Origin: Ginsengibacter hankyongi
GTDB lineage: Bacteria; Bacteroidota; Bacteroidia; Chitinophagales; Chitinophagaceae
Direction of reading: 5' to 3'
DNA: 64,000 bases
Assembly: GCF_008710285.1 (NCBI RefSeq)
Contig: NZ_VYQF01000005.1
Coordinates: forward strand, 1-64,000
Shown: positions 1 through 64,000 of the stretch, in pieces
How the letters are laid out: every line of letters starts with the position of its first letter
Numbering within the stretch: the first letter of the stretch is position 1
Notes under the pieces: model-generated
Seen by the model: the letters and a program-made list of their open reading frames with translations, nothing else
Told to the model about the DNA's origin: nothing
Database searches by the model: none
Program-made: the position numbers and the translations under genes

Positions 1-883
1 CCTGTTCGATTACTTTTTTAAAGGGATATAAATACATTTCCTGTAATTCCCTTGGCGCCACATGCGGATCAGTTCTCACATTTCCATCACGGCCTCCCTT
101 AGGCACGCTGTATACCGCAAAATGTTTCAACGTGGATGCAACGCCTTCACTTTGTATACCTTTTACCATTTGTATTCCCAATTCAGAAATAAGATATGGA
201 TCTTCACTATAAGTTTCTACAACTCTTCCCCAGCGTGGATCACGGGATACATCTAAAATGGGTGCATATATATTTGTATAGCCGAGTGCTTTTGCTTCAG
301 TACCTTCAATTTGGCCTGCCTGTAAAACCAATTCCCTGTTCCAGGTACTGCCAATACTTATTGGTGCAGGTAACGGTGTTGCCCTGTCGTGGTTAAGGCC
401 ATGCACACCTTCATTTGTGAAATCAACGGGTATGCCTAAACGCGTTTCTTCCACAAACCATTTTTGTATTTGGTTGATTGCAGCCGCATGATTGCTATAT
501 GGATAAGTGAGGTTGTTGGTATAATATCTTTCAGGTCCGTTGATAACGCCATTGAGTTGTTCGTCAATATTGGCAATGCCATCTTTCCATATTTCAGTTT
601 TCCATTCGGAGGTAGGTAAGCTATCTTTTAATACTCTTTTATAACCATATAAAGTTGCCATCTGGCAGGTCTTTTCATCCACATTCATTTGCGATAGCAA
701 GTCTGCAACTCTTTTTTCAACGGGCTGTGCAGGATCTTCAAATACATCCATCCTCCCATTTTTATTAAAATCTATCCAGCCCTTGTGATAAATATTTATT
801 TGGGCACTAACGGTAATACTATTGAAAATGATAATTATCAAAAGATAAAAACTGAAAGAAAAAAACTTGCTGTTCCGGTTCAT
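1..883 (-). CDS. Glycoside hydrolase family 3 beta-glycosidase, N-terminal part (cut by window edge)
   Basis: I translated the minus strand from the ATG at 883; the frame stays open to base 1, so about 294 residues of the N-terminus are visible. After a signal peptide ending near VSAQ comes a typical GH3 (beta-glucosidase/beta-xylosidase) barrel: VADLLSQMNVDEK, TNEGVHGL, YAPILDVSRDPRWGR, ETYSEDPY and the KHF motif of the sugar-binding loop. The catalytic Asp lies further on and is outside the window. GH3 enzymes of this type release glucose or xylose from the non-reducing ends of oligosaccharides in the periplasm. The next gene upstream on this strand starts 153 bp away, so co-transcription is possible but not shown. 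Substrate cannot be fixed. Confidence 0.88.
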   Translation of the reverse strand, partial: MNRNSKFFSFSFYLLIIIIFNSITVSAQINIYHKGWIDFNKNGRMDVFEDPAQPVEKRVADLLSQMNVDEKTCQMATLYGYKRVLKDSLPTSEWKTEIWKDGIANIDEQLNGVINGPERYYTNNLTYPYSNHAAAINQIQKWFVEETRLGIPVDFTNEGVHGLNHDRATPLPAPISIGSTWNRELVLQAGQIEGTEAKALGYTNIYAPILDVSRDPRWGRVVETYSEDPYLISELGIQMVKGIQSEGVASTLKHFAVYSVPKGGRDGNVRTDPHVAPRELQEMYLYPFKKVIEQ

Positions 884-1036
884 AATATTGTAGTGATTGT
901 GAAATAAAAGCAAATGAATAGTTGTGCTGATTATTTTCTTGTGAGTGTATAAGTAACAAACTTATGATAAAATTATTTTAATGAGAGCCGGTTTTTTTGC
1001 CTAATAACAAGCTATGTTATCAAAGTAATAAACGAT

Positions 1037-1999
1037 TTATTCTATAAGATCACTGTAAGCCCTTTTGCCAAAATACCGGTAGCCCTTCGAATCATATTTT
1101 GTTCCCGATAAAACTGAATGAATAAAGCCGTTCAACTCAACCTGCGTGGTGTGATATATTTTTTTATCCGGGTTAGTTTTCAAATAAAATTGTATACGAT
1201 TATTTGCCGACTTAAAAACAACCAGGCTATCATCTTCTGTTTTTTTAAAATTAAAAAAAGAAGAAAGTTGTGTTAGCATTAAATGGCTTCTATACCAGGT
1301 GCCGCCTGTACCAGAAACGAAAGTTTTTCCGTTATATAATGCTACGCTATCATTGTAGGCAAAAACATTAAGGACGTGTTTCTTATCATTTTTTATCCAT
1401 GACTTTAATTTAGGCAGGTAAGATGAATCATAACCATAATCGCTATCAAGAAAAATAATTCGTTGCACATAAGATGGAATTGCTGTGACCGCATCGAGGT
1501 AGCTAAAAATAAAACGGCCACCACCGCTATGGCTCCCCAGGTATATCACTTTTTTTGGAGACGGGATTAAATTGTATAGTGTATCAACAATTTGTTTTGC
1601 TATTGCAGCATAATCATGGTGTTTGGTTTTCCACAGCGGCCAGCTCTTATATGAGTTTTCAAGATAAGCAACCACGATGGATGCAGTGCGTAATTTGGTT
1701 CTTATAAATCGGGTCTGAGCACGGATGTGCTGGATATCAAAATGCCAATCATCACCTTCTTTTATTTTTTTGCCCATAGTTTGCTCCGTGGTATTCCCGT
1801 TTGGCAATGCGTAAAGAATAAGAATTGTTTTTTTTGCATTTGCGTTTGCAGGAGCATCAATAGTTATTCTTACATCCTTTTGCATCGAAAACGAATAGAT
1901 AGAATCGTCTTTAAGCTGGCCAACCGTTGCAAAATATTTTAAAAGAGAGAAAGTGATTAATAAAATTTCAATATAAAATTTGTTGAATTTATACATCAA
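1037..1999 (-). CDS. Secreted alpha/beta-hydrolase-like protein, function unknown
   Basis: 320 aa with a hydrophobic N-terminus (residues 9-24) that should act as a signal or anchor. The middle holds a nucleophile-elbow-like motif, LGSHSGG, with Ser158 as the candidate nucleophile after a predicted beta strand (KKVIYLG). An Asp pair follows at 185/187 (FLDSDYG) and a His near the C-terminus (NGFIHSVLSG), which is the right order for a Ser-Asp-His triad. I do not recognise a specific family; an esterase or peptidase role is inference from the fold only. The gene lies 36 bp downstream of the GH18 gene on the same strand and probably shares its transcript, so it may act on the same polymer or its substituents. 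Confidence 0.6.
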   Translation of the reverse strand: MMYKFNKFYIEILLITFSLLKYFATVGQLKDDSIYSFSMQKDVRITIDAPANANAKKTILILYALPNGNTTEQTMGKKIKEGDDWHFDIQHIRAQTRFIRTKLRTASIVVAYLENSYKSWPLWKTKHHDYAAIAKQIVDTLYNLIPSPKKVIYLGSHSGGGRFIFSYLDAVTAIPSYVQRIIFLDSDYGYDSSYLPKLKSWIKNDKKHVLNVFAYNDSVALYNGKTFVSGTGGTWYRSHLMLTQLSSFFNFKKTEDDSLVVFKSANNRIQFYLKTNPDKKIYHTTQVELNGFIHSVLSGTKYDSKGYRYFGKRAYSDLIE

Positions 2000-2035
2000 T
2001 TATTTATAAATCTGGTAGATCATGTGAAGACCGGG

Positions 2036-3142
2036 TTATTTAGTTTCCTGCTTTTTCGCTTTGTCAATTGCGTCTAGCAGCCCGTTAGTAAAACTGTCAT
2101 CTGCCAATTGCCAGAACATGATACCATTTAATTTATTTTTTATAACATATTCAGTTTTCAATTTTATTGATACGCTATCGTCATAAGTTGCCAATAATTT
2201 TCGCTGCTTGTTAAATGCATAAGGCGCCATTGCTGTAGAATCCCAATATTGTATAAAGCCATTATTTATATTAATCGTATCGGCGAACCTGCTATAAGAT
2301 AAGCCATGGTAAAAATGCCCTGGCCGGTATAAGCCATTATTTGCTGTATCGCTTACTTCGAATAGCCTTGCATAAAAAGCTGCGCCAATAGCAATTTTTG
2401 CGGGAGGAACACCTGCCGCAATTAGTTCTTTTACTCCATTATCCACCGATTCTACTTGCTGCGCTGTTGAATAAAGAGGAGTGTGATGGCCCGAAACCTT
2501 ACTAAAGCCAGACACAAGGTCGTAACTCATAAGGTTAATACGGTTTATCATAGGCATAACCTTTTTCCATTCCACCGCAGAATCAATGTAAGAAGAAAAG
2601 CCGCCTGCTGCGAAACTTATTTCTTTTTTCTTACCCAGCTTTTTTCTTAACTCTTTTACTAACGCAGTGAAGTTGGGTTTATCTTCTGGGCCATAGGCAT
2701 GGCCGGGAAAGCCGGAAATTGCAGGATATTCCCAATCAAGATCAATCCCATCGGTACCAAAATAATCAGTTAAATGTTTAACAGAATTTGAAAATGTCTT
2801 TCTTCCTTTTTTCGTTGAGAAAACTGCAGAGCATGTTTTACAACCGCCCCATCCGCCGAGCGATAACAGTATTTTTAAACGGGGATTTCTTTGTTTCAAA
2901 GCTACCATACTAACGATAGTAGCGCTGTCTCTTGCATTGTCAACTGCCAGTGAATCACCTTTTAAATGACAGAAACTAAAAATAAGATGCGTAAGTTTTT
3001 CTATCTCAAAACTATCAATCGCAGTTGTTCGGCCGGCATAATAGCCAATTACGGCAATGTTGTTTTGTTCTTTATTATTTTGGGCATTGCAAAAAGATGT
3101 AATGAAAGTAAATGTTGCCAGAATTGAAGTTATACGCATCAT
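2036..3142 (-). CDS. Secreted GH18 chitinase-like glycosidase
   Basis: 368 aa. A signal peptide ends near SFCNA (residue 20). The chain shows both GH18 hallmarks: the barrel strand-3 motif SLGGW (94-98) and the catalytic DxxDxDxE motif DGIDLDWEYP, giving Asp134, Asp136 and the acid Glu138. Further barrel motifs are NLMSYD and, near the C-terminus, GIMFWQLADD. All catalytic residues are present, so hydrolysis of beta-1,4-N-acetylglucosamine polymers with substrate assistance is the expected reaction; an endo-N-acetylglucosaminidase cannot be excluded. No chitin-binding module is present. It is divergent from the ThuA-like gene, and the roughly 150 bp between them must hold both promoters. The hydrolase-like gene at 1037-1999 follows closely. 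Confidence 0.88.
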   Translation of the reverse strand: MMRITSILATFTFITSFCNAQNNKEQNNIAVIGYYAGRTTAIDSFEIEKLTHLIFSFCHLKGDSLAVDNARDSATIVSMVALKQRNPRLKILLSLGGWGGCKTCSAVFSTKKGRKTFSNSVKHLTDYFGTDGIDLDWEYPAISGFPGHAYGPEDKPNFTALVKELRKKLGKKKEISFAAGGFSSYIDSAVEWKKVMPMINRINLMSYDLVSGFSKVSGHHTPLYSTAQQVESVDNGVKELIAAGVPPAKIAIGAAFYARLFEVSDTANNGLYRPGHFYHGLSYSRFADTININNGFIQYWDSTAMAPYAFNKQRKLLATYDDSVSIKLKTEYVIKNKLNGIMFWQLADDSFTNGLLDAIDKAKKQETK

Positions 3143-3291
3143 GTATTATAGTTTCTGTTAAGTGAATTTTTAAAGATTTTGTAATTTATAAAAGATTGCT
3201 TGCTTTGGGATATCTTTTTAAAACATTTAATGAAAACCTCTTATTTAATTCGCCTATTTTTATAATTAAGACCGGGAACAAATTTTTTAAA

Positions 3292-4158
3292 ATGATACAA
3301 TTTGTTTTTAATAATAGACGAAAAATAAAAATCTATTTTGTTCTGAGTTATATATTAAGTTTTTGTTTTCAGATACAAAGTAGCGCACAAGCTAAATCGC
3401 CTGCATTTAAAGTGATTGCATTTTATACAGCAAAAAACGACCAGGCGCATATAAGTTTTGTATGCGAGGCTAATAACTGGTTTTCTAAAATTGCCGCTGA
3501 ATATAATTTTTCTTATGACTCAACTAACGATTGGAATAATTTAAACACCCGTTTTCTATCGCATTATAAGGTTGTAATTTTTTTAGACACACGGCCCGAC
3601 TCATTACCGCAGAGAAAAGCGTTTCAAAAATATATGGAAAATGGTGGTGGATGGATAGGGTTTCACTTTTCTGCATTCGCATTAACGCCTTCAGATTTTC
3701 CGCAAAACTGGGACTGGTATCATGAAGAGTTCTTAGCATCCGGACAATATGTGAGCAACACCTGGCGGCCTGTTTCAGCAATTTTAAGAGTTGAAGATAG
3801 TACTCATCCTGCAACAAAACATTTGCCTGTAACATTTAAATCATCTCCAAATGAATGGTACAGGTGGCAACATGACTTGCGAAAAAATCTTTCAATAAAA
3901 ATTTTACTTTCAATAGATTCCTCCAGTTATCCCTTAGGTACAGGCCCCAAGCCTTATGAAATATGGCATAGCGGTTATTACCCGGTTGTGTGGACCAATA
4001 AAAAATATAAAATGATCTATTTTAATATGGGACATAATGATATAGATTACGAACATAAATTTGATACTACCAACAAAACCCTGTCTTATACATTTAATAA
4101 TCCAATACAGGATAAGCTTATCATTAATGCATTATTATGGCTGGGGGAAAACAAATAA
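3292..4158 (+). CDS. Secreted ThuA-like domain protein
   Basis: I place the start at the ATG at 3292 (about 288 aa) because it directly precedes a basic, hydrophobic signal peptide (RRKIKIYFVLSYILSFCF) ending near SSAQA; the frame is open further upstream only from a TTG. The mature protein follows the ThuA (trehalose utilisation-like, class I glutamine amidotransferase-like) pattern: KVIAFYTAKNDQAH, VVIFLDTRPDSL, a glycine-rich turn GGGWIGFHFSAF, HPATKHLP, a PVVWTNKKYKMIYFNMGHN segment, and a C-terminal ALLWLGENK. The family's biochemical role is not established; in Bacteroidota it is usually secreted and found near glycan-degradation genes. A strong hairpin follows directly. Confidence 0.72.
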   Translation: MIQFVFNNRRKIKIYFVLSYILSFCFQIQSSAQAKSPAFKVIAFYTAKNDQAHISFVCEANNWFSKIAAEYNFSYDSTNDWNNLNTRFLSHYKVVIFLDTRPDSLPQRKAFQKYMENGGGWIGFHFSAFALTPSDFPQNWDWYHEEFLASGQYVSNTWRPVSAILRVEDSTHPATKHLPVTFKSSPNEWYRWQHDLRKNLSIKILLSIDSSSYPLGTGPKPYEIWHSGYYPVVWTNKKYKMIYFNMGHNDIDYEHKFDTTNKTLSYTFNNPIQDKLIINALLWLGENK

Positions 4159-4174
4159 AACTAAAATGTATGTG

Positions 4175-4221
4175 TCCATAAAAAAAGAGCAGCCTTGTTG
4201 AGGCTGCTCTTTTTTTATGGA
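4175..4221. terminator. Bidirectional rho-independent terminator
   Basis: A perfect 20-bp stem (4175-4194 pairing with 4202-4221) with a 7-nt loop. The core is GAGCAGCC/GGCTGCTC, flanked by A7 on the left and T7 on the right, so it can terminate in both directions. It sits between the convergent ThuA-like and coiled-coil genes, exactly where a shared terminator is expected. Confidence 0.9.
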
Positions 4222-4257
4222 ATAAGTAGTAAACTTAAATACCCGGTGATAAATCAA

Positions 4258-5232
4258 TTAGCTGAATAAACCACCCTTTCTCAACGAACGTGTTCCTTCA
4301 CCAATTAAAAATCCATTTTGATATATTTCTATAGTGTAATTACCTTGTTGAAAATTTCCCGGTGCAAAAGAAAACTGAACATTTTTCTTTTTAGCCGTTT
4401 CTATATCAACTGGTAATTTAGCCGTAAACGCTTTGTCACCTTCTTCACGTGTTGTAAATGTTCCGGAATTTAACGACTGCGTTGAAACAGGTTTGCCATC
4501 AGGACCGATAACGCAAACATAAACATCTGTCATACCTGGTGCGGCAATGCGATTGCTTACGTCAAAAGATATTAATAGCTTATCTACGCGTTTTGCTTTT
4601 GTAGTAACTTTTTCTTTACCGCTGTGTCTTACATCAACTGGCTTAATATCTATATTAGAAGCGTTTAATGTAGAAGCAACATCTACTTTTTGTACGAGGC
4701 TATCTTTGGTAGCTGTTGTTGCGGTAAGGTTTTGATTTAACTGCTCTTTCTCCTGCGTTAACGTTGCTTTATCCTGCGTTAACGTTTGGTTATCCTGGGT
4801 TAATTGCGCGATCTGTTGTTCCATTCCGCTTATTTTATCATTCAGGCTGGCGATAAGTTTTTTAGCCCTGCCTAATTCAGCGGCAGTTGCATTTTTCTTA
4901 TTCAAGATACTGCGGATTTCTGATTTCGTTTTAGCGATCTCTTTGTTGCCATCAGCAAGTTTACTTTGCAAACTTGTATTAACAGTTGACATTGAATCGA
5001 GACGTGCTAACGATGCGTCAAAACTTTTTTGTACTTCACTTTTTTGATCCGTTACAGTTGCAATTTGTGTTTGTTGTTCCTGGATGGTGTTGCCACTTTT
5101 ATTTTTATCAACAACTAATGCAATGCCTGTTCCTACAAGAGCGACGGCTAAAATTCCTATAATTAGGTTTTTAAAATTTTTCCGTGGTTCCTGTGGTTCT
5201 GTGGTTGCCGTTGGAAAATTGGTAGTGCTCAT
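4258..5232 (-). CDS. Single-pass membrane protein with long coiled coil
   Basis: 324 aa. The N-terminus is a short cytoplasmic Thr/Pro/Glu-rich tail, followed by one transmembrane helix (about residues 23-41, LIIGILAVALVGTGIALVV). From about residue 50 to 190 the chain is a Gln/Lys/Ser/Thr-rich coiled coil, with near-heptad repeats such as TQDNQTLTQDKATLTQEKEQ. The C-terminal 120 residues form a compact domain predicted to be beta-rich, with FSFAPGNFQQGNYTIEIYQNGFLIGEG close to the end. Proteins of this layout are common in Bacteroidota but I know of no assigned function; a spacer or envelope-spanning role is inference. It is monocistronic, sharing the terminator at 4175-4221 with its convergent neighbour. 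Confidence 0.6.
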   Translation of the reverse strand: MSTTNFPTATTEPQEPRKNFKNLIIGILAVALVGTGIALVVDKNKSGNTIQEQQTQIATVTDQKSEVQKSFDASLARLDSMSTVNTSLQSKLADGNKEIAKTKSEIRSILNKKNATAAELGRAKKLIASLNDKISGMEQQIAQLTQDNQTLTQDKATLTQEKEQLNQNLTATTATKDSLVQKVDVASTLNASNIDIKPVDVRHSGKEKVTTKAKRVDKLLISFDVSNRIAAPGMTDVYVCVIGPDGKPVSTQSLNSGTFTTREEGDKAFTAKLPVDIETAKKKNVQFSFAPGNFQQGNYTIEIYQNGFLIGEGTRSLRKGGLFS

Positions 5233-5660
5233 AATTTTGATTTTTTGTTTAATGAATTGTTTGTTTTAATTTTTAAATTATAGCTGTCTCGGATAGGTTA
5301 AAAACGATAATGAAATATTTTTTCATTTTTCACCCTATTAATTTCCATAATCGTGCCACATTTTTTTTTCTAAAATTCTTATTTAAAAAAATAAATTATA
5401 TCGCATTGATTTCTAAATGATTAAAAACGAAAAATATTCGGTGTTAAATCAAACCGTAACGTGCCGATCATTTAAAATTTTTATTAAATCAAAGGCTATT
5501 AACAAGAAAAATTTAGAAACCCGCATTACTTTTTATTAAAAAAAATAGCATTTATTGTAAGAATTTATCGTTCCTTTTTTCATCAGTATTATATAAGCAT
5601 AAGCAGGAAGTTTATTAAATATATTTGTTTAATTTTTTTGTCTTCATATAAATAACAGTA
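5233..5660. other. AT-rich divergent intergenic region
   Basis: 428 bp, very AT-rich, between the divergent coiled-coil and GH43 genes. It must contain both promoters. At 5620-5627 there is a TATATTTG, a match to the Bacteroidota -7 consensus TAnnTTTG, 33 bp before the GH43 start codon; I do not see a convincing -33 TTTG. No gene-like reading frame or RNA was recognised. Confidence 0.45.
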
Positions 5661-6653
5661 ATGAAAACAGTTATAATATTTTTATACATAACAGTGTTAA
5701 CTGCCCCCGCTTGTTTTGCACAATCGAAAACTCATGCTGAAAAATCCGGCAACCCGATCTTTCCAGGGTGGTACGCAGATCCTGAAGCCAGGATATTTAA
5801 TAATACTTACTGGATTTATCCAACGTACTCCGCGCCTTACGATAGACAAGTTTTTTTTGATGCGTTCTCTTCTACTGATCTCGTGCACTGGACGAAGCAC
5901 CGTGATATAACGGACACATCAAAAATTAAATGGGCGCATCGTGCAATGTGGGCGCCGGCTATTGTTGAAAAGGATAAAAAATATTATTTCTTTTTTGGGG
6001 CTAATGATATTCAGAACGACCAACAAGTTGGCGGTATTGGCGTTGCCGTTGCAGATAAGCCCGAAGGGCCTTTCAAAGACTATCTCGGCAAACCACTTGT
6101 TGATAAGTTTCATAACGGCGCACAGCCAATTGATCAGTTTGTTTTTAAAGATACTAACGGTAGTTACTATCTTATTTACGGCGGTTGGGGACATTGCAAC
6201 ATTGCCAGGTTAAATAATAATTTTACGGGGTTTATTCCTTTTAAGGACGGAACAACATTTAAAGAAATAACGCCCGACGGATATGTGGAAGGTTCTGTTA
6301 TGTTTAAACGAAAAGGCAAATATTATTTTATGTGGTCGGAAGGCGGCTGGACAGGACCGGATTATAGCGTTGCTTATGCTATAGGCGATTCTCCATTCGG
6401 GCCTTTTAAACGAATAGGTAAAATATTACAGCAAAATCCTGCAATAGCAACAGGTGCAGGTCATCATTCGGTTATTAATATTCCCGGTACGGATTCCTGG
6501 TATATCGTTTACCACCGGAGACCTTTGGGTGAGACAGACGGAAATTCCAGAGTGGTTTGCATTGATAAAATGTATTTTGATGCAAAAGGTTTTATTAAAC
6601 CGGTTGTTATTACCAAAGCAGGAGTTGATAAATTTATCCTGGATAAAAAGTAA
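5661..6653 (+). CDS. Secreted GH43 family glycosidase
   Basis: 330 aa with a signal peptide ending at PACFA (residue 20). The five-bladed beta-propeller of GH43 is clear. The catalytic base is Asp40 in NPIFPGWYADPE, the pKa-modulating Asp is Asp158 in AQPIDQFVF, and the proton-donor Glu is Glu210 in DGYVEGSVMF; MWAPAIVEKDKKYY and GAGHHSV are further family motifs. Known members are alpha-L-arabinofuranosidases, beta-xylosidases and exo-galactanases. No extra C-terminal module is present, so the subfamily and substrate cannot be assigned. The gene stands alone, pointing toward the DUF4397 gene, with a hairpin between them. Confidence 0.87.
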   Translation: MKTVIIFLYITVLTAPACFAQSKTHAEKSGNPIFPGWYADPEARIFNNTYWIYPTYSAPYDRQVFFDAFSSTDLVHWTKHRDITDTSKIKWAHRAMWAPAIVEKDKKYYFFFGANDIQNDQQVGGIGVAVADKPEGPFKDYLGKPLVDKFHNGAQPIDQFVFKDTNGSYYLIYGGWGHCNIARLNNNFTGFIPFKDGTTFKEITPDGYVEGSVMFKRKGKYYFMWSEGGWTGPDYSVAYAIGDSPFGPFKRIGKILQQNPAIATGAGHHSVINIPGTDSWYIVYHRRPLGETDGNSRVVCIDKMYFDAKGFIKPVVITKAGVDKFILDKK

Positions 6654-6732
6654 ATCGTTGCAAGACCGCCAATTGCCTTTGGAGGACTTTCAAGAAGAGA
6701 TATTATAGGAAGACATTAATTCTATAAAATGA

Positions 6733-6764
6733 AAACTTCGAAATCACTATCGACTTCGAAGTTT
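6733..6764. terminator. Possible terminator hairpin between convergent genes
   Basis: Ten-base arms AAACTTCGAA (6733-6742) and TTCGAAGTTT (6755-6764) around a 12-nt loop. It lies between the convergent GH43 and DUF4397 genes. The T-tracts on either side are short, so terminator strength is uncertain. Confidence 0.5.
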
Positions 6765-6790
6765 AGCTTAAAAAACCAATTAAAAAAAGT

Positions 6791-7507
6791 TTATGGAGTT
6801 ACCTGTCCGTTCTGAATAAATTTAATCTGAACTGTTTTTGTCGAATCAGTTGCTCCCGGTTGCCCTACTAATAATATAGTATAAATCTTTCCCTTTTCAA
6901 CACTAATGGTCCGGCTCTTGTTCACGGTTGATTCATCATTTACATTAATAGAAATATCTCCCGGCGTAACACCTTTAAAATATGAAACGCTTGGAAACGG
7001 CGCTGCAGTGTTAAAAACATTGCTTCCGTTTGAACTAACGGTAACGGTTGGTTGCAAAGTTGAATCAGGAATAGCATTTACATATCGCACATAAGCTTGC
7101 CCGCTTGCGGATGTAAGACTATCGAAATTATCTTTCACAACGACATTTTTATATTTGCCATTTGTTCCTACAAAAAAGGCTGAATAATAGGCACTGTCTG
7201 CAAAAAGCTGTGTTGTGTCAGCTAACGTCGCCTGGGTGGAAAAATCATAAGTTGTTACATTGCGGGTACCAGTATATACCCCTAGGTAACTTCCGGTGTA
7301 ATTTGTAAAACCCAGGGGGCTCCTGGTAAAAATATTGCCTGAAAGCGCAAAACCAACCGAGGTTTGATCCGGGGCAAGATTGAAAGCCATTAACCCCGAG
7401 GCAGGTGTGTGAGAAACTTTATCAAGGTTTTTTTTACATGCACTAAATAAAAGGGCACTTAAGAAAATCGCGGATAGGGGTAATAGAATTGAAAATCGCT
7501 TTTTCAT
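6791..7507 (-). CDS. DUF4397-type surface lipoprotein
   Basis: 238 aa. The N-terminus is a lipoprotein signal with lipobox LFSAC, making Cys24 the lipidation site, and it is followed by KK. The rest matches the DUF4397 pattern of two related beta-sandwich repeats: SGLMAFNLAPD near the start and AYVRYVNAIPDSTLQPTVTVSSNG in the second half, each leading into strands with the words YFKGVTPGDISINV and KGKIYTILLVG. The function of the family is unknown; in Bacteroidota these are abundant envelope lipoproteins. The gene is monocistronic and convergent with the GH43 gene. Its start lies 167 bp from the divergent PLP-enzyme gene. Confidence 0.75.
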   Translation of the reverse strand: MKKRFSILLPLSAIFLSALLFSACKKNLDKVSHTPASGLMAFNLAPDQTSVGFALSGNIFTRSPLGFTNYTGSYLGVYTGTRNVTTYDFSTQATLADTTQLFADSAYYSAFFVGTNGKYKNVVVKDNFDSLTSASGQAYVRYVNAIPDSTLQPTVTVSSNGSNVFNTAAPFPSVSYFKGVTPGDISINVNDESTVNKSRTISVEKGKIYTILLVGQPGATDSTKTVQIKFIQNGQVTP

Positions 7508-7674
7508 TAATAAATTCGTTTAAATAGGTAAGGAGATAAATCTGAACTACAAAATAATGAAATAATGATGCCACTAAATATTAATGAAAGTTTAAAAAAA
7601 ATTATTTAAACGCACCATGAAATAATAAATAAATACTCTGTTTTATTATTACCGAAACGATTTACTTTTATCGT

Positions 7675-8847
7675 ATGCAAAGCAATTATTTAAAATCACA
7701 ATTTTTATTAAAAGAAGGAATTACTTATTTAAATTTTGGCGCTTTTGGAGCTTGCCCAAAGCCGGTTTTCGAAAGATACCAACAGTACCAATTAGAGTTG
7801 GAACAGGAACCAACACAATTTATTACGGTAAATGGGTTGCAATATTTAAGACAATCAAGAGAAGCGTTGGCTGCTTTTTTAAATTGTAATTCCGACGATG
7901 TGGTTTATGTTACTAACCCATCTTACGGAGTAAATATTGTTGCAAAAAGTTTTCCTCTTAAAGAAGGTGACGAAGTGCTCACTTCTAATTTAGAATATGG
8001 AGCATGTGACAGGACGTGGAGTTATTATTGCGAAAAGAAAGGGGCAAAATATGTAAGGCAGGAAATAAAATTTCCTATACAATCAAAGGAAGATTTTATT
8101 GAACAGTTCTTGAACGGCCTTACTTCAAAAACCAGGATAGTATTTCTTAGTCACATCACAAGTAGTACAGGCCTGCGACTGCCAATTGAAGAAATTTGTG
8201 CAATTGCAAAGCAAAAAGGGCTTATTACTTTTGTTGATGGTGCACATGCTCCCGGTCAATTGCCAATAAACCTCGGTACACTTAATGTTGACTTCTATAC
8301 AGGGGCTTGCCATAAATGGATGCTTACTCCCAAGGGGAGTTCCTTTTTGTATGTTAAAAAAGAACTTCAAAATTTGTGTGATCCTTTATTGATCAGTTGG
8401 GGTTATAAAAGCGCCAGGCCATCGCATTCACAATTTTTAGATTACCATCAACTGCAGGGAACCAGAGACTTCTCGGCTTTTTTAACGGTACCTGCTGCTA
8501 TTGGATTTATGAAAGAAAACAACTGGTCAGAAGTTGCTCAAAATTGCAGAGCGATTGCCATGTCTAATGCTGATCGCTTTCGTGATTTATTAAAAACCGA
8601 ACCGCTTCATAATAGCAAAGGAGATTTTATTTTTCAGATGTGCAGTACTCTTATAAAAACAAAGCAGCCCGAACAACTGCACCAGCTTTTGTTTGTCAAA
8701 TACAATATTGAAATACCCGTAATGCAGCACAACAACATGACCTTGCTGCGATATTCCATACAGGCTTTCAATAGCCAGCAGGATCTTGACATATTATATA
8801 ATGCCCTGGAAGATATAATTAAAACAACTAACCTGGTTGACCTTTAA
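7675..8847 (+). CDS. Class V aminotransferase-fold PLP enzyme (isopenicillin N epimerase-like)
   Basis: 390 aa, cytoplasmic. It has the fold-type I pattern of class V aminotransferases/cysteine desulfurases: TYLNFGAFGACPKPV at the N-terminus, Asp188 in TFVDGAHAPGQ to hold the pyridine nitrogen, and Lys214 in TGACHKWM as the Schiff-base lysine, followed by TPKGSSFLYV. LQGTRDFSAFLTVPAAI is the usual substrate-side motif. There is no mobile-loop Cys typical of SufS/IscS that I can identify, and the overall wording is closer to the isopenicillin N epimerase-like group, whose real substrates are mostly unknown. It stands alone between two intergenic regions, so context gives no hint of substrate. 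Confidence 0.75.
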   Translation: MQSNYLKSQFLLKEGITYLNFGAFGACPKPVFERYQQYQLELEQEPTQFITVNGLQYLRQSREALAAFLNCNSDDVVYVTNPSYGVNIVAKSFPLKEGDEVLTSNLEYGACDRTWSYYCEKKGAKYVRQEIKFPIQSKEDFIEQFLNGLTSKTRIVFLSHITSSTGLRLPIEEICAIAKQKGLITFVDGAHAPGQLPINLGTLNVDFYTGACHKWMLTPKGSSFLYVKKELQNLCDPLLISWGYKSARPSHSQFLDYHQLQGTRDFSAFLTVPAAIGFMKENNWSEVAQNCRAIAMSNADRFRDLLKTEPLHNSKGDFIFQMCSTLIKTKQPEQLHQLLFVKYNIEIPVMQHNNMTLLRYSIQAFNSQQDLDILYNALEDIIKTTNLVDL

Positions 8848-9277
8848 TAAAATTAAAAGCGATTATAGTAGTACGCTAGTAATCGTTCTGATTTCTCTTG
8901 CACATAATCAAAATCATTTCATGGTAAAATGCCTATATCGCAGTTTCCAGATTCACTGGCTTATGCTTACGGAGTAAAACTGGTTATTTATTACCCCTTA
9001 TTCTTGTTAAACGTGGAATTCTGTTTTGGTATAGAAAAGGCAAGACGACAAAAAAAGCTGTTGCAAAATTTAATCTATTATTCTAATCATTTGGATTGTT
9101 AAAATAAAATGAGCCTAAAGGCTCTATCGTAAAGCGCCTACACGCAAATTTTGAATCGCATAAATTAATTTTCAACAAGATGAAAATCTGTTTTTTATGT
9201 GGCTGAAAACAATAAACCGAAATTCACTTTTCAGGCATAATTAATGTAGTCTGTTTTTATTATAAAAACATACCCAC
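8848..9277. other. Intergenic region, no clear gene
   Basis: 430 bp between two plus-strand genes. It holds a 57-codon open frame from 8929 to 9102 that I do not recognise and do not call as a gene, and a small hairpin at 9111-9124 (GAGCC/GGCTC, 4-nt loop) without a T-tract. Nothing else stands out. Confidence 0.4.
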
Positions 9278-10207
9278 ATGAAAGCTATACAAATCCATGA
9301 ATTCGGTGGCCCTGAAGTTTTGAAATATGAAGATGCACCCAAACCTACGCCTGCTGAAGATGAGGTATTGATCAAAGTGTTTGCAAGTGGTGTAAATCCT
9401 ATTGATTGGAAAATAAGAGCCGGGCATGCAACGGGAAAATTCCCTGTGCAGTTTCCCTTAATTCCCGGTTGGGATGTTTCAGGAGAAATAGAAGAGGTAG
9501 GTGGCTCTATAAAAAATTTCAGAAAAGGCGATGAAGTGTATAGCAGGCCTGATCCTTCAAAAAATGGTTCTTATGCGGAATATGTTGTGGTTAAAGCTAA
9601 TCTTGTTAATCTAAAACCAAAATCTATTAGCCATGAAAAGGCTGCGGCCGTGCCGCTCGCAGGGCTTACCGCGTGGCAGGCATTATTTGATTATGGAAGG
9701 TTAATGAAAGATCAAAAGGTTTTGATACATGCGGCTTCCGGCGGGGTTGGAACATTTGCAGTTCAGTTTGCTAAATGGAAAGGCGCTTATGTTATAGGCA
9801 CAACTTCGGGAAAGAACATTGATTTTGTTGAAGATCTGGGTGCCGATGTGGTAATAGATTACAAAAAAGAAAAATTTGAAGACATTTTAAAAGATATAGA
9901 CCTCGTAATTGATTTAATTGGTGGTGATACACAAAAGCGTTCTCTGAAAGTACTTAAAAGTGGCGGTCGCCTTATTACGACAGTACAGCCGGAAAACGAG
10001 GAAGCTGCTAAAGAAAAAAATATTCACATAGAAAGTTTCCTGGCAAAATCTATACCTGAAAAACTGGAACAAATAAAACAACTGATTGATTCGGGAAAGG
10101 TGAAACCTGTTATTGCCGTAATTATGCCATTAAAAGATGCCGCCAAAGCCCAGCAGCTTAGCGAAGAAGGACATACCAGGGGGAAGATTGTGTTGCAGGT
10201 TGCATAG
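9278..10207 (+). CDS. NADP-dependent medium-chain oxidoreductase (quinone reductase-like)
   Basis: 309 aa, cytoplasmic. The N-terminal GroES-like domain (MKAIQIHEFGGPEVLKYED, ASGVNPIDWKIRAGH, PLIPGWDVSGEI) is followed by a Rossmann domain with the AASGGVGTFAVQFAKWKGA nucleotide-binding motif at about residue 157. The Cys/His ligands of catalytic and structural zinc are absent, which places it with the zeta-crystallin/quinone oxidoreductase branch of the MDR superfamily rather than with alcohol dehydrogenases. Family members reduce quinones or enones with NADPH; the substrate here is open. A 73-bp gap separates it from the TspO-like gene downstream. Confidence 0.82.
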   Translation: MKAIQIHEFGGPEVLKYEDAPKPTPAEDEVLIKVFASGVNPIDWKIRAGHATGKFPVQFPLIPGWDVSGEIEEVGGSIKNFRKGDEVYSRPDPSKNGSYAEYVVVKANLVNLKPKSISHEKAAAVPLAGLTAWQALFDYGRLMKDQKVLIHAASGGVGTFAVQFAKWKGAYVIGTTSGKNIDFVEDLGADVVIDYKKEKFEDILKDIDLVIDLIGGDTQKRSLKVLKSGGRLITTVQPENEEAAKEKNIHIESFLAKSIPEKLEQIKQLIDSGKVKPVIAVIMPLKDAAKAQQLSEEGHTRGKIVLQVA

Positions 10208-10283
10208 GATTTTAGTAGCTCCTTATTTCTACTAACGACTGAACAAATTCCCTTCGTGACATGTTATGTTGTGAAACAGTTTG

Positions 10284-11084
10284 ATGAAGAATAAGTCACT
10301 TTCGCTCGTTTTATTAAATACCATCACTTTGGTGATTATGTTATTTGCAAACTACGCAAGTACCAGCGGCATGTATTCAAATAAAAATGTGGCTGATGTA
10401 AGCCATAAGTATGATACATTATTTGCGCCCGCCGGTTATGCTTTTATAATTTGGGGAGTTATATTTTTACTGGCACTTAGTTTTGTAATTTATCAATGGG
10501 TTTTATTAAAAACAAACGATTCGCAGCGATACGTTCAGCGCATAGGAATATGGTTTACCGTAAGTAACATTGCGAATGCAGGATGGCTATACTGCTGGCT
10601 CAATGAGCAACTAGGCTTGTCCGTTATATGCATTTTTATATTGCTCATCAGTCTTATTATTTTAACCATACATCTTCGTCTTGAACTGGACGATGTTCCG
10701 GTTCGTAACATCTTTTTTGTATGGTGGCCGGTTACATTTTACCTTGGCTGGATAATGGTAGCAACTATAGCCTGTGTTGCATCGTGGCTTACATCAATTG
10801 GGTGGGCCGGTATTGGCATCTCTCAAAGCACATGGACAATAATATCAATTGTAATAGCTTGTTTACTTTACCTCATCATTATTGTAACAAGGAACATGCG
10901 TGAGGCAGCTGTAGTGGGAATTTGGGCTTTCATTGCCATTGCAGTGCGCCAGTGGAATAACCATAACGGTATTGTGTGGACGGCACTTCTTTCCTCTTTA
11001 ATTCTGGCAATTGCCATATCAGCGCATTTTTACAAAAACAGGAATTACAGTATCGGCTTAAAATTAAAAAGAGGCGAGTGGTAA
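10284..11084 (+). CDS. TspO/tryptophan-rich sensory-like membrane protein
   Basis: About 266 aa from the ATG at 10284 (a TTG immediately precedes it in frame). The chain is almost wholly hydrophobic with roughly seven to eight transmembrane helices. Early motifs FAPAGYAFIIWGVIF, ANAGWLYCWL and FFVWWPVTFYLGWIMVA match the extended TspO/MBR-related family of tryptophan-rich membrane proteins; it is longer than the classical five-helix TspO of about 160 aa. Classical TspO binds porphyrins, but for this long variant no function is established. The stop codon is 12 bp from the convergent DUF5655 gene's stop, so the two transcripts must overlap or end within each other. Confidence 0.62.
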   Translation: MKNKSLSLVLLNTITLVIMLFANYASTSGMYSNKNVADVSHKYDTLFAPAGYAFIIWGVIFLLALSFVIYQWVLLKTNDSQRYVQRIGIWFTVSNIANAGWLYCWLNEQLGLSVICIFILLISLIILTIHLRLELDDVPVRNIFFVWWPVTFYLGWIMVATIACVASWLTSIGWAGIGISQSTWTIISIVIACLLYLIIIVTRNMREAAVVGIWAFIAIAVRQWNNHNGIVWTALLSSLILAIAISAHFYKNRNYSIGLKLKRGEW

Positions 11085-11096
11085 TAGCGATAAGGC

Positions 11097-11468
11097 TTAT
11101 TCGCCATTATAAGCCATAGTCATAAAACGAATCACTTCTTCGTTTATATCTTCATTATAAAGCATACGAAAATGATGATTAAATTGATGGGCGCTCCCAG
11201 GGACTTCTGCAATCTTTTGAAAACAAAGATTATCAGGATACGCTTTTGCAAACGGGAACACAATATGGATAAAGTTCTTACCGAATTGGGTGATCCATGC
11301 AATTCTTTTTTTATCGTTGGAAATGCCAATCATTGTGTTTGCGGGGTATAAAGAAATGAGCCCGATCTTCCTGTATTCATTTAAAAAATGATGAAATAAA
11401 GATTTGGTGTGATCTGATTTTCCCGCCAGGAAATCTTCAATTGTTTTATTCGGCTTGGGCTTCGTCAT
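11097..11468 (-). CDS. Small DUF5655-like protein
   Basis: 123 aa, soluble, no signal peptide. The sequence TIEDFLAGKSDHTKSLFHHFL, ISLYPANTMIGIS, RIAWITQFGKNFIHIVFPF and AEVPGSAHQFNHHFRM matches the DUF5655 pattern as I remember it, a small alpha/beta domain sometimes found attached to other enzymes and of unknown function. The gene is convergent with the TspO-like gene with a 12-bp gap. The region upstream of it on the minus strand is long and mostly unexplained. Confidence 0.55.
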   Translation of the reverse strand: MTKPKPNKTIEDFLAGKSDHTKSLFHHFLNEYRKIGLISLYPANTMIGISNDKKRIAWITQFGKNFIHIVFPFAKAYPDNLCFQKIAEVPGSAHQFNHHFRMLYNEDINEEVIRFMTMAYNGE

Positions 11469-12107
11469 AAAATAGTAAGATACTCAATGAGATTTTTTGT
11501 GATTTAACTAAAAAATAGGGAAGCGTAGAAGCCGCACCATCAGTCGTTAAATCTAGCGCATTCAGCTACTCTGCCCAAATTTTTCAGATTTAAGTCACCC
11601 GAGGTTTGGAGCTTTTGCACAAATACCTTTTGAATAAAAAAAATGTTTCACAAAAATATTTTCAATCATGGAAGAAAAAAAGAATGATAACAAATCTGAT
11701 GATAACATATCCTATAAAGTGTATGGTTATGTGTCATGATGTTTACAGGATGGACTAAAAATATAACTGGTTATTCTGCCTGAAACTTAAAAGTTAATGC
11801 AGAAAAAACTGTAAGTCATCTCTTGTTATTTTAATTATTCTTCTTATTCTTTAAACAAAAAAAAGGGTTCCTTAGAAAAAGAACCCTTTAAACAGCCTTT
11901 ACTAGCTTGCTTATGAGAAGTTGGTTTACCTGAAATTTATTTTAGCCCCGGCAAATTCATCCAATATTATTGAAGGTATTTGCGTCAGCAACATTTTCTT
12001 TTTTATGAAGTAAAACACAAAAATAAACCCGGTGCTGATGTTCATTATACTTTAATTTGGCAGTTTATTATTCTATTTTACCATACTCGTTGGGTCAGCC
12101 TGTTACT
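11469..12107. other. Long intergenic region with one hairpin
   Basis: 639 bp. Only very short frames occur: a 23-codon one at about 11669-11740 on the plus strand, starting MEEKKNDNKSDD and stopping early, and a 22-codon one on the minus strand near 11930-12000. Neither is recognisable. A hairpin at 11862-11889 is listed separately. The block around 11519-11600 is less AT-rich than its surroundings but I find no gene or RNA in it. Confidence 0.4.
11862..11889 (-). terminator. Rho-independent terminator, minus strand
   Basis: Arms AAAGGGTTC (11862-11870) and GAACCCTTT (11881-11889) with a 10-nt loop. Read on the minus strand the stem is followed by a run of eight T with one G after it. It would end transcription arriving from the AraC-type gene, whose stop codon is about 220 bp upstream. 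Confidence 0.65.
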
Positions 12108-12977
12108 TTATTTTGCGGTAAATTCTTTTTGATAGGTAAGCGGGCTTTTACCGGTAATTAATTTAAAATATTTATGGAAGCTAGTGAAATTATTGAACCC
12201 GCTTTCGTAGCATAAACGTTTAATGCATTGGTTATTTTCAATAAGCAATTTACAGGCATGGCCTACCCGAAGTTCAATTAAAAATTGTGAATAGGTTTTT
12301 CGTGTACGCGACTTAAAATACCGGCAAAATGAATTAGGACTAATGTTTGCAATTTCTGCAATTTGCTGGAGTTGAATTTTTCCTTTGAAGTTTTTTAATG
12401 AGTATTCATAAATGGCATTGATGCGTTCATTTTCGCTATCAACAAAATCCGGCTTAAAACCGATAGAAGACAATGACGATAATTGTTTGCAACCGGAAAT
12501 ACTTGAGAGCGCTTCCATTAAAAGAATAATTCTTTTTGAACCGGTGGAGGTAATTAATTGTTCTAAAAGTTCAGCGACTACCTGCCTGGGCTTACCCACA
12601 ATTTGTAAACCTCTGCCAGCTTTTTCCAGTACTGCTTTAAGGTTATTGTTTTCCGGCAAACTGAGGAAATTCTCTCCCCAAAAATTTTCTGTAAAATGTG
12701 CTACTCTCACATCAGCATTTGCCGTTGTATTTTCTTCAAAATAAATATTATCAAATTTCCAGCAATGTGGAAGATTGCTGCCCACCATAACAACGTCGCC
12801 GGGTTTAAATCTCTTAATACTATCGCCTATAAATTGTGTTCCTTCCCCTTTTTTAAAATGAATCAGTTCAATTTCCGCGTGGTAATGCCAACGGTTATTT
12901 ATGTGAGGAACCAAATCCCTGCGGGCACTAAAAGAATGTCCTGGTACTTTCATAACTTTTAGCAATTGAGGTCTCAT
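12108..12977 (-). CDS. AraC-family transcriptional regulator, probable fucose-cluster regulator
   Basis: 289 aa. The N-terminal half is a cupin-type effector domain: HYHAEIELIHFKKGEGTQFIGD, RFKPGDVVMVGSNLPHCW. The C-terminal 100 residues carry the two helix-turn-helix motifs of AraC/XylS proteins: IQLQQIAEIANISPNSFCRYFK and IKRLCYESGFNNFTSFHKYFK, ending in the family signature GKSPLTYQKEF. Such proteins bind a sugar or derivative and activate nearby catabolic operons. It is transcribed away from fucP across a 418-bp gap, so control of the fucose genes is the natural inference; the effector is not shown by the sequence. Confidence 0.85.
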   Translation of the reverse strand: MRPQLLKVMKVPGHSFSARRDLVPHINNRWHYHAEIELIHFKKGEGTQFIGDSIKRFKPGDVVMVGSNLPHCWKFDNIYFEENTTANADVRVAHFTENFWGENFLSLPENNNLKAVLEKAGRGLQIVGKPRQVVAELLEQLITSTGSKRIILLMEALSSISGCKQLSSLSSIGFKPDFVDSENERINAIYEYSLKNFKGKIQLQQIAEIANISPNSFCRYFKSRTRKTYSQFLIELRVGHACKLLIENNQCIKRLCYESGFNNFTSFHKYFKLITGKSPLTYQKEFTAK

Positions 12978-13395
12978 TAACTTATATTAGCATGAATATT
13001 AAGAGTAACAGGCAACCGATGCCAAATTAGCTTATTATTTATTTTTCGGGAAAGAAATCTCCGCAATCGTTTTCGGAACCAGCCGTTATAAATCTAAAGT
13101 TTTATATAAGAATAAGAACCCGTCAGTTCGTGTAACCGTGCAAGCAAAATCGTCCATCGGTTTTGCAGAATTAATTTAAAATACTTTTATTCTTTTCAAA
13201 TTAATTTAAAGACTAATTAAACATCCATGCTAAAATAGTTGAATGGAAAGACAATTTTAGGTAATATCGCATCCCGGTTTCATTCGTTATTTGTTATTAG
13301 TAATCAGCCATTATAAAATAACTGTGTAACACCGGTTAATAATAATTATCTTTTATACATAAACAGGTTAAAATAACCATCACGAATTTTTTGAT
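12978..13395. promoter_or_regulatory. Divergent control region of the AraC regulator and fucose cluster
   Basis: 418 bp, AT-rich, between the two divergent start codons. It must contain both promoters and the regulator's sites. I do not find a clear TAnnTTTG element or an unambiguous direct repeat, so no operator is placed. Confidence 0.4.
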
Positions 13396-14601
13396 ATGAA
13401 TAATCGAAACTACACATTACCTATTATTTTAGTGACCTCACTATTTTTTTTATGGGGGCTTGCTTATGGTCTTTTAGATGTGCTTAATAAGCATTTCCAG
13501 GAAACGCTGAATATTACCAAGCAACGGTCAACTTTGTTGCAGGCAGCGTACTTTGGCGCTTACTTTTTAATTGCTTTGCCTGCAGGTTATTTTATGCAGA
13601 AGTCGGGTTATAGAAAAGGTATTATTACCGGGCTGTTATTGTATGCCACAGGAGCAATTCTTTTTTATCCTGCAGCGCAAAATGAAAGTTTCGCTTTTTT
13701 TCTTTTAGCATTATTTGTTTTGGCCAGTGGACTAACTTTCCTGGAAACCGCTGCTAATCCATATATCACGGTGCTTGGCGAGCCTGCAACATCTGAATTT
13801 CGGTTAAACCTTGCGCAAAGTTTCAATGGAGTAGGGTCTTTCCTGGGACCAATTATTGGTGGTGCATTATTTTTTGGTAATAAATCTGCTGATGGATCTT
13901 CTCAGTTAGATACAGTGAAATACGTATACATCGCTATTGCCGGTATTGTCCTATTAGTAGCATTATTATTTTTCAGGACACCAATGCCCGAAGTGAAAGA
14001 GGAGGAACTGGTAATAGATAAAGATGAACACGTAGGTAGGAAATTATTTCAGCATACGCATTTTGTATGGGCAATTGTTGCCCAGTTCTTTTACGTCGCT
14101 GCGCAGGTGGGTATAGCAGCATTATTTATAAATTATTGTACTGAAAAAAATGTTGGTATCGATAATGAACGTGCCTCATATTTACTTTCAGGAAGCCTGG
14201 TTTTATTTACAGCCGGAAGGTTTGCAGGCACAGCACTCATGAAAATTATCGCTCCCCACAAGTTGCTTGCATTGTATGCCCTTATCAATATTTGTTTATG
14301 TATTGTTGTGGTGATGGTGCCGGGAATAATATCAGTATACTCATTGATGACTATATTCTTTTTTGAATCTATAATGTTTCCAACCATTTTTGCATTGGGA
14401 GTAAAAAATCTTGGAGTCTATACCAAGAAAGGCGCATCTTATATTATAATGTCAATCGTTGGCGGGGCGCTGGTACCGGTTCTTATGGGCTCATTGGCAC
14501 AGTCACACTCAACATCTTTTTCATATATAGTTCCAATGATTTGCTTTGTATTCGTTTTCATTTTTGCTGTATATGGCTATAAAATAAAAACACATGTATG
14601 A
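13396..14601 (+). CDS. fucP: L-fucose:H+ symporter, MFS superfamily
   Basis: 401 aa with about 12 transmembrane helices. It belongs to the FHS/FucP branch of the major facilitator superfamily: SLFFLWGLAYGLLDVLNKHFQ in helix 1, QAAYFGAYFLIALPAGYFM in helix 2, FLETAANPYITVLG in helix 4 and LNLAQSFNGVGSFLGPIIGG in helix 5 are the characteristic motifs, including the charged and aromatic residues lining the sugar path. It imports L-fucose, or a related 6-deoxysugar, with a proton across the inner membrane. Its last four bases overlap the start of the mutarotase gene (ATGA), so the two are translationally coupled. Placement at the head of a fucose catabolic cluster supports the substrate. Confidence 0.9.
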   Translation: MNNRNYTLPIILVTSLFFLWGLAYGLLDVLNKHFQETLNITKQRSTLLQAAYFGAYFLIALPAGYFMQKSGYRKGIITGLLLYATGAILFYPAAQNESFAFFLLALFVLASGLTFLETAANPYITVLGEPATSEFRLNLAQSFNGVGSFLGPIIGGALFFGNKSADGSSQLDTVKYVYIAIAGIVLLVALLFFRTPMPEVKEEELVIDKDEHVGRKLFQHTHFVWAIVAQFFYVAAQVGIAALFINYCTEKNVGIDNERASYLLSGSLVLFTAGRFAGTALMKIIAPHKLLALYALINICLCIVVVMVPGIISVYSLMTIFFFESIMFPTIFALGVKNLGVYTKKGASYIIMSIVGGALVPVLMGSLAQSHSTSFSYIVPMICFVFVFIFAVYGYKIKTHV

Positions 14602-14936
14602 CCCGATATTGTTTAACACTCGATTTGAAAAATGATCCTGAATTAATCAGCCAGTATGAGCAGTATCATAAAGAAGTATGGCCGGACATTATAAGTTCAA
14701 TAAAAGATTCAGGAATTACCCACATGCAAATCTATCGTTACGATACGCGGCTGTTTATGATTATGGAGGTCACTGATGATTTTAGTTTTGAAAAGAAACA
14801 GCAGGCGGATAATGCAAATGCAAAAGTGCAGGAATGGGAAGAGTTGATGTGGAAATACCAGCAAGCCTTACCGGGAAGCGCGGCAGGTGAAAAATGGAAG
14901 CTCATGGATAAAATATTTGACCTGAATGAATGCTGA
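14598..14936 (+). CDS. RhaM-family sugar mutarotase, probably acting on L-fucose
   Basis: 112 aa. The fold is the dimeric alpha/beta ferredoxin-like RhaM family: YCLTLDLKNDPELISQYEQYHKEVWPDI at the start carries the conserved Tyr and His, ITHMQIYRYDTRLFMIMEV follows, and WKLMDKIFDLNEC closes it. These enzymes interconvert the alpha and beta anomers of 6-deoxysugars. A second RhaM-type gene lies in the rhamnose cluster at 25571-25885, so this copy, translationally coupled to fucP by an ATGA overlap, most likely serves L-fucose. Specificity is inferred from position only. An 87-bp gap follows before the next gene of the cluster. Confidence 0.85.
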   Translation: MTRYCLTLDLKNDPELISQYEQYHKEVWPDIISSIKDSGITHMQIYRYDTRLFMIMEVTDDFSFEKKQQADNANAKVQEWEELMWKYQQALPGSAAGEKWKLMDKIFDLNEC

Positions 14937-15023
14937 AAAACAGTGTGATTACAGTTTTACAATAGAATATTTTATTTGTTATAAGCTATCTCTCTGATTA
15001 ATATAAATAAATTTGCAAAAAAA

Positions 15024-15788
15024 ATGTTTCAGTTAAATAATAAGATTGCGGTAGTTACGGGCGGTGGAAGCGGAATTGGCAAGGCGGTTGCATTATTGTT
15101 TGCAAGGCAGGGTGCCCTGGTGCACGTTATAGACCTTAATGAAAAAGGCGGCGAAATAACTTTGCAGGAAATTAATGATGCAGGCGATAAAGCGTTTATG
15201 CATGCATGTGATGTTACGGTACAGGAAAAAGTACAGGAAGTTTTTAATGAAATTGGCAATGTTGATATTTTAGTAAACAGCGCAGGGGTTTCTCATGTTG
15301 GAAACGTGGAAAATACAACGCCAGCTGATTTTGAAAGAATATATAATGTGAATGTGAAAGGCGTTTATAATTGCCTGCAGGCTGCTGTTTCAATAATGAA
15401 AAAAAATAAAAAGGGCATTATACTCAATCTTGCGTCTATAGCAAATAGCGTTGGATTGCAGGATCGGTTTGCTTATTCTATGAGTAAGGGCGCCGTGTAT
15501 GCGATGACCTTATCAGTGGCGAGAGATTATCTTCATGAAGGAATTCGTTGTAACTGCGTTTCTCCTGCAAGGGTTCATACTCCTTTTGTAGATGATTTTA
15601 TTAAAAAAAATTACCCGGGAAAAGAAGGTGAAATGTTTGAAAAATTATCAAAAAGTCAGCCGATAGGCAGAATGGCAAAACCTGCGGAAATTGCCAGCCT
15701 TATTTTATTTTTATGTTCTGATGAAGCCTCATTCATTACAGGATGCGATTACCCGATTGATGGTGGTTTTATCAAGTTGAATAATTAA
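15024..15788 (+). CDS. SDR oxidoreductase, probable 2-keto-3-deoxy-L-fuconate dehydrogenase
   Basis: 254 aa, classical short-chain dehydrogenase. It has the glycine motif TGGGSGIG (12-19), Asp35 at the end of strand 2, which favours NAD+ over NADP+, and the catalytic set Ser136, Tyr149 and Lys153 (AYSMSK). The C-terminus has the usual FITGCDYPIDGG. In the non-phosphorylative L-fucose pathway described in Xanthomonas campestris an SDR of this kind oxidises 2-keto-3-deoxy-L-fuconate to the 2,4-diketo acid, which is the substrate of the FAH-type hydrolase. That hydrolase gene follows 26 bp downstream, supporting the assignment. The substrate itself is inferred. Confidence 0.75.
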   Translation: MFQLNNKIAVVTGGGSGIGKAVALLFARQGALVHVIDLNEKGGEITLQEINDAGDKAFMHACDVTVQEKVQEVFNEIGNVDILVNSAGVSHVGNVENTTPADFERIYNVNVKGVYNCLQAAVSIMKKNKKGIILNLASIANSVGLQDRFAYSMSKGAVYAMTLSVARDYLHEGIRCNCVSPARVHTPFVDDFIKKNYPGKEGEMFEKLSKSQPIGRMAKPAEIASLILFLCSDEASFITGCDYPIDGGFIKLNN

Positions 15789-15814
15789 AATTTAATTTTT
15801 AAAAAAGATAAAAG

Positions 15815-16672
15815 ATGAAACTGATACGATTTGGCGAAGCCAATAATGAAAAGACCGGTGTTATTATCGATGATGCATATTACGATACTTCCATTTTCGG
15901 ACAGGACTATAATGAGCATTTTTTTGAAACGGACGGATTGAATCAATTGCAAAAATTTATTGATTCCAATAAAGACCAACTGCCGGAAATTTCAAAAGAT
16001 GTACGCCTGGGAAGCCCTGTTGCAAGGCCTTCTAAAATAATTTGTATTGGATTAAATTATGCTGATCATGCCAAAGAAACGAAAGCGTCTATCCCTTCAG
16101 AGCCCATTATATTTTTTAAATCAACAACCGCTTTGTGCGGACCTTATGATGATGTGATTATTCCCAAAAACTCTGCGAAAACAGATTGGGAAGTTGAGCT
16201 GGCTGTTGTAATAGGAAAGAAGGCATCTTATGTAGATGAAACGGATGCTTTAGATTATGTTGCAGGATATTGCTTGCATAACGATTTAAGTGAACGGTCT
16301 TTTCAGTTGGAAAGAAATGGTCAGTGGGTGAAAGGAAAAAGCTGCGACACCTTTGCGCCGCTCGGGCCTTTTATGGCAACAAAGGATGAAATTAATGATA
16401 CGGATAATCTGCGTTTATGGCTAACCGTTAATGGTAAAAAAATGCAGGATGGTAACACCGCCGATTTTATTTTCAAAATTCCGTTTCTTGTTTCGTACGT
16501 AAGCCAGTTTATGACGCTTCTTCCCGGCGATGTTATTTCAACTGGCACACCTGCGGGAGTTGGTTTGGGGATGAACCCGCAGGTTTATTTAAAGGCGGGC
16601 GATGTTATGGAGTTGGGCATTGACGGTTTAGGTACTTCAAAACAAAATGTAAAGGCCTATGCCAAAGATTGA
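15815..16672 (+). CDS. FAH-family hydrolase, probable 2,4-diketo-3-deoxy-L-fuconate hydrolase
   Basis: 285 aa. The C-terminal two thirds are a fumarylacetoacetate-hydrolase fold: ICIGLNYADHAKE, then DWEVELAVVIG with metal ligands Glu126 and Glu128, NDLSER with Asp157, WVKGKSCDTFAPLGP, and the closing GDVISTGTPAGVGLG. Family members split C-C bonds in beta-diketo acids using Mg2+. In fucose clusters the homologue cleaves 2,4-diketo-3-deoxy-L-fuconate to pyruvate and L-lactate, the last step before central metabolism. Its final 14 bases overlap the start of the lactonase gene, so the two are tightly coupled. All active-site residues are present. Confidence 0.82.
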   Translation: MKLIRFGEANNEKTGVIIDDAYYDTSIFGQDYNEHFFETDGLNQLQKFIDSNKDQLPEISKDVRLGSPVARPSKIICIGLNYADHAKETKASIPSEPIIFFKSTTALCGPYDDVIIPKNSAKTDWEVELAVVIGKKASYVDETDALDYVAGYCLHNDLSERSFQLERNGQWVKGKSCDTFAPLGPFMATKDEINDTDNLRLWLTVNGKKMQDGNTADFIFKIPFLVSYVSQFMTLLPGDVISTGTPAGVGLGMNPQVYLKAGDVMELGIDGLGTSKQNVKAYAKD

Positions 16673-17489
16673 TTCGCACCAGCATTTTTGGAAATTCGAT
16701 CCCATACGGGACACTTGGATACCAGATGAAATGGCCTTACTGCGGAAAGATTTTCTTCCTGATCAATTTGCGCCACTTCTAGAGCAAAACGGTTTTGATG
16801 GATGTGTAACGGTACAATCTGAACAGGCTGAAATTGAAAATGTTTTTCAACTGGAGAATGCCAAGAATAATAAATTTATAAAGGGAATTGTTGGCTGGGT
16901 AGATTTCCAGGCAAAGAACGTAGGGCAAAAGCTTTCGTATTACAAGGAGTTTGAAAAAATAAAAGGATTTCGCCATATTTTACAGGGAGAAGCGCACAGG
17001 GATTTAATGTTAAAAACAGAATTCCTGAGAGGAATCGAGGCATTAGGCGAGTATGATTATACTTATGATATCCTTATATATGCCGACCAGGTAAAGTTTA
17101 CAAAAGAATTCGTTGCGAAATTTCCCAATCAAAAATTTGTAATTGATCATCTTGCTAAACCCTATATAAAACGTAAAGAAATTGATGGATGGAAAAAAGA
17201 TATTCAGCAAGTAGCAGAATATGAAAATGTATCCTGTAAAATTTCTGGCTTTTTAACCGAGGCTGATATGAAGCATTGGAAGGAAGAGGATTTTATTCCA
17301 TACTTTGACGTGGTGGTTGAATCATTTGGTATCGACCGGATCATGTTTGGTTCAGATTGGCCGGTGTGCCTTGGTGGCGCAGATTACAATACAGTAGTGA
17401 ATATTATGAAGAAATATTTTTTATCTTTTACAGTAAATGAACAGGATAAATTTTTCGGAGATAACGCAATTAAATTTTATAACTTATAA
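16659..17489 (+). CDS. Amidohydrolase-2 family, probable L-fucono-1,5-lactonase
   Basis: 276 aa, cytoplasmic. It starts with the metal-binding HxH of the amidohydrolase barrel (His7, His9 in IDSHQHFW) and continues with IKGIVGWVDF, GFRHILQGE, FVIDHLAKP with the next His, and the catalytic Asp motif MFGSDWPVC. This is the COG3618-type group that contains L-fuconolactonase, L-rhamnono-lactonase and 4-sulfomuconolactonase-like enzymes. In this cluster the natural role is to open the lactone formed by fucose dehydrogenase. It overlaps the FAH gene by 14 bp and ends 2 bp before the following SDR gene, so all three are one transcript. Confidence 0.82.
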   Translation: MPKIDSHQHFWKFDPIRDTWIPDEMALLRKDFLPDQFAPLLEQNGFDGCVTVQSEQAEIENVFQLENAKNNKFIKGIVGWVDFQAKNVGQKLSYYKEFEKIKGFRHILQGEAHRDLMLKTEFLRGIEALGEYDYTYDILIYADQVKFTKEFVAKFPNQKFVIDHLAKPYIKRKEIDGWKKDIQQVAEYENVSCKISGFLTEADMKHWKEEDFIPYFDVVVESFGIDRIMFGSDWPVCLGGADYNTVVNIMKKYFLSFTVNEQDKFFGDNAIKFYNL

Positions 17490-17491
17490 AT

Positions 17492-18274
17492 ATGGACCTG
17501 CAATTAAAAAATAAAGTGATTATTGTTACCGGCGGTGCCAAAGGAATCGGTGAAGGCATAGTAAGAGTATTAGCCGCAGAAGGCGCTATAACGGTAATCG
17601 TTGGACGAAATGAAAATGATAACCTGAAATTATGCAATGAGTTGGCTTCTGATGAAACAGAAATATTCCAGGTGGTGGCTGAATTAACCAATCCTGATGA
17701 AAATGAAAAAGCAATAAATGAAGTGATAAAGAAATATGGGCGAATTGATGGGCTCGTAAACAATGCTGGACAAAATGATGGAGTAGGGCTCGAGAAAGGC
17801 GATTACAGAAGCTTCATGGCAAGCCTTCACCGGAATTTAATTCACTATTATTTAATGGCACATTTTGCATTGCCAGAATTAAAAAAGCAAAAAGGCTCCA
17901 TAGTTAATATAACTTCTAAAACAGCAGAAACAGGCCAGGGAAATACTTCTGCATATGCTGCGTCTAACGGTGGCCGTAATGCATTAACGAGAGAGTGGGC
18001 TGTGGAATTATTGCAATATGGTATAAGGGTAAACGCTATCATAGTAGCTGAATGCTGGACGCCCCTGTATGAAAAATGGATAAAAACGGTGCCAAATCCT
18101 GCTGAGAAAATAAAAGAGATAGAATCGAGGATACCGCTTGGTAAGCGTATGACTACCCCGGAAGAAATAGCTAATATGACAGCATTTCTTTTATCTGAAA
18201 AATCAAGCCATACAACCGGTCAGTTGATTCACGTGGATGGGGGTTATGTTCACTTAGACAGGGCTTTATCGTGA
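17492..18274 (+). CDS. SDR oxidoreductase, probable L-fucose dehydrogenase, with Asn in place of the catalytic Lys
   Basis: 260 aa. The Rossmann motif TGGAKGIG (13-20) and NNAGQND (90-96) are normal, and Ser142 and Tyr155 of the catalytic set are present. The position four residues after the tyrosine, normally Lys, is Asn159 (YAASNGG); the codon at 17966-17968 is AAC. The C-terminal half, IPLGKRMTTPEEIANMTAFL, SSHTTGQ and VDGGYVHLDRAL, resembles L-fucose dehydrogenases that oxidise the free sugar to the lactone. The missing Lys is unusual, because it normally lowers the tyrosine pKa and binds the ribose. Either Lys144 or another residue substitutes, or the enzyme acts differently. It is the last gene of the cluster, converging on GH2. 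Confidence 0.72.
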   Translation: MDLQLKNKVIIVTGGAKGIGEGIVRVLAAEGAITVIVGRNENDNLKLCNELASDETEIFQVVAELTNPDENEKAINEVIKKYGRIDGLVNNAGQNDGVGLEKGDYRSFMASLHRNLIHYYLMAHFALPELKKQKGSIVNITSKTAETGQGNTSAYAASNGGRNALTREWAVELLQYGIRVNAIIVAECWTPLYEKWIKTVPNPAEKIKEIESRIPLGKRMTTPEEIANMTAFLLSEKSSHTTGQLIHVDGGYVHLDRALS

Positions 18275-18296
18275 AATAATTTAATTATTTTTTTTT
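18274..18296. terminator. Weak AT hairpin with T-tract at the convergent gene ends
   Basis: AAATAAT (18274-18280) pairs with ATTATTT (18284-18290) around a 3-nt loop, followed by six more T. It overlaps the stop codons of the fucose dehydrogenase and GH2 genes, whose ends are 10 bp apart. The stem has no G-C pairs, so it is only a candidate. Confidence 0.35.
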
Positions 18297-20132
18297 AAGA
18301 GATGAATCAGAAGCGCTGTTATATAATTTTTCATTTGCTTCTCTCAACTTATCTAAAGGCATCTTAATTACTTTCCTATCGTAAGTCATGAAGCCGTTAA
18401 CTTCGCCTTCCACATCGGTGGTTTGTGTGTAAACCGCTGCCGACAGGCCTTTGCGAACTAATTCCTGCAAGTGGTCTATTAAAGAATTATATCTCATAAA
18501 TAAACTGTCATTACTTTTAAAACTTTGATAGCCCCAGTTTTTTTGTTGCCATGTATGCTCGGCAACAGGTAAACCCAGTCCGCCAAATTCACCCAATACA
18601 AGCGCTTTTTTTGCGCCAAAAATTTCAGGCCTTGGCATAGCCGGATCAGGGTAATTATGAAGATCTACAATGTCTCCAACATCATAGTAATTACCACCGC
18701 TTGCGCTATTTACTAATCTTGAGGGATCTTTTTGCTTCGTTTTATTTGCTATATCAATTGTTTTAAACTGTCCCCATGCCTCATTGAATGGAGTCCATAC
18801 AACAATGGAGGGAAAGTTGTATAACGCATCCATTATTGCGTTCCATTCTTTGCGGTAATAACCTTCACTTTCCGGTGAACGCTCTTTGTCAGTTTGCCTT
18901 CCCAATACGCCGGGGCGTGGCTCCCAGTGATTGCCCAGGTCTCCGCTTGGCATATCCTGCCATACCAGCATGCCCAATTTATCACAGTAATAGTACCAGC
19001 GTGCCGGCTCTACTTTTATGTGTTTACGAATCATATTAAAACCCATTTCTTTTAATGTTTCAATATCAAACTTAAGAGCGTTATCCGTCGGTGCAGTATA
19101 CAATCCGTCGGGCCACCATCCCTGGTCGAGAGGTCCAAACTCAAATAGAAATTTATTATTCAACATCATTTTTTGAATGCCGTTTTCAGGTGCTACGGAG
19201 ATCTTTCTCATGGCAAAATAGCTTTTTACTTCATCAATTATTTTGCCTTTACGCGTGACCGTTAGTTTGAGGTCGTATAGAAAAGGTTGAGAAGGAGACC
19301 ATGTTTCAGGATTGTTTATTGATAAAGTTTCAGCAGTATCCGTGCTTGTTTTTTCTGCTACTTTTTCATTTCCTTTCCATGCTGAAATATTAATTTCATC
19401 ACCCGGTTGAAGATTATCAACCGAAGCGCTCACTGTTATTGTTTGTTTATCTACATCGGGTGTTTGCCGGGTAAACGCAATATAAGTTTGCGGAACTATT
19501 TCCATCCACACGGTTTGCCAAATGCCTGTAACCGAAGTGTACCAGATTCCTTCAGGATGTACGACCTGCTTGCCTCGTGGCTGTGGCCCGTCATCAGTGG
19601 GGTCCCACACGCGAATGGATAGTTGTTGTTTAGAACCTTTATTTAGAAAGCCTGTAATGTCAAATGTAAAAGGATCATAGCCTCCTTCATGCCTGCCCAC
19701 TTTTTTTCCATTTATAAATACATCGCTTCGCCAATCTATCGCTCCGAAGTGAAGCAATATTCTTTTACCTTTTCTTTTTACGGGCACGTCAATTGTTCTT
19801 TGATACCAGAGGATACTATCTTTTCCTACGCTTTTTCCAACTCCTGATAAAGATGATTCAATAGCAAACGGAACGAAAATATTTCCCTGGAAATTAGCAG
19901 GAACCTGTTCGTCTGAATTCGGCAAAATTGAATATTGCCACAAACCATTTAAGTTTATCCAATCTTTACGCTGCAGTTGGGGGCGCGGATATTCATTTAG
20001 CACATTTGATGGATCAACGCTGTCAGCCCACGGTGTAGTAATTCTCCCCGGAACAATTTTCCATGTATTTTTTTGGGCAAATGAATGACTTACTATTAAA
20101 GCTGCAAGGCAAATAAGAAATGAATTCTTCAT
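18285..20132 (-). CDS. Secreted GH2 family beta-glycosidase
   Basis: 615 aa with a signal peptide ending at SHSFA (residue 19). Order of parts: N-terminal jelly-roll sugar-binding domain (to about 215, with RSDVFINGKKVGRHEGGYDPF), immunoglobulin-like domain (about 216-312), and TIM barrel. The acid/base pair is Asn450-Glu451 (WTPFNEAWGQ) and the nucleophile is Glu515 (LVLGEFGG). EMGFNMIRKHIKVEP and LVWQDMPSGD are the usual barrel motifs. This is the short GH2 type that includes beta-galactosidases, glucuronidases and arabinosidases; the substrate is open. It ends a minus-strand run, 45 bp after the UxuA-type gene, and converges on the fucose cluster. Confidence 0.87.
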   Translation of the reverse strand: MKNSFLICLAALIVSHSFAQKNTWKIVPGRITTPWADSVDPSNVLNEYPRPQLQRKDWINLNGLWQYSILPNSDEQVPANFQGNIFVPFAIESSLSGVGKSVGKDSILWYQRTIDVPVKRKGKRILLHFGAIDWRSDVFINGKKVGRHEGGYDPFTFDITGFLNKGSKQQLSIRVWDPTDDGPQPRGKQVVHPEGIWYTSVTGIWQTVWMEIVPQTYIAFTRQTPDVDKQTITVSASVDNLQPGDEINISAWKGNEKVAEKTSTDTAETLSINNPETWSPSQPFLYDLKLTVTRKGKIIDEVKSYFAMRKISVAPENGIQKMMLNNKFLFEFGPLDQGWWPDGLYTAPTDNALKFDIETLKEMGFNMIRKHIKVEPARWYYYCDKLGMLVWQDMPSGDLGNHWEPRPGVLGRQTDKERSPESEGYYRKEWNAIMDALYNFPSIVVWTPFNEAWGQFKTIDIANKTKQKDPSRLVNSASGGNYYDVGDIVDLHNYPDPAMPRPEIFGAKKALVLGEFGGLGLPVAEHTWQQKNWGYQSFKSNDSLFMRYNSLIDHLQELVRKGLSAAVYTQTTDVEGEVNGFMTYDRKVIKMPLDKLREANEKLYNSASDSSLKKK

Positions 20133-20177
20133 AAATGTTTTATAAGAATGGGAAAATGTATAATGGGTTTTACTTTT

Positions 20178-21353
20178 TTAGTAACTCTGCAATGATTCAA
20201 TTATTCCCATTTCAAGCCCTCTTATTTCAGCAAGACCTCTTAATCTTCCTATTGCAGAATAACCGGGGTTGGTTGTTTTATTCAAATCATCCAGCATCTG
20301 GTGGCCATGGTCAGGGCGAAACGGAATCGAAATTTTCATTTTTTGTTGCAACCGCAATAATTCTTTTACAATGCTATACATATCGTTGTCGCCACTGAGG
20401 TGGTCGGCTTCATAAAAATTTCCTTCTTCATCTTTTTTTACATTGCGTAAATGAATAAAATGAATTTTTTCTCCAAAGGACTTAACCATGCCCGTTAGGT
20501 CATTATTTTTTGAAGCTCCTAAAGAGCCGGTGCAGAAGCAAACTCCATTGGCAGAATTATCAACCTTATTTAAAAAATATTCATAATCATTTTGCGTGCT
20601 TACAATTCTTGGTAAACCCAGGATTGGAAATGGCGGATCATCAGGATGTATGGCTAATTTTACACCGCAATCTTCCGCTACTTCACTTATCTCTTTTTGA
20701 AAGTAGCAAAGGTTTTCCCGTAAGGTATTTGCATCAATATCTTTATACAATTCCAGTTTTTGCAGCATATCATTTGTTGATATCTTTTTTTCGCCAGGTA
20801 TGCCGAACATAACAACTCCGCCTAAAGCTTCGAGGTCTTTTTCAGAATAATTTTTAAATCGCTCTTCAGCTTTTTGTAAAATATCTGTTGAGTAAGAACT
20901 GTCTGCATTTTTTCTTTTTAAAATATAGATGTCAAAAACAGCAAGATCAATCCAGTTGAAATACAGTGCCAGCGATCCGTCACTCATTTTATAATTTAAT
21001 GAAGTACGCGTCCAGTCGTTAACCGGCATAAAGTTATAAGTGATAATGGGGATACCGCAGGCGGCTACGTTACGTATGGATGTTTTATATTTTTCAATAT
21101 ATTCTTTATAGGCCCCGGTCCTGGTTTTTATATTCTCATGCACCGTTATACTTTCCACCACAGACCAGGTAAGTCCCACCTTTTCTATTTCTGCTTTTCG
21201 TTTGTTGATTTCATCCACTGTCCATATTTCACCATGAGGAATATGATGCAGCGCAGTAACAACACCTTCAGCACCAGTTTGCTTTACATCCTGCAAGCTT
21301 ACGGGGTCCGAAGGTCCAAACCAGCGCCAGGTCTGTTTCATTTTATATTTCAT
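20178..21353 (-). CDS. uxuA: D-mannonate dehydratase (UxuA type)
   Basis: 391 aa; an in-frame ATG at 21341 gives the more usual start MKQTWRWFGP. The TIM-barrel UxuA signature is complete: TWRWFGPSDPVSL, TGAEGVVTALHHIPHGE, YNFMPVNDWTRT, then the metal-binding AIHPDDPP, NGVCFCTGSLG with the Cys ligand, IHFIHLRNV, and FRPDHGHQM. UxuA dehydrates D-mannonate to 2-keto-3-deoxy-D-gluconate in hexuronate catabolism, using Mn2+ or Fe2+. Neither a fructuronate reductase nor a uronate isomerase is nearby, so its partners are elsewhere. It lies between a decayed GH88 uronyl hydrolase and a GH2 gene, which suggests the locus once released uronic acids from a polysaccharide. Confidence 0.9.
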   Translation of the reverse strand: MKYKMKQTWRWFGPSDPVSLQDVKQTGAEGVVTALHHIPHGEIWTVDEINKRKAEIEKVGLTWSVVESITVHENIKTRTGAYKEYIEKYKTSIRNVAACGIPIITYNFMPVNDWTRTSLNYKMSDGSLALYFNWIDLAVFDIYILKRKNADSSYSTDILQKAEERFKNYSEKDLEALGGVVMFGIPGEKKISTNDMLQKLELYKDIDANTLRENLCYFQKEISEVAEDCGVKLAIHPDDPPFPILGLPRIVSTQNDYEYFLNKVDNSANGVCFCTGSLGASKNNDLTGMVKSFGEKIHFIHLRNVKKDEEGNFYEADHLSGDNDMYSIVKELLRLQQKMKISIPFRPDHGHQMLDDLNKTTNPGYSAIGRLRGLAEIRGLEMGIIESLQSY

Positions 21354-21527
21354 GTTTTATAATTTAAACTCCACTCTTAAATGTATGTTGGTTATTAGCT
21401 CTAAACAAATTTAAATTCAATACTTCATTTGGTGCTTTAAATTTTGATTACAATATTAGTTTTTCTCTATCCGAAAACTGCGTGTCGATCCTGATAATAA
21501 TTTAAAAAGCATGCTTCTCTTTTATTT

Positions 21528-22740
21528 CTATTTCAATAATTTTTTATAACGACACATGGCTTCCACATAATAATAATCGGCATAAGGTAACGGTGCGTCC
21601 ACCTCTGCATTTTTATTCATATTTGCAACGCTGTGCATCAAAAGAAAACCACCGTTTGTACCAATAGCGGCTTTATATTCATTAGAAGAAAGAGTATGCA
21701 AAATGGTTGATGCGGTACCGAGGTATTTTTTTGACAAGCTATCATTACTATAGCGAGAAAGCTCAATTAATGCTGAAGCCATAATCGCTCCTGCAGATGC
21801 ATCCCGTTGAGCATTTGGAATGCCGGGTGCGTTATAATCCCAATAGGGTATTTTGTCTGAAGGCAGGTTAGGATTATTTAAAATAAATGAAGCAATGTGT
21901 TGTGCCTGGTCTAAATGTTTTTTGTCTTTCGTATAACGATACATCATCGTATAACCGTAAAGACTCCACGATTTTCCCCTTGCCCACGCAGACTCGTCAA
22001 ATGCGCCCTGTGCCGTTTGTTTCTTTATTACAACACCTGTTTGAGGATTATATACAACTACGTGGTAAGAACTGTAATTCTGGCGGTAGTGATTTTTCAT
22101 AGTAGTGTTTGCATGGCTCACCGCTATGTGGTAAAAAGACGAATCGCCGGTTACGTTGGTTGCCCACATCAATAATTCCAGGTTCATCATATTATCGATA
22201 ATTACTCTAAACTCGGTTGTGTCATCAGACTTCCCCCGAGGATCTTATACATCCCACTTTTGGATTAAACCGTGTTGAGAGAGACCGGGCCGAGGTCAAT
22301 AAAATTTGTTTGTATTTATCATCAGGCCAGATACGAAAAAGATTACCATAACTGCAATACATCATAAAACCTAAATCATGTGTGCCGGTGTCATATTGCT
22401 CATTATCCATTAATACTATTTTCTTCAGCGCCCCGTTATACAATGTTTTATTCCCGGTTGATTCGTACAAGTACAATAACGTGCCTGGAAAAAAACCGGC
22501 AACCCAGTCTGAAGAATTGCATGTTTTAAGCTTGCCATTTTGGAATGATTCAGGCATAACTCCCTCGGGAATTTTTTGCATCAATACTTTATATTGTCTT
22601 GCAGCATATTGCAGATTTTGATTAATCCATTTTTTTGAAATAGTTTGAGCAGATGTACTATTAAAATTGCAAAATAAAAAAACCGGAAGTGCCAAACAGA
22701 TAATTGATTTACTCCTTGCTGACGAAAATAGTTTTATCAT
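21528..22740 (-). pseudogene. GH88 unsaturated glucuronyl hydrolase, broken by a frameshift
   Basis: The two halves of one GH88 (alpha/alpha)6-barrel protein lie in different frames. The upstream half (22740 to 22225) has a signal peptide, CNSSDWVAGFFPG and the TGTHDLGFMMYCSYG motif with the first catalytic Asp, then runs off after GCIRSSGEV to a stop. The downstream half resumes as DPRGKSDDTTEFRVIIDNMMNLELL with the second catalytic Asp and continues through GKSWSLYGYTMMYRYTKD and YADYYYVEAMCRYKK to 21528. The break is at about 22239-22245. An 8-bp deletion between two copies of GATCCT would restore the expected RSWDPRGK, which is inference. An intact enzyme would remove unsaturated uronic acids left by polysaccharide lyases. 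A sequencing error is the alternative. Confidence 0.8.
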
Positions 22741-22901
22741 TCGGTTAGTTTAAGCTTTAATTGGAGGAAAAATGTTTGTATCTTATAGAAATTGATGAAG
22801 AGTTTACCATCCGTATTTAGCAATAAAAATAATTAATCCAATATATTAAACTGATAAAAGTTTTTGTTTATTTTTTTGAACCGCCTGGTTCACGCATCAA
22901 G

Positions 22902-24290
22902 TTACATTACTGGAAGGGGCTCATAATAAGTGAGCTTAACCATGTCAGCTGGTACTGGCAGAGGATTCCATGAAGTGTGGATAGCGAGAGCAGCGCCCAT
23001 TGCAGTGGCTTGTGCAACAGATGCAGCATACACTTCGAGTTGTGGAAAGGCAAATGCAAGCAAGTGCATATAAATAGAATTATTGCTAAATCCCCCATCA
23101 ACAAATATGCGTTTTACATTAGAATTTTGAAGTACCAATTTCGTAGAAATAAATTGCTGTTGCATGATATCGTGTATCAGACAATGATAGCTTTCTTCAT
23201 AATTTTTGAAATTTTTCAATTGCCTTTTTTCAAAAGTTATTTTACCTGAAAGATGATCACTATCCTCAAATTTATTTTTTAAGATATCCAAATCTGCTAA
23301 GTGTTGAATGATGGAGGCATCGTATTTTATACTTTTGTAAAAGTCGCCATGCTTTCGAAAATGTTTTGCAATCCTCTTTATTTGTTGCTCATGAACATAG
23401 CCCCCAAATAAACGCGATGCTTTTACAGGCTTTCCCTTATAATCGAGATAGCACAAACAATCATTTTTAAGTTCTTTAACGGTTAATGGTTTTTTATTGA
23501 AAGGGTTTAATGATATACACCATGTTCCGGTGGAAATTAATATAAACGGTTCTTTAAAAACCGCGAGATAAGGAATAAGTGCAGCCGAGCTGTCATGCAG
23601 CCCGGGACCGGCTTTTAAGGTTTTATTATTAAATTTTATATTAAATGCTTTGCCCGAAGGTTTTACAGGCGCCAGTTTTTTTTCCCAGCCTTCTTCTTTC
23701 ACCCATCTATGATAATTATTTTTTTTAAAGTCCCACAAAAGGGTATGGCAGCCAATGCTTGTGATATCAGAAACCATTTTCCTGGTAATAACAAAACTTA
23801 CATATTGGGGAAGATGTAATGCATATTTTATCTTTTTATAAAGCGCAGGATTTTCATGCATTACTCTGTGCAATTGCATCCCGGAATTTAAACTTCCCAA
23901 AACAGGCGAAGCTGTTTCGCAGGACAGATTTTCTTCGCCGCCATATTTTTTATAAAAAGCATTTTTTAATTTGGCCGGATAATCTTTTAAATAATTATAT
24001 AGCGGGGCAATAACTTTTCCTTCAGCATCTATATAAACAAAGCTTGCTCCATAAGCCGAAAAATTAATAGCTTTTACATCATATTCTTTTTGGGATAAAA
24101 TACCAGTAAATGTTTTTGTTATCCAATTGGTGAGAGCCTTTATGTCTTCGCATGCATCTCCATCGTCATCGTGAATTTCCGGAAATGTTATTGACTGCTC
24201 ATGTACGATTTGGTAACTGGTATCAAGAAGAAAAAACTTTTTATTGGTTTTACCAATATCAAATATTGCTATAACGGGTAAGGAGTTCAT
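22902..24290 (-). CDS. FGGY-family sugar kinase, probable L-rhamnulose kinase
   Basis: 462 aa, cytoplasmic, two actin-like ATPase domains. The N-terminus has the phosphate loop IAIFDIGKTNKKFFLLD; the second domain has LISTGTWCISLNPF, a HDSSAALIPYL segment with the putative catalytic Asp in the preceding loop (GPGLHDSSAAL), and FVDGGFSNNSIYM near the C-terminus with the adenosine motif. FGGY kinases phosphorylate ketoses and polyols. The start overlaps the stop of the rhamnose isomerase gene by 4 bp, so the rhamnulose made by that enzyme is the most likely substrate, giving rhamnulose-1-phosphate for the aldolase. It is not a close match to the E. coli RhaB type, and fuculokinase-like activity is possible. 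Confidence 0.78.
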   Translation of the reverse strand: MNSLPVIAIFDIGKTNKKFFLLDTSYQIVHEQSITFPEIHDDDGDACEDIKALTNWITKTFTGILSQKEYDVKAINFSAYGASFVYIDAEGKVIAPLYNYLKDYPAKLKNAFYKKYGGEENLSCETASPVLGSLNSGMQLHRVMHENPALYKKIKYALHLPQYVSFVITRKMVSDITSIGCHTLLWDFKKNNYHRWVKEEGWEKKLAPVKPSGKAFNIKFNNKTLKAGPGLHDSSAALIPYLAVFKEPFILISTGTWCISLNPFNKKPLTVKELKNDCLCYLDYKGKPVKASRLFGGYVHEQQIKRIAKHFRKHGDFYKSIKYDASIIQHLADLDILKNKFEDSDHLSGKITFEKRQLKNFKNYEESYHCLIHDIMQQQFISTKLVLQNSNVKRIFVDGGFSNNSIYMHLLAFAFPQLEVYAASVAQATAMGAALAIHTSWNPLPVPADMVKLTYYEPLPVM

Positions 24291-25561
24291 AGCCCTGTTG
24301 CAAGCGTTTTATTGCCACGAACTTTAATTAACTCCCCGCGCGCATTTAAAACTCTGAAAGATTCTAAAGGCCGTAATGCGCCACCGGAAAGCATCCTGGC
24401 TTCTGCAATAATCGGCCGTACATCCGTAAGAAATGCCGATTGTAAAATTTCCTGCGCTTTTACTACATCATTTTCCTGCTGTGCCTGTTGCAGGGTGGTT
24501 GCATCCACCAATAAGGCACGGGCGTAAGCAATCATGATGGCCTCTGTAGATTGTAACAAATCTTCCAAAGGATCTTTCACATTATGAGAGGCATCAATCA
24601 TCCATGCAAGATCTGTGGCATGATCCAGTCCTTTTGCATCCATACCTTCCACCAGTTCTTTGAAAATAAGAAACAGCTGATAAGGTTTTATACTTCCGAC
24701 CGTAAGATCATCATCGCCATATTTTGAATCATTAAAGTGAAAGCCGGCAAGTTTATCTTCCATCATTAATAATGAAACAATCTGTTCAATATTTGCGTTG
24801 GGTAAATGATGCCCAAGGTCAACCAATGAATAGGCCTTACTGCCAAGCTTACTTGAAAATAAATACGACTGTCCCCAATCGCCAACAGTCATGCTATAAA
24901 AGTTGGGTTCAAATGCTTTGTACTCAATAAATATTTTCCAATCAGCAGGTAATGCCTTGTAAATTTCCTGAAGACTTTCTAAAGTTCTTTTAAAGGCTTC
25001 CCGAAAATTTAACTGACCGGGAAAACAGGAGCCATCTGAAAGCCACACGGTTAAAGCTTTCGAACCAAGAGCTTCACCATGCTTTATTACTTCAATGTTA
25101 TGAGCAATAGCCTGGCGCCGTACATTTGCGTCTACATGTTGCAGTGAGCCATATTTATAACTGAAGGCCTGGCCAGGCTGGTCCTGGAAGGTATTAGAGT
25201 TTACCGCGTCAAATTTTAAATTATATCGAGCCGCTAAAGCTTTTATAGCATTTGCATCTTCAGGAATATCCCACGGAATGTGAAGAGAAATAGCTCCACT
25301 GGATTGATTCAACGAATGCAATAAGCCAACGTCTTCAATCTTCTCCTCAAGGCTTGAAGGTTCGCCGCCACCAGGGAACCTTCCAAACCTTGTCCCCCCG
25401 GTACCTAAAGCCCAGCTTGGTATGGCAATTTGAAATGCAATTAATTTTTGCAAAATGTTTTCAACATTCGGAATTTGTAAAGCAATAAAATCAAATTGCT
25501 TTTTATGATCTGCCAGGTGCTGTTGATTTAACTCTTGTAATGTTTCTTTTTTAATTTGCAT
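24287..25561 (-). CDS. rhaI: L-rhamnose isomerase, RhaI type
   Basis: 424 aa, xylose-isomerase-like TIM barrel of the RhaI group rather than the E. coli RhaA group. Visible motifs are IAIPSWALGTGGTRFGRFPGGGE near the N-terminus, ALTVWLSDGSCFPGQ, the metal ligand region IFIEYKAFEPNF, DLGHHLPNANIEQ, and the second metal-site motif FHFNDSKYGDDDL. It converts L-rhamnose to L-rhamnulose with a divalent metal. The start is 9 bp downstream of the mutarotase stop and the stop overlaps the kinase start by 4 bp, so mutarotase, isomerase and kinase are one operon carrying out the first steps of the phosphorylating rhamnose pathway. Confidence 0.9.
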   Translation of the reverse strand: MQIKKETLQELNQQHLADHKKQFDFIALQIPNVENILQKLIAFQIAIPSWALGTGGTRFGRFPGGGEPSSLEEKIEDVGLLHSLNQSSGAISLHIPWDIPEDANAIKALAARYNLKFDAVNSNTFQDQPGQAFSYKYGSLQHVDANVRRQAIAHNIEVIKHGEALGSKALTVWLSDGSCFPGQLNFREAFKRTLESLQEIYKALPADWKIFIEYKAFEPNFYSMTVGDWGQSYLFSSKLGSKAYSLVDLGHHLPNANIEQIVSLLMMEDKLAGFHFNDSKYGDDDLTVGSIKPYQLFLIFKELVEGMDAKGLDHATDLAWMIDASHNVKDPLEDLLQSTEAIMIAYARALLVDATTLQQAQQENDVVKAQEILQSAFLTDVRPIIAEARMLSGGALRPLESFRVLNARGELIKVRGNKTLATGL

Positions 25562-25570
25562 GATATTGAT

Positions 25571-25885
25571 TTATGGCAAATGAAAAACTTCCTTTAAAGG
25601 TATACTTATTGGTGAATTATCATCGTTGCATTCCATGAGGTCCTTCATATAAGCCCACCATTGCTGCATTACAGCGTTGGCAGGCAATGCATCTAATGCT
25701 TCAGCATTTTCAATTTTTAATACGCCAAAAAGATTATTGGTAGATTCATCTAAGAAAATGGAATACTCATGAATGCCTGCCTCTTTTAAAAGTTCTTTTA
25801 ACTCTGGCCATATTTCGTCATGCCTTTTTTTATATTCTTTTTCAGCACCATTAAATAGTTTCATTTTAAAAGCGACTCTTTCCAT
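25571..25885 (-). CDS. rhaM: L-rhamnose mutarotase
   Basis: 104 aa. The RhaM pattern is clear: VAFKMKLFNGAEKEYKKRHDEIWPELKELLKEAG with the conserved His and Tyr, EYSIFLDESTNNLFGVLKIE in the middle, and VMQQWWAYMKDLMECNDDNSP toward the C-terminus. It equilibrates alpha- and beta-L-rhamnopyranose so that the isomerase receives the right anomer. The gene precedes rhaI by 9 bp. A terminator lies in the 162-bp gap to the aldolase gene upstream, so rhaM probably starts its own transcript or depends on partial read-through. Residues differ clearly from the fucose-cluster paralogue at 14598-14936. Confidence 0.9.
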   Translation of the reverse strand: MERVAFKMKLFNGAEKEYKKRHDEIWPELKELLKEAGIHEYSIFLDESTNNLFGVLKIENAEALDALPANAVMQQWWAYMKDLMECNDDNSPISIPLKEVFHLP

Positions 25886-25987
25886 CTTCGTTTTGGGTTA
25901 ATTTCTGTTAAGTTAAAAATGAAGTACAATTACAACATAATTTATTTCTGAATATTTTACATCGGCTGTAATATCGTTAATTTAAAA

Positions 25988-26020
25988 AAGGGTTGACCGA
26001 TTAGAAAATCACCAACCCTT
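25988..26020 (-). terminator. Rho-independent terminator after rhaEW
   Basis: AAGGGTTG (25988-25995) pairs with CAACCCTT (26013-26020). On the minus strand the stem is followed by seven T and then AAAT. It lies 27 bp after the stop codon of the rhaEW gene and before rhaM, so it would separate the transporter/aldolase transcript from the mutarotase/isomerase/kinase transcript. Confidence 0.7.
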
Positions 26021-26047
26021 ATTGATTGCGAGAAAAAACTAAGTTTA

Positions 26048-28171
26048 TCATCTTGGAAATGCAGCTGCAACTCCTCCATCTACATTCAATACATTTCCGG
26101 TTGATTTATTTAAAAGCCCGCCAACAAATGCAAAGCATGCATCGGCTATATCCCCGGGATTTATTATTTTATTAAGCAACGTGCGCTTTGCATAAAATGA
26201 AGGCAACTCTGCTACCGATACACCATAAGCTTTTGCTCTTCCCTCTGCCCAGGCGCCTTCCCATATTTTACTGTCGGATATTACGGCATCAGGATTTACA
26301 ACGTTTACTCTTATGCCATCTTGGCCAAGTTCTGCTGCTGTTAAACGGCTAAGGTGCAATTGTGCAGCCTTTGCTGAACCGTATCCTGTATTGTTGGGGC
26401 CGCTTACAAATGCATTTTTGCTCACTATATTTATTATATCACCGCCAAGGTTTTGTTTGCGCATTATTTTTAAACCAATTTGCGTTACCAGGAATTGACC
26501 TTTAACCAAAACATCATACAAAAGATTCCAATCTTTTTCAGTGTGTTCTTCAATCGTTTTTGAAATAGACAAGCCTGCATTATTTACAATGATGTCTATT
26601 CCGCCGAACGCTAAAGCAGCGGAATTATAGGCTTTAGTTATCGAACCAGCTTCTGTTACTTCGAGTAGTTCTGCTATAAAAACATCTTTGCCATATTGCT
26701 GTCTGAATTCTGCTTTAGCAATTTCCAGGCGTGCTGCATCGTTGTCATTTATAACAACACAGGCGCCTTCCTCAGCAAATTTTTTAGCGACCGCTTTTCC
26801 AATACCACCGGCACTTCCGGTAATAAGCGCAATTTTTCCGGATAAAGCTTTTGGCTTCGGCATTCGCTGCAATTTGGCTTCTTCCAATAACCAATATTCT
26901 ATATTAAAAGCTTCCTGCGCCGGTAGTGAGGTATAGGTTGAAATGGCTTCTGCGCCGTTCATTACATTTATCGCATTGATATAAAACTCCGCGGCAACTC
27001 TTGCTGTTTGTTTGTTTTTTGCAAAGGTGAACATACCGACACCAGGATAAAGAATTACAACCGGGTTTGCATCACGCATGGCGGGACTATTGGGATGTTT
27101 GCACTTTTCATAATACTCTGCATACATTTTTCGGTAACCCGTAAACGCAGATGAAAGCTTTTCTTTTATAGCATCAATGTTGGTAAGATCTTCATCGGGC
27201 TTCAATGAAAGCACCATCGGCCTTATTTTTGTACGTAAAAAATGATCGGGACAACTGGTACCCATAGACGCTAATCTTTCAAGGTCATTTGAGTTAATAA
27301 ATTCCAGCACTTTTTTATCATCTGTAAAATGGCCGATCATCATGATTTCAGATGAACAGAAGCCACGCAATACAGGCGCAAGGGCGGCACCCTGTTGTAA
27401 GCGCTTATCTTCCGGCAAAGACTCAATTTTAGTCCCGCCAAAAACAGGCCCTTTTTTACCGGTATTTTCTTCAATGTACTGCGCACATGTTTCTATAACT
27501 TCCAGCGTGTTGATATAACTGTCATAAGCAGTGTCCCCCCAGGTGAAGAGCCCGTGTGAACCGAGCATAATGCCGCGTATGCCGGGATTTTCATCCAGAC
27601 ATTTTTTTAATTTTAATCCAAGATCAAAGCCTGGCCTTTGCCATTCTACCCAGCCTATTGTACCGTTAAATAATTCTTTGGTTATTTCTTCTCCCTCTTT
27701 AGATGCGGCAATCGCTATCGCTGCATCGGGATGTAAATGATCAATGTGTTTGAAGGGAAGAAAGCCATGCAGTGGTGTATCAATGGATGGCGCTTTGGAA
27801 TTTAAATCATAAATACAATGATTAAATAATTCTACCATTTCATCTTCGTGATCTATGCCGCGATATACGTTTTTTAAGCTTCTAAGCCTGTTTACATACA
27901 AAGCAGCAAGCCCGCTTTTAGTTAATGTTCCAATGTCGCCGCCTGAGCCTTTCACCCACATTATTTCTGTCTGTTCACCGGTTAGAGGATCTTTAGCCAT
28001 TGCCTTACAGGAAGTATTGCCACCACCATAATTAGTTAAACGAAGATCAGCACCCAATAAATTGGATCGGTAAATTAATAATCCTACTTCGTCGCCTTCA
28101 AGAGCGGCTGCCTCTTTGGTATTCCATAAGTAACTTACGTGCTTAAATTGTCTTGGTTCAGCTATTACCAT
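26048..28171 (-). CDS. rhaEW: Bifunctional rhamnulose-1-phosphate aldolase / L-lactaldehyde dehydrogenase
   Basis: 707 aa, two enzymes fused. Residues about 20-390 are a class II aldolase/adducin domain: NLLGADLRLTNYGGGNTS, GSGGDIGTL, Zn ligands His145 and His147 (KHIDHLHPDA) and a third His206 in MLGSHGLFTWG. Residues about 445-705 are a short-chain dehydrogenase: TGSAGGIG (451-458), NNAGLS, and Tyr597/Lys601 in YGSAK. In the RhaEW type known from Bacteroidota, Chloroflexi and bacilli, the first domain splits rhamnulose-1-phosphate into dihydroxyacetone phosphate and L-lactaldehyde, and the second oxidises the lactaldehyde to lactate with NAD+. It is 23 bp downstream of rhaT on the same strand. 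A terminator follows it. Confidence 0.92.
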   Translation of the reverse strand: MVIAEPRQFKHVSYLWNTKEAAALEGDEVGLLIYRSNLLGADLRLTNYGGGNTSCKAMAKDPLTGEQTEIMWVKGSGGDIGTLTKSGLAALYVNRLRSLKNVYRGIDHEDEMVELFNHCIYDLNSKAPSIDTPLHGFLPFKHIDHLHPDAAIAIAASKEGEEITKELFNGTIGWVEWQRPGFDLGLKLKKCLDENPGIRGIMLGSHGLFTWGDTAYDSYINTLEVIETCAQYIEENTGKKGPVFGGTKIESLPEDKRLQQGAALAPVLRGFCSSEIMMIGHFTDDKKVLEFINSNDLERLASMGTSCPDHFLRTKIRPMVLSLKPDEDLTNIDAIKEKLSSAFTGYRKMYAEYYEKCKHPNSPAMRDANPVVILYPGVGMFTFAKNKQTARVAAEFYINAINVMNGAEAISTYTSLPAQEAFNIEYWLLEEAKLQRMPKPKALSGKIALITGSAGGIGKAVAKKFAEEGACVVINDNDAARLEIAKAEFRQQYGKDVFIAELLEVTEAGSITKAYNSAALAFGGIDIIVNNAGLSISKTIEEHTEKDWNLLYDVLVKGQFLVTQIGLKIMRKQNLGGDIINIVSKNAFVSGPNNTGYGSAKAAQLHLSRLTAAELGQDGIRVNVVNPDAVISDSKIWEGAWAEGRAKAYGVSVAELPSFYAKRTLLNKIINPGDIADACFAFVGGLLNKSTGNVLNVDGGVAAAFPR

Positions 28172-28194
28172 ATCAAATATTTTATAGTTTTTCG

Positions 28195-29280
28195 TTAATT
28201 TGATTTGAGAGAATTACCATACCCTACCAGTATTACAGAAAGTATAATTGTGATAACTCCTATTATAATTGTCGTCCGGGTTTTTTTACTCACGCCCTTC
28301 CACTCTTTTAGAGCAAAGCCCCACATGTTGGCCACTAAAATTATAAATGACATGTGAAGTATCCATGAACTTGCACCATTACCTAATTTACTTTCCCCCA
28401 TTCCATAAAAGAAAAACTGAAGGAACCAAAGCGTACCGGCCACTGCACAAAAAATATAATTACGAAGAAGTGGCGTTTTCTTATTCGTGTAATCAGCAAA
28501 AGATTTATTACGGAAATTTAGAAACATTGTCCAGATAAAATTGGTAGTTAAACCACCCCATAAAAGAACGATATAGATCACATTATTTCTATACAAAAAG
28601 TTACCGGTTTCTGTAGGATTGGCTGTTTTCCACATGGTATTCGCTACTTCGGCCATTTTAGAACCAGCTTCAATTCCATAATTAAAACAGGCACTTAAAA
28701 TTCCGGCAACAATACAAACGATTAAACCCTTTACAAGATTGAACTCTTTTATACTTTCCTGTTTTTTTTCTTCTGATAATTCCCGTTCCTTCGATACTCC
28801 TGCTTTGCCACAAATAAAAATTCCGGCCAGGCAAAGTATTATGCCGATAAGTACAATCTGTCCCCAGGAATTGGTGAGCAGGTCATGGAAAGTTGTCTTA
28901 CCTGCCTGTGGATGAAAGTTGTAATAAATAGACGGTGCCAATGCTCCGAATGCAGATGTAAAGCCGAGCAAAACAGAATTGCCCAACGACATTCCAAGAT
29001 AACGCATACCGAGTCCATACATCAATCCGCCAATTCCCCAAAGTACACCCCAGAAATAAGTCCAGCCAAAAGTAGACGCAGGGGTTTGTGAAATGATTTC
29101 AGCAAAATGAGGAACCGTGAGCCACGCCGCTATTGGAGGAATAATGAGCCAGGAAAAAAGTCCACCAATAATCCAAAAGCTTTCCCAATGCCATCCTTTT
29201 ACTTTATTATAAGGAACATAAAAGCTCCCTGAGGCAGCGCCACCAATAAAGTGAAATATTATTCCTAAGATTATTTGCAT
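28195..29280 (-). CDS. rhaT: L-rhamnose:H+ symporter
   Basis: 361 aa with about ten transmembrane helices. It matches the RhaT family of drug/metabolite-type carriers: IILGIIFHFIGGAASGSFYVPYNKVKGWHWESFWIIGGLFSW at the N-terminus, LMYGLGMRYLGMSLGNSVLLG, and NTMWKTANPTETGNFLYRNNVIYIVLLWGG in the central part. It brings L-rhamnose across the inner membrane with a proton. It heads the minus-strand rhamnose operon, but a decayed duplicate of its own 5' end lies between it and the divergent regulator, so its transcript probably has a leader of several hundred bases. It is 23 bp from rhaEW. Confidence 0.9.
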   Translation of the reverse strand: MQIILGIIFHFIGGAASGSFYVPYNKVKGWHWESFWIIGGLFSWLIIPPIAAWLTVPHFAEIISQTPASTFGWTYFWGVLWGIGGLMYGLGMRYLGMSLGNSVLLGFTSAFGALAPSIYYNFHPQAGKTTFHDLLTNSWGQIVLIGIILCLAGIFICGKAGVSKERELSEEKKQESIKEFNLVKGLIVCIVAGILSACFNYGIEAGSKMAEVANTMWKTANPTETGNFLYRNNVIYIVLLWGGLTTNFIWTMFLNFRNKSFADYTNKKTPLLRNYIFCAVAGTLWFLQFFFYGMGESKLGNGASSWILHMSFIILVANMWGFALKEWKGVSKKTRTTIIIGVITIILSVILVGYGNSLKSN

Positions 29281-29295
29281 TTTAGAGTTATTATT

Positions 29296-29664
29296 TTAGT
29301 TCATGGTCCTTTCGTTTGCACCATAAATAATAGTACAAATTTTAAGAAGATATGTTCTTTTAAATTTCCTGTTTTTTGTAAAATCCGGCAGCAGCAAAAC
29401 TATAGGCCGGCTTATTATTGCGTGATAATTTTTAAAGGTGAAGTATGGGTTTAAAATAGGGGTAAAAGATACTTTACAACGTGTTGGCTGTGTGTTGTAA
29501 TAGTGAGAACAGACTCCGGTATTGATAAATGAAGATGAAAATAATCTGCTGTTAAACCAGGATCTTTCCCCTGACCAGTCCATGACTTTTTTATAAGGCA
29601 TGTAAAAACTTCGTGAGGCAAATCCACCAATAAAGTGAAAGATAATGCCGACAATTACTCCCAT
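29296..29664 (-). pseudogene. Truncated, decayed second copy of rhaT
   Basis: The first 40 or so codons read GVIVGIIFHFIGGFASRSFYMPYKKV and align directly with the N-terminus of the intact rhaT next door (IILGIIFHFIGGAASGSFYVPYNKV). After about codon 40 the protein similarity is lost, although the DNA still resembles rhaT for a short stretch, suggesting small indels; the open frame then runs through unrelated residues to 29296. It has no transmembrane bundle and cannot be a transporter. The copy lies between the presumed promoter region and intact rhaT, the arrangement expected from a tandem duplication followed by loss of most of one copy. Confidence 0.75.
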
Positions 29665-29723
29665 TTAAAATATTTTCATATAAGCAAAAGATGGTTAAAG
29701 ATAAACGGGTATAATAATATTTC

Positions 29724-29743
29724 TATCATGTACTGTCATGGTA
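29724..29743. promoter_or_regulatory. Candidate operator for the rhamnose regulator
   Basis: An inverted repeat TATCATG-N6-CATGGTA with one mismatch in 7-bp arms, in the 162-bp gap between the divergent GntR-type regulator and the rhaT remnant. GntR-family dimers bind short palindromes of this kind. No second copy was found in the window, so this is a proposal based on position and symmetry. Confidence 0.35.
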
Positions 29744-29826
29744 AGTTGATAATCATTTCATTTTTTTACCAAAGAATCGTATTGGATAATTACAGTAAGT
29801 TTGATAAATAAATTTACTGGCGGCGC

Positions 29827-30858
29827 ATGAAACAACATGATATATTTAAATACCTTCTTATTGATTATTTTTCTTCCACGCCTAAATATTTGCAACTGGC
29901 CAATTGTATCACCAAAGCAATAGGCGAGGGCATTTTAAAAGAAAATGATGTGCTTCCTTCTATAAACGAACTGAGCTTTGAATTTGATATATCACGTGAT
30001 ACTGCTGAAAAAGGTTATAAGCATTTAAAGAAAAATGGTACACTCAGCTCCGTGCCTGGCAAAGGTTACTTTGTAAAAAATGCTGAAGTAAATCAGCGGC
30101 TCAAAATCTTTTTATTATTTAATAAGTTAAGTGCCCATAAAAAAATTATTTATGATGCTTTTGTTGCATCATTGGGAGATCTCGCCGCAATTGATTTTTA
30201 TATATATAACAATGATTTTCTCTTTTTTAAAAAATTAATTACGAGTCAAAAAAACGATTATACGCATTATGTGATAATTCCCCATTTCACCGATGCATCG
30301 GAAAATGTTTCCGAGATAATTAATACCATTCCGAAGGACAAATTAATTTTAATGGATAAATTGGTACCCGGTGTGACGGGACAGTATGCAGCCGTATACG
30401 AAAATTTTGAAAAAGATATTTATGGCGCCCTGGTACAGGCCAACGGGCAGCTAAGTAAATACAATACTATTAAAATTATTTTCCCAAATTATACCTATCA
30501 TCCAAAAGAAATACTGGAAGGCTTTTATCGCTATTGCCAGGAATATGCTTTTAATTATAAGGTCGTTCAGAACCTGCATAAAGAACCGATAAAAGAAGGA
30601 GAGGTTTACATCAACCTCATGGAAAATGACCTGGTATTTCTTATTGAAAAAATACTAACTACTAAAATGAAACCGGGCAAACATGTAGGAGTTATTTCTT
30701 ACAATGAAACTCCTTTAAAAAAATTAATTCTTAATGGCATTACCACTATCTCTACTGATTTTCAAATGATGGGGGAAAAAGCTGCGAAATTGATTTTAGA
30801 ACGTTCTAACGAACACGTTGAGATACCTTTTTATTTAAGACTGCGGGCATCTTTGTAA
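29827..30858 (+). CDS. GntR-type regulator with sugar-sensing domain, probable rhamnose regulator
   Basis: 343 aa. The N-terminal 75 residues are a GntR winged helix-turn-helix: KYLQLANCITKAIGEGILKENDVLPSINELSFEFDISRDTAEKGYKHLKKNG, with GKGYFVK closing the wing. The remaining 260 residues look like a LacI/periplasmic-binding type sensor (DYTHYVIIPHF, KPGKHVGVISYNETPLKKLILNGITTISTDFQMMGEKAAKLIL). This GntR/PBP architecture is used in Bacteroidota for sugar operons, including rhamnose. It is transcribed away from the rhamnose operon, which supports control of that operon; the effector is probably rhamnose or an intermediate, by inference. Confidence 0.82.
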   Translation: MKQHDIFKYLLIDYFSSTPKYLQLANCITKAIGEGILKENDVLPSINELSFEFDISRDTAEKGYKHLKKNGTLSSVPGKGYFVKNAEVNQRLKIFLLFNKLSAHKKIIYDAFVASLGDLAAIDFYIYNNDFLFFKKLITSQKNDYTHYVIIPHFTDASENVSEIINTIPKDKLILMDKLVPGVTGQYAAVYENFEKDIYGALVQANGQLSKYNTIKIIFPNYTYHPKEILEGFYRYCQEYAFNYKVVQNLHKEPIKEGEVYINLMENDLVFLIEKILTTKMKPGKHVGVISYNETPLKKLILNGITTISTDFQMMGEKAAKLILERSNEHVEIPFYLRLRASL

Positions 30859-30929
30859 ATTTTCCTGCAATCTTTCCAGATAAATTTCTGTCTCTTAGCA
30901 ATACGATACAAAGGTTATGACCGGGGACT

Positions 30930-31137
30930 CTATTTAAGATTTACCTGGGATGATTTCCTTTTGATTAGCGTGCTTTGTAGAGTAATAGTTTCAGGCGGGG
31001 TAGAACGATCATCAATTCTTTTTATTAGCATTTCTACCGCTGTCGTGCCGATCTCATAACATGGCAACATTACCGTTGATAAAGTTGGCCTCCACAATTT
31101 CACTAATTGGGTCATTATTAAATCCAATTACAGCTAC
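30930..31137 (-). pseudogene. C-terminal remnant of a LacI-family regulator
   Basis: Read on the minus strand, VAVIGFNNDPISEIVE and then, after a one-base shift near 31089, PTLSTVMLPCYEIGTTAVEMLIKRIDD match the end of the LacI effector domain (VxxxGFNDxP, TTV, GxxAxxxLLxxI). Removing one G from the GAGGCCA stretch joins the two pieces as VEPTLSTV. No start, DNA-binding domain or first sensor half is present. It is a leftover of a regulator that may once have controlled the glycosidase genes that follow. Confidence 0.7.
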
Positions 31138-31247
31138 TTACCAGAAACGTTATTTCTGCTTTTTTAGCCTAAATTACGCTAAAGCCATAATCACTTTATA
31201 GTATTGTTAACTAGTTTTGAAAGCTTTCGTAAAATTAATAATAACTA

Positions 31248-33278
31248 ATGGAAAAGAAACCGCGAGTGCTCAGATACGTTTTCATTTGTGCTTTATCCTT
31301 ATATATATCCACCACAATGGCGATACCTTCCGGCGATACAGTTAAAACAAATTATTTACAAAACCGGACCCCGTTATTACAAAAGCCTTTCCTCGAATTA
31401 CCTATCGGTGCCATCCAACCGGCGGGCTGGTTAAAAGTTCAACTGGTTAAAATGAAAAACGGCTCAACCGGTCATTTGGACAGCCTATATAGCAAGGTAA
31501 TGGGAAAAAGAAATGGCTGGCTTGGCGGTGATGGTGATGTGTGGGAAAGGGGACCCTATTGGCTGGATGGCTTAGTTCCGCTTGCATATATTCTAAACGA
31601 TAAAGAATTAATAAATAAAGTGAAGCCGTGGATCGAATGGTCTATTACGCACCAGCGGGCCGATGGTTATTTTGGCCCTGAACCAACAAAAGAAAAACCT
31701 GCAAACGAAGCAGGATTACAAAGAGATAAACCGCAGGATTGGTGGCCAAAAATGGTAATGTTGAAAGTGCTCCAGCAATATTATTCTGCCACGGGAGATA
31801 AAAGAGTCATCAACTTAATGACAAAATATTTTCATTATCAGCTGAAGCAATTGCCAACAACACCTCTTGATCATTGGAGCTGGTGGGGCTCACAAAGAGG
31901 CGGTGATAATTTAATGGTTGTTTATTGGCTTTATAACATCACAGGAGATAAAACTCTACTAGACCTGGCAAATCTTATTCATAAACAAACCTTCGATTGG
32001 ACGGATACATTTTCCAAGACAGATAATTTATCAAAATTATTTTCTTTTCATGGAGTGAACCTTGCGCAGGGAATTAAAGAACCCGTTATTTATTACCAGC
32101 AAGATCCGGGAAAAAAATATCCTGCTTCTGTAAACAAAGCATTTAAAGATATTCGCCAATATCTAGGTCAGCCACAGGGAATGTTTGGCGCAGATGAGCT
32201 AACTCACGGTAACGTACCCACGCAGGGCTCTGAATTTTGTACGGCTGTTGAAATGATGTTTTCTTTGGAAAACTTGATGTCGATTACCGGCGATGTAAAA
32301 TATATGGATCATCTTGAAAAGATCGCCTTCAATGCATTGCCTACGCAGGCAAGCGACGACTACATGACGCACCAGTATTACCAACAGGCAAACCAGGTAA
32401 TGATAAGCAGGCTTGATCGTAATTTTATGACACCCTACGATGGAACAGATCAATGTTTTGGCATATTAACCGGCTATCCATGCTGTACCGCCAATATGCA
32501 CCAGGGCTGGCCCAAATTCACGCAAAATTTGTGGATGGCTACCGAAGATAATGGAGTGGCTGCATTATTATACGCTCCTTCGTCAGTAAAAATAAAGGTG
32601 GCTAACGGTACCGAGGTTGAGTTTATTGAAAAAACAAATTATCCCTTTGCAGATGCTATTCATTTTACTTATAAAAATAAAGGGGCTAAAATTACTTTCC
32701 CATTTCATCTTCGAATTCCCGCCTGGTGTGATGAGGCAGAGATTGCCGTGAACGGAGAAAAACTGCAGAATGCAAAAGGAGGCCAGGTTATAAAAATAAA
32801 TCGTAACTGGAAGGATAATGACGAAGTAACGTTGATATTACCAATGAAAATTTCTTTAGAAAGATGGAATGAAAATTCCGAGTCTGTAGAACGAGGCCCA
32901 TTGGTGTATGCGCTTAAGGTTGATGAAAGCTGGGAGAAGAAAAAAAATAATGATCAATACGGAGACTATTATGAGGTGCATCCGCTGTCCCCATGGAATT
33001 ATGGGCTATTAGAGATACCCAAAGAAAAATGGCAAGAGGCTTTCCAGGTAATTGAGAGTGAACATATCTCAGATTATCCCTGGACTTTGGCAGATGCACC
33101 GGTTGAATTAAAAGCTTCAGCAGTGCGATTACCCAACTGGCAGCTTTACAATGGCAATGCAGGCCCATTACCGTATAGCCCGCAACCAATGCCACCCGGC
33201 GAAAAACCTGTAACCGTTACCTTAATTCCTTATGGATGCACAACTTTGAGAATAACAGAATTTCCGGTTGTTGAATAA
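31248..33278 (+). CDS. Secreted GH127-like (DUF1680) glycosidase
   Basis: 676 aa with a hydrophobic signal segment at residues 9-26. The (alpha/alpha)6 barrel and following beta-domains match the DUF1680/GH127-GH146 group. Key residues are the ExC motif Glu329-Cys331 (SEFCTAVEMM) and the CC pair Cys412-Cys413 (TGYPCCTANMHQG); in beta-L-arabinofuranosidases the equivalent Glu and three Cys bind zinc, and one Cys of the pair is the nucleophile. HLRIPAWCDEAEIAVNG is the C-terminal sandwich signature. Expected activity is release of beta-L-arabinofuranose or a related sugar from plant or algal glycans. It begins a run of plus-strand glycosidase genes reaching 38531. The preceding gap holds a lacI remnant. 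Confidence 0.83.
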   Translation: MEKKPRVLRYVFICALSLYISTTMAIPSGDTVKTNYLQNRTPLLQKPFLELPIGAIQPAGWLKVQLVKMKNGSTGHLDSLYSKVMGKRNGWLGGDGDVWERGPYWLDGLVPLAYILNDKELINKVKPWIEWSITHQRADGYFGPEPTKEKPANEAGLQRDKPQDWWPKMVMLKVLQQYYSATGDKRVINLMTKYFHYQLKQLPTTPLDHWSWWGSQRGGDNLMVVYWLYNITGDKTLLDLANLIHKQTFDWTDTFSKTDNLSKLFSFHGVNLAQGIKEPVIYYQQDPGKKYPASVNKAFKDIRQYLGQPQGMFGADELTHGNVPTQGSEFCTAVEMMFSLENLMSITGDVKYMDHLEKIAFNALPTQASDDYMTHQYYQQANQVMISRLDRNFMTPYDGTDQCFGILTGYPCCTANMHQGWPKFTQNLWMATEDNGVAALLYAPSSVKIKVANGTEVEFIEKTNYPFADAIHFTYKNKGAKITFPFHLRIPAWCDEAEIAVNGEKLQNAKGGQVIKINRNWKDNDEVTLILPMKISLERWNENSESVERGPLVYALKVDESWEKKKNNDQYGDYYEVHPLSPWNYGLLEIPKEKWQEAFQVIESEHISDYPWTLADAPVELKASAVRLPNWQLYNGNAGPLPYSPQPMPPGEKPVTVTLIPYGCTTLRITEFPVVE

Positions 33279-33316
33279 TGGCCCTGCTGACCAAAATTTG
33301 ATTCAATATTTTTTAT

Positions 33317-33592
33317 ATGCTTACTAAGCCCAAAACGATGCTACGAAAAATTTCTGTTTATTTCATTGCTGTAATGTTGTGTTTTAATTTTCAAATAGAA
33401 CAGGCTGCAGCGCAAGCGACTGTTCCGTTAAAAAACGGAATGGTGATTTTTCATTCAATCACTGTAAAAAATTCTTACTATAAATTCAATGCAGGTCGTT
33501 CATCCGGCACAGGAGTTATTGAAATAAAAGGAGATAATATAGTTGTTGATTTTAACGGCGCTGTTTTGCAGGGAAGCAATTATAAAATATGA
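33317..33592 (+). pseudogene. N-terminal fragment of a secreted parallel beta-helix protein
   Basis: 91 codons: a signal peptide (SVYFIAVMLCFNFQIEQAAAQA) and then the first coils of a right-handed beta-helix, VIEIKGDNIVVDFNGAVLQGSN, the usual entry of pectate-lyase-like proteins of several hundred residues. The frame stops immediately afterwards (AAATATGATAG) and no continuation is found in any frame before the next gene. Its stop overlaps the first possible start of the following gene. It is most simply a 5' fragment left after a deletion; translation to a short secreted peptide is possible. Confidence 0.6.
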
Positions 33593-33627
33593 TAGGAATG
33601 TTACAGGCAGGTAGAAAAATAAAAATT

Positions 33628-35700
33628 ATGATAAATCCTTGCAGGTTGGTGTTAATGTTGTTTGGGGCGCTATCGATATTTATACAATGCGATGCACAAC
33701 CCGCTCGTCCTTTTTTATCTAACCTTAAGGCTGGCCAGCACTTTCCACTTTATACCGGTTATGCGGCGGCAATGGAACGCTCGGCATTCACACTGGATGA
33801 AGGCTACCGGCTGCAGTATGATATAGATTCATTAGGAGCAGATTTTATTACCGACAATGCAGGAGACCTTGGCTTTGCTTTCTGGGAAAATAATCAATGG
33901 ATTTATCGTGTAGTTGATATGAAGGTGAAGCCTGTGATTACACTTTCTTACCCCGACATGGTGACGTACCATTATTATCCGTTTGAAAATATTCGTGTTG
34001 AAATTTCAATGGTTGTTCATAGCTCAACTGCCGCTTTCTGGCAAATGAAAATAACGAACGAAAGCAATGTCCTAAGAAATATTAATCTCGCATCTTTTAT
34101 TAAGAAAAAGCAACAAGCTTTTAAAAATACCAGGGTAATGGCCGAAGATGGTAAGATCTATTTCACGCATGTTGAAGAGCCTGATGGATGGACAAAGGAT
34201 CATCATCTTCCAATGGTAGACAGCATCCGGGATTTATTTCAATTTAGCAGTAATGTTTCTTCAGCAGTTTGTGTAAATGATCTTTCTTTTAATGAAAATA
34301 TTTTTGAAGAGAAAAATGAAACGGATTCGGCGCATTTAATTAGTATTAGAAAAGATGTTTCTTTACAACCACATCAATCTGACAGCTTCCGCATTTTTAG
34401 AATTGTTCAACCATTGAGTCATCCTGTTTCATCATTAGAAAAGGAAGCTGATTCAATGGAGCATGCTTCAATCGTTTCATATAAAAAAGTCAACGAGCAT
34501 TTGTTTTCAAAAACGCCTTTGCCTTTTTTTAGCGATTCTGCGTCTATGGCTCTGTATTGGAGTGCCTGCAATATGATGCGCCAAGTTTTTTATCCTGCAG
34601 AAGGAAATTTAAAACATAACTATTATGTTTTTTCGCGTGAGCCGCAATGGGGCTGGGGACATGGCGGACAGGTATTTCATGAAAGCATTGCCATGCTGGC
34701 TTATGCTTATATAGATCCTGTAAGTGCCATGAATTCGCAAAGAGTTTTTTCTGACAGGCAGCATTCTAACGGTTATATTAATTATCGTACGGGCTCCTAC
34801 CTCGATGAAGTGATTGAGTACAAAGGACAGCTCACATCATCAGCGCCATGGTATTCCTGGCTTAACTGGGAAGTTTATAACATTACAAAGGATCAATCAT
34901 TTCTAAGTGAGTTGTACCGGTCATCCAAACGCTTTTATAATTTTTATACAAGTAACCGTGATACTGATCATGACGGGCTTTGTGAATGGGGCGGAGAAGC
35001 AGTGCTGGAGTCAGTTAGAGATGGACATGTAGCCGTTTGGGACCAGGTCGGTTACCCCGCAGAATTTGAAGCGTTGGACTTAAATTGCATGTTGGTGATG
35101 GAAGCTAAGTCATTGGAGAAAATGGCTTTGACATTGCATTTGGACAAAGAAGCTGTTGCATGGAAAAAAGATTACCAAAAAAGAACATTGCTTATAAATA
35201 AAACTTTCTGGGACCCTGTTAATCATTTTTATTATAATGTAGATAAGCGAACTCATAAGTTTACTTATAAGAAAAAAGATGATCTTAAAAGAGATGAGAT
35301 TATAGGATTTTTGCCACTTTGGGCTGGTGTGGCTGATCACCAGCAGGCAGCCTACCTTGTAAAGCATTTAACAGACACTGCGTCTTTCTGGCGCCGTTAT
35401 GGAGTTCCTTCTTTGGCTTCTAATGATTCTTATTATAATCCAAAGGGATATTGGAATGGCGCCGTATGGGTTCAATGGAATTACCTGATAGAACGCGGCC
35501 TGCTGGATTATGGCTATAAAAAGGAAGCCTCCACATTAGTTCATAAAGTGATGGATAATATGATAGGCGTTTTAAAATCAGATCATGAGCTATGGGAATT
35601 TTATGATCCCGACAGTACTTGGGGTGGTTATCACCGCACTTACATCTGGGCCGGCATTATAATCCGGATGATGATGGACCTTCAAACCAAAAGAAAATAA
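33628..35700 (+). CDS. Secreted GH63-like (alpha/alpha)6-barrel glycosidase
   Basis: About 690 aa from the ATG at 33628, chosen because it begins the signal peptide PCRLVLMLFGALSIFIQCDAQ; an in-frame ATG at 33589 adds 13 residues. Residues to about 280 form a beta-rich N-terminal domain (AGDLGFAFWENNQWIYRVVD, FWQMKITNES). The rest is a helical barrel with WGWGHGGQVFHESIAMLAYAY, DHDGLCEWGGEA and the conserved YWNGAVWVQWNYLI shared by GH63 and related trehalase-like and mannosylglycerate-hydrolase-like enzymes. Acidic residues in those motifs are candidates for catalysis. The family's plausible substrates are alpha-glucosides or alpha-mannosides; I cannot decide. It is followed at 17 bp by the fusion protein gene. 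Confidence 0.68.
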   Translation: MINPCRLVLMLFGALSIFIQCDAQPARPFLSNLKAGQHFPLYTGYAAAMERSAFTLDEGYRLQYDIDSLGADFITDNAGDLGFAFWENNQWIYRVVDMKVKPVITLSYPDMVTYHYYPFENIRVEISMVVHSSTAAFWQMKITNESNVLRNINLASFIKKKQQAFKNTRVMAEDGKIYFTHVEEPDGWTKDHHLPMVDSIRDLFQFSSNVSSAVCVNDLSFNENIFEEKNETDSAHLISIRKDVSLQPHQSDSFRIFRIVQPLSHPVSSLEKEADSMEHASIVSYKKVNEHLFSKTPLPFFSDSASMALYWSACNMMRQVFYPAEGNLKHNYYVFSREPQWGWGHGGQVFHESIAMLAYAYIDPVSAMNSQRVFSDRQHSNGYINYRTGSYLDEVIEYKGQLTSSAPWYSWLNWEVYNITKDQSFLSELYRSSKRFYNFYTSNRDTDHDGLCEWGGEAVLESVRDGHVAVWDQVGYPAEFEALDLNCMLVMEAKSLEKMALTLHLDKEAVAWKKDYQKRTLLINKTFWDPVNHFYYNVDKRTHKFTYKKKDDLKRDEIIGFLPLWAGVADHQQAAYLVKHLTDTASFWRRYGVPSLASNDSYYNPKGYWNGAVWVQWNYLIERGLLDYGYKKEASTLVHKVMDNMIGVLKSDHELWEFYDPDSTWGGYHRTYIWAGIIIRMMMDLQTKRK

Positions 35701-35717
35701 ACTTTAAAAGAATATTC

Positions 35718-38531
35718 ATGCAAAAACAATTACCTCTGCTATTACTGTCCGGAAGTATCTTTCTGTTCTCAAAAAACTGCGAAGCTCAGGATGTTGCAGG
35801 CTTGAAAAACATCCAGGTGGATCATTTAACTGTATCCAACATTAAGGATAATGACAATCAATCTCTTCATTTGGATAAAACAATTCCATTGGTTGATTTT
35901 GAGTTAAATGGAAAATACTGTACTCCGTCTCATGAAGACGAATGGCAACAAAAGCTTGCTGTAAGCTTTGAAGCAGATCAAGGCTTTTCACCCGGATTTA
36001 AGGGGATGGTCAGTTTTAAAAATATTTCAAACGATACCATTACCATTTCAAATGTCGTTCCGCTAGGCAGAAGCAACGATAAAGTTTTTATAACCGGCTT
36101 TGGAGATAATGGCCTTTCAAGAACGCATTTATTTCTCCCTAATCGTAAGCCTGTAAATGTAATCGTTCCGGATAATGCCTGGGAACTTGGATTTTCAGAA
36201 TCACCTGTAAATAATAATCTTTCTGTTTGTGCTCTTGCCAGGCGTGTAAGAAAGGGTTTTGAGAAGGGCAGCATGGGACGTTTTGAAACAACACTTTATC
36301 CTGGTGGCAGCGTATCATATTCATTGTATGCTGATCTGTATAAGGGGAAATGGCAGCAAGGCCTTCGGGTAATGTTTCAGCAAAGAAGTTTGTATGATGT
36401 GAAAACTTTTGATGACAGCTTATATCATCGTAAAGATCTTGAATGGATCAGGAAATCTTATGTGGTCCACCTGTTGATGTCGTGGGATAACCAGTTTTAT
36501 GATAGTAAGGATCATACCTATCACGTCATCAACTTTTTAAAGAAAGGCCTTCCGTTATATGGCGGTGATGATGTGGTTGGCATCTGGCCCACGTGGCCTT
36601 CTTTGGGTATCGATCAGCGGAATCAATTTGATCTTTTCAGGGATTTACCAGGAGGCTTATCGAAAATAAAAGCATTGGCAGATAGTTGTCATAAGATGAA
36701 TACCAATATGTTTATCTGCTACAATCCATGGGATGGAAGCACACGCGGCGAAGGTCATTTATCCGGCCTGGCAGATATCATTCGTGAAACCAATTCCGAT
36801 GGTGCTGTGTTGGATACACAAGGAGCTTCCAGTCATGAGTTGCAGGCCGCGGCGGACAGTGTAAAGCCTGGTGTGATTATGTATCCCGAAGGAATGGCTG
36901 TTCCAAGGGATATGCAGGGTGTTGTAGCAGGAAGGGTTCATAACGCTTTGTATTATGCGCCTATGCTAAACCTCAATAAATTCATAAAACCTGAATTTGC
37001 AATTTTCAGGGTAGCAGAAGTTTACAAAGAACCGATACGACGCGAATTTTCTTTATCATTTTTTAATGGCTACGGTACAGAAATAAATATGTTCTCACCA
37101 GGTATGCCTGCCAATCTTGATGATGAATACCGGTACCTTGGACAGACCGTAAGAATCTTACGTGAGAACGCTACCAATTTTACCGGTAAAGCGTACACGC
37201 CGTTAATTTCAACAAACAGGGATAGCATTTGGGTGAATGAATGGCCTTCTGCTTCTAAAACAATTTATACCATTTACAGCATTATTCCCGGTGGCTATAA
37301 CGGTTCACTTTTTGAAATAAAAAATAAACCCGCTACACATCTTGTAGATATTTGGCACCACCAGGAATTGAATGCTAAACCGGATGGTGATCACTCGTTA
37401 GCTTTGGTGCAAACCGATGCTTTCAACAGTTCATGGTTAGGTACCAATAACGAGGGTGCGGTGGATTGCATTGCACAACTGCCGGAGTTCTTAAATACAA
37501 ATTTATCAGGAGATATCTTAACCATAAACGCAGACAAAGGCACGGAAATTAAAGTGTGGAAAGGAGTTCCATCTTATGATACAAAGCCGGTTGTATTTAA
37601 GCCTGGTATGCATTCAATTCATTTAACGGACCTCTTTGGCCGTTATGAAGGGAAGTTTGTGATACAACTTTTTAATGAGGATGAATTGCTCGACGAAAGG
37701 GTTTATGAAATTGCCCCGGGGACGCCGCGTTTAATAACTGATATTGAACCAACGGTCCCGGCTACCCGCGTTTTAAATGGAATGGTAACGATTCCTGCAG
37801 GTTCATTTAAATTTCACACAACCCATGGAGATGATTTTATTTCTTATCCCAATTTTAATGAAGACAGTGTTTATCAAATGCCATCTTTTTTTATGGATAA
37901 GTTCCCCGTTACCAACAAGCAATTCAAGGAATTTTTAGATGCAACCAACTACCAGCCAGAAGATACAGCCAACTTTTTAAAGAACTGGATAAATAAAAAT
38001 ATTCCTGTGGGCATGGAAAATTTCCCTGTTGTGTATGTATCGTATGAAGATGCAAAAGCTTATGCAAAATGGGCAGGCAAGCGGCTTCCATCGGAAATAG
38101 AATGGCAGTATGCGGCGCAAACTCCTCATTTAAATGAATGGCCATGGAAGCAAAAGAACCCGGTGAAATGGACGTCAGAAGTTGTTACCAATACCCTCAC
38201 CGTAAAGAAACCCGCAGGTATTGATTCAACCTATAGCAATTTGGGTGAGGGTAAAATGTACCCGGTAGGTAAATATAAGCGCGGAGCAAATCCATACGGC
38301 TTGCAGGATTTGGTAGGCTGTGTTTGGCAACTTACAAATGATATTTACCAAAGCGGAAGCTACCGTTATATTTTAATGAAAGGAGGAAGCTATTTCAATC
38401 CTTCTTCCAGTTGGTGGTATGTGCAGGGCGGGCCTAGGCCTTTAACTTACCGGCAATTTCTTTTGAGGGTTTCACCTGGCTTCGAACGCAATGCTACTGT
38501 AGGTTTCCGTTGTGTTAAAGGTCGCAGGTAG
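35718..38531 (+). CDS. Glycosidase-like TIM-barrel protein fused to a C-terminal FGE-like domain
   Basis: I start it at the ATG at 35718 (937 aa) because the signal peptide QKQLPLLLLSGSIFLFS begins there; the frame is open upstream into the previous gene. Residues to about 220 form a beta-sandwich, then to about 560 a barrel-like region (GGDDVVGIWPTWPSLG, MFICYNPWDGSTRGEGH, DGAVLDTQG, GVIMYPEGMA), then a beta domain. From about 665 to the end is a formylglycine-generating-enzyme-type fold: GSFKFHTTHGDDF, MDKFPVTNKQFKEFLDATNY, RLPSEIEWQYAAQ, GLQDLVGCVWQLTND, MKGGSYF, VGFRCVKGRR. The catalytic Cys pair of true FGE is absent, so a binding or structural role is more likely. The barrel family is not recognised. 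Confidence 0.6.
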   Translation: MQKQLPLLLLSGSIFLFSKNCEAQDVAGLKNIQVDHLTVSNIKDNDNQSLHLDKTIPLVDFELNGKYCTPSHEDEWQQKLAVSFEADQGFSPGFKGMVSFKNISNDTITISNVVPLGRSNDKVFITGFGDNGLSRTHLFLPNRKPVNVIVPDNAWELGFSESPVNNNLSVCALARRVRKGFEKGSMGRFETTLYPGGSVSYSLYADLYKGKWQQGLRVMFQQRSLYDVKTFDDSLYHRKDLEWIRKSYVVHLLMSWDNQFYDSKDHTYHVINFLKKGLPLYGGDDVVGIWPTWPSLGIDQRNQFDLFRDLPGGLSKIKALADSCHKMNTNMFICYNPWDGSTRGEGHLSGLADIIRETNSDGAVLDTQGASSHELQAAADSVKPGVIMYPEGMAVPRDMQGVVAGRVHNALYYAPMLNLNKFIKPEFAIFRVAEVYKEPIRREFSLSFFNGYGTEINMFSPGMPANLDDEYRYLGQTVRILRENATNFTGKAYTPLISTNRDSIWVNEWPSASKTIYTIYSIIPGGYNGSLFEIKNKPATHLVDIWHHQELNAKPDGDHSLALVQTDAFNSSWLGTNNEGAVDCIAQLPEFLNTNLSGDILTINADKGTEIKVWKGVPSYDTKPVVFKPGMHSIHLTDLFGRYEGKFVIQLFNEDELLDERVYEIAPGTPRLITDIEPTVPATRVLNGMVTIPAGSFKFHTTHGDDFISYPNFNEDSVYQMPSFFMDKFPVTNKQFKEFLDATNYQPEDTANFLKNWINKNIPVGMENFPVVYVSYEDAKAYAKWAGKRLPSEIEWQYAAQTPHLNEWPWKQKNPVKWTSEVVTNTLTVKKPAGIDSTYSNLGEGKMYPVGKYKRGANPYGLQDLVGCVWQLTNDIYQSGSYRYILMKGGSYFNPSSSWWYVQGGPRPLTYRQFLLRVSPGFERNATVGFRCVKGRR

Positions 38532-38839
38532 TAGGGATGTGTTTTAAAAAGGTGTTCCAGTAAAAATTGCTTTTTTTCTCAATTTTTAGCGAAAAATGAC
38601 AAAAACGAAGCCGTCCCCGATTTTTCAGAATATTTTCTCCGAAGACTCTTTTGTTGTGTTTATTTCGATAATTTGATAATACCATTTTCCACCAACAGCC
38701 AAATCAATTATATGTTTTGATAAGGCCGGAAGTCGTTGCTTACGGGAAATCTCAGGAAAGCGTTAAAATATTTTTAAGTATAACAATTTCGGCTAGCTGT
38801 TGACGTTAGTCTTGCCAACAAACTTCGTTGAGGTATTTA
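38532..38839. other. Intergenic region between convergent genes
   Basis: 308 bp after the fusion protein and before the end of the FtsX-type permease gene. I see no gene, repeat or clear terminator; T-rich stretches occur near 38570-38600 but without a good stem. Confidence 0.35.
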
Positions 38840-41227
38840 TCATTCAGTTCTCAAACTTTTCACCGGGTTTGCAACCGCTGCTTTTATGGCCTGGAAGCTA
38901 ACGGTAACTAGGGTTACCAACAATGCACCCGCTCCCGAAATAATAAATACCCACCATGAGATAGAAGTTCTGTAGTCATATTGCAATATCCATTGATGTA
39001 GATAATACCACGCTAATGGTATAGCAATGAGGCAGGAAATAATTACCAGTAATACAAACTCCCTGGAGAGCATTTTCCAAAGATTAAATACCGATGCACC
39101 CAGCACTTTGCGTACCCCAATTTCTTTTTTGCGCTGCTCAGCCACAAATGATGCAAGTCCGAATAAACCAAGGCAGGAAATAAAAATGGCAAGTATGGTA
39201 AAAAACGTTGCAAGATGGCCCACCCGCTGTTCATCGGCAAATTTCTTCGCATAGTCTTCATCGTTAAATGTATAGTCAAAAGGCGCTGAAGGATTATATT
39301 TTTTAAAAACTGTTTCTATTTTATTTAAGGCATCTTTTACAGGCACCCCTTGCTTTATTGCGACTGTTATTACATTGGCCCAGTTAGGGTTGTACAGAAA
39401 AACCGTTGGCTCAACAGGCTTATAGGGTGATTCCATAATCATATCTTTTATCACGCCAATAACTGTATATTTTTTATCGTTGAATTGAATGATCTGCCCT
39501 ACAATATCACGCTTCATTCCCACTTGTTTTACGGCAGATTCGTTTAATACAATTGCAAGGCTATCGGTTGCAAAATCTTTGGAAAAATCTCTTCCTTCTT
39601 TTATTTGCCAGCCAATGGTTTTACCAAAATCCTGCGTTACTGCAATCGTGCCGAAAGATGGCAGAGAGTTTGGATCCTTGCCTTGCCAATTAAACCCAAT
39701 TTGATTTGACCATACGCCGGTGGTGGGACTGGAAGATTCAGCCATATTATCAACAGCGCCTGAAGCAAGCAAATCATTTCGTAATGCGTCATAATGCCCA
39801 TACAAGTCCGGCGTTGACATATTGACGGTGATGAGCCCTTCCGTTCGGTAATTTACAGGCCTGTTTTTAGCAAATTGAATTTGCTTAAAAACGATGATGG
39901 TTCCAATGATTAAAGCAATGGAAAATGAAAATTGAATCACTACTAAAACTTTACGGGGCAGTGAGGCAAACTTACCTACACGAAATGTTCCCTTCAATAC
40001 CTTTATGGGTTCGAATTTGGAAAGATAAAATGCAGGATAACTCCCCGAGATTAATCCCGTAATAAGTGTGAATGTTAATGCTATCAGCCAGAATATCAGG
40101 CTGCCCCAGGGAAGTTGCATGCTTTTATCTGCCAGCTTATTAAAGAATGGCATTAATAAAAAAACCAACAATACTGCAAATATAAAAGACACGAATGCCA
40201 CTAAAACCGATTCGCTTAAAAACTGCCCGATTAACTGGCTACGTACTGAACCAACCGTTTTGCGGATGCCCACTTCTTTCGCTCTTTTCTCGCTTCGGGC
40301 CGTAGATAGGTTCATGAAATTTATACAGGCAAGCAGCAGTACAAAAACACCAATTATTGAAAACAACCAGATAAATTGTATGCGTCCTCCGGTGGCTTTA
40401 CCATTTTTAAAATCGCTGTATAGCCGCCATTTATCCATAGGAAAAAGCACTGCTTGTTCTCTGCCATCCGTAGCCGCAACCTTGTGAGCCATCACTATAT
40501 TTTTTATCTTCTCTGTTTCTTTGTCGATGTTTATATTATCTGCTACCTCAACAAACGTCTGCCACGAGTGGTTGTTCCACTGTGTTGCCGCATCTTTTAG
40601 CCATTGTTCAGTAGTTATATATTTGTTCCAGGGCAATAATAATTTGGTCTCGTACAAAGTAGTGTTATGAGGCAGATCTTCAAAAACGCCAGACACTTTA
40701 TAGTTATCTTTATTATCGAGCCGTATCATTTTATTAATAACATCTGTACTCCCAAACAACGCTTTTGCAAGTGAAGCATTTATTAATATTGATGAAGGAT
40801 CTGCCAGTCCATTTATGTTTCCCTTTATCATTCTTAATGAAAACATGGATGGAAAATTTGAATCAACCCACATACCACTACCGGTAATTTTTTTATCCTC
40901 AACTTTTAATACATGGCTGAAATTCCAGGATGCCATGGACACATTTTTAAAATCGCTTCCATACTTGCTGCGAAGCTCATTACCAATCGGCATACAAACG
41001 GCCTGCCCTGTTTCCATCTTGCCATCATTGTCTATAAACGTGGTCATTACCTGTGCGAGCTGGCCATGATGGGTGTGATATCTGTCGAAACTAACTTCAT
41101 CCCAAATCCATAACGCAATCAGCATTGCGACTGCCATACCTGTCGCGAGGCCAAGTATATTAATAATAGAATAGCCTTTGCTTTTAATAAGATTGCGCCA
41201 CGCAATTTTGAAATAATTTTTTAGCAT
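38840..41227 (-). CDS. FtsX/MacB-type ABC transporter permease
   Basis: 795 aa, the Bacteroidota double-permease type. It begins with LKNYFKIAWRNLIKSKGYSIINILGLATGMAVAMLI (first helix), followed by a large periplasmic MacB-like domain (about 45-285), three helices with RSEKRAKEVGIRKTVGSVRSQLIGQF between them, a second periplasmic domain, and a final three-helix FtsX domain (EQRKKEIGVRKVLGASVFNLWKML). No ATP-binding subunit is encoded nearby. Such proteins probably work in mechanotransmission or lipoprotein/small-molecule export with a separate ATPase; no substrate can be named. A paralogue of the same length lies at 59333-61720, and both share an unusual upstream regulatory arrangement. Confidence 0.85.
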   Translation of the reverse strand: MLKNYFKIAWRNLIKSKGYSIINILGLATGMAVAMLIALWIWDEVSFDRYHTHHGQLAQVMTTFIDNDGKMETGQAVCMPIGNELRSKYGSDFKNVSMASWNFSHVLKVEDKKITGSGMWVDSNFPSMFSLRMIKGNINGLADPSSILINASLAKALFGSTDVINKMIRLDNKDNYKVSGVFEDLPHNTTLYETKLLLPWNKYITTEQWLKDAATQWNNHSWQTFVEVADNINIDKETEKIKNIVMAHKVAATDGREQAVLFPMDKWRLYSDFKNGKATGGRIQFIWLFSIIGVFVLLLACINFMNLSTARSEKRAKEVGIRKTVGSVRSQLIGQFLSESVLVAFVSFIFAVLLVFLLMPFFNKLADKSMQLPWGSLIFWLIALTFTLITGLISGSYPAFYLSKFEPIKVLKGTFRVGKFASLPRKVLVVIQFSFSIALIIGTIIVFKQIQFAKNRPVNYRTEGLITVNMSTPDLYGHYDALRNDLLASGAVDNMAESSSPTTGVWSNQIGFNWQGKDPNSLPSFGTIAVTQDFGKTIGWQIKEGRDFSKDFATDSLAIVLNESAVKQVGMKRDIVGQIIQFNDKKYTVIGVIKDMIMESPYKPVEPTVFLYNPNWANVITVAIKQGVPVKDALNKIETVFKKYNPSAPFDYTFNDEDYAKKFADEQRVGHLATFFTILAIFISCLGLFGLASFVAEQRKKEIGVRKVLGASVFNLWKMLSREFVLLVIISCLIAIPLAWYYLHQWILQYDYRTSISWWVFIISGAGALLVTLVTVSFQAIKAAVANPVKSLRTE

Positions 41228-41476
41228 GAAGTAATTTTTACGTCTACGTTTTACTGATAAGTTTTGCTAATGATTCATTATTTGCCGATCCCTGTTCATT
41301 AATAGTCGAGTGGAATTGAACGCGGAGGTGGCCGGCATTATAAATAGAGTAATCGCTTTTGCATCTGAACCGATACCCCGATGCACTTTTAAAACAATTT
41401 ATAATCACCTGATAGAGTTTGGAATTAAAAGTTAGTAATGTCCCTCATTCAAAATTTGAAACTGTGTGAAAAACAT

Positions 41477-41493
41477 TTCAATCGCTATACCAA
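41477..41493 (-). promoter_or_regulatory. -24/-12-like promoter element of the FtsX permease gene
   Basis: Minus strand TTGGTAT-N5-TTGAA. The GG and GA dinucleotides are 10 bp apart, as in sigma-54 promoters (consensus TGGCAC-N5-TTGC), although the usual C after TTG is A. The same element occurs at 59136-59152 upstream of the paralogous permease. It lies 249 bp before the start codon. Confidence 0.5.
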
Positions 41494-41543
41494 CTTTGTA
41501 TGGCGTTGATAAAGAGTTATATATAATAATTTTTTAATAATAT

Positions 41544-41565
41544 AAGTGTTCAGAAACGAACACTT
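41544..41565 (-). promoter_or_regulatory. Perfect palindrome, candidate activator site
   Basis: AAGTGTTC (41544-41551) and GAACACTT (41558-41565), 8-bp arms, 6-bp spacer. Read on the minus strand the core is AGTGTTC-GTTTCT-GAACACT. It is 50 bp upstream of the -24/-12-like element. A near-identical copy with the same spacer and distance lies upstream of the other permease gene. Confidence 0.6.
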
Positions 41566-42393
41566 GTTTAAGGAAAGTGAACACCTGGGCACATATTGCG
41601 AAAGGGTTACTTTGAAAGTTATATGATAGTCGTTCGGTATTTGTTCGGTACTTGTTTGGTCGCCCTGACCGAACGGGTAATAATTACATATTGACCGCAT
41701 TTTGCTAAAGCCTGCAGGAAAAAGTCTCGGTGGTGATGATGTACCGCCAAATTACCCGGAAAGGGAAAAAATGCCTCCATATATTTTTGAAAATAAAATA
41801 ATACGTCAAGATTTTTTAATGGCAACGATGAAGGCGGCAGTAACGTTTTTTTGCTATTAGTTATTTACCCGCTAACGGATAGTGCTGAAAACTAACGGTG
41901 AAGCTTACTTGTAATAAATTCATCCCGGTAATAACTATGCCCCTTAAACGAAGGAAAACCCAGGGAAAACCCCGGGTAATGTGGGTGGTTCTTACATCGA
42001 ACAAATTAGTTCGCAACAAGGTGTTCTTTACAACGGCGAAATAATTTATATGGATTTAAAAACGAGGTGTAACAAAAATACTTTATAACAACAAAAAAAG
42101 CTATAGTATATATACGAGCCGGCTTCCGTAAAATTACCGGAGAGTTTTCTTTTTAGGTGATGGATATTTTTCTAAATTAATCTAATGCGTATCGAGTAGT
42201 TCGAATACGTTCACAATTTAAGTTAAAATCGATAACTTTTATGAAAGAACCCCGCAAAGCAAACTAACGGTTAGGCTACCCGAAATATAAATTGCCAATT
42301 GCTCCGTTTATAATGCTAAAAAAACTGGTGTAAGCTTCCCCAAAGTTCGTCCATTTAAAAGTTGAATAAATTTCTAACTTTAAATGGATAATT

Positions 42394-42660
42394 ATGAAAA
42401 AAACAAGATTCACAGAAACACAAATTGTAAAGGCGATCCAGGAACATGAGAATGGCCGGGATGCCAAAGACATTTGCAGTGAGTTGCAAATTACTACGGC
42501 AGCATTTTATAAATGGCGCCAGCGCTATGGAGGCATGGATGTGAAGGAACTGAAGCGGGTAAAAGAACTCGAAGATGAGAATAGCCGCCTCAAGCGTATG
42601 TATGCCAATTTAAGTTTAGTGCATGAAGCCTTAAAGGATGCGGTAGCAAAAAAACTTTAA
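42394..42660 (+). CDS. IS3-family transposase OrfA
   Basis: 88 aa. A helix-turn-helix of the Transposase_8 type, [43 protein letters not shown], is followed by a leucine-zipper-like coil ([32 protein letters not shown]). It binds the terminal repeats. The stop codon overlaps the OrfB start (TAATG), and the frame ends in a run of seven A at 42648-42654 that reads as A-AAA-AAA, a good slippery site for -1 frameshifting into OrfB. Both products of the usual IS3 scheme, OrfA alone and an OrfAB fusion, can therefore be expected. Confidence 0.92.
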
Positions 42661-43508
42661 TGCCTGACGAGAAAGGCAGCTTGGCTGAGCACATGATTGA
42701 AGAACATGGAATCAGTCAACGCCAGGCATATAAAGCAGTAAGCCTGCCCCGCAGCTCAGGAAGATATAAGCGCAAACCCCAAGCGGATGAACCGGTTATT
42801 GATGCGTTGAATAAGGTGATAGAACAACGCCCTTCCATTGGCTTTTGGCAAAGCTTTAAACGATTAAGACGAAAGGGTTTTGTATGGAATCATAAACGTG
42901 TATACCGTGTTTATACAGGGCTTCAGTTAAGCATCAGGCGCAGAAGTAAGAAGCGTTTGCCTGCAAGAGCGAAGCAGGCTTTATATCAGCCTGAACAGAT
43001 CAACCAGGTATGGTCAATAGACTTTATGAATGATACACTGTGGGATGGAAGAAAGTTCAGATTATTAAACATTATTGATGATTACAACAGGGAGGTATTA
43101 GCTATTGAAGCTGATACGTCACTACCAACAACAAGAGTAATAAGAACACTGGAATACTTAAAAGAGTTCAGAGGATTACCGGATATGATAAGAGTAGATA
43201 ACGGGCCGGAATTTATATCGCACAAACTGGATCTGTGGTGCAGGGATAATAAAATAACATTGGTATTTATACAGCCCGGAAAGCCTATGCAGAATGGTTA
43301 TGTGGAACGATGTAATGGCAATATCAGAAAAGAATTATTAAACGTTTATGTGTTTACCTCATTATCAGAAGTGAGACAAAAAGCAGAAGAATGGATGCAG
43401 GATTATAATTATGAAAGGCCGCATAAAGCCTTAGGCTATGTGCCACCAAAATCTTATAATCCATACCCTATAAAACTAAAAAACCTAAATGAGTTTTTAT
43501 ACTTTTGA
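42660..43508 (+). CDS. IS3-family transposase OrfB, DDE catalytic subunit
   Basis: 282 aa with an N-terminal HTH_21 region (LAEHMIEEHGISQRQAYKAV, RRKGFVWNHKRVYRVY) and an rve integrase core. The DDE residues are visible in QVWSIDFMND (first Asp), MIRVDNGPEF (second Asp) and NGYVERCNGNIRKELL (Glu), with HKALGYVPPKSY at the end. The frame is unbroken, so the transposase looks functional. It lies in the -1 frame relative to OrfA and begins in a TAATG overlap, so it can be made by re-initiation, by -1 slippage on the A7 run, or both. Confidence 0.93.
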   Translation: MPDEKGSLAEHMIEEHGISQRQAYKAVSLPRSSGRYKRKPQADEPVIDALNKVIEQRPSIGFWQSFKRLRRKGFVWNHKRVYRVYTGLQLSIRRRSKKRLPARAKQALYQPEQINQVWSIDFMNDTLWDGRKFRLLNIIDDYNREVLAIEADTSLPTTRVIRTLEYLKEFRGLPDMIRVDNGPEFISHKLDLWCRDNKITLVFIQPGKPMQNGYVERCNGNIRKELLNVYVFTSLSEVRQKAEEWMQDYNYERPHKALGYVPPKSYNPYPIKLKNLNEFLYF

Positions 43509-43597
43509 TTGGTACGAAAAACGGGGAAGCTTACACTGGCAATGTGGATTAAATTCACGAGCTCAAAGTGGTGAACAGAGGATTGTTAACTTCACCC

Positions 43598-46495
43598 TTA
43601 TGTTATTTTTTGAATGCTAATCAAATAGTCGAAGAGACCTGTTTCAGTTGGTACCTGCAATTTCTTTCTTAAGCGGTAACGGCTTATTTCAACTCCCCTA
43701 ACTGAGATATTCATTAGTTGTGCAATTTCCTTTGTTGACAAATTCATGCGCAAATATGCGCAGAGTTTTAGCTCGTTTGCACTAACATTGGGATGTTTTT
43801 CTTTTAATCCTATTACAAAATCACTGTGCACTTTATCAAAGTGTTTGGCAAAGCTTTCCCACTCTCTGTCAATATTATCATCGTCGCTTAGACTTTTGAT
43901 CATCTTCTTTACTTCGGCGGCGGCAGCGGGATTTTCGAGGCTTTTCATCACCTGGTTAAGTTCACTTTTTATCTTAGAGAGCAATTCGCCTTTCTTAACA
44001 AGATGCATAGCCGAAGATGCCAGTTCTGAATTTTTAAAATTGATATCTGCTTCAAGTTTTTCGTTTCTCAATGCAACCAATTCGTTTTCTGTTTTATTTA
44101 ATTCCAATTCATGGATGTAGGAAAGTCTCTTTTGTTCCTCATCATGTTTTTCTTTTTGTAAAATAAATTTCTTTCGAAGAATTCTGTAAATTGTGTAAAT
44201 AGCTAATCCGAAAAGTAAAAAATATATTAAGTAGGCGCCGGTTGTTTGATACCATGGCGGTAAAATCTTAAAAGCAAATGTCGCGATGCCGGATTCTCTC
44301 CCTAAGTTGTTGCGTACTTTAACCTGGAATGTATAGCTTCCTGCCGCGAGGTTAGTGTATTCTTTTTCTGTTTTGTCCTTCCATTCACTCCAGTTATCCT
44401 CAAAGCCTTTCAATTTGTAACTGTATTCAAGATTAGACTGATAGCCAAATAGTGATGAGGAAAATTCAAAATGAATCGTTTTCCAGTTGTTTTTTATGTC
44501 GGGAATTTTATTGACATCCTGCATTTGATTTGCATTCACACTGGCAAAATATCCCCCAAATAAAAGGCTATCCTTGTTGTCAATAATACGCACTGTCCTT
44601 ACCTGCACCTGCAACTTTGGTTCATCTTCTTTATATTTTTCATAATTAATCAGGAAAAATCCTTTTTCTCCTCCCAGGAAAATATTGCTTTCGTTTACAG
44701 GATAGATAAACTCAAATCCACTCAGCATTTTGTTATTTAATTCAGGCAAGTAAATGATCGTTGGCTTGGTTCCGGAAAAATCTAACACACCCAATGATTT
44801 TTCATGAATGAACCAAATGTTTCCCTTTGGATCTTCTTTTAAATAACGTATGCTTTGAGTGCCTAATAACTTTTGATAATAAGATGACGGTTCAAAAATA
44901 TCCTCGGCAATGTTGTATGCGTAAATGCCTTTGTTGGTTGCTGCCAGCACAGCGTTCTTAATTTTATAAATATTATTATTCAGTGCCGACGGGAGGCCAT
45001 TTTTATCGGTATATTTTTTTACTGAAAATGAATTATCAGCGCCTTTAGTGATCTTATAAATCCCGTGATAAGGATGGGAAACCCAAATGTTATTTTCGCT
45101 ATCAATAGCAACGAATCTCGAGGATTCATCAAAATTGGCCACCTCACCCGATTCGCGAAATTGTCCGCTCGTGTAATTAAAAAATTTGAGCCCTTTATAA
45201 TATCCTGATACAAATTGCGAGGCAGTATTTGAATCTGAAAGCGGGACAAAATTCCAAAATCCCGGATTGGATGAAATGGAGGTGGCCACGTTATCTTTTA
45301 TTACAAATGCGCCTTCATGATGCCCCATCAATAATTCGTTATAAATGTCCGCAAGGTGCCATACCTGGCCTTTGGTATTTTTAACTAAATCAAAATCACC
45401 CTTGCTAAAACTCAAGTCTTTCATTTGTTGTAGGGCGGTACTGTACAGGCCATTGGTGGTACCAATAAACAGGCGGTTTTCGTAAATGATTGCGGCGTAT
45501 CCGGAACCGCCGAGCGGAGAAGGATTGATTTGTTTAATGGAACTGTTATACGCAACCAGGTCAATACCATTATCCAGGCCTAACCACAAATTACTTTGGT
45601 GATCCCTGAATATGCTCAATACGTTGCTATTCTGCAAGCCTTCTGTTTTTCCAAAACTTTGTATAATGTTACCAACGGCGTCAATTATCTGAACACCGTT
45701 GGTAGTAGTTGCCAAAGCCGTCCATTGAGGATTAACTTTTGCGGCCGCATATATTCTTTCGTTTTTGAACAAATCATTGTTGGTACCGGCTAAGGGCGAG
45801 ATGCCAGCTTTTGAGAGATAAAAAAGGCCGCTCTTTAAAGTTGCCAGCAACGAACTATCTCCACCTAGTGGCACAATAGCCGTTACCGGATCAGTAGTTG
45901 ACAAACTGTTGTGGGAAAATAGGGGATGCCACGCATTATTATCAAAACACATGAGCCCGGTCTTAAAATCATGGGCATATATACGGCCATTGCAGAGTCC
46001 CATGTAAGACCATTCCTGGGGAGCATTGTAGGTAATTATTCCGTCTTTGTTAAGTTTGAAAATTTTCGAAGGGGATCGAAAAAAGATGTTGCTATCGGAT
46101 GAAACGATATCCCAAACGTCGCCAAAACTTTTATCTTTCAAAGGTATGAGTCCTGTTAATGAATGATAAGTAAGGCGACCTGCTATACCGGGTGAAAAAT
46201 ATCCTAATTCGTCCTGTCCGCCTACATAAATTTTTCCATCAGCATCAATTTCCACTGATCTGACAATTGTTTTATTAGGCAATGGATAAAGATGCCATGT
46301 GTTGCCATCATAAGAAAGCAAGCCTTCGTTGTTGGCTACATAAATAATTCCATTATTGTCTTGTTGAATATCCCAGTTTTGCAATCCTCCCCCGTAAACA
46401 TGTTTGGAATAATTCACTACGTCTGGAAGTCCTATAGTGTTTTGAGCATATAAAGATGACGGCAAACAAATAAGCAGTAGTAACAATCTTTTCAT
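43598..46495 (-). CDS. Propeller/Y_Y_Y sensor fused to a LuxR-type DNA-binding domain
   Basis: 965 aa. After a signal peptide (LLLLLICLPSSLYAQ) the first 650 residues are two beta-propeller blocks of the two-component-regulator-propeller type (NLWLGLDNGIDLV, GNIWFIHEKSLGVLDF), then a Y_Y_Y domain (about 660-740, LEYSYKLKGFEDNWSEW, AAGSYTFQVKVRNN), one transmembrane helix (GAYLIYFLLFGLAIYTIY), a cytoplasmic coiled coil, and a C-terminal LuxR-like HTH (STKEIAQLMNISVRGVEISRYRLRKKL). There is no histidine kinase or receiver domain, so signal goes directly from the periplasm to DNA. It is divergent from susC and should sense an oligosaccharide and control that operon. Confidence 0.85.
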   Translation of the reverse strand: MKRLLLLLICLPSSLYAQNTIGLPDVVNYSKHVYGGGLQNWDIQQDNNGIIYVANNEGLLSYDGNTWHLYPLPNKTIVRSVEIDADGKIYVGGQDELGYFSPGIAGRLTYHSLTGLIPLKDKSFGDVWDIVSSDSNIFFRSPSKIFKLNKDGIITYNAPQEWSYMGLCNGRIYAHDFKTGLMCFDNNAWHPLFSHNSLSTTDPVTAIVPLGGDSSLLATLKSGLFYLSKAGISPLAGTNNDLFKNERIYAAAKVNPQWTALATTTNGVQIIDAVGNIIQSFGKTEGLQNSNVLSIFRDHQSNLWLGLDNGIDLVAYNSSIKQINPSPLGGSGYAAIIYENRLFIGTTNGLYSTALQQMKDLSFSKGDFDLVKNTKGQVWHLADIYNELLMGHHEGAFVIKDNVATSISSNPGFWNFVPLSDSNTASQFVSGYYKGLKFFNYTSGQFRESGEVANFDESSRFVAIDSENNIWVSHPYHGIYKITKGADNSFSVKKYTDKNGLPSALNNNIYKIKNAVLAATNKGIYAYNIAEDIFEPSSYYQKLLGTQSIRYLKEDPKGNIWFIHEKSLGVLDFSGTKPTIIYLPELNNKMLSGFEFIYPVNESNIFLGGEKGFFLINYEKYKEDEPKLQVQVRTVRIIDNKDSLLFGGYFASVNANQMQDVNKIPDIKNNWKTIHFEFSSSLFGYQSNLEYSYKLKGFEDNWSEWKDKTEKEYTNLAAGSYTFQVKVRNNLGRESGIATFAFKILPPWYQTTGAYLIYFLLFGLAIYTIYRILRKKFILQKEKHDEEQKRLSYIHELELNKTENELVALRNEKLEADINFKNSELASSAMHLVKKGELLSKIKSELNQVMKSLENPAAAAEVKKMIKSLSDDDNIDREWESFAKHFDKVHSDFVIGLKEKHPNVSANELKLCAYLRMNLSTKEIAQLMNISVRGVEISRYRLRKKLQVPTETGLFDYLISIQKIT

Positions 46496-46536
46496 TCGTT
46501 ATCAAAAATTCCTATAACAAATATATCTGATAATAG

Positions 46537-46607
46537 TTTGATGTAGTATTGAAGTAGCGGAAATCCCTGTTTATCGGGGATTTTCTTTTTTTGATGTAGT
46601 AATGTAG
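46537..46607 (+). promoter_or_regulatory. Hairpin with T-tract flanked by direct repeats, upstream of susC
   Basis: The 12-mer TTTGATGTAGTA occurs at 46537-46548 and again at 46590-46601. Each copy is followed by a second related half-site (TTGAAGTAG; ATGTAG). Between them is a stem AAATCCC (46561-46567) / GGGATTT (46577-46583) followed on the plus strand by TTCTTTTTTT. It lies in the divergent region between the propeller/LuxR gene and susC, about 95-165 bp before the susC start. It could be a regulator-binding array, an attenuator, or both. Confidence 0.55.
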
Positions 46608-46701
46608 TGGCTGTTTTTCCACTTATAGAATTTGTTGTACCTAATTTTAACGCCATTAGAACACGCTAATAATTTTTCAAAATAACTAAAACGATTGCTA
46701 T

Positions 46702-49700
46702 ATGAAATTAAAAATTTCTCTGCTCTGTTTGGGGGTTTTTTTCGGAAGTTTTCTTCAAAATGCGATTGCCCAAAGTATTTCTGTTACAGGTACTGTAATG
46801 AATAAAACTACAGATGAGCCCCTGGTTGGCGCTTCGATAGCTGTGCAGGGATCTACCGCTTCCGCAACTACCGACTCCAAAGGCAGCTTCTCCATTTCTG
46901 CAAAAAAGGGCGCTACACTAATTGTTACCTACATAGGCAAGGTTACTGTTTATCATCAGGTAAATAAGCCGGGTGAAATTGTTATATCAATGGAAGATGC
47001 AACAAAGGCGCTGGAAGATGTTGTAGTAATTGGTTACGGTACGCAAAAAGTTACGAATGTTTCAGGCGCTATATCAACCATTAAAAGCGCTGACATTGAT
47101 AAGGTGAGTGCTGTACGGGTAGAGGATGCGATACAAGGCCGTGCTTCTGGTGTTACCGTCATTCAAAGCGGGTCGCCAGGTGTAAAGCCTACACTATTTG
47201 TAAGAGGTATTCCCTCTTTTAGCGGGTCGGATCCTTTGGTGGTTGTAGATGGATCAATTCAAACACTGGATGATTTTAATTCCATAAATCCTGCTGATGT
47301 TGAAAGTATTAATATTTTGAAAGATGCGGCTTCAACAGCCATATATGGTATCAGTGGCGGTAATGGGGTAATAGTTGTTACGACCAAATCAGGAAGAAAA
47401 AATCAAAAGACACAATTTGCTATATCAGGAAGTTATGGCAGCCAGGAAGTGGCCAGGAAAATTGGTGTGCTTAATGCGACCGAATATGCTGCAATTATCA
47501 ATGAAGGAAGCACTACTTCCGGTGGCGGTGTTATTTTTCCTGATCTGAGCAAAATCGGTGTTGGTACTAACTGGCAGGACCAGGTATTTCAGACGGCCCC
47601 GGTTCAATCGTATGCAGTTTCTGCGAGCGGCGGTTCAGAAAAAATTACCTATTTCCTTTCCGGTGGATACACAGACCAGGTGGGTATCTTAGGAGGAACA
47701 AAATTTAATAAGTCTGACTACAAAAGGGGCAACTTTACCGCAAACATTAGTTTTCAACTGGCGCCTAAATTAAAATTTATAGTAGATGCAACGGAAGTTT
47801 TATTGAGCTCCAAAGGTGTGCAGGAGGGTAACTGGAATGGAATAATAGGTGAGGCGCTCAACTTTGACCCTACGGTGCCGGTTTACAACAATGTGCCCAA
47901 TACAATAGGTACTTATGGTTTCAGCACGCTGGAAAAGAAAGAAGTGCATAACCCATTAACCGACCTGCAAAATACCTACAACAAAAATTTGGGTAATAAA
48001 CAATATGGGAAATTTGAACTGCAATATGATTTGTTTAAAAGTTTAAAACTTAGTTCGCGGTTTGGCTACACTAATTATATTGATAATAGTTCCTCATTTT
48101 CACCATTGATTTTTTATGGCCTGGAAAACCAGGATAATTCATTAAACGCAGATGGTTCAACAGTTACAGGAAGGCATAATTCAGTTTCAACAAACAGGAA
48201 CCTTTATTTTAATTACAATTGGGAAACATTTGCTAATTATAATTTCAACATAAAGGAAGATCATCACTTTGAAACGACTGCAGGGTTTGGGCTGGGCCGA
48301 AGTTCTCAAAATCATATCGGGGCTTCAAAACAAGATGTGCCGTTTAACTCGTGGAAGTTTGCAAGTTTGCAGGCAGCAACAGGTGTTAACACCAGTACCA
48401 ATACTGCAGCTAACTCAGGTTATTATTATGAAGGTTTTACTAAATCACTTTCTTATTTCGGCCGTGTCAATTACGATTTTAAAAGCAGGTATCTGGCATC
48501 ATTCAGTGTAAGACGCGACGGTTCTTCAGAATTTACGGATGCTGAAAAATATGGTAATTTCTATTCCGGCTCTTTGGGCTGGGTAGTTTCGAAAGAAGAT
48601 TTTTTTAATTCAAAATTTATCAATTTCCTTAAACTTAGAGCCAGCTATGGTTCTGTAGGAAGCAGCAACGGAGCAGCCTTACAAACGTCGTCAATTATTA
48701 CGGGCGGCACTTACAATAATATTGGCAATAGCAACGGTTATTATTTTAGCGGTGTTTTTTATCCGGGTTCATCAATAGGTTCCCAGATTAATCCTAAGCA
48801 ATTAGGGTGGGAAACGGATGCCCAATTTAATGGTGGCTTCGACATTACTTTTTTCGACAATCGATTTTCGATCACCGCTGATTACTATCGGAAAGATGTA
48901 AACAATCTTTTATTTACTGGAACGCAGGCTTTATTTATTGGTACTATTCCTGCACCATTGGCAAACATTGGTTCCACCCGAACTACCGGGCTAGACGCAA
49001 TGCTGAATTTCAAAGATAATATCGGTAAAGATTTCAGCATCAATACATCTGTAACGTTTACATCTTCTACCAGTTTAGTTACAGCAACCAACTTTGATAA
49101 TTCAGCAAAAATTACCGGTGGCGGTTATTTTAACGGGCAGTCGCAAACCGTAACGGTTTTTGAAAAGGGTCAATCGCCGGGATATTTTTATGGCTATAAA
49201 ACGGATGGTTTATTTCAAACTGCTGCCGAAATTGCAAAAGCCCCGTCACAACGCGGCGCACAGCCCGGCGATATCAAATACGTGGATGTTAATGGTGATG
49301 GCGTAATTGATAGCAAGGACGAAACCAAAATAGGAAATCCATTCCCAAACTTTGTAATGGGCTGGAATTTGGGATTAGACTATAAAGGCTTTGATTTCAC
49401 CGCGTTCACCTATGCTTCGTATGGTAATGATATTTACAGGGCGTATGAAAGAAACGATGTCTACACCAATAAATTCAGAAATATTTTAGCACGATGGACA
49501 GGCCCCGGAACCACTAACAACGCTACAGATCCGCGTTACTCTTTTACCGATCCAAATAATAATGCAAGAGTGTCTCAACGCTATGTGGAAGACGGCTCTT
49601 TCATAAAGCTTAAAAATATACAGTTAGGATATACGCTACCTAAATCAATTATTAAATCCGGTTTCAATAAGATCAGGGTGTATGCCGCAGTTAAGAATGC

Positions 49701-49827
49701 ATTTACGCTCACCAGATACTCCGGTTTCGATCCGGAAATTTCGGGGGGTATTTTAGGCTCGGGCGTTGACCTGGGAACTTATCCGCAGGCACGTACTTAC
49801 TTCCTCGGTATAGATCTTAAATTTTAA
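46702..49827 (+). CDS. SusC-type TonB-dependent outer-membrane transporter
   Basis: 1041 aa. After the signal peptide (to IAQS, about residue 24) comes a carboxypeptidase-regulatory-like domain (ISVTGTVMNKTTDEPLVGASIAVQGS), the TonB box region ALEDVVVIGYGTQK, the plug (VTNVSGAISTIKSADIDK, DPLVVVDGSIQTLDDFNSINPADVESINILKDAASTAIYG) and a 22-strand barrel ending in an aromatic strand, YFLGIDLKF. It forms the outer-membrane channel for oligosaccharides, energised by TonB, capped by the SusD partner that follows 23 bp downstream. It heads a six-gene operon that includes two GH16 enzymes, which suggests beta-glucan oligosaccharides as cargo. Confidence 0.94.
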   Translation: MKLKISLLCLGVFFGSFLQNAIAQSISVTGTVMNKTTDEPLVGASIAVQGSTASATTDSKGSFSISAKKGATLIVTYIGKVTVYHQVNKPGEIVISMEDATKALEDVVVIGYGTQKVTNVSGAISTIKSADIDKVSAVRVEDAIQGRASGVTVIQSGSPGVKPTLFVRGIPSFSGSDPLVVVDGSIQTLDDFNSINPADVESINILKDAASTAIYGISGGNGVIVVTTKSGRKNQKTQFAISGSYGSQEVARKIGVLNATEYAAIINEGSTTSGGGVIFPDLSKIGVGTNWQDQVFQTAPVQSYAVSASGGSEKITYFLSGGYTDQVGILGGTKFNKSDYKRGNFTANISFQLAPKLKFIVDATEVLLSSKGVQEGNWNGIIGEALNFDPTVPVYNNVPNTIGTYGFSTLEKKEVHNPLTDLQNTYNKNLGNKQYGKFELQYDLFKSLKLSSRFGYTNYIDNSSSFSPLIFYGLENQDNSLNADGSTVTGRHNSVSTNRNLYFNYNWETFANYNFNIKEDHHFETTAGFGLGRSSQNHIGASKQDVPFNSWKFASLQAATGVNTSTNTAANSGYYYEGFTKSLSYFGRVNYDFKSRYLASFSVRRDGSSEFTDAEKYGNFYSGSLGWVVSKEDFFNSKFINFLKLRASYGSVGSSNGAALQTSSIITGGTYNNIGNSNGYYFSGVFYPGSSIGSQINPKQLGWETDAQFNGGFDITFFDNRFSITADYYRKDVNNLLFTGTQALFIGTIPAPLANIGSTRTTGLDAMLNFKDNIGKDFSINTSVTFTSSTSLVTATNFDNSAKITGGGYFNGQSQTVTVFEKGQSPGYFYGYKTDGLFQTAAEIAKAPSQRGAQPGDIKYVDVNGDGVIDSKDETKIGNPFPNFVMGWNLGLDYKGFDFTAFTYASYGNDIYRAYERNDVYTNKFRNILARWTGPGTTNNATDPRYSFTDPNNNARVSQRYVEDGSFIKLKNIQLGYTLPKSIIKSGFNKIRVYAAVKNAFTLTRYSGFDPEISGGILGSGVDLGTYPQARTYFLGIDLKF

Positions 49828-49850
49828 AAAAACTCAAAATGATTATCGAT

Positions 49851-51383
49851 ATGAAAAAATTAATAATAATAGCGGGAGTTTTTGGCGTGATAAGCATGGT
49901 TGCCGCATCATGCAAAAAATACCTTCAAAAAACACCACAGGATGCCTACTTAATAACTGCTGCATCTTATTTGAAAACTGCTGCTGATTATCAAACCATG
50001 GAAGTAAGCGTTTATACACCGATGCAGTGGATGAATCAATTGGTGCCGATTGGAGACATCGCTTCTGATAATGCTGTCGCCGGAGGCGAAAGTGCGTCTG
50101 ACGTATTGGATTTGCAGCAGATCGATGATTATACTTTAACACCTGTTAATGGTGCAATTGCCAACCTTTGGCGCTACGCATATGAAGGCATCAATCGTGC
50201 TAATTATTTAACGCAGTATAAAGCTGCGAATCCTTCCGGCGACGAAGTTAATTTTTCGGGTAAAGAAGCAATGTATGGCGAAGTATATTTTCTGAGAGCC
50301 TTTTATTATTTCGATCTCGTAAAAATGTTTGGCGATGTGCCGCTCTTTACGGATAAACAACTGGACATTTCAGCGACGGGAAATATAGCCCGTTCGCCAA
50401 AGGCAGATGTTTACCTCGCTATTGAAAGCGATCTTAATGCTGCCATCAACGTGTTGCCAACTACACAAATCCAGGCAGGGCGGGCTACCAAATATGCCGC
50501 ACAAACATTACTTGGTAAAGTATATCTGTATCAGCAGAAATATGATTCAGCGGCAACCGTATTGCAAAGTGTCATCAGTTCAGGGGCGTTTAGTTTAGTT
50601 CCGGATTTTGCATCCATATTTTTGAAATCCGGTGAAAATGGGCCTGAATCGATTTTTGAAATTCAGTATTCAAGCGATGGTGCAAATTCCTACGATGGCG
50701 TTGATCCTGCACAAGGTCCCGGTAATTATCAGTCACAACAGTGCGGCGTTCGCAATCTAACCTCTTCATCACCTTTAATGCCTTATGCACCGGGATGGAG
50801 TACCAATTTACCAACACAGGATCTGAACCACGCATACACTACAGGAGATCAGCGAAAAGCAGCTACTTGTTTGGATATTGAAGCCTATGCTTCAGCCAAT
50901 CCATCCTGGAATATTAAGTATGAAGTAGCTCCTTATAAAAACACTGGGTTGTATAATCAAAAATACCAGCCATACATTGGGCAGAATGCAACAAGCGGCG
51001 GAGACCCGGGATTAAACTGGCCTAACAACTACCGTACGATGCGGTATGCCGATGTGCTTTTGATGGCAGCCGAGGCGCTCAATAAAAGTACGTCGCCCAA
51101 TGATGCATTGGCACAAACCTACCTGAACCAGGTTCGCAGGAGAGCTTTCCAGGTAAATAATGCAAGCCATGACGTAACCGCTACGGGAGCTGCATTGTAT
51201 TCGGCGATCTTAAATGAAAGAAGATTGGAGTTGGCTATGGAAGGAGAGCGTTTTTTTGATTTGGTAAGAACCGGGCAGGCGTCATCTGTCATCAAAGGGT
51301 TTGTTGCAGGTAAAAACGAGTTATTCCCTATTCCACAACAGGAAATTACAGTAGCAGGGCTTACGCAAAATCCCGGTTATTAA
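49851..51383 (+). CDS. SusD/RagB-type surface glycan-binding lipoprotein
   Basis: About 510 aa from the ATG at 49851, which begins a lipoprotein signal KKLIIIAGVFGVISMVAASC; an ATG four codons earlier is possible. The lipobox is VAASC. The TPR-rich SusD fold shows as KYLQKTPQDAYL, ANLWRYAYEGINRANYL, EAMYGEVYFLRAFYYFDLVKMFGDVPLF, RATKYAAQTLLGKVYLYQQKYDSA and the C-terminal YRTMRYADVLLMAAEALNK and NERRLELAMEGERFFDLVRTG. It lids the SusC barrel and holds oligosaccharides at the cell surface. It lies between susC and the triple-repeat lipoprotein gene with only 23 bp on either side. Confidence 0.93.
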   Translation: MKKLIIIAGVFGVISMVAASCKKYLQKTPQDAYLITAASYLKTAADYQTMEVSVYTPMQWMNQLVPIGDIASDNAVAGGESASDVLDLQQIDDYTLTPVNGAIANLWRYAYEGINRANYLTQYKAANPSGDEVNFSGKEAMYGEVYFLRAFYYFDLVKMFGDVPLFTDKQLDISATGNIARSPKADVYLAIESDLNAAINVLPTTQIQAGRATKYAAQTLLGKVYLYQQKYDSAATVLQSVISSGAFSLVPDFASIFLKSGENGPESIFEIQYSSDGANSYDGVDPAQGPGNYQSQQCGVRNLTSSSPLMPYAPGWSTNLPTQDLNHAYTTGDQRKAATCLDIEAYASANPSWNIKYEVAPYKNTGLYNQKYQPYIGQNATSGGDPGLNWPNNYRTMRYADVLLMAAEALNKSTSPNDALAQTYLNQVRRRAFQVNNASHDVTATGAALYSAILNERRLELAMEGERFFDLVRTGQASSVIKGFVAGKNELFPIPQQEITVAGLTQNPGY

Positions 51384-51406
51384 AATTCATTTTAAAAGAT
51401 TCTATT

Positions 51407-53518
51407 ATGAAACGATATAAAATTATTTCCTTTTTAATACTGATGATCGTCTTTAGCGTAAGTTGCAAAAAAGATGTTTTTAACGATACCTCATTCGTAA
51501 AAAACGCAGCTTCTTCGTCTAAGCTATCCGTTATGTTTGATATCACCCACGATAATACCGGCCTGGTAACCATTACGCCTAACGGCGAAGGCGCTGTTTC
51601 CTACGACATTTATTATGGCGATGCTACTGCGGGTTTCTTATCGGTTGCTGCGGGAAAAAACACGCAGCATATTTATGTAGAAGGCGATTATACAGTAAAA
51701 GTAGTGGCGCACGATATCAAGGGCGGCACTGCCACTTTTACCCAGCAACTAACGGTTGCCTTCCAAGCCCCTGAAAATTTAAAAGTGAATGTAGCTATTA
51801 ACAGCGTAGCAGTGACTGTTTCTGCTACAGCCTTATACGAAACTTTGTTTAAAGTGTATTGGGGAGATTCCAGTAATATAAATCCTGTTCCATTTACCTC
51901 ATTCCTGGAAGGCCAAACCGTTACACACACTTACACAACTGCAGGAACTTTTATTGTGAAAGTTGTGGCATTGAGTGGCGGTGCAGCTACCTCCGAATAT
52001 CTTGATACTATTAAGGTAGCCAGTCAAATTGATTTGCCGGTCACTTTCGATGATCCAAAAGTCGATTACACCGTATCTGATTTCGGCGGTAACCGGTCTT
52101 CAATAGCTGCTGATCCTGTAACCAGCGGAAATAATGTTTTAAAATCTGTTAAAACAGGCGGAGCGCAGGTTTGGGCCGGTACCACTATCGGTACTGCACT
52201 CGGCTTTGCAACAAAAATTCCAATTACGCCTGCCACCTCAAGAATGACCGTTAGGGTTTACTCACCGGCTGCAGGCTTGGATGTAAAGCTTAAAATTGAA
52301 GATCATAACGATAATACACATTCTGTGGAAACGGATGTAAAAACTACCTTAGCCAATCAATGGGAAATGTTGACATTCGATTTTAAGAATCAAGCCACCG
52401 GCACGGCCGCAATAGATTATACATACAACTATGATAAAGCCTCAATATTCTTTGACTTCGGGAATCCTGGCGCGGGTGGTGTTTTTTATTGTGACGATTT
52501 GATGATGGCGACGGTAACACTTGCACAAATTAATCTGCCGGTAACTTTTGAAGATGCAAAAGTGGATTATGCAATGACGGATTTTGGAGGCAACAACACG
52601 ACGCTTACAACTGATCCTTCCAACAATGCCAATCATGTAATGATGAGCACCAAAACTTCCGGCGCCCAGGTTTGGGCCGGAACAACTATTGGAACCGCAG
52701 CCGGTTTTTCGAGTGCGATTCCGCTTACTTCGTCTGCTACTAAAATGACCGTAAGAGTTTATTCGCCTGCTGCAGGAATTGATGTTAAATTAAAAGTGGA
52801 AGATCATAATAATGGAGCTAATTCTGTCGAGACGGACGCAATTACAACGCTGGCCAATCAATGGGAAACGCTAACTTTTGACTTTAGTAGCCCTGCATCC
52901 GGAACGCCATCCTGGAACCCCTCATTCACGTATGATAAGGCTTCCATCTTCTTCGACTTTGGCAAGGGAGGTGACGGACGCGTTTATTACTGGGACGATG
53001 TTCAAATGGCGGCGGCGGTGCCTTCTTCACAAATAAATTTACCGGTAAACTTTGAGGATCCCAATATAGATTATACGATGACGGATTTTGGAAACAATGT
53101 AACGGTAGATGCTATTGATCCAGTTGTTACCACCAATCATGTCAAGTTAACTACAAAGCCGGCCGGGGCTCAAACATGGGCCGGAACTACCATCGGTACA
53201 CCGCTCGGGTTTGCAACACCAATTGCATTTACAGCTGGTAGACTAAAAATGACGGTACGTGTATATTCACCTGCCGCGGGCATTGATGTAAAACTAAAAG
53301 TAGAAGATCATAATGATCCGACTCGTTCTGTTGAAACGGATGTTTTGACAACTGTTGCCAATCAATGGGAAACATTAACGTTTGACTTTAGCCAACCGGC
53401 AAGTGGTACGGCTTCCTGGAATCCTTCATTTACTTATGATAAAGCATCTATCTTCTTTGATTTTGGTAATACCGGGGACGGAAGGGTGTATTATTGGGAT
53501 GATGTTAAATTTCTATAA
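51407..53518 (+). CDS. Surface lipoprotein with PKD-like domains and three tandem beta-sandwich modules
   Basis: 703 aa. Lipobox VFSVSC gives lipidation at Cys20. Residues about 38-205 hold two PKD-like immunoglobulin domains (AVSYDIYYGD, FKVYWGDSSN). Then three modules of 167-168 residues follow each other, starting at about residues 208, 375 and 543. Each has the same words: INLPVTFEDPKVDYTMTDFGGN, WAGTTIGT, MTVRVYSPAAGIDVKLKVEDHN, SVETD, NQWETLTFDF and KASIFFDFG. The modules look like carbohydrate-binding jelly rolls. By position after SusD it should be a SusE/F-like glycan-binding protein; multivalency toward a long glucan is inference. No catalytic residues are recognised. Confidence 0.78.
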   Translation: MKRYKIISFLILMIVFSVSCKKDVFNDTSFVKNAASSSKLSVMFDITHDNTGLVTITPNGEGAVSYDIYYGDATAGFLSVAAGKNTQHIYVEGDYTVKVVAHDIKGGTATFTQQLTVAFQAPENLKVNVAINSVAVTVSATALYETLFKVYWGDSSNINPVPFTSFLEGQTVTHTYTTAGTFIVKVVALSGGAATSEYLDTIKVASQIDLPVTFDDPKVDYTVSDFGGNRSSIAADPVTSGNNVLKSVKTGGAQVWAGTTIGTALGFATKIPITPATSRMTVRVYSPAAGLDVKLKIEDHNDNTHSVETDVKTTLANQWEMLTFDFKNQATGTAAIDYTYNYDKASIFFDFGNPGAGGVFYCDDLMMATVTLAQINLPVTFEDAKVDYAMTDFGGNNTTLTTDPSNNANHVMMSTKTSGAQVWAGTTIGTAAGFSSAIPLTSSATKMTVRVYSPAAGIDVKLKVEDHNNGANSVETDAITTLANQWETLTFDFSSPASGTPSWNPSFTYDKASIFFDFGKGGDGRVYYWDDVQMAAAVPSSQINLPVNFEDPNIDYTMTDFGNNVTVDAIDPVVTTNHVKLTTKPAGAQTWAGTTIGTPLGFATPIAFTAGRLKMTVRVYSPAAGIDVKLKVEDHNDPTRSVETDVLTTVANQWETLTFDFSQPASGTASWNPSFTYDKASIFFDFGNTGDGRVYYWDDVKFL
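52028..53518 (+). repeat. Three in-frame tandem repeats of about 500 bp
   Basis: Repeat units begin at about 52028, 52529 and 53033 and encode the three beta-sandwich modules of the surface lipoprotein. Units two and three are the most alike (PSWNPSFTYD and GDGRVYYWDDV against ASWNPSFTYD and GDGRVYYWDDV). Unit one is more diverged, consistent with two successive duplications. Confidence 0.85.
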
Positions 53519-53538
53519 CTATCTAAAATAATTTGATC

Positions 53539-54435
53539 ATGATCAATAACATAAAATCAATTATCATTATTCTGCCGGCAATTGTGTGTTTTTCTTCCTG
53601 TAAGAAAACAGAATATTCTTTCGGCAATATTAAGACGCCTTCCGAAATTTCAATAACGGCGGACATCCAGGGGGCTAGTGCTTCCAGCCCGGCCGGAGAT
53701 GGATCTGGCAATGTCACTATCACTGCTACGGCAACTAACGCCATTACTTATAAAATTTATTTCGGCAATGGTGATTCAGTACTTACTTCTTCCGGTATTA
53801 CCACATATAAGTATACGATTCTTGATACCAACACATACACCATAACGGTGAATGCTATTGGCACCGGTGGGGCTACATCTTCTTTAAGCAAACAAATAAA
53901 GGTGTATTATCTTTTTCCCATACCCGCAGCCATTGACAACGCATTAACCAACGGTTCTTCGCGTAGTTGGAAGATAGCTAAAGACAGTGCCGGTAATTTT
54001 GGGGTTGGGCCAATTACTACTTTTACGTCTGACTGGTACAAATCGGGGCCTAATGAAAAGCCTCCTTGTGCGTATGGTACAACGGTTACCTTTACCCACG
54101 TAGCCACTAATAATATTTCTGTAAGTGTAGATAACCAGGGTTCCTCTTTCCTTATTGGTGCAGCTACCGCATTTTATGGTCAGTCTGGCGGTGATGGATG
54201 TTATCCCGTTACTACCGGTGGCGCACAAACGCTGACTTTAGGAACTGATGATTTTAGCGGCGCTAATAGTTCTAATTCAACGGGGATACAAATAACAGTT
54301 CCGGGCAATGGCCTTGTAGGCTTTGGTACCGGGGCAACCACCTATGAAGTTTTGTACCTGTCGTCAAGAGTTATGGTATTGAGGAATATTGGCAGCGATG
54401 GAAATGCCTGGTACCAGATTTTGAAAGCGAATTAA
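53539..54435 (+). CDS. PKD-domain surface lipoprotein of the PUL
   Basis: About 298 aa from the ATG at 53539 (a TTG two codons earlier is also in frame). Lipobox VCFSSC. Residues about 35-125 form a PKD domain (NVTITATATNAITYKIYFGNGDS, YTILDTNTYTITVNAIGTGG). The C-terminal 165 residues form a second beta-rich domain beginning DNALTNGSSRSWKIAKDSAGNFGVGP, with GGDGCYPVTTGG and ending in VLRNIGSDGNAWYQILK. This domain is common in beta-glucan PULs of Bacteroidota, but its ligand is not assigned that I know of. It lies between the triple-repeat lipoprotein and the first GH16 gene, in the same operon, so glycan capture at the surface is the likely role. Confidence 0.72.
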   Translation: MINNIKSIIIILPAIVCFSSCKKTEYSFGNIKTPSEISITADIQGASASSPAGDGSGNVTITATATNAITYKIYFGNGDSVLTSSGITTYKYTILDTNTYTITVNAIGTGGATSSLSKQIKVYYLFPIPAAIDNALTNGSSRSWKIAKDSAGNFGVGPITTFTSDWYKSGPNEKPPCAYGTTVTFTHVATNNISVSVDNQGSSFLIGAATAFYGQSGGDGCYPVTTGGAQTLTLGTDDFSGANSSNSTGIQITVPGNGLVGFGTGATTYEVLYLSSRVMVLRNIGSDGNAWYQILKAN

Positions 54436-54493
54436 TAAAAAATTGTACTATCATCAATCATACTGTTGTTATAATTTTTTTCAATAAAATGCC

Positions 54494-55516
54494 GTGAAAA
54501 ATTTAGGTATTACTTTTTTAATGCTGGTTTTTGTATCCTGCAGTAAAGGCAAATCAGGCGACAGCGGAAATCCAACGCTGGGCGACGTTAGTATCAATGC
54601 AATAGTGAATACAGATAGCAGCGGTGATGTTTCCTTTACTGCGTCTGCCGCAAACGCAATCGGCTATAATTTTGATTTTGGCGATGGCACACTTCAATCC
54701 GTTACTGATGGAAAGGTTACATGCAAGTATGCAGCTTCGGGGAATTATACTGTGAATGTAGTTGCATCCGGTACCGGTGGACAATCAAAATCAAAGAGTG
54801 TTACTGTCACGGTAGGGGTTAAACTGAATTTAGTATGGTCAGATGAATTTAATACGCCCGGCGCACCTGACCCGACGAAGTGGAAATACGATATTGGTAC
54901 CGGCTCGGGCGGCTGGGGCAACAATGAACTGGAATATTATACATCGAGGCCGGAAAATGCTAGTATTTCGAACGGTACATTAAAGATCATTGCCAATAAG
55001 GAGTCGTATAACGGCAGCGCATACACGTCTGCAAGAATGCTGACGCAGGGATTATATTCATTTAAATATGGAAAAATTGAAGTAATGGCGAAATTGCCTG
55101 CGGGGATTGGTACATGGCCTGCTATCTGGATGTTGGGAAATAATATTTCCACCGTTTCATGGCCGGCTTGCGGGGAGATGGACATTATGGAACAAAATGG
55201 TAATCAGAAAAACACGATTTACGGAACTTTGCATTATCCGACTCAGGTCAATCCCTATGGTGATGGCGCCACAACAAATTTACCGTCCGCCAGTGCCGCA
55301 TTTCATAAATATTCAGCTATTTGGACGCCTGGCTCTGTCAAACTGTTAGTAGATGATGTTGTATTTTATACTTTGACAAACACCAACACTTTGCCCTTCA
55401 ATCAAAATTTCTTTATTATTTTGAATGTAGCAATGGGCGGGAATTTTGGCGGTACCATAGATCCGGCTTTCACAACAGACAAGATGGAAATAGATTATGT
55501 AAGAGTTTATCAATAG
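54494..55516 (+). CDS. Surface GH16 endo-beta-1,3-glucanase (laminarinase-like) with N-terminal PKD domain
   Basis: 340 aa beginning at a GTG (54494); no in-frame ATG gives the signal peptide. Lipobox VFVSC makes Cys16 the anchor. Residues 30-108 are a PKD domain (NFDFGDG), and 112-340 the GH16 jelly roll: LVWSDEFNTPGAPDPTKW, WGNNELEYYTSRPENA, TWPAIWMLG, then the catalytic Glu228-Asp230-Glu233 in GEMDIMEQNG, the laminarinase-type ExDxxE. The absence of the beta-bulge Met arrangement of kappa-carrageenases and agarases was not tested. It should cut beta-1,3-glucan at the cell surface. A second, closely similar GH16 without a PKD domain follows 38 bp downstream. Confidence 0.88.
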   Translation: MKNLGITFLMLVFVSCSKGKSGDSGNPTLGDVSINAIVNTDSSGDVSFTASAANAIGYNFDFGDGTLQSVTDGKVTCKYAASGNYTVNVVASGTGGQSKSKSVTVTVGVKLNLVWSDEFNTPGAPDPTKWKYDIGTGSGGWGNNELEYYTSRPENASISNGTLKIIANKESYNGSAYTSARMLTQGLYSFKYGKIEVMAKLPAGIGTWPAIWMLGNNISTVSWPACGEMDIMEQNGNQKNTIYGTLHYPTQVNPYGDGATTNLPSASAAFHKYSAIWTPGSVKLLVDDVVFYTLTNTNTLPFNQNFFIILNVAMGGNFGGTIDPAFTTDKMEIDYVRVYQ

Positions 55517-55554
55517 ACAAAAGAAAGTATCAAATTTTAAAAGAAAATCAACAG

Positions 55555-56364
55555 ATGATCAAGTATTACTTAAATGCAGGGCTGTTATGTTTTTTTATTA
55601 TGACAAGCTCCCTGAAAAATGCAACGTTTCACAAACAATCATCTGCCGCTAAGTCTACTACGTCCTTCAGTGACACAACGCTGGTTTGGTCAGATGAGTT
55701 TAATACGGATGGCACGCCAGACCCCGCAAAATGGGGATATGATATTGGAAACGGTTCCGATGGATGGGGCAACCACGAATTGGAATATTATACAAGCCGT
55801 CCCGAAAATGCTATTGTAAAAAATGGGTGCCTGAAACTTACGGCCCGTAAAGAAAATTATAACGGGCAGGCATACACGTCGGCGAGGTTACTCTCGAAAG
55901 ATAAATTCTCTTTCACTTATGGTAAAGTTAATATCAGGGCCAAATTTCCGGCTGCAGTTGGAACATGGCCGGCTTTGTGGCTATTGGGTAGTAATATTGG
56001 AACGGTTAACTGGCCGGCTTGTGGTGAGATAGATATTGCGGAGCAAAGAGGAAGTGAATTAAACAAGATTTACGGTACATTGCATTACCCCGGGTTACCC
56101 GGAAGCGGAAATGGAAGCACAAAAATGATTTCAGATGCTACAACCGCCTTTCATAAATACACACTCGACTGGTTTGCAGATTCTATTAAGATATCTGTTG
56201 ATGATGTTCCTTATTTTGTAACGGCCAATAATAAACGCCTGCCCTTTGACCATGATTTCTTTGTTATATTCAATATTGCAGTAGGTGGAGAATTTGGTGG
56301 AAATGTTGATCCTGCATTTACCACGGATTCAATGTTAATAGACTATGTGAGGATATACAAATGA
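55555..56364 (+). CDS. GH16 endo-beta-1,3-glucanase (laminarinase-like), second copy
   Basis: 269 aa with an N-terminal hydrophobic segment (LNAGLLCFFIMTSSL) and no lipobox Cys, so it should be periplasmic or secreted rather than surface-anchored. The GH16 domain (42-269) is closely parallel to that of the preceding gene: TLVWSDEFNTDGTPDPAKW, WGNHELEYYTSRPENA, TWPALWLLG, the catalytic Glu158-Asp160-Glu163 in GEIDIAEQRG, and the same end FTTDSMLIDYVRIYK. The two genes are an evident tandem duplication that lost or gained the PKD domain. A surface enzyme plus a second enzyme in another compartment would give stepwise shortening of the glucan. It is the last gene of the PUL. Confidence 0.87.
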   Translation: MIKYYLNAGLLCFFIMTSSLKNATFHKQSSAAKSTTSFSDTTLVWSDEFNTDGTPDPAKWGYDIGNGSDGWGNHELEYYTSRPENAIVKNGCLKLTARKENYNGQAYTSARLLSKDKFSFTYGKVNIRAKFPAAVGTWPALWLLGSNIGTVNWPACGEIDIAEQRGSELNKIYGTLHYPGLPGSGNGSTKMISDATTAFHKYTLDWFADSIKISVDDVPYFVTANNKRLPFDHDFFVIFNIAVGGEFGGNVDPAFTTDSMLIDYVRIYK

Positions 56365-57054
56365 ATGCCTTCGTAACCATATTTATCAATCGATATTAAC
56401 CTCGTTCGGGAAATTTGTTTGGCGGATTAAAATCAGGTCTGGTGCGGCATCGTTAATTGCTATACGCGCAGCCGAAACACAAACACCTAAATAAACCTTT
56501 CACTTACTGACGCGGAAAGGATTTGATAAGCGGATACCTTGGCCTATAACGTGTCCAGAATTATTTAATTGAAGTACCGCTGCCATTACAAAAAGCCTTC
56601 AAAACTTACAATTTAAAGGTTTGATAATCGATAAGTTGTTTTTAGCGAAGGCAGAAGGGATTTGAACCATCGCTATTATAATATAGAAATCAATCACTTA
56701 AGAACTACAAATATTGCTACTCCACGAATTACTCTAGTAAATGTCTTATCTATTTAAAGGATAACATTCTAAAGTAAAGATAAGTAAATGGATATCTTTT
56801 TTGCACACCAAAAAAAGCAAATTATTAAGATGTATGCATACTAGCGTATAAGTCTGCACGATAAAGTAAGCATTAACCTTTTTTAGTAGATCAAAGAGTT
56901 TACTGCTTAAGGTTTGCTTTTTTTTTCAAAAGACGACACCATTGCTTACAAAGTACGTTGAACAACGATTTTTATTCTTCCTTATGATTCTCCATGATTC
57001 TCCATGCGCACTGATGTATATTTTGTATTATTATAGCATAATTAAAAAGGCACC
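56365..57054. other. Intergenic region after the PUL
   Basis: 690 bp without a recognisable gene. At 56658-56668 is GGATTTGAACC, the complement of a tRNA T-arm core, without a tRNA body. A weak stem AACCTT/AAGGTT (56875-56914) with a T-run after it is a possible terminator. A 10-bp direct repeat TGATTCTCCA lies at about 56984-57003. The promoter of the rhomboid gene should be near the right end. Confidence 0.4.
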
Positions 57055-57789
57055 ATGATCCCGTTATTTGATGATGATTCAGACAGGAGAACTTTCCCGG
57101 TGGTAAATTATTTTTTTATTGCCATAAATATTTATGTGTTCATCATGTACCAGGCCTTCGGGCACAACCTGGGTTTCACTTATAGCTTTGCAACAGTTCC
57201 CGGCGAAATATTAACCGGACATGATTTAGTTAGCGCAGCCACTTATGCGTATGATCCTGCCACGGGCCAGCAGATAGTCTCACCCGGGCTGGGCATTACT
57301 CCCATTCCCGTGTGGTTCACTTTAATCACCTCTATGTTCCTGCATGGAGGGCTTGCGCATCTTGCCGGCAATATGTTATACCTCTGGATATTTGGTGATA
57401 ACCTGGAAGATAAGATGGGGCATGTAAATTATTTTTTCTTTTACCTGTTATGCGGTGTTATTGCATCACTAACGCATGTGCTTTCGAGTTTTCTTTTTGG
57501 CGAAAATCTTCTTACGCCCAGTATCGGGGCATCGGGTGCTATCTCGGCGGTAATGGGCGGTTATTTATTGCTATTTCCAACAAGGCGGGTCACTGTATTG
57601 CTGCTCATATTTTTTGTAACTGTGCCGGCATTTGTCGTTCTTGGTTTATGGATATTGTTGCAGGTAGCCAGCGGTACCGGCTATCTCGGCAGCAGCGAAG
57701 TAACCGGTATTGCCTATGCGGCTCACATAGGTGGTTTTTTTGCCGGAATGCTGCTGGTAAAAAAATTTATTCCTGAACGAAGACTGTGA
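57055..57789 (+). CDS. Rhomboid-family intramembrane serine protease
   Basis: 244 aa with about six transmembrane helices. The rhomboid signature is complete: HGGLAHLAGNMLYLWIFGDNLED with His102 and Asn106, the catalytic Ser160 in SIGASGAISAVMG, and the His224 of the dyad in YAAHIGGFFAG. These proteases cut transmembrane segments inside the membrane. The insertion between helices 1 and 2 (TYAYDPATGQQIVSPGLG) is the variable region commonly seen in this subtype. The gene stands alone between long non-coding stretches and its substrates cannot be predicted. It faces the DUF1080 gene, which is convergent. Confidence 0.9.
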   Translation: MIPLFDDDSDRRTFPVVNYFFIAINIYVFIMYQAFGHNLGFTYSFATVPGEILTGHDLVSAATYAYDPATGQQIVSPGLGITPIPVWFTLITSMFLHGGLAHLAGNMLYLWIFGDNLEDKMGHVNYFFFYLLCGVIASLTHVLSSFLFGENLLTPSIGASGAISAVMGGYLLLFPTRRVTVLLLIFFVTVPAFVVLGLWILLQVASGTGYLGSSEVTGIAYAAHIGGFFAGMLLVKKFIPERRL

Positions 57790-57958
57790 TATCCAACGGG
57801 CCAATTATTAACCAGAAAGATTTTAATGATCCCGGGTGCGTAGGTAACTTCGTATATGCGTTATCGATATACGACCTTAATTAAAAATTCCCGGTGTGAT
57901 TAAGGAAATGTTTTTATGTCCTTTAATTATAAGTGGCGCAATGGAAATACACGAGCCA

Positions 57959-58651
57959 TTAACTTAATCTCTTAATTTTTATATTCTTAAAATAAATAGG
58001 AGCACCGGCATGTTTCCCCTGGAAGCCTACGTGGCCATGCAACGGCAATGTGGCCATAGGATTGCTTAACCATGAAGGTATCTCAGAACCATCAGGATTG
58101 ATTTTTGCGGAAGTGAAAAGACTCATGTCGCAGGTATTAACCAGGGTACCGTTAAGGACTACCCATATTTTTCTTCCGCGACAAGTAATGGTAAAATGAT
58201 TCCATTCCCCGGCCTTATGTAAGGTTTTATTGGTAGCAGCCTGGTGGCCAAATATAGCAGCACACTGCCAGGTAGGCGACACACTGCTCCATTCTTTGGA
58301 ATAATCATCTGCTATTTGAATTTCCACTGAGTGGGGAATCCAATCCTTTGTATCGGTTGCATGTACCATTACACCGCTATTGGTACCCTCAGCATTCATA
58401 AAGTCAAGGTCCAAAACAAAATCATCATATTCATCTTTACTCCAAAGGGCTTCATCTTTCGTTGCAGTAAATATACCGCTGGAGTCGCTCCAGACACCAG
58501 CTGGAAACACAGCATTGGTAAGGCCTTTATTAAACATGGTTACCCATCCGCTACCTGAAGCATCGGGGCGAATATAGGCAGTATCCTGTGAAAATGAAGG
58601 CAATGTAAATAAACATAGAGCGACTATAACAAAAAGCTTAGTGATTTTCAT
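57959..58651 (-). CDS. Secreted DUF1080 (3-keto-disaccharide hydrolase-like) protein
   Basis: About 230 aa from the ATG at 58651, chosen because it starts the signal peptide KITKLFVIVALCLFTLPSFSQ; the frame is open for 18 more codons upstream. The rest is one concanavalin-like jelly roll of the DUF1080 family: WVTMFNKGLTNAVFPAGVW, DDFVLDLDFMNAEGTNSGVMVHA, SVEIQIADDY, GEWNHFTITCRGRKIWVVLNGTLVNTCD and GHVGFQGKHAGAPIYFKNIKIK. Some relatives cleave 3-keto-glycosides; many others are simple binding modules. ThuA and DUF1080 proteins often co-occur, but the ThuA-like gene of this window is 54 kb away. It is convergent with the rhomboid gene. Confidence 0.75.
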   Translation of the reverse strand: MKITKLFVIVALCLFTLPSFSQDTAYIRPDASGSGWVTMFNKGLTNAVFPAGVWSDSSGIFTATKDEALWSKDEYDDFVLDLDFMNAEGTNSGVMVHATDTKDWIPHSVEIQIADDYSKEWSSVSPTWQCAAIFGHQAATNKTLHKAGEWNHFTITCRGRKIWVVLNGTLVNTCDMSLFTSAKINPDGSEIPSWLSNPMATLPLHGHVGFQGKHAGAPIYFKNIKIKRLS

Positions 58652-59065
58652 AAAACAAATAAGTTTAAGAATAAATTTTCGTGAGAACATAAACTTTGAT
58701 GTCAAATGTAATTGTAAATTTTAAAAGAATTGGTGGCGAAGCAGTCATTTATAAAATATATGAAATTGATAATGCTTGAAGTGTCTTTTGAATTAAGACA
58801 TATATCCACCAAAGTCGACTCTTTGAAGGCTCTGACAATGAAGCATATTTATTTTTCAGCCAATTGCATGATTTCTTCTGATTTTTTTATTTTGCAATAT
58901 TCTGCTTTATAAGTTTAAAGTCAATTTCAAATTCTTTCCTTGCTTTAGTCGATTGATTTCTTCCCGGCGTATGTAGGGAAATTCTTTTCCGTTGTTTTGA
59001 ATAAAGGTGCTTACAATGCAGGACAATGAAGCTTTTACAACTATATTGTCCGCTTTATAAAAATG

Positions 59066-59085
59066 AGTGTTCGTTTCCGAACAGT
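59066..59085 (+). promoter_or_regulatory. Palindrome, candidate activator site (second copy)
   Basis: AGTGTTC-GTTTCC-GAACAGT. The inner arms TGTTCG/CGAACA are perfect around TTTC. It matches the palindrome at 41545-41564, read toward that permease gene, in 18 of 20 positions including the spacer, and lies 50 bp upstream of the -24/-12-like element. Confidence 0.6.
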
Positions 59086-59135
59086 GAAAATTAAAATTTC
59101 TTTTCTTAAATATTAAATATCAAAGCGATATGGGA

Positions 59136-59152
59136 TTGGTATGAAGGTTGAA
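59136..59152 (+). promoter_or_regulatory. -24/-12-like promoter element of the second FtsX permease gene
   Basis: TTGGTAT-N5-TTGAA, the same as the element at 41477-41493 on the other strand. GG and GA are separated by 10 bp as in sigma-54 promoters, with A instead of the usual C after TTG. It is 58 bp before the remnant start at 59211 and 180 bp before the intact permease start. Confidence 0.5.
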
Positions 59153-59210
59153 AATGTTTTATGGGGTTATTTTTGTCCGGGATATTTTAATCCACTTAAT
59201 TTAATCCATC

Positions 59211-59288
59211 ATGTTTAAAATTTTCAAAACAACATTCGGGAATCTTAGCAAGGACAATAAACATCCATTCCGGAACTGTAATGAATAA
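59211..59288 (+). pseudogene. 25-codon remnant of an FtsX-permease N-terminus
   Basis: The frame reads MFKIFKTTFGNLSKDNKH and stops at 59288. It resembles the stereotyped start of these permeases, as in MFKNYFKTAWRNLLRGKG of the next gene (shared MFK, FKT, NL). The hydrophobic helix that should follow is absent. It lies between the promoter element and the intact gene. Either it is the stub of a lost tandem copy or a short leader peptide. Length limits confidence. Confidence 0.4.
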
Positions 59289-59332
59289 AAAAATCAATAA
59301 ACTCAATCAATCATATAATCCCAGTTGAGACC

Positions 59333-61720
59333 ATGTTTAAAAATTATTTCAAAACTGCATGGCGCAATTTATTACGAGGCAAAGGTTTTTCCTTCATAAA
59401 TATTACGGGGCTTGCCATTGGTATGGCTGGCGCAATACTTATTATGATGTGGCTGCAAAATGAAATAAGTTTTGATAAATTCCATACAAACAGAAACAAT
59501 TTATATGAAGTGTATACTCTAACAAGTAATACAGACGGGCATTCAAGAGCAGTAAATGCGACTTCACAACCACTTGGTCCTGCTTTGAAACAAAATTATC
59601 CTGAGATCGCTGCATTTACGCGTGTGTGGGATCTAAGAAACTGGCTTTTATCTGCCAATAATAAAAGCCTTACGGCTACTCACGGTTTTATTGTTGACAC
59701 TTCTTTTTTGCAAATGTTTAGTTTTCCGTTGATTAAAGGCAATGCAACGGCGCCGTTTAGAAATAGCCATAGCATTATTATTACCCAGGATCTTGCAAAA
59801 AAATTATTTGGGGATGATGATCCGGTAGGAAAAATTATTAAAACAGAAAACACAGATAATTTCACGGTAACAGGTATATTAAAAAACCCACCGGTAAACA
59901 CACGCTTCCAGTTCGATTACCTGCTGCCATGGTCTTTCCGTGATACGCAAATTGATGGCTATGCAAATGAAACTGAAAGATGGCTTAGTAATAATACGTC
60001 GACGTTTGTATTATTAAAACCAAATATGAATGTAGCCGCACTGAACAAAAAAATCAGCGATATCACCAGGCGTTATACCGGCCGCAATGATGTATGGACA
60101 CATTTTCTTTTTTCCTTAAACAGGTGGTATCTTTATTCTGAATTTAAAGATGGCAAATCGGTCGGTGGGCGCATTGAAACAGTTCGCGTGTTTGCCATTA
60201 TTGCAGCATTCATTTTATTAATAGCCTGCATCAATTTTATAAATCTAAGCACGGCGAGAAGTGAAAAACGTGCAAAAGAAGTCGGCATTCGAAAAGTGAT
60301 AGGTGCGGGCAGAAGTTTACTGATTGGCCAGTTTATTGTGGAAGCCTTTTTAACTGCATGTATCTCGGGGGCAATTGCTTTAGTGATTGTACAACTTGTA
60401 TTACCTTCATTTGATACACTTATCGATACACAGCTTTCCATTCCATATAATAATTTTTATTTCTGGCTTATTGCATTCGGTTTTATTATAATCACAAGTT
60501 TATTAGCGGGAAGTTACCCGGCCTTTTATCTTTCCTCGTTTAAACCGGTTAGCATATTTAAAAAGCAGTTCAAAAAAATTAATACCGTTATATCGCCCAG
60601 AAAAATTTTAGTCGTAGTTCAATTTACGTTTGCTATTATCCTAATCATATCAACCATAATAATTCGTAACCAAATTGTGTATGCAAAAGACAGGGACAAA
60701 GGCTATTCAAATAACAATTTGGTACAGGTAAATTTTGCTGGCGATATCGAGAAAAATTATGCGTTAATAAAACAGGATTTATTAGATGAAGGCATAGCAT
60801 CTTCCGTAACAAAAAATATGGGGGGAATAACAGAAGGTGGAGCCCATACGTGGGGTTTACGGTGGCAAAATGAAAATTCTGCAGACACCAACACAACCAT
60901 TACTTTATATAGTGCAGATGCGGATTGGATAAAGACTGCAGGATTGCATTTAATTGCAGGAAGAGATATTGATATTTATAAATATCCGGCAGATAGCAAT
61001 TCAGTTGTGCTGAATGAAACTGCGGTTAAGTTGATGGGTTTTAAAGATCCGATTGGTCAAACTATTCTTGAACCTTTCTATCATACCACTTTGCATGTAG
61101 TTGGTGTGGTGAAAGATTATATTATTGGCTCGCCTTACGATGAAGTTCCGCCAACGGTAATACAAGGTCCGCGTGCCTGGTTTACTGCAATGCACATTAA
61201 ATTTAATCCTGCACTGTCAACGGCGAATGCACTTGCGAAAACAGAGTTGATTTTTAAAAAATATAATCCTGCTTATCCGTTCGATTACAAATTTGTTGAC
61301 CAGCAATATGCTGCTCAGTTTGATAATGAACAACGCACAAAAACAATGGCAGGCTTGTTTGCAGGTTTAGCTATTTTCATTTCATGCCTTGGTTTATTTG
61401 GTTTATCTGCCTACATTGCTGAAAGCCGGGTAAAAGAAATTGGGTTACGAAAAGTGTTGGGCGCATCCGTTACAAATATTGCGAAATTATTATCGTTCGA
61501 TTTTGTAAAGCTCGTAATTGTTTCCATTGTTATTGCTATTCCTATTGCATACTATGCTATGAACAAATGGCTGCAGGATTACACTTATAGAATAAATATT
61601 GGATGGGGAATATTTGCAGTGGCAGGATTATTATCCATTATAATTGCATTGGCAACGGTGAGTTTCCAGGCAATAAAAGCAGCGGTTGCGAATCCGGTGA
61701 ATGGTTTGAGAAATGAATAA
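59333..61720 (+). CDS. FtsX/MacB-type ABC transporter permease, paralogue of 38840-41227
   Basis: 795 aa, the same length and layout as the other permease: first helix in FKTAWRNLLRGKGFSFINITGLAIGMAGAILIMMW, a large periplasmic MacB-like domain, a first FtsX block with RSEKRAKEVGIRKVIGAGRSLLIGQF, a second periplasmic domain, and a last FtsX block with SRVKEIGLRKVLGASVTNIAKLL. It ends in FQAIKAAVANPVNGLRNE, also shared with the paralogue. No ATPase gene is near. It is followed at 55 bp by a third, truncated member, so a tandem array is decaying here. The shared promoter architecture with the first paralogue suggests they respond to the same signal. Confidence 0.85.
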   Translation: MFKNYFKTAWRNLLRGKGFSFINITGLAIGMAGAILIMMWLQNEISFDKFHTNRNNLYEVYTLTSNTDGHSRAVNATSQPLGPALKQNYPEIAAFTRVWDLRNWLLSANNKSLTATHGFIVDTSFLQMFSFPLIKGNATAPFRNSHSIIITQDLAKKLFGDDDPVGKIIKTENTDNFTVTGILKNPPVNTRFQFDYLLPWSFRDTQIDGYANETERWLSNNTSTFVLLKPNMNVAALNKKISDITRRYTGRNDVWTHFLFSLNRWYLYSEFKDGKSVGGRIETVRVFAIIAAFILLIACINFINLSTARSEKRAKEVGIRKVIGAGRSLLIGQFIVEAFLTACISGAIALVIVQLVLPSFDTLIDTQLSIPYNNFYFWLIAFGFIIITSLLAGSYPAFYLSSFKPVSIFKKQFKKINTVISPRKILVVVQFTFAIILIISTIIIRNQIVYAKDRDKGYSNNNLVQVNFAGDIEKNYALIKQDLLDEGIASSVTKNMGGITEGGAHTWGLRWQNENSADTNTTITLYSADADWIKTAGLHLIAGRDIDIYKYPADSNSVVLNETAVKLMGFKDPIGQTILEPFYHTTLHVVGVVKDYIIGSPYDEVPPTVIQGPRAWFTAMHIKFNPALSTANALAKTELIFKKYNPAYPFDYKFVDQQYAAQFDNEQRTKTMAGLFAGLAIFISCLGLFGLSAYIAESRVKEIGLRKVLGASVTNIAKLLSFDFVKLVIVSIVIAIPIAYYAMNKWLQDYTYRINIGWGIFAVAGLLSIIIALATVSFQAIKAAVANPVNGLRNE

Positions 61721-61775
61721 CGTGTAAGTATAAACGCAAAATACAGAACAGGCTTAAATTATAATAATAAAGATA

Positions 61776-62366
61776 ATGGTTAAGAATTTTTTAAAAACAG
61801 CCCTCCGTAACCTTTCTAAAAATAGAGGATATAGTTTTCTCAACATCTTTGGTTTAGCTATCGGTATTGCGTGCGCAGGCTTTATATTTTTATGGGTAGA
61901 AGATGAAATGAATTTTGATGGCAATAATGCAAATAAAAGCCGCATCTATCTTGTAAAAACAAATGATAGAGTTGATGATGGCGTATTCACACATTCTTCA
62001 ACCGCTGGGCCGATGGCTGCTGCATTGCAGGCGAATATACCCGGCATTGCAAACACCTGCCGCATAACTGAGGGAGGTACTTCATTTTTATTTACCATGG
62101 GCGATAAAGCAGTGAATGCTTCAGGGAAATATGTAGAACCTTCTTTTTTCAGCATGTTTACTTTGCCATTTGCTCAGGGCAATGCAGAAAGCGCTTTTTC
62201 ACAGTTACATTCTATCGTACTCACACAAAAAACGACAACTAAATTTTTTGGTGATGAAAAGGAGAATTATGTTTCTAACAAGATTGAACAAAATGCTGAA
62301 TGCATGCAACGCGCTATGCCATTAAAATCAGGACGAAGTGATGAGAAATTTTGTAATGTAGGTTGA
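61776..62366 (+). pseudogene. Truncated FtsX/MacB-type permease
   Basis: 196 codons against about 800 expected. The N-terminus is normal, KNFLKTALRNLSKNRGYSFLNIFGLAIGIACAGFIFLWVEDEM, and the periplasmic domain is recognisable through SFFSMFTLPFAQGN and SIVLTQKTTTKFFGDE. Immediately after this, the expected family text (about VIGKTI, a nucleotide-binding-like turn) is missing and the last 25 residues are unrelated, ending at 62366. Nothing from the remaining 600 codons is found downstream. It probably shares the transcript of the preceding gene. It is a 5' fragment with no chance of transport function. Confidence 0.8.
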
Positions 62367-62713
62367 CGGAAGGTTTATCATAATGCAAAAAATGGTAGAG
62401 AGTTAAATGTTCGTGGACTTTCATGTTTTTTGAGACGGATCATTACGTTTGTTAAACAAAAGTAATTTTGATTAATTCGTTAGGATACGCAACATTAACT
62501 TCAAAAAAAATCCTGGATTTATCCATTAACGGATTAACGATTGAGAAGTTTTTCTTTGAGCAATAAAAATCTTTCTAATTACAGTCAATCCTATAATTTT
62601 TTTAGTAAGAACAGATAATCCATTGCGTTGATAAAAATATTTCACCGTTTGAACTTGAATCCTTTCCGGCAACCTTTAGGCCAGAACTCCCGATTTACTT
62701 CTGAAACACTTGT
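62367..62713. other. Intergenic region after the truncated permease
   Basis: 347 bp, AT-rich, without a recognisable gene, repeat or hairpin. It marks the deletion side of the truncated permease and must contain the promoter of the OB-fold/YceI/DUF5777 operon. Confidence 0.35.
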
Positions 62714-63151
62714 ATGCGAAAGAAAGGCAGAACTATTCTCTTTATTCTCATTGCATTTGCATTATTCGCTTTTGTGATTGGCTTCCTGCTATGGAATAAA
62801 CCCCACGTCAATGTAAAGGATGCTGACGCAGTTACGACCGACGCCATTGCATTGTACAGTAGTTTCATGAGTGATTCCGCAAAAGCTAAATCTGCTTTCC
62901 TGGATAAGGTTGTCGAGGTCTCAGGAGTAGTGCAGGAAGTTTCGATGAACCAACAGCGGCAACAAGTAGTTCTTTTGAAAACATCGGTGCCAGGCGCTTC
63001 AGTGAATTGTACTATGGAACAAAACCGCAATAAAATAAAACCAGGCGATAGGGTTGTTATCAAAGGTATCTGCAGTGGCTACATCGGCGGAGACAGGGAA
63101 ATGGGCATACCTGGAGATGTTTTCTTAATACGATGCTATCCGTCAATATAA
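62714..63151 (+). CDS. Membrane-anchored OB-fold (tRNA_anti-like) protein
   Basis: 145 aa. One N-terminal transmembrane segment (RTILFILIAFALFAFVIGFLLW, about 6-27) anchors a periplasmic domain. The domain, KVVEVSGVVQEVSMNQQRQQVVLLKTS, VNCTMEQNRNKIKPGDRVVIKGICSGYIGGD and GDVFLIRC, is the OB-fold pattern used by the tRNA_anti-like group of Bacteroidota envelope proteins. The function is unknown; the name comes from the fold, not from tRNA binding. It starts a tight three-gene plus-strand run: the YceI-like gene follows 4 bp after its stop and the DUF5777 gene 12 bp after that, so the three probably act together at the envelope. Confidence 0.65.
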   Translation: MRKKGRTILFILIAFALFAFVIGFLLWNKPHVNVKDADAVTTDAIALYSSFMSDSAKAKSAFLDKVVEVSGVVQEVSMNQQRQQVVLLKTSVPGASVNCTMEQNRNKIKPGDRVVIKGICSGYIGGDREMGIPGDVFLIRCYPSI

Positions 63152-63155
63152 AAAT

Positions 63156-63713
63156 ATGAAAAGAGGAATTATTATTTTATTGTTTATAATATTTTGTTGT
63201 AGCTATTGCAACTCTTATGGCCAGCTATACTTTACCAAAAATGGGAGAATATCCTTCTTCTCAAAAACCGGTCTTGAAAATATTTCTGCGGATAATAACC
63301 AGGTGTTGAGTGTTGTTAATATGGAAACGGGCGCTCTTCAATTTTCATTGCTTAATAATGCCTTTTTCTTTCCAAAAGCGAAAATGCAGGAGGATTTTAA
63401 TGAAAATTATATGGAGAGCGACAAATATCCAAAATCAACCTTTAAAGGAATTATCACTGACATTGGCACCATCAATTTAAACAACGACGGAAATTATCAT
63501 GTGCATGTTAAGGGCGATTTAACGATACATGGTGTAACAAAAAATATCACCACCACCGGAGATCTAATTATAAAAAACGGAAATATTTCCGCAACTGCAT
63601 CCTTCAAAGTACTGTTGACGGATTATAACATAAAAATACCCACAATAGTAACGGATAAAATTGCCAAAGACATAACGGTTACCGTTAGCTGTAATTACGA
63701 AAAAAAATTATAA
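63156..63713 (+). CDS. Secreted YceI-like protein
   Basis: 185 aa with a signal peptide ending near NSYGQ (residue 23). The lipocalin-like YceI fold shows as YFTKNGRISFFSKTGLENISADNNQVLSVVN, LLNNAFFFPKAKMQEDFNENYMESDKYPKSTFKG and the strands YHVHVKGDLTIHGVTKNITTTGDL near the C-terminus. YceI proteins bind isoprenoid chains such as polyprenyl quinone precursors in the periplasm; whether this one does is not shown. It is the middle gene of the OB-fold/YceI/DUF5777 operon, an association that recurs in Bacteroidota as far as I recall. Confidence 0.8.
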   Translation: MKRGIIILLFIIFCCSYCNSYGQLYFTKNGRISFFSKTGLENISADNNQVLSVVNMETGALQFSLLNNAFFFPKAKMQEDFNENYMESDKYPKSTFKGIITDIGTINLNNDGNYHVHVKGDLTIHGVTKNITTTGDLIIKNGNISATASFKVLLTDYNIKIPTIVTDKIAKDITVTVSCNYEKKL

Positions 63714-63725
63714 AAATAACCAGGT

Positions 63726-64000
63726 ATGAGTTTAATAAAATTTTTATTGCTGACAACCGCACTGTTGAACATATATAACAAGACCGGTGCACAGGATACA
63801 ACTAGGATCGCCGGGAGTGACGCCACCCTTATGAGCCAATTGGAAACACAGGAAGCAAAGAATGAAACTAATTATGCTGCAGCTACCTTTAAATATACGC
63901 ACGTTATTGACGGCCAATCGGTGGAGAATCTTCCTGCACGAGTTTTAGATGTAAGGATACTTCACCGCTTCGGGCCGCTTAGTAGTGGTCTTTATAACTT
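63726..64000 (+). CDS. DUF5777-type outer-membrane beta-barrel protein, start only
   Basis: The frame opens at the ATG at 63726 and runs off the window after about 91 codons. A signal peptide (SLIKFLLLTTALLNIYNKTGA) is followed by ATFKYTHVIDGQSVENLPARVLDVRILHRFGPLSSGLYN, the typical beginning of the DUF5777 beta-barrel family. Function is unknown; the family is thought to be located in the outer membrane. It is the third gene of the small operon, 12 bp after the YceI-like gene. Confidence 0.6.
   Translation, partial: MSLIKFLLLTTALLNIYNKTGAQDTTRIAGSDATLMSQLETQEAKNETNYAAATFKYTHVIDGQSVENLPARVLDVRILHRFGPLSSGLYN

Follow-up and report, generated by a model that had tools for sequence, protein, structure and literature searches.

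A candidate sigma-54 promoter module with tandem upstream operators before FtsX-type permease genes of Ginsengibacter hankyongi

Two permease genes in the window and the elements upstream of them

The window, i.e., the whole stretch of 64,000 nucleotides analysed here, corresponds to bases 1-64000 of contig 29 in the 5.5 Mb, 33-contig genome of Ginsengibacter hankyongi. It harbors two genes for permeases of 795 aa, one on the minus strand (38840-41227) and one on the plus strand (59333-61720). In both products, the MacB_PCD (PF12704) and FtsX (PF02687) domains are found in two stretches each. Directly behind the second permease gene lies a cut-off permease frame of 196 aa (61776-62366, plus strand), presumably co-transcribed with it, which matches only the N-terminal, MacB_PCD part of a permease. 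This frame looks like a truncated permease copy, and its best match, at about 50% identity over 177 residues, is the permease at C1:635256.

A similar series of elements precedes each of the two genes. Upstream of the first, the palindrome AGTGTTC-GTTTCT-GAACACT (AGTGTTCGTTTCTGAACACT, 41564-41545 on the minus strand), a candidate proximal operator for an activator, is separated by 51 bp from a -24/-12 element (TTGGTATAGCGATTGAA, 41493-41477, minus strand), the putative promoter, whose transcription start is predicted near 41466. An IHF-like element (TATCAACGCCATA, 41499-41511, minus strand) is located between the two, 20 bp before the GG, and a candidate distal half-site for the activator (TGTTCACTTT, 41574-41583, minus strand) is found 21 bp upstream of the proximal operator. 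The corresponding elements of the second gene, all on the plus strand, are a candidate distal half-site (TGTCCGCTTT, 59047-59056), a candidate proximal operator with the palindrome AGTGTTC-GTTTCC-GAACAGT (AGTGTTCGTTTCCGAACAGT, 59066-59085), an IHF-like element (TATCAAAGCGATA, 59118-59130) and a -24/-12 element (TTGGTATGAAGGTTGAA, 59136-59152), with 50 bp between the palindrome and the last and a start predicted near 59163. The TATCAA stretch is named IHF-like on the basis of WATCAANNNNTTR, which we take to be the IHF consensus. About 1.1 kb upstream of the first of these modules and divergent from it, an integrase-core (rve) transposase-like protein is encoded at 42660-43508 on the plus strand, which suggests a mobile element beside the first permease locus.

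The palindromes and the -24/-12 elements had been pointed out in a sequence-only reading of this DNA, in which the TATCAA element was not mentioned. Both motifs are real at these coordinates: their joint arrangement occurs twice in the window and in none of 300 dinucleotide-preserving shuffles of it. The -24/-12-like element alone is weak evidence, because four are found in the window with at most one mismatch and about one is expected by chance.

Copies of the module in the genome and the genes behind them

A search of the genome for the palindrome followed, after 48-62 bp, by TTGGTATN5TTG returned six matches, and the reversed control none. Two further copies, both with GGACA as the right arm of the palindrome and one of them also with TTGGTAC, came from reading upstream of permeases and of -24/-12 matches, so that eight modules were found in total. 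The shuffles and the reversed-pattern controls rule out a chance origin of the module, and a random distribution in the genome, set beforehand as the outcome that would count against the proposal, is not seen, with seven of the eight modules linked to permeases.

All eight copies share one layout: TGTYCRYTT, a distance of 20-22 bp, TGTTC-N6-GRACA, then TATCAA, then TTGGTAY-N5-TTGAAA. The TGTYCRYTT half-site lies 21 bp upstream of the palindrome in six copies, and 20 and 22 bp in one each. The palindrome begins 68 or 69 bp before TTGG in every copy (70-71 bp from TGTTC to GG), and all have TATCAA at positions -20 to -15 relative to the first G as well as TTGGTAY-N3-GRTTGAAA with the spacing GG-N10-GA. 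Within the 28 bp before GG, TATCAA is the sole long invariant run, and other spacer bases are not conserved. Averaged over the 28 pairs of modules, ungapped identity amounts to 26% in the upstream flank and 30% in the downstream flank, to 41% in the spacer behind the palindrome, and to 74% over the segment that runs from TATCAA through the -12 box; for the window pair, the respective values are 20, 27, 45 and 65%. Thus, the earlier view that motif, spacer, orientation and distance are conserved in unlike surroundings holds for the boxes, their orientation and their distance, and for the divergent flanks. It does not hold for the spacer beyond TATCAA, nor for the six inner bases of the palindrome, which are alike in the window pair (GTTTCT/GTTTCC) and not in all of the other six copies.

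The spacing of GG and GA, from which a sigma-54 promoter had been suspected, is retained in all eight modules. Each of them carries the -24 TGGYAY and -12 TTG boxes with GG-N10-GN of a sigma-54-dependent promoter, and each has A in place of C at -12, with otherwise textbook spacing. C is the commonest -12 base in known sigma-54 promoters and not an absolute requirement, and the promoter is therefore filed as sigma-54-like with one departure. The palindrome is also placed like an activator site, as had been proposed. Sites for sigma-54 activators usually lie about 80-150 bp upstream of the start; here the centre of the palindrome is near -88 and that of the half-site at -111 to -114 from the predicted start. 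Taken singly, the motifs are poorer markers. The bare palindrome, tried and rejected as a marker, has 14 sites in the genome (reversed, 4), six of them in modules; it is unspecific, because seven of the eight non-module sites read TGTTCC on at least one strand. Bare TTGGYAYN5TTGMW has 23 sites (reversed, 7), eight of them in modules.

A permease gene or array follows seven of the eight modules, namely those at C1:559069, C1:693284, C4:30111, C4:75601 and C4:106659 and both modules of the window. For the gene at C4:30133, the listed frame begins ahead of the likely ATG at 30166. The eighth module (C1:545885) precedes the gene of an ABC ATPase, whose nearest profiles are DarD/LolD, followed by that of a TolC-type outer-membrane protein. 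Furthermore, a related operator, GTATCNAAANCGNACA, has four exact sites in the genome and none for the reversed pattern. Three of them precede permease units (C1:633693, C1:2221766 and C28:9367), and the fourth (C1:640164) precedes a unit of adaptor, ATPase and permease genes. These operators head only units without the palindromic module, or the adaptor unit; at C1:2221766, no -24 (GGYAY) box is recognised.

In total, 23 permeases of the window type, with frames of about 790-840 aa, were counted in the genome, and the other 21 are also retrieved by similarity to the window pair at 29-53% identity. If units are predicted as adjacent genes on the same strand, all 23 fall into 11 presumed units, each headed by the module or by the GTATCNAAANCGNACA operator. 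A 346-aa frame amid the permeases of one array (C1:552957-553997, minus strand) has no Pfam match at E 0.001. Against the 23 permeases, the 310,361 bases covered, i.e., the stretches around the units and around the other sigma-54 activators, window included, yield as homologues of the linked proteins (E ≤ 1e-5) a single adaptor, a single TolC-type channel and two ATPases that share 50% identity; further ATPases may be encoded elsewhere in the genome. The claim of a permease regulon is thus borne out computationally: seven modules precede permeases and the other permease units have the related operator, and ATPase, adaptor and TolC-type genes belong to it as well.

Other MacB_PCD genes were rejected as members of the regulon: for the six tested, neither the module nor the related-operator motif was found within 1,500 bp upstream. 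Five of these have frames of 410-430 aa, and the sixth (L033), of 863 aa, is distant from the window permeases (21% identity, E 2e-5). Judged by eye, an ABC ATPase gene lies just upstream of it. The contrast set left out the genes at C1:166052, C1:1072200 and C12:366077 (frames of 412-425 aa).

The related operator in relatives and the activator linked to it

The activator gene that may connect these units lies beside the adaptor unit. It is located at C1:640363-641709, is adjoined by the gene of a histidine kinase (HATPase_c), and the pair is divergent from the adaptor gene. The product consists of a receiver (PF00072), an AAA+ sigma-54 activation domain (PF00158) and a Fis-type HTH (PF02954), which, together with a GAFTGA-type loop (GSFTGA) and the adjacent kinase gene, places it among the NtrC-family response regulators. 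Accordingly, the orphan NtrC-type gene anticipated in the sequence-only reading is not what is found, since the likely activator has a kinase gene next to it. The rpoN gene that the same reading called for does exist: one was found, with three sigma-54 Pfam domains and the box ARRTVAKYRE, which we take to be the canonical rpoN box. Five strong sigma-54 activators are encoded in the genome, i.e., four besides the adaptor-linked one, and genes homologous to those for the permease, ATPase, adaptor and TolC-type channel are absent from the stretches of 14-15 kb around these four. One of the sigma-54-type response regulators, at C23:46561, adjoins genes (C23:48257-53935) that resemble, by eye, those for Kdp potassium transport and KdpD.

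The related operator and the activator co-occur in the family. Among 195 genomes of Chitinophagaceae, the activator, called at E ≤ 1e-100, is present in 97, with an identity of at least 63% in 93 of these, and the operator pattern GTATCRAAANCGNACA is likewise present in 97 (310 sites; reversed, 20). Both are found in 91 genomes and neither in 92, with six that have the activator only and six the operator only, i.e., 12 of 195 are discordant (Fisher p 4e-40, a value uncorrected for phylogeny). The operator-only genomes have one site each, near the rate of the reversed control (9 matches in the 98 activator-free genomes). At least one sigma-54 activator occurs in all 195 genomes (E ≤ 1e-40), and the link is therefore to the adaptor-linked activator and not to sigma-54 in general. 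Among 80 named activator loci, some of them from Niastella and Segetibacter, the sequence extends 400 bp or more upstream of the activator gene in 75. In 66 of these 75 an operator lies within 1,500 bp upstream, pointing away from the gene; nine are without it, and the opposite orientation was never found. In 17 of 20 relatives read in more detail, the operator stands before the adaptor gene. In two of the 20 (L145 and L152), no adaptor unit adjoins the activator and kinase genes, and in another (L156) the adaptor is present but an exact operator is not.

The activators themselves are uniform where the operator would be contacted. A set of 110 activator loci (L109-L138 and L221-L300), which overlap as the same genomes occur in two collections, gave 105 readable loci and 87 distinct sequences. 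The recognition helix reads TALYRR in 105 of 105, in keeping with a single conserved half-site. The sigma-54 contact loop is GAFTDA in 73 of the 87 sequences, GSFTGA in nine (this genome's included), GAFTGA in three and GSFTDA in two. This variant contact loop coincides with promoters in which C at -12 is not conserved, as described below.

For promoter architecture, 16 genomes were chosen from the family set, 12 with the activator and four without; the related operator was found in 12 of 12 and 0 of 4, respectively (64 sites; reversed, 3). Together with the four sites of this genome, 62 of the 64 were read, giving 66; the two left out (G071 C11:894720 and G085 C1:3583338) are adaptor-gene sites already seen elsewhere. 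The next gene codes for a permease at 43 sites, an adaptor at 10 and an ATPase at 4, and is unassigned at 9. At 54 of the 57 gene-assigned sites, the distance between the operator and a GGYAY box is 68-71 or 89-93 bp; the chance expectation is 0.07 per promoter. The three without such a box (L107, L197 and L198), one of which is C1:2221766 of this genome, all precede permeases. The two distance classes are about 21 bp apart, as would be seen if the pattern matched the proximal member of a tandem pair in some promoters and the distal member in others. At the nearer-class sites, an extra half-site [CA][GA]NACA is found upstream in 25 of 41 (9% expected; none in 16), at an offset of 22 bp (23 sites) or 20 bp (2 sites). 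In the congener G045, five GTATC-type operators, all of the 89-90 bp class, lie within 18 kb (contig 48, 293-18069); the gene that follows encodes a permease for four of them and an ATPase for the fifth.

Base frequencies were taken from 54 promoters, after six boxed sites without an assigned gene and six without a box had been dropped; for one promoter (L217), the table used a box at 103 bp and the distance scan found one in the 89-93 bp class. The -24 box mostly reads TGGCAY, and T is found at +10 in 52 of 54. A looser TATCAA occurs at the same offset as in the modules (T 37, A 26, T 22, C 24, A 30, A 42). At the -12 C column, the counts are A 15, C 13, G 11 and T 15, i.e., C is not conserved. 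A for C, noted earlier as unusual, is thus constant in the eight modules, and the missing C is also a feature of the wider regulon. The TTG lies one base early in 21 promoters, at its textbook place in nine and at neither in 24, so that the spacing in a large part of the family is not that of textbook sigma-54 promoters.

Proposed regulation by one activator, the alternatives and known systems

The module and its geometry, the genes downstream, the conserved related operator and its co-occurrence with the activator make it probable that each module is a promoter for sigma-54 (RpoN) whose tandem operators, located upstream, serve a single two-component response regulator, the activator of an efflux regulon. 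The neighbouring histidine kinase would sense a signal, probably an envelope-acting toxic compound, and probably phosphorylate the activator. The activator would bind TGTNCG half-sites, i.e., the palindrome at about -88 and the single half-site at about -112, and contact RNA polymerase-sigma-54 at -24/-12, and bending of the DNA at the TATCAA element may help this contact. The permeases, ATPases, adaptor and channel would then rise together. The regulon would correspond to a tripartite ABC exporter family in which 23 permeases, encoded in 11 presumed units, are accompanied by two ATPases, an adaptor and a TolC-type channel.

A rival possibility is that the palindromic operator is bound by another sigma-54 activator, and the GTATC-type alone belongs to the adaptor-linked one. 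In its favour, the two forms differ, one being a 16-bp palindrome and the other a 17-bp asymmetric site, and they head different units; four other strong sigma-54 activators are available in the genome. In addition, the exact window-type pattern, which finds six of the eight copies of this genome, is present in none of the 194 other family genomes, two congeners included and many with the activator, and therefore the palindromic form itself is without comparative support. Against this, both forms have common half-sites, similar tandem phasing (20-22 bp), an equal distance to GG and the same class of targets, and in one relative (L155) the palindromic form is the second site in the adaptor promoter, beside a GTATC-type operator. 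No exporter-gene homologue lies around the other four activators, as described above, one of which has the Kdp-like genes as neighbors. On balance, a second activator is unlikely, and the shared half-sites, the geometry and the case of L155 suggest that a single activator reads both forms.

Or the palindrome may be the operator of a repressor, since such palindromes are also typical for repressors, and TTGGTAT may be part of a housekeeping (sigma-A) promoter. The second window module has a TAnnTTTG box, the -7 box of Bacteroidota, 32 bp after TTGG. This box is missing from the other seven modules between 30 bp before and 60 bp after TTGG, and with one in eight the housekeeping promoter was rejected. 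An operator centred near -88 is far for simple repression, and the related operator is genetically linked to and co-occurs with a sigma-54 activator, which leaves this alternative very improbable. A third alternative holds the modules to be without conserved function, copied recently together with the permease genes as these were amplified; the tandem permease arrays and a permease remnant in one leader might suggest this. It is already disfavoured by flanks only about 26-30% identical beside nearly invariant boxes, and with one module heading an ATPase/TolC unit and the geometry recurring in relatives it hardly deserves consideration.

A sigma-54 promoter under one activator is well in line with systems of the NtrC, ZraR and AtoC type. 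The -24/-12 element, operators about 90-110 bp before the predicted start, an IHF-like site between them, and a receiver-AAA+-Fis HTH activator beside a histidine kinase are all of that kind. Different from those systems are the absence of C at -12, the mixed TTG spacing in relatives, the loops (GSFTGA here, GAFTDA in most relatives) and the targets, which are repertoires of ABC permeases. For the loops, GAFTDA and GSFTGA are among the variants reported to keep activity in a Desulfovibrio vulgaris study (PMC4641369).

On the target side, the profiles resemble those of MacAB-TolC and the darobactin exporter DarBCD, with an adaptor, a LolD/DarD-like ATPase, an FtsX-type permease and a TolC-type channel. 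One difference is the ratio: in the stretches read, a single adaptor and two ATPases go with 23 permeases. The window permeases lack an ATPase domain, unlike the fused ATPase-permease MacB, and score 78.7 and 48.4 bits against a cut-off of 966 for the MacB equivalog PRK10535. Scores are also below the cut-offs for DarB (window permeases, 120 and 150 vs 700), DarC (adaptor, 160 vs 450) and DarD (ATPase of the module unit, 251 vs 375), and the adaptor exceeds that of the RND_mfp subfamily TIGR01730 (128.4 vs 94.9 bits). The closest in layout is ADOP (duplicated permease, TIGR03434), whose two-domain arrangement extends over the full length of the window permeases, with 283 and 264 bits below its cut-off of 622.

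Sigma-54 has been connected with such permeases before. Matrix-predicted sigma-54 promoters are enriched before FtsX-like permeases (COG0577) in Bacteroidia, which the authors call first evidence for the link (PMC12316311; PLoS One 2025). In its passages on these permeases, that paper mentions neither an activator nor an operator nor the layout of a regulon, unlike the present case, and the term Chitinophag* does not occur in its main text. In Flavobacterium psychrophilum, -24/-12 sigma-54 promoters are described, one operon having been tested by promoter mutagenesis; the targets named there are chaperones, a protease, gliding and envelope genes, different from those here, and neither permease nor ABC transporter occurs in the main text (PMC9723704). 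As far as these sources go, the statistical link between sigma-54 and permeases is known, and the activator, operators and regulon are apparently new; no description of the three was found in the openly accessible literature, which is not proof of absence.

Large sets of partnerless FtsX/MacB-type permeases are frequently found in Bacteroidota of this kind, and most of them have no assigned role. The activator-kinase pair, the defined operators and the bounded list of targets make the puzzle of the 23 permeases testable, and if the signal of the one kinase is identified, the whole exporter set should respond. A bolder picture, offered only tentatively, is that one activator raises 23 interchangeable permeases sharing the two ATPases, adaptor and channel, with operators and promoters fixed as permease genes turn over, and with the -12 box without C going together with the variant loop. 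If so, a single engine would serve many substrate-specific heads, all of them raised by the cell simultaneously. At C4:106659, a 49-residue remnant of the C-terminal part of another permease (61% identity, between 106676 and 106998) lies in the leader, between the promoter and the intact gene, which hints that genes have been replaced downstream of a promoter that stayed in place. The 54 aligned related promoters without a conserved C at -12 are also material on how sigma-54 promoters are recognised in this phylum.
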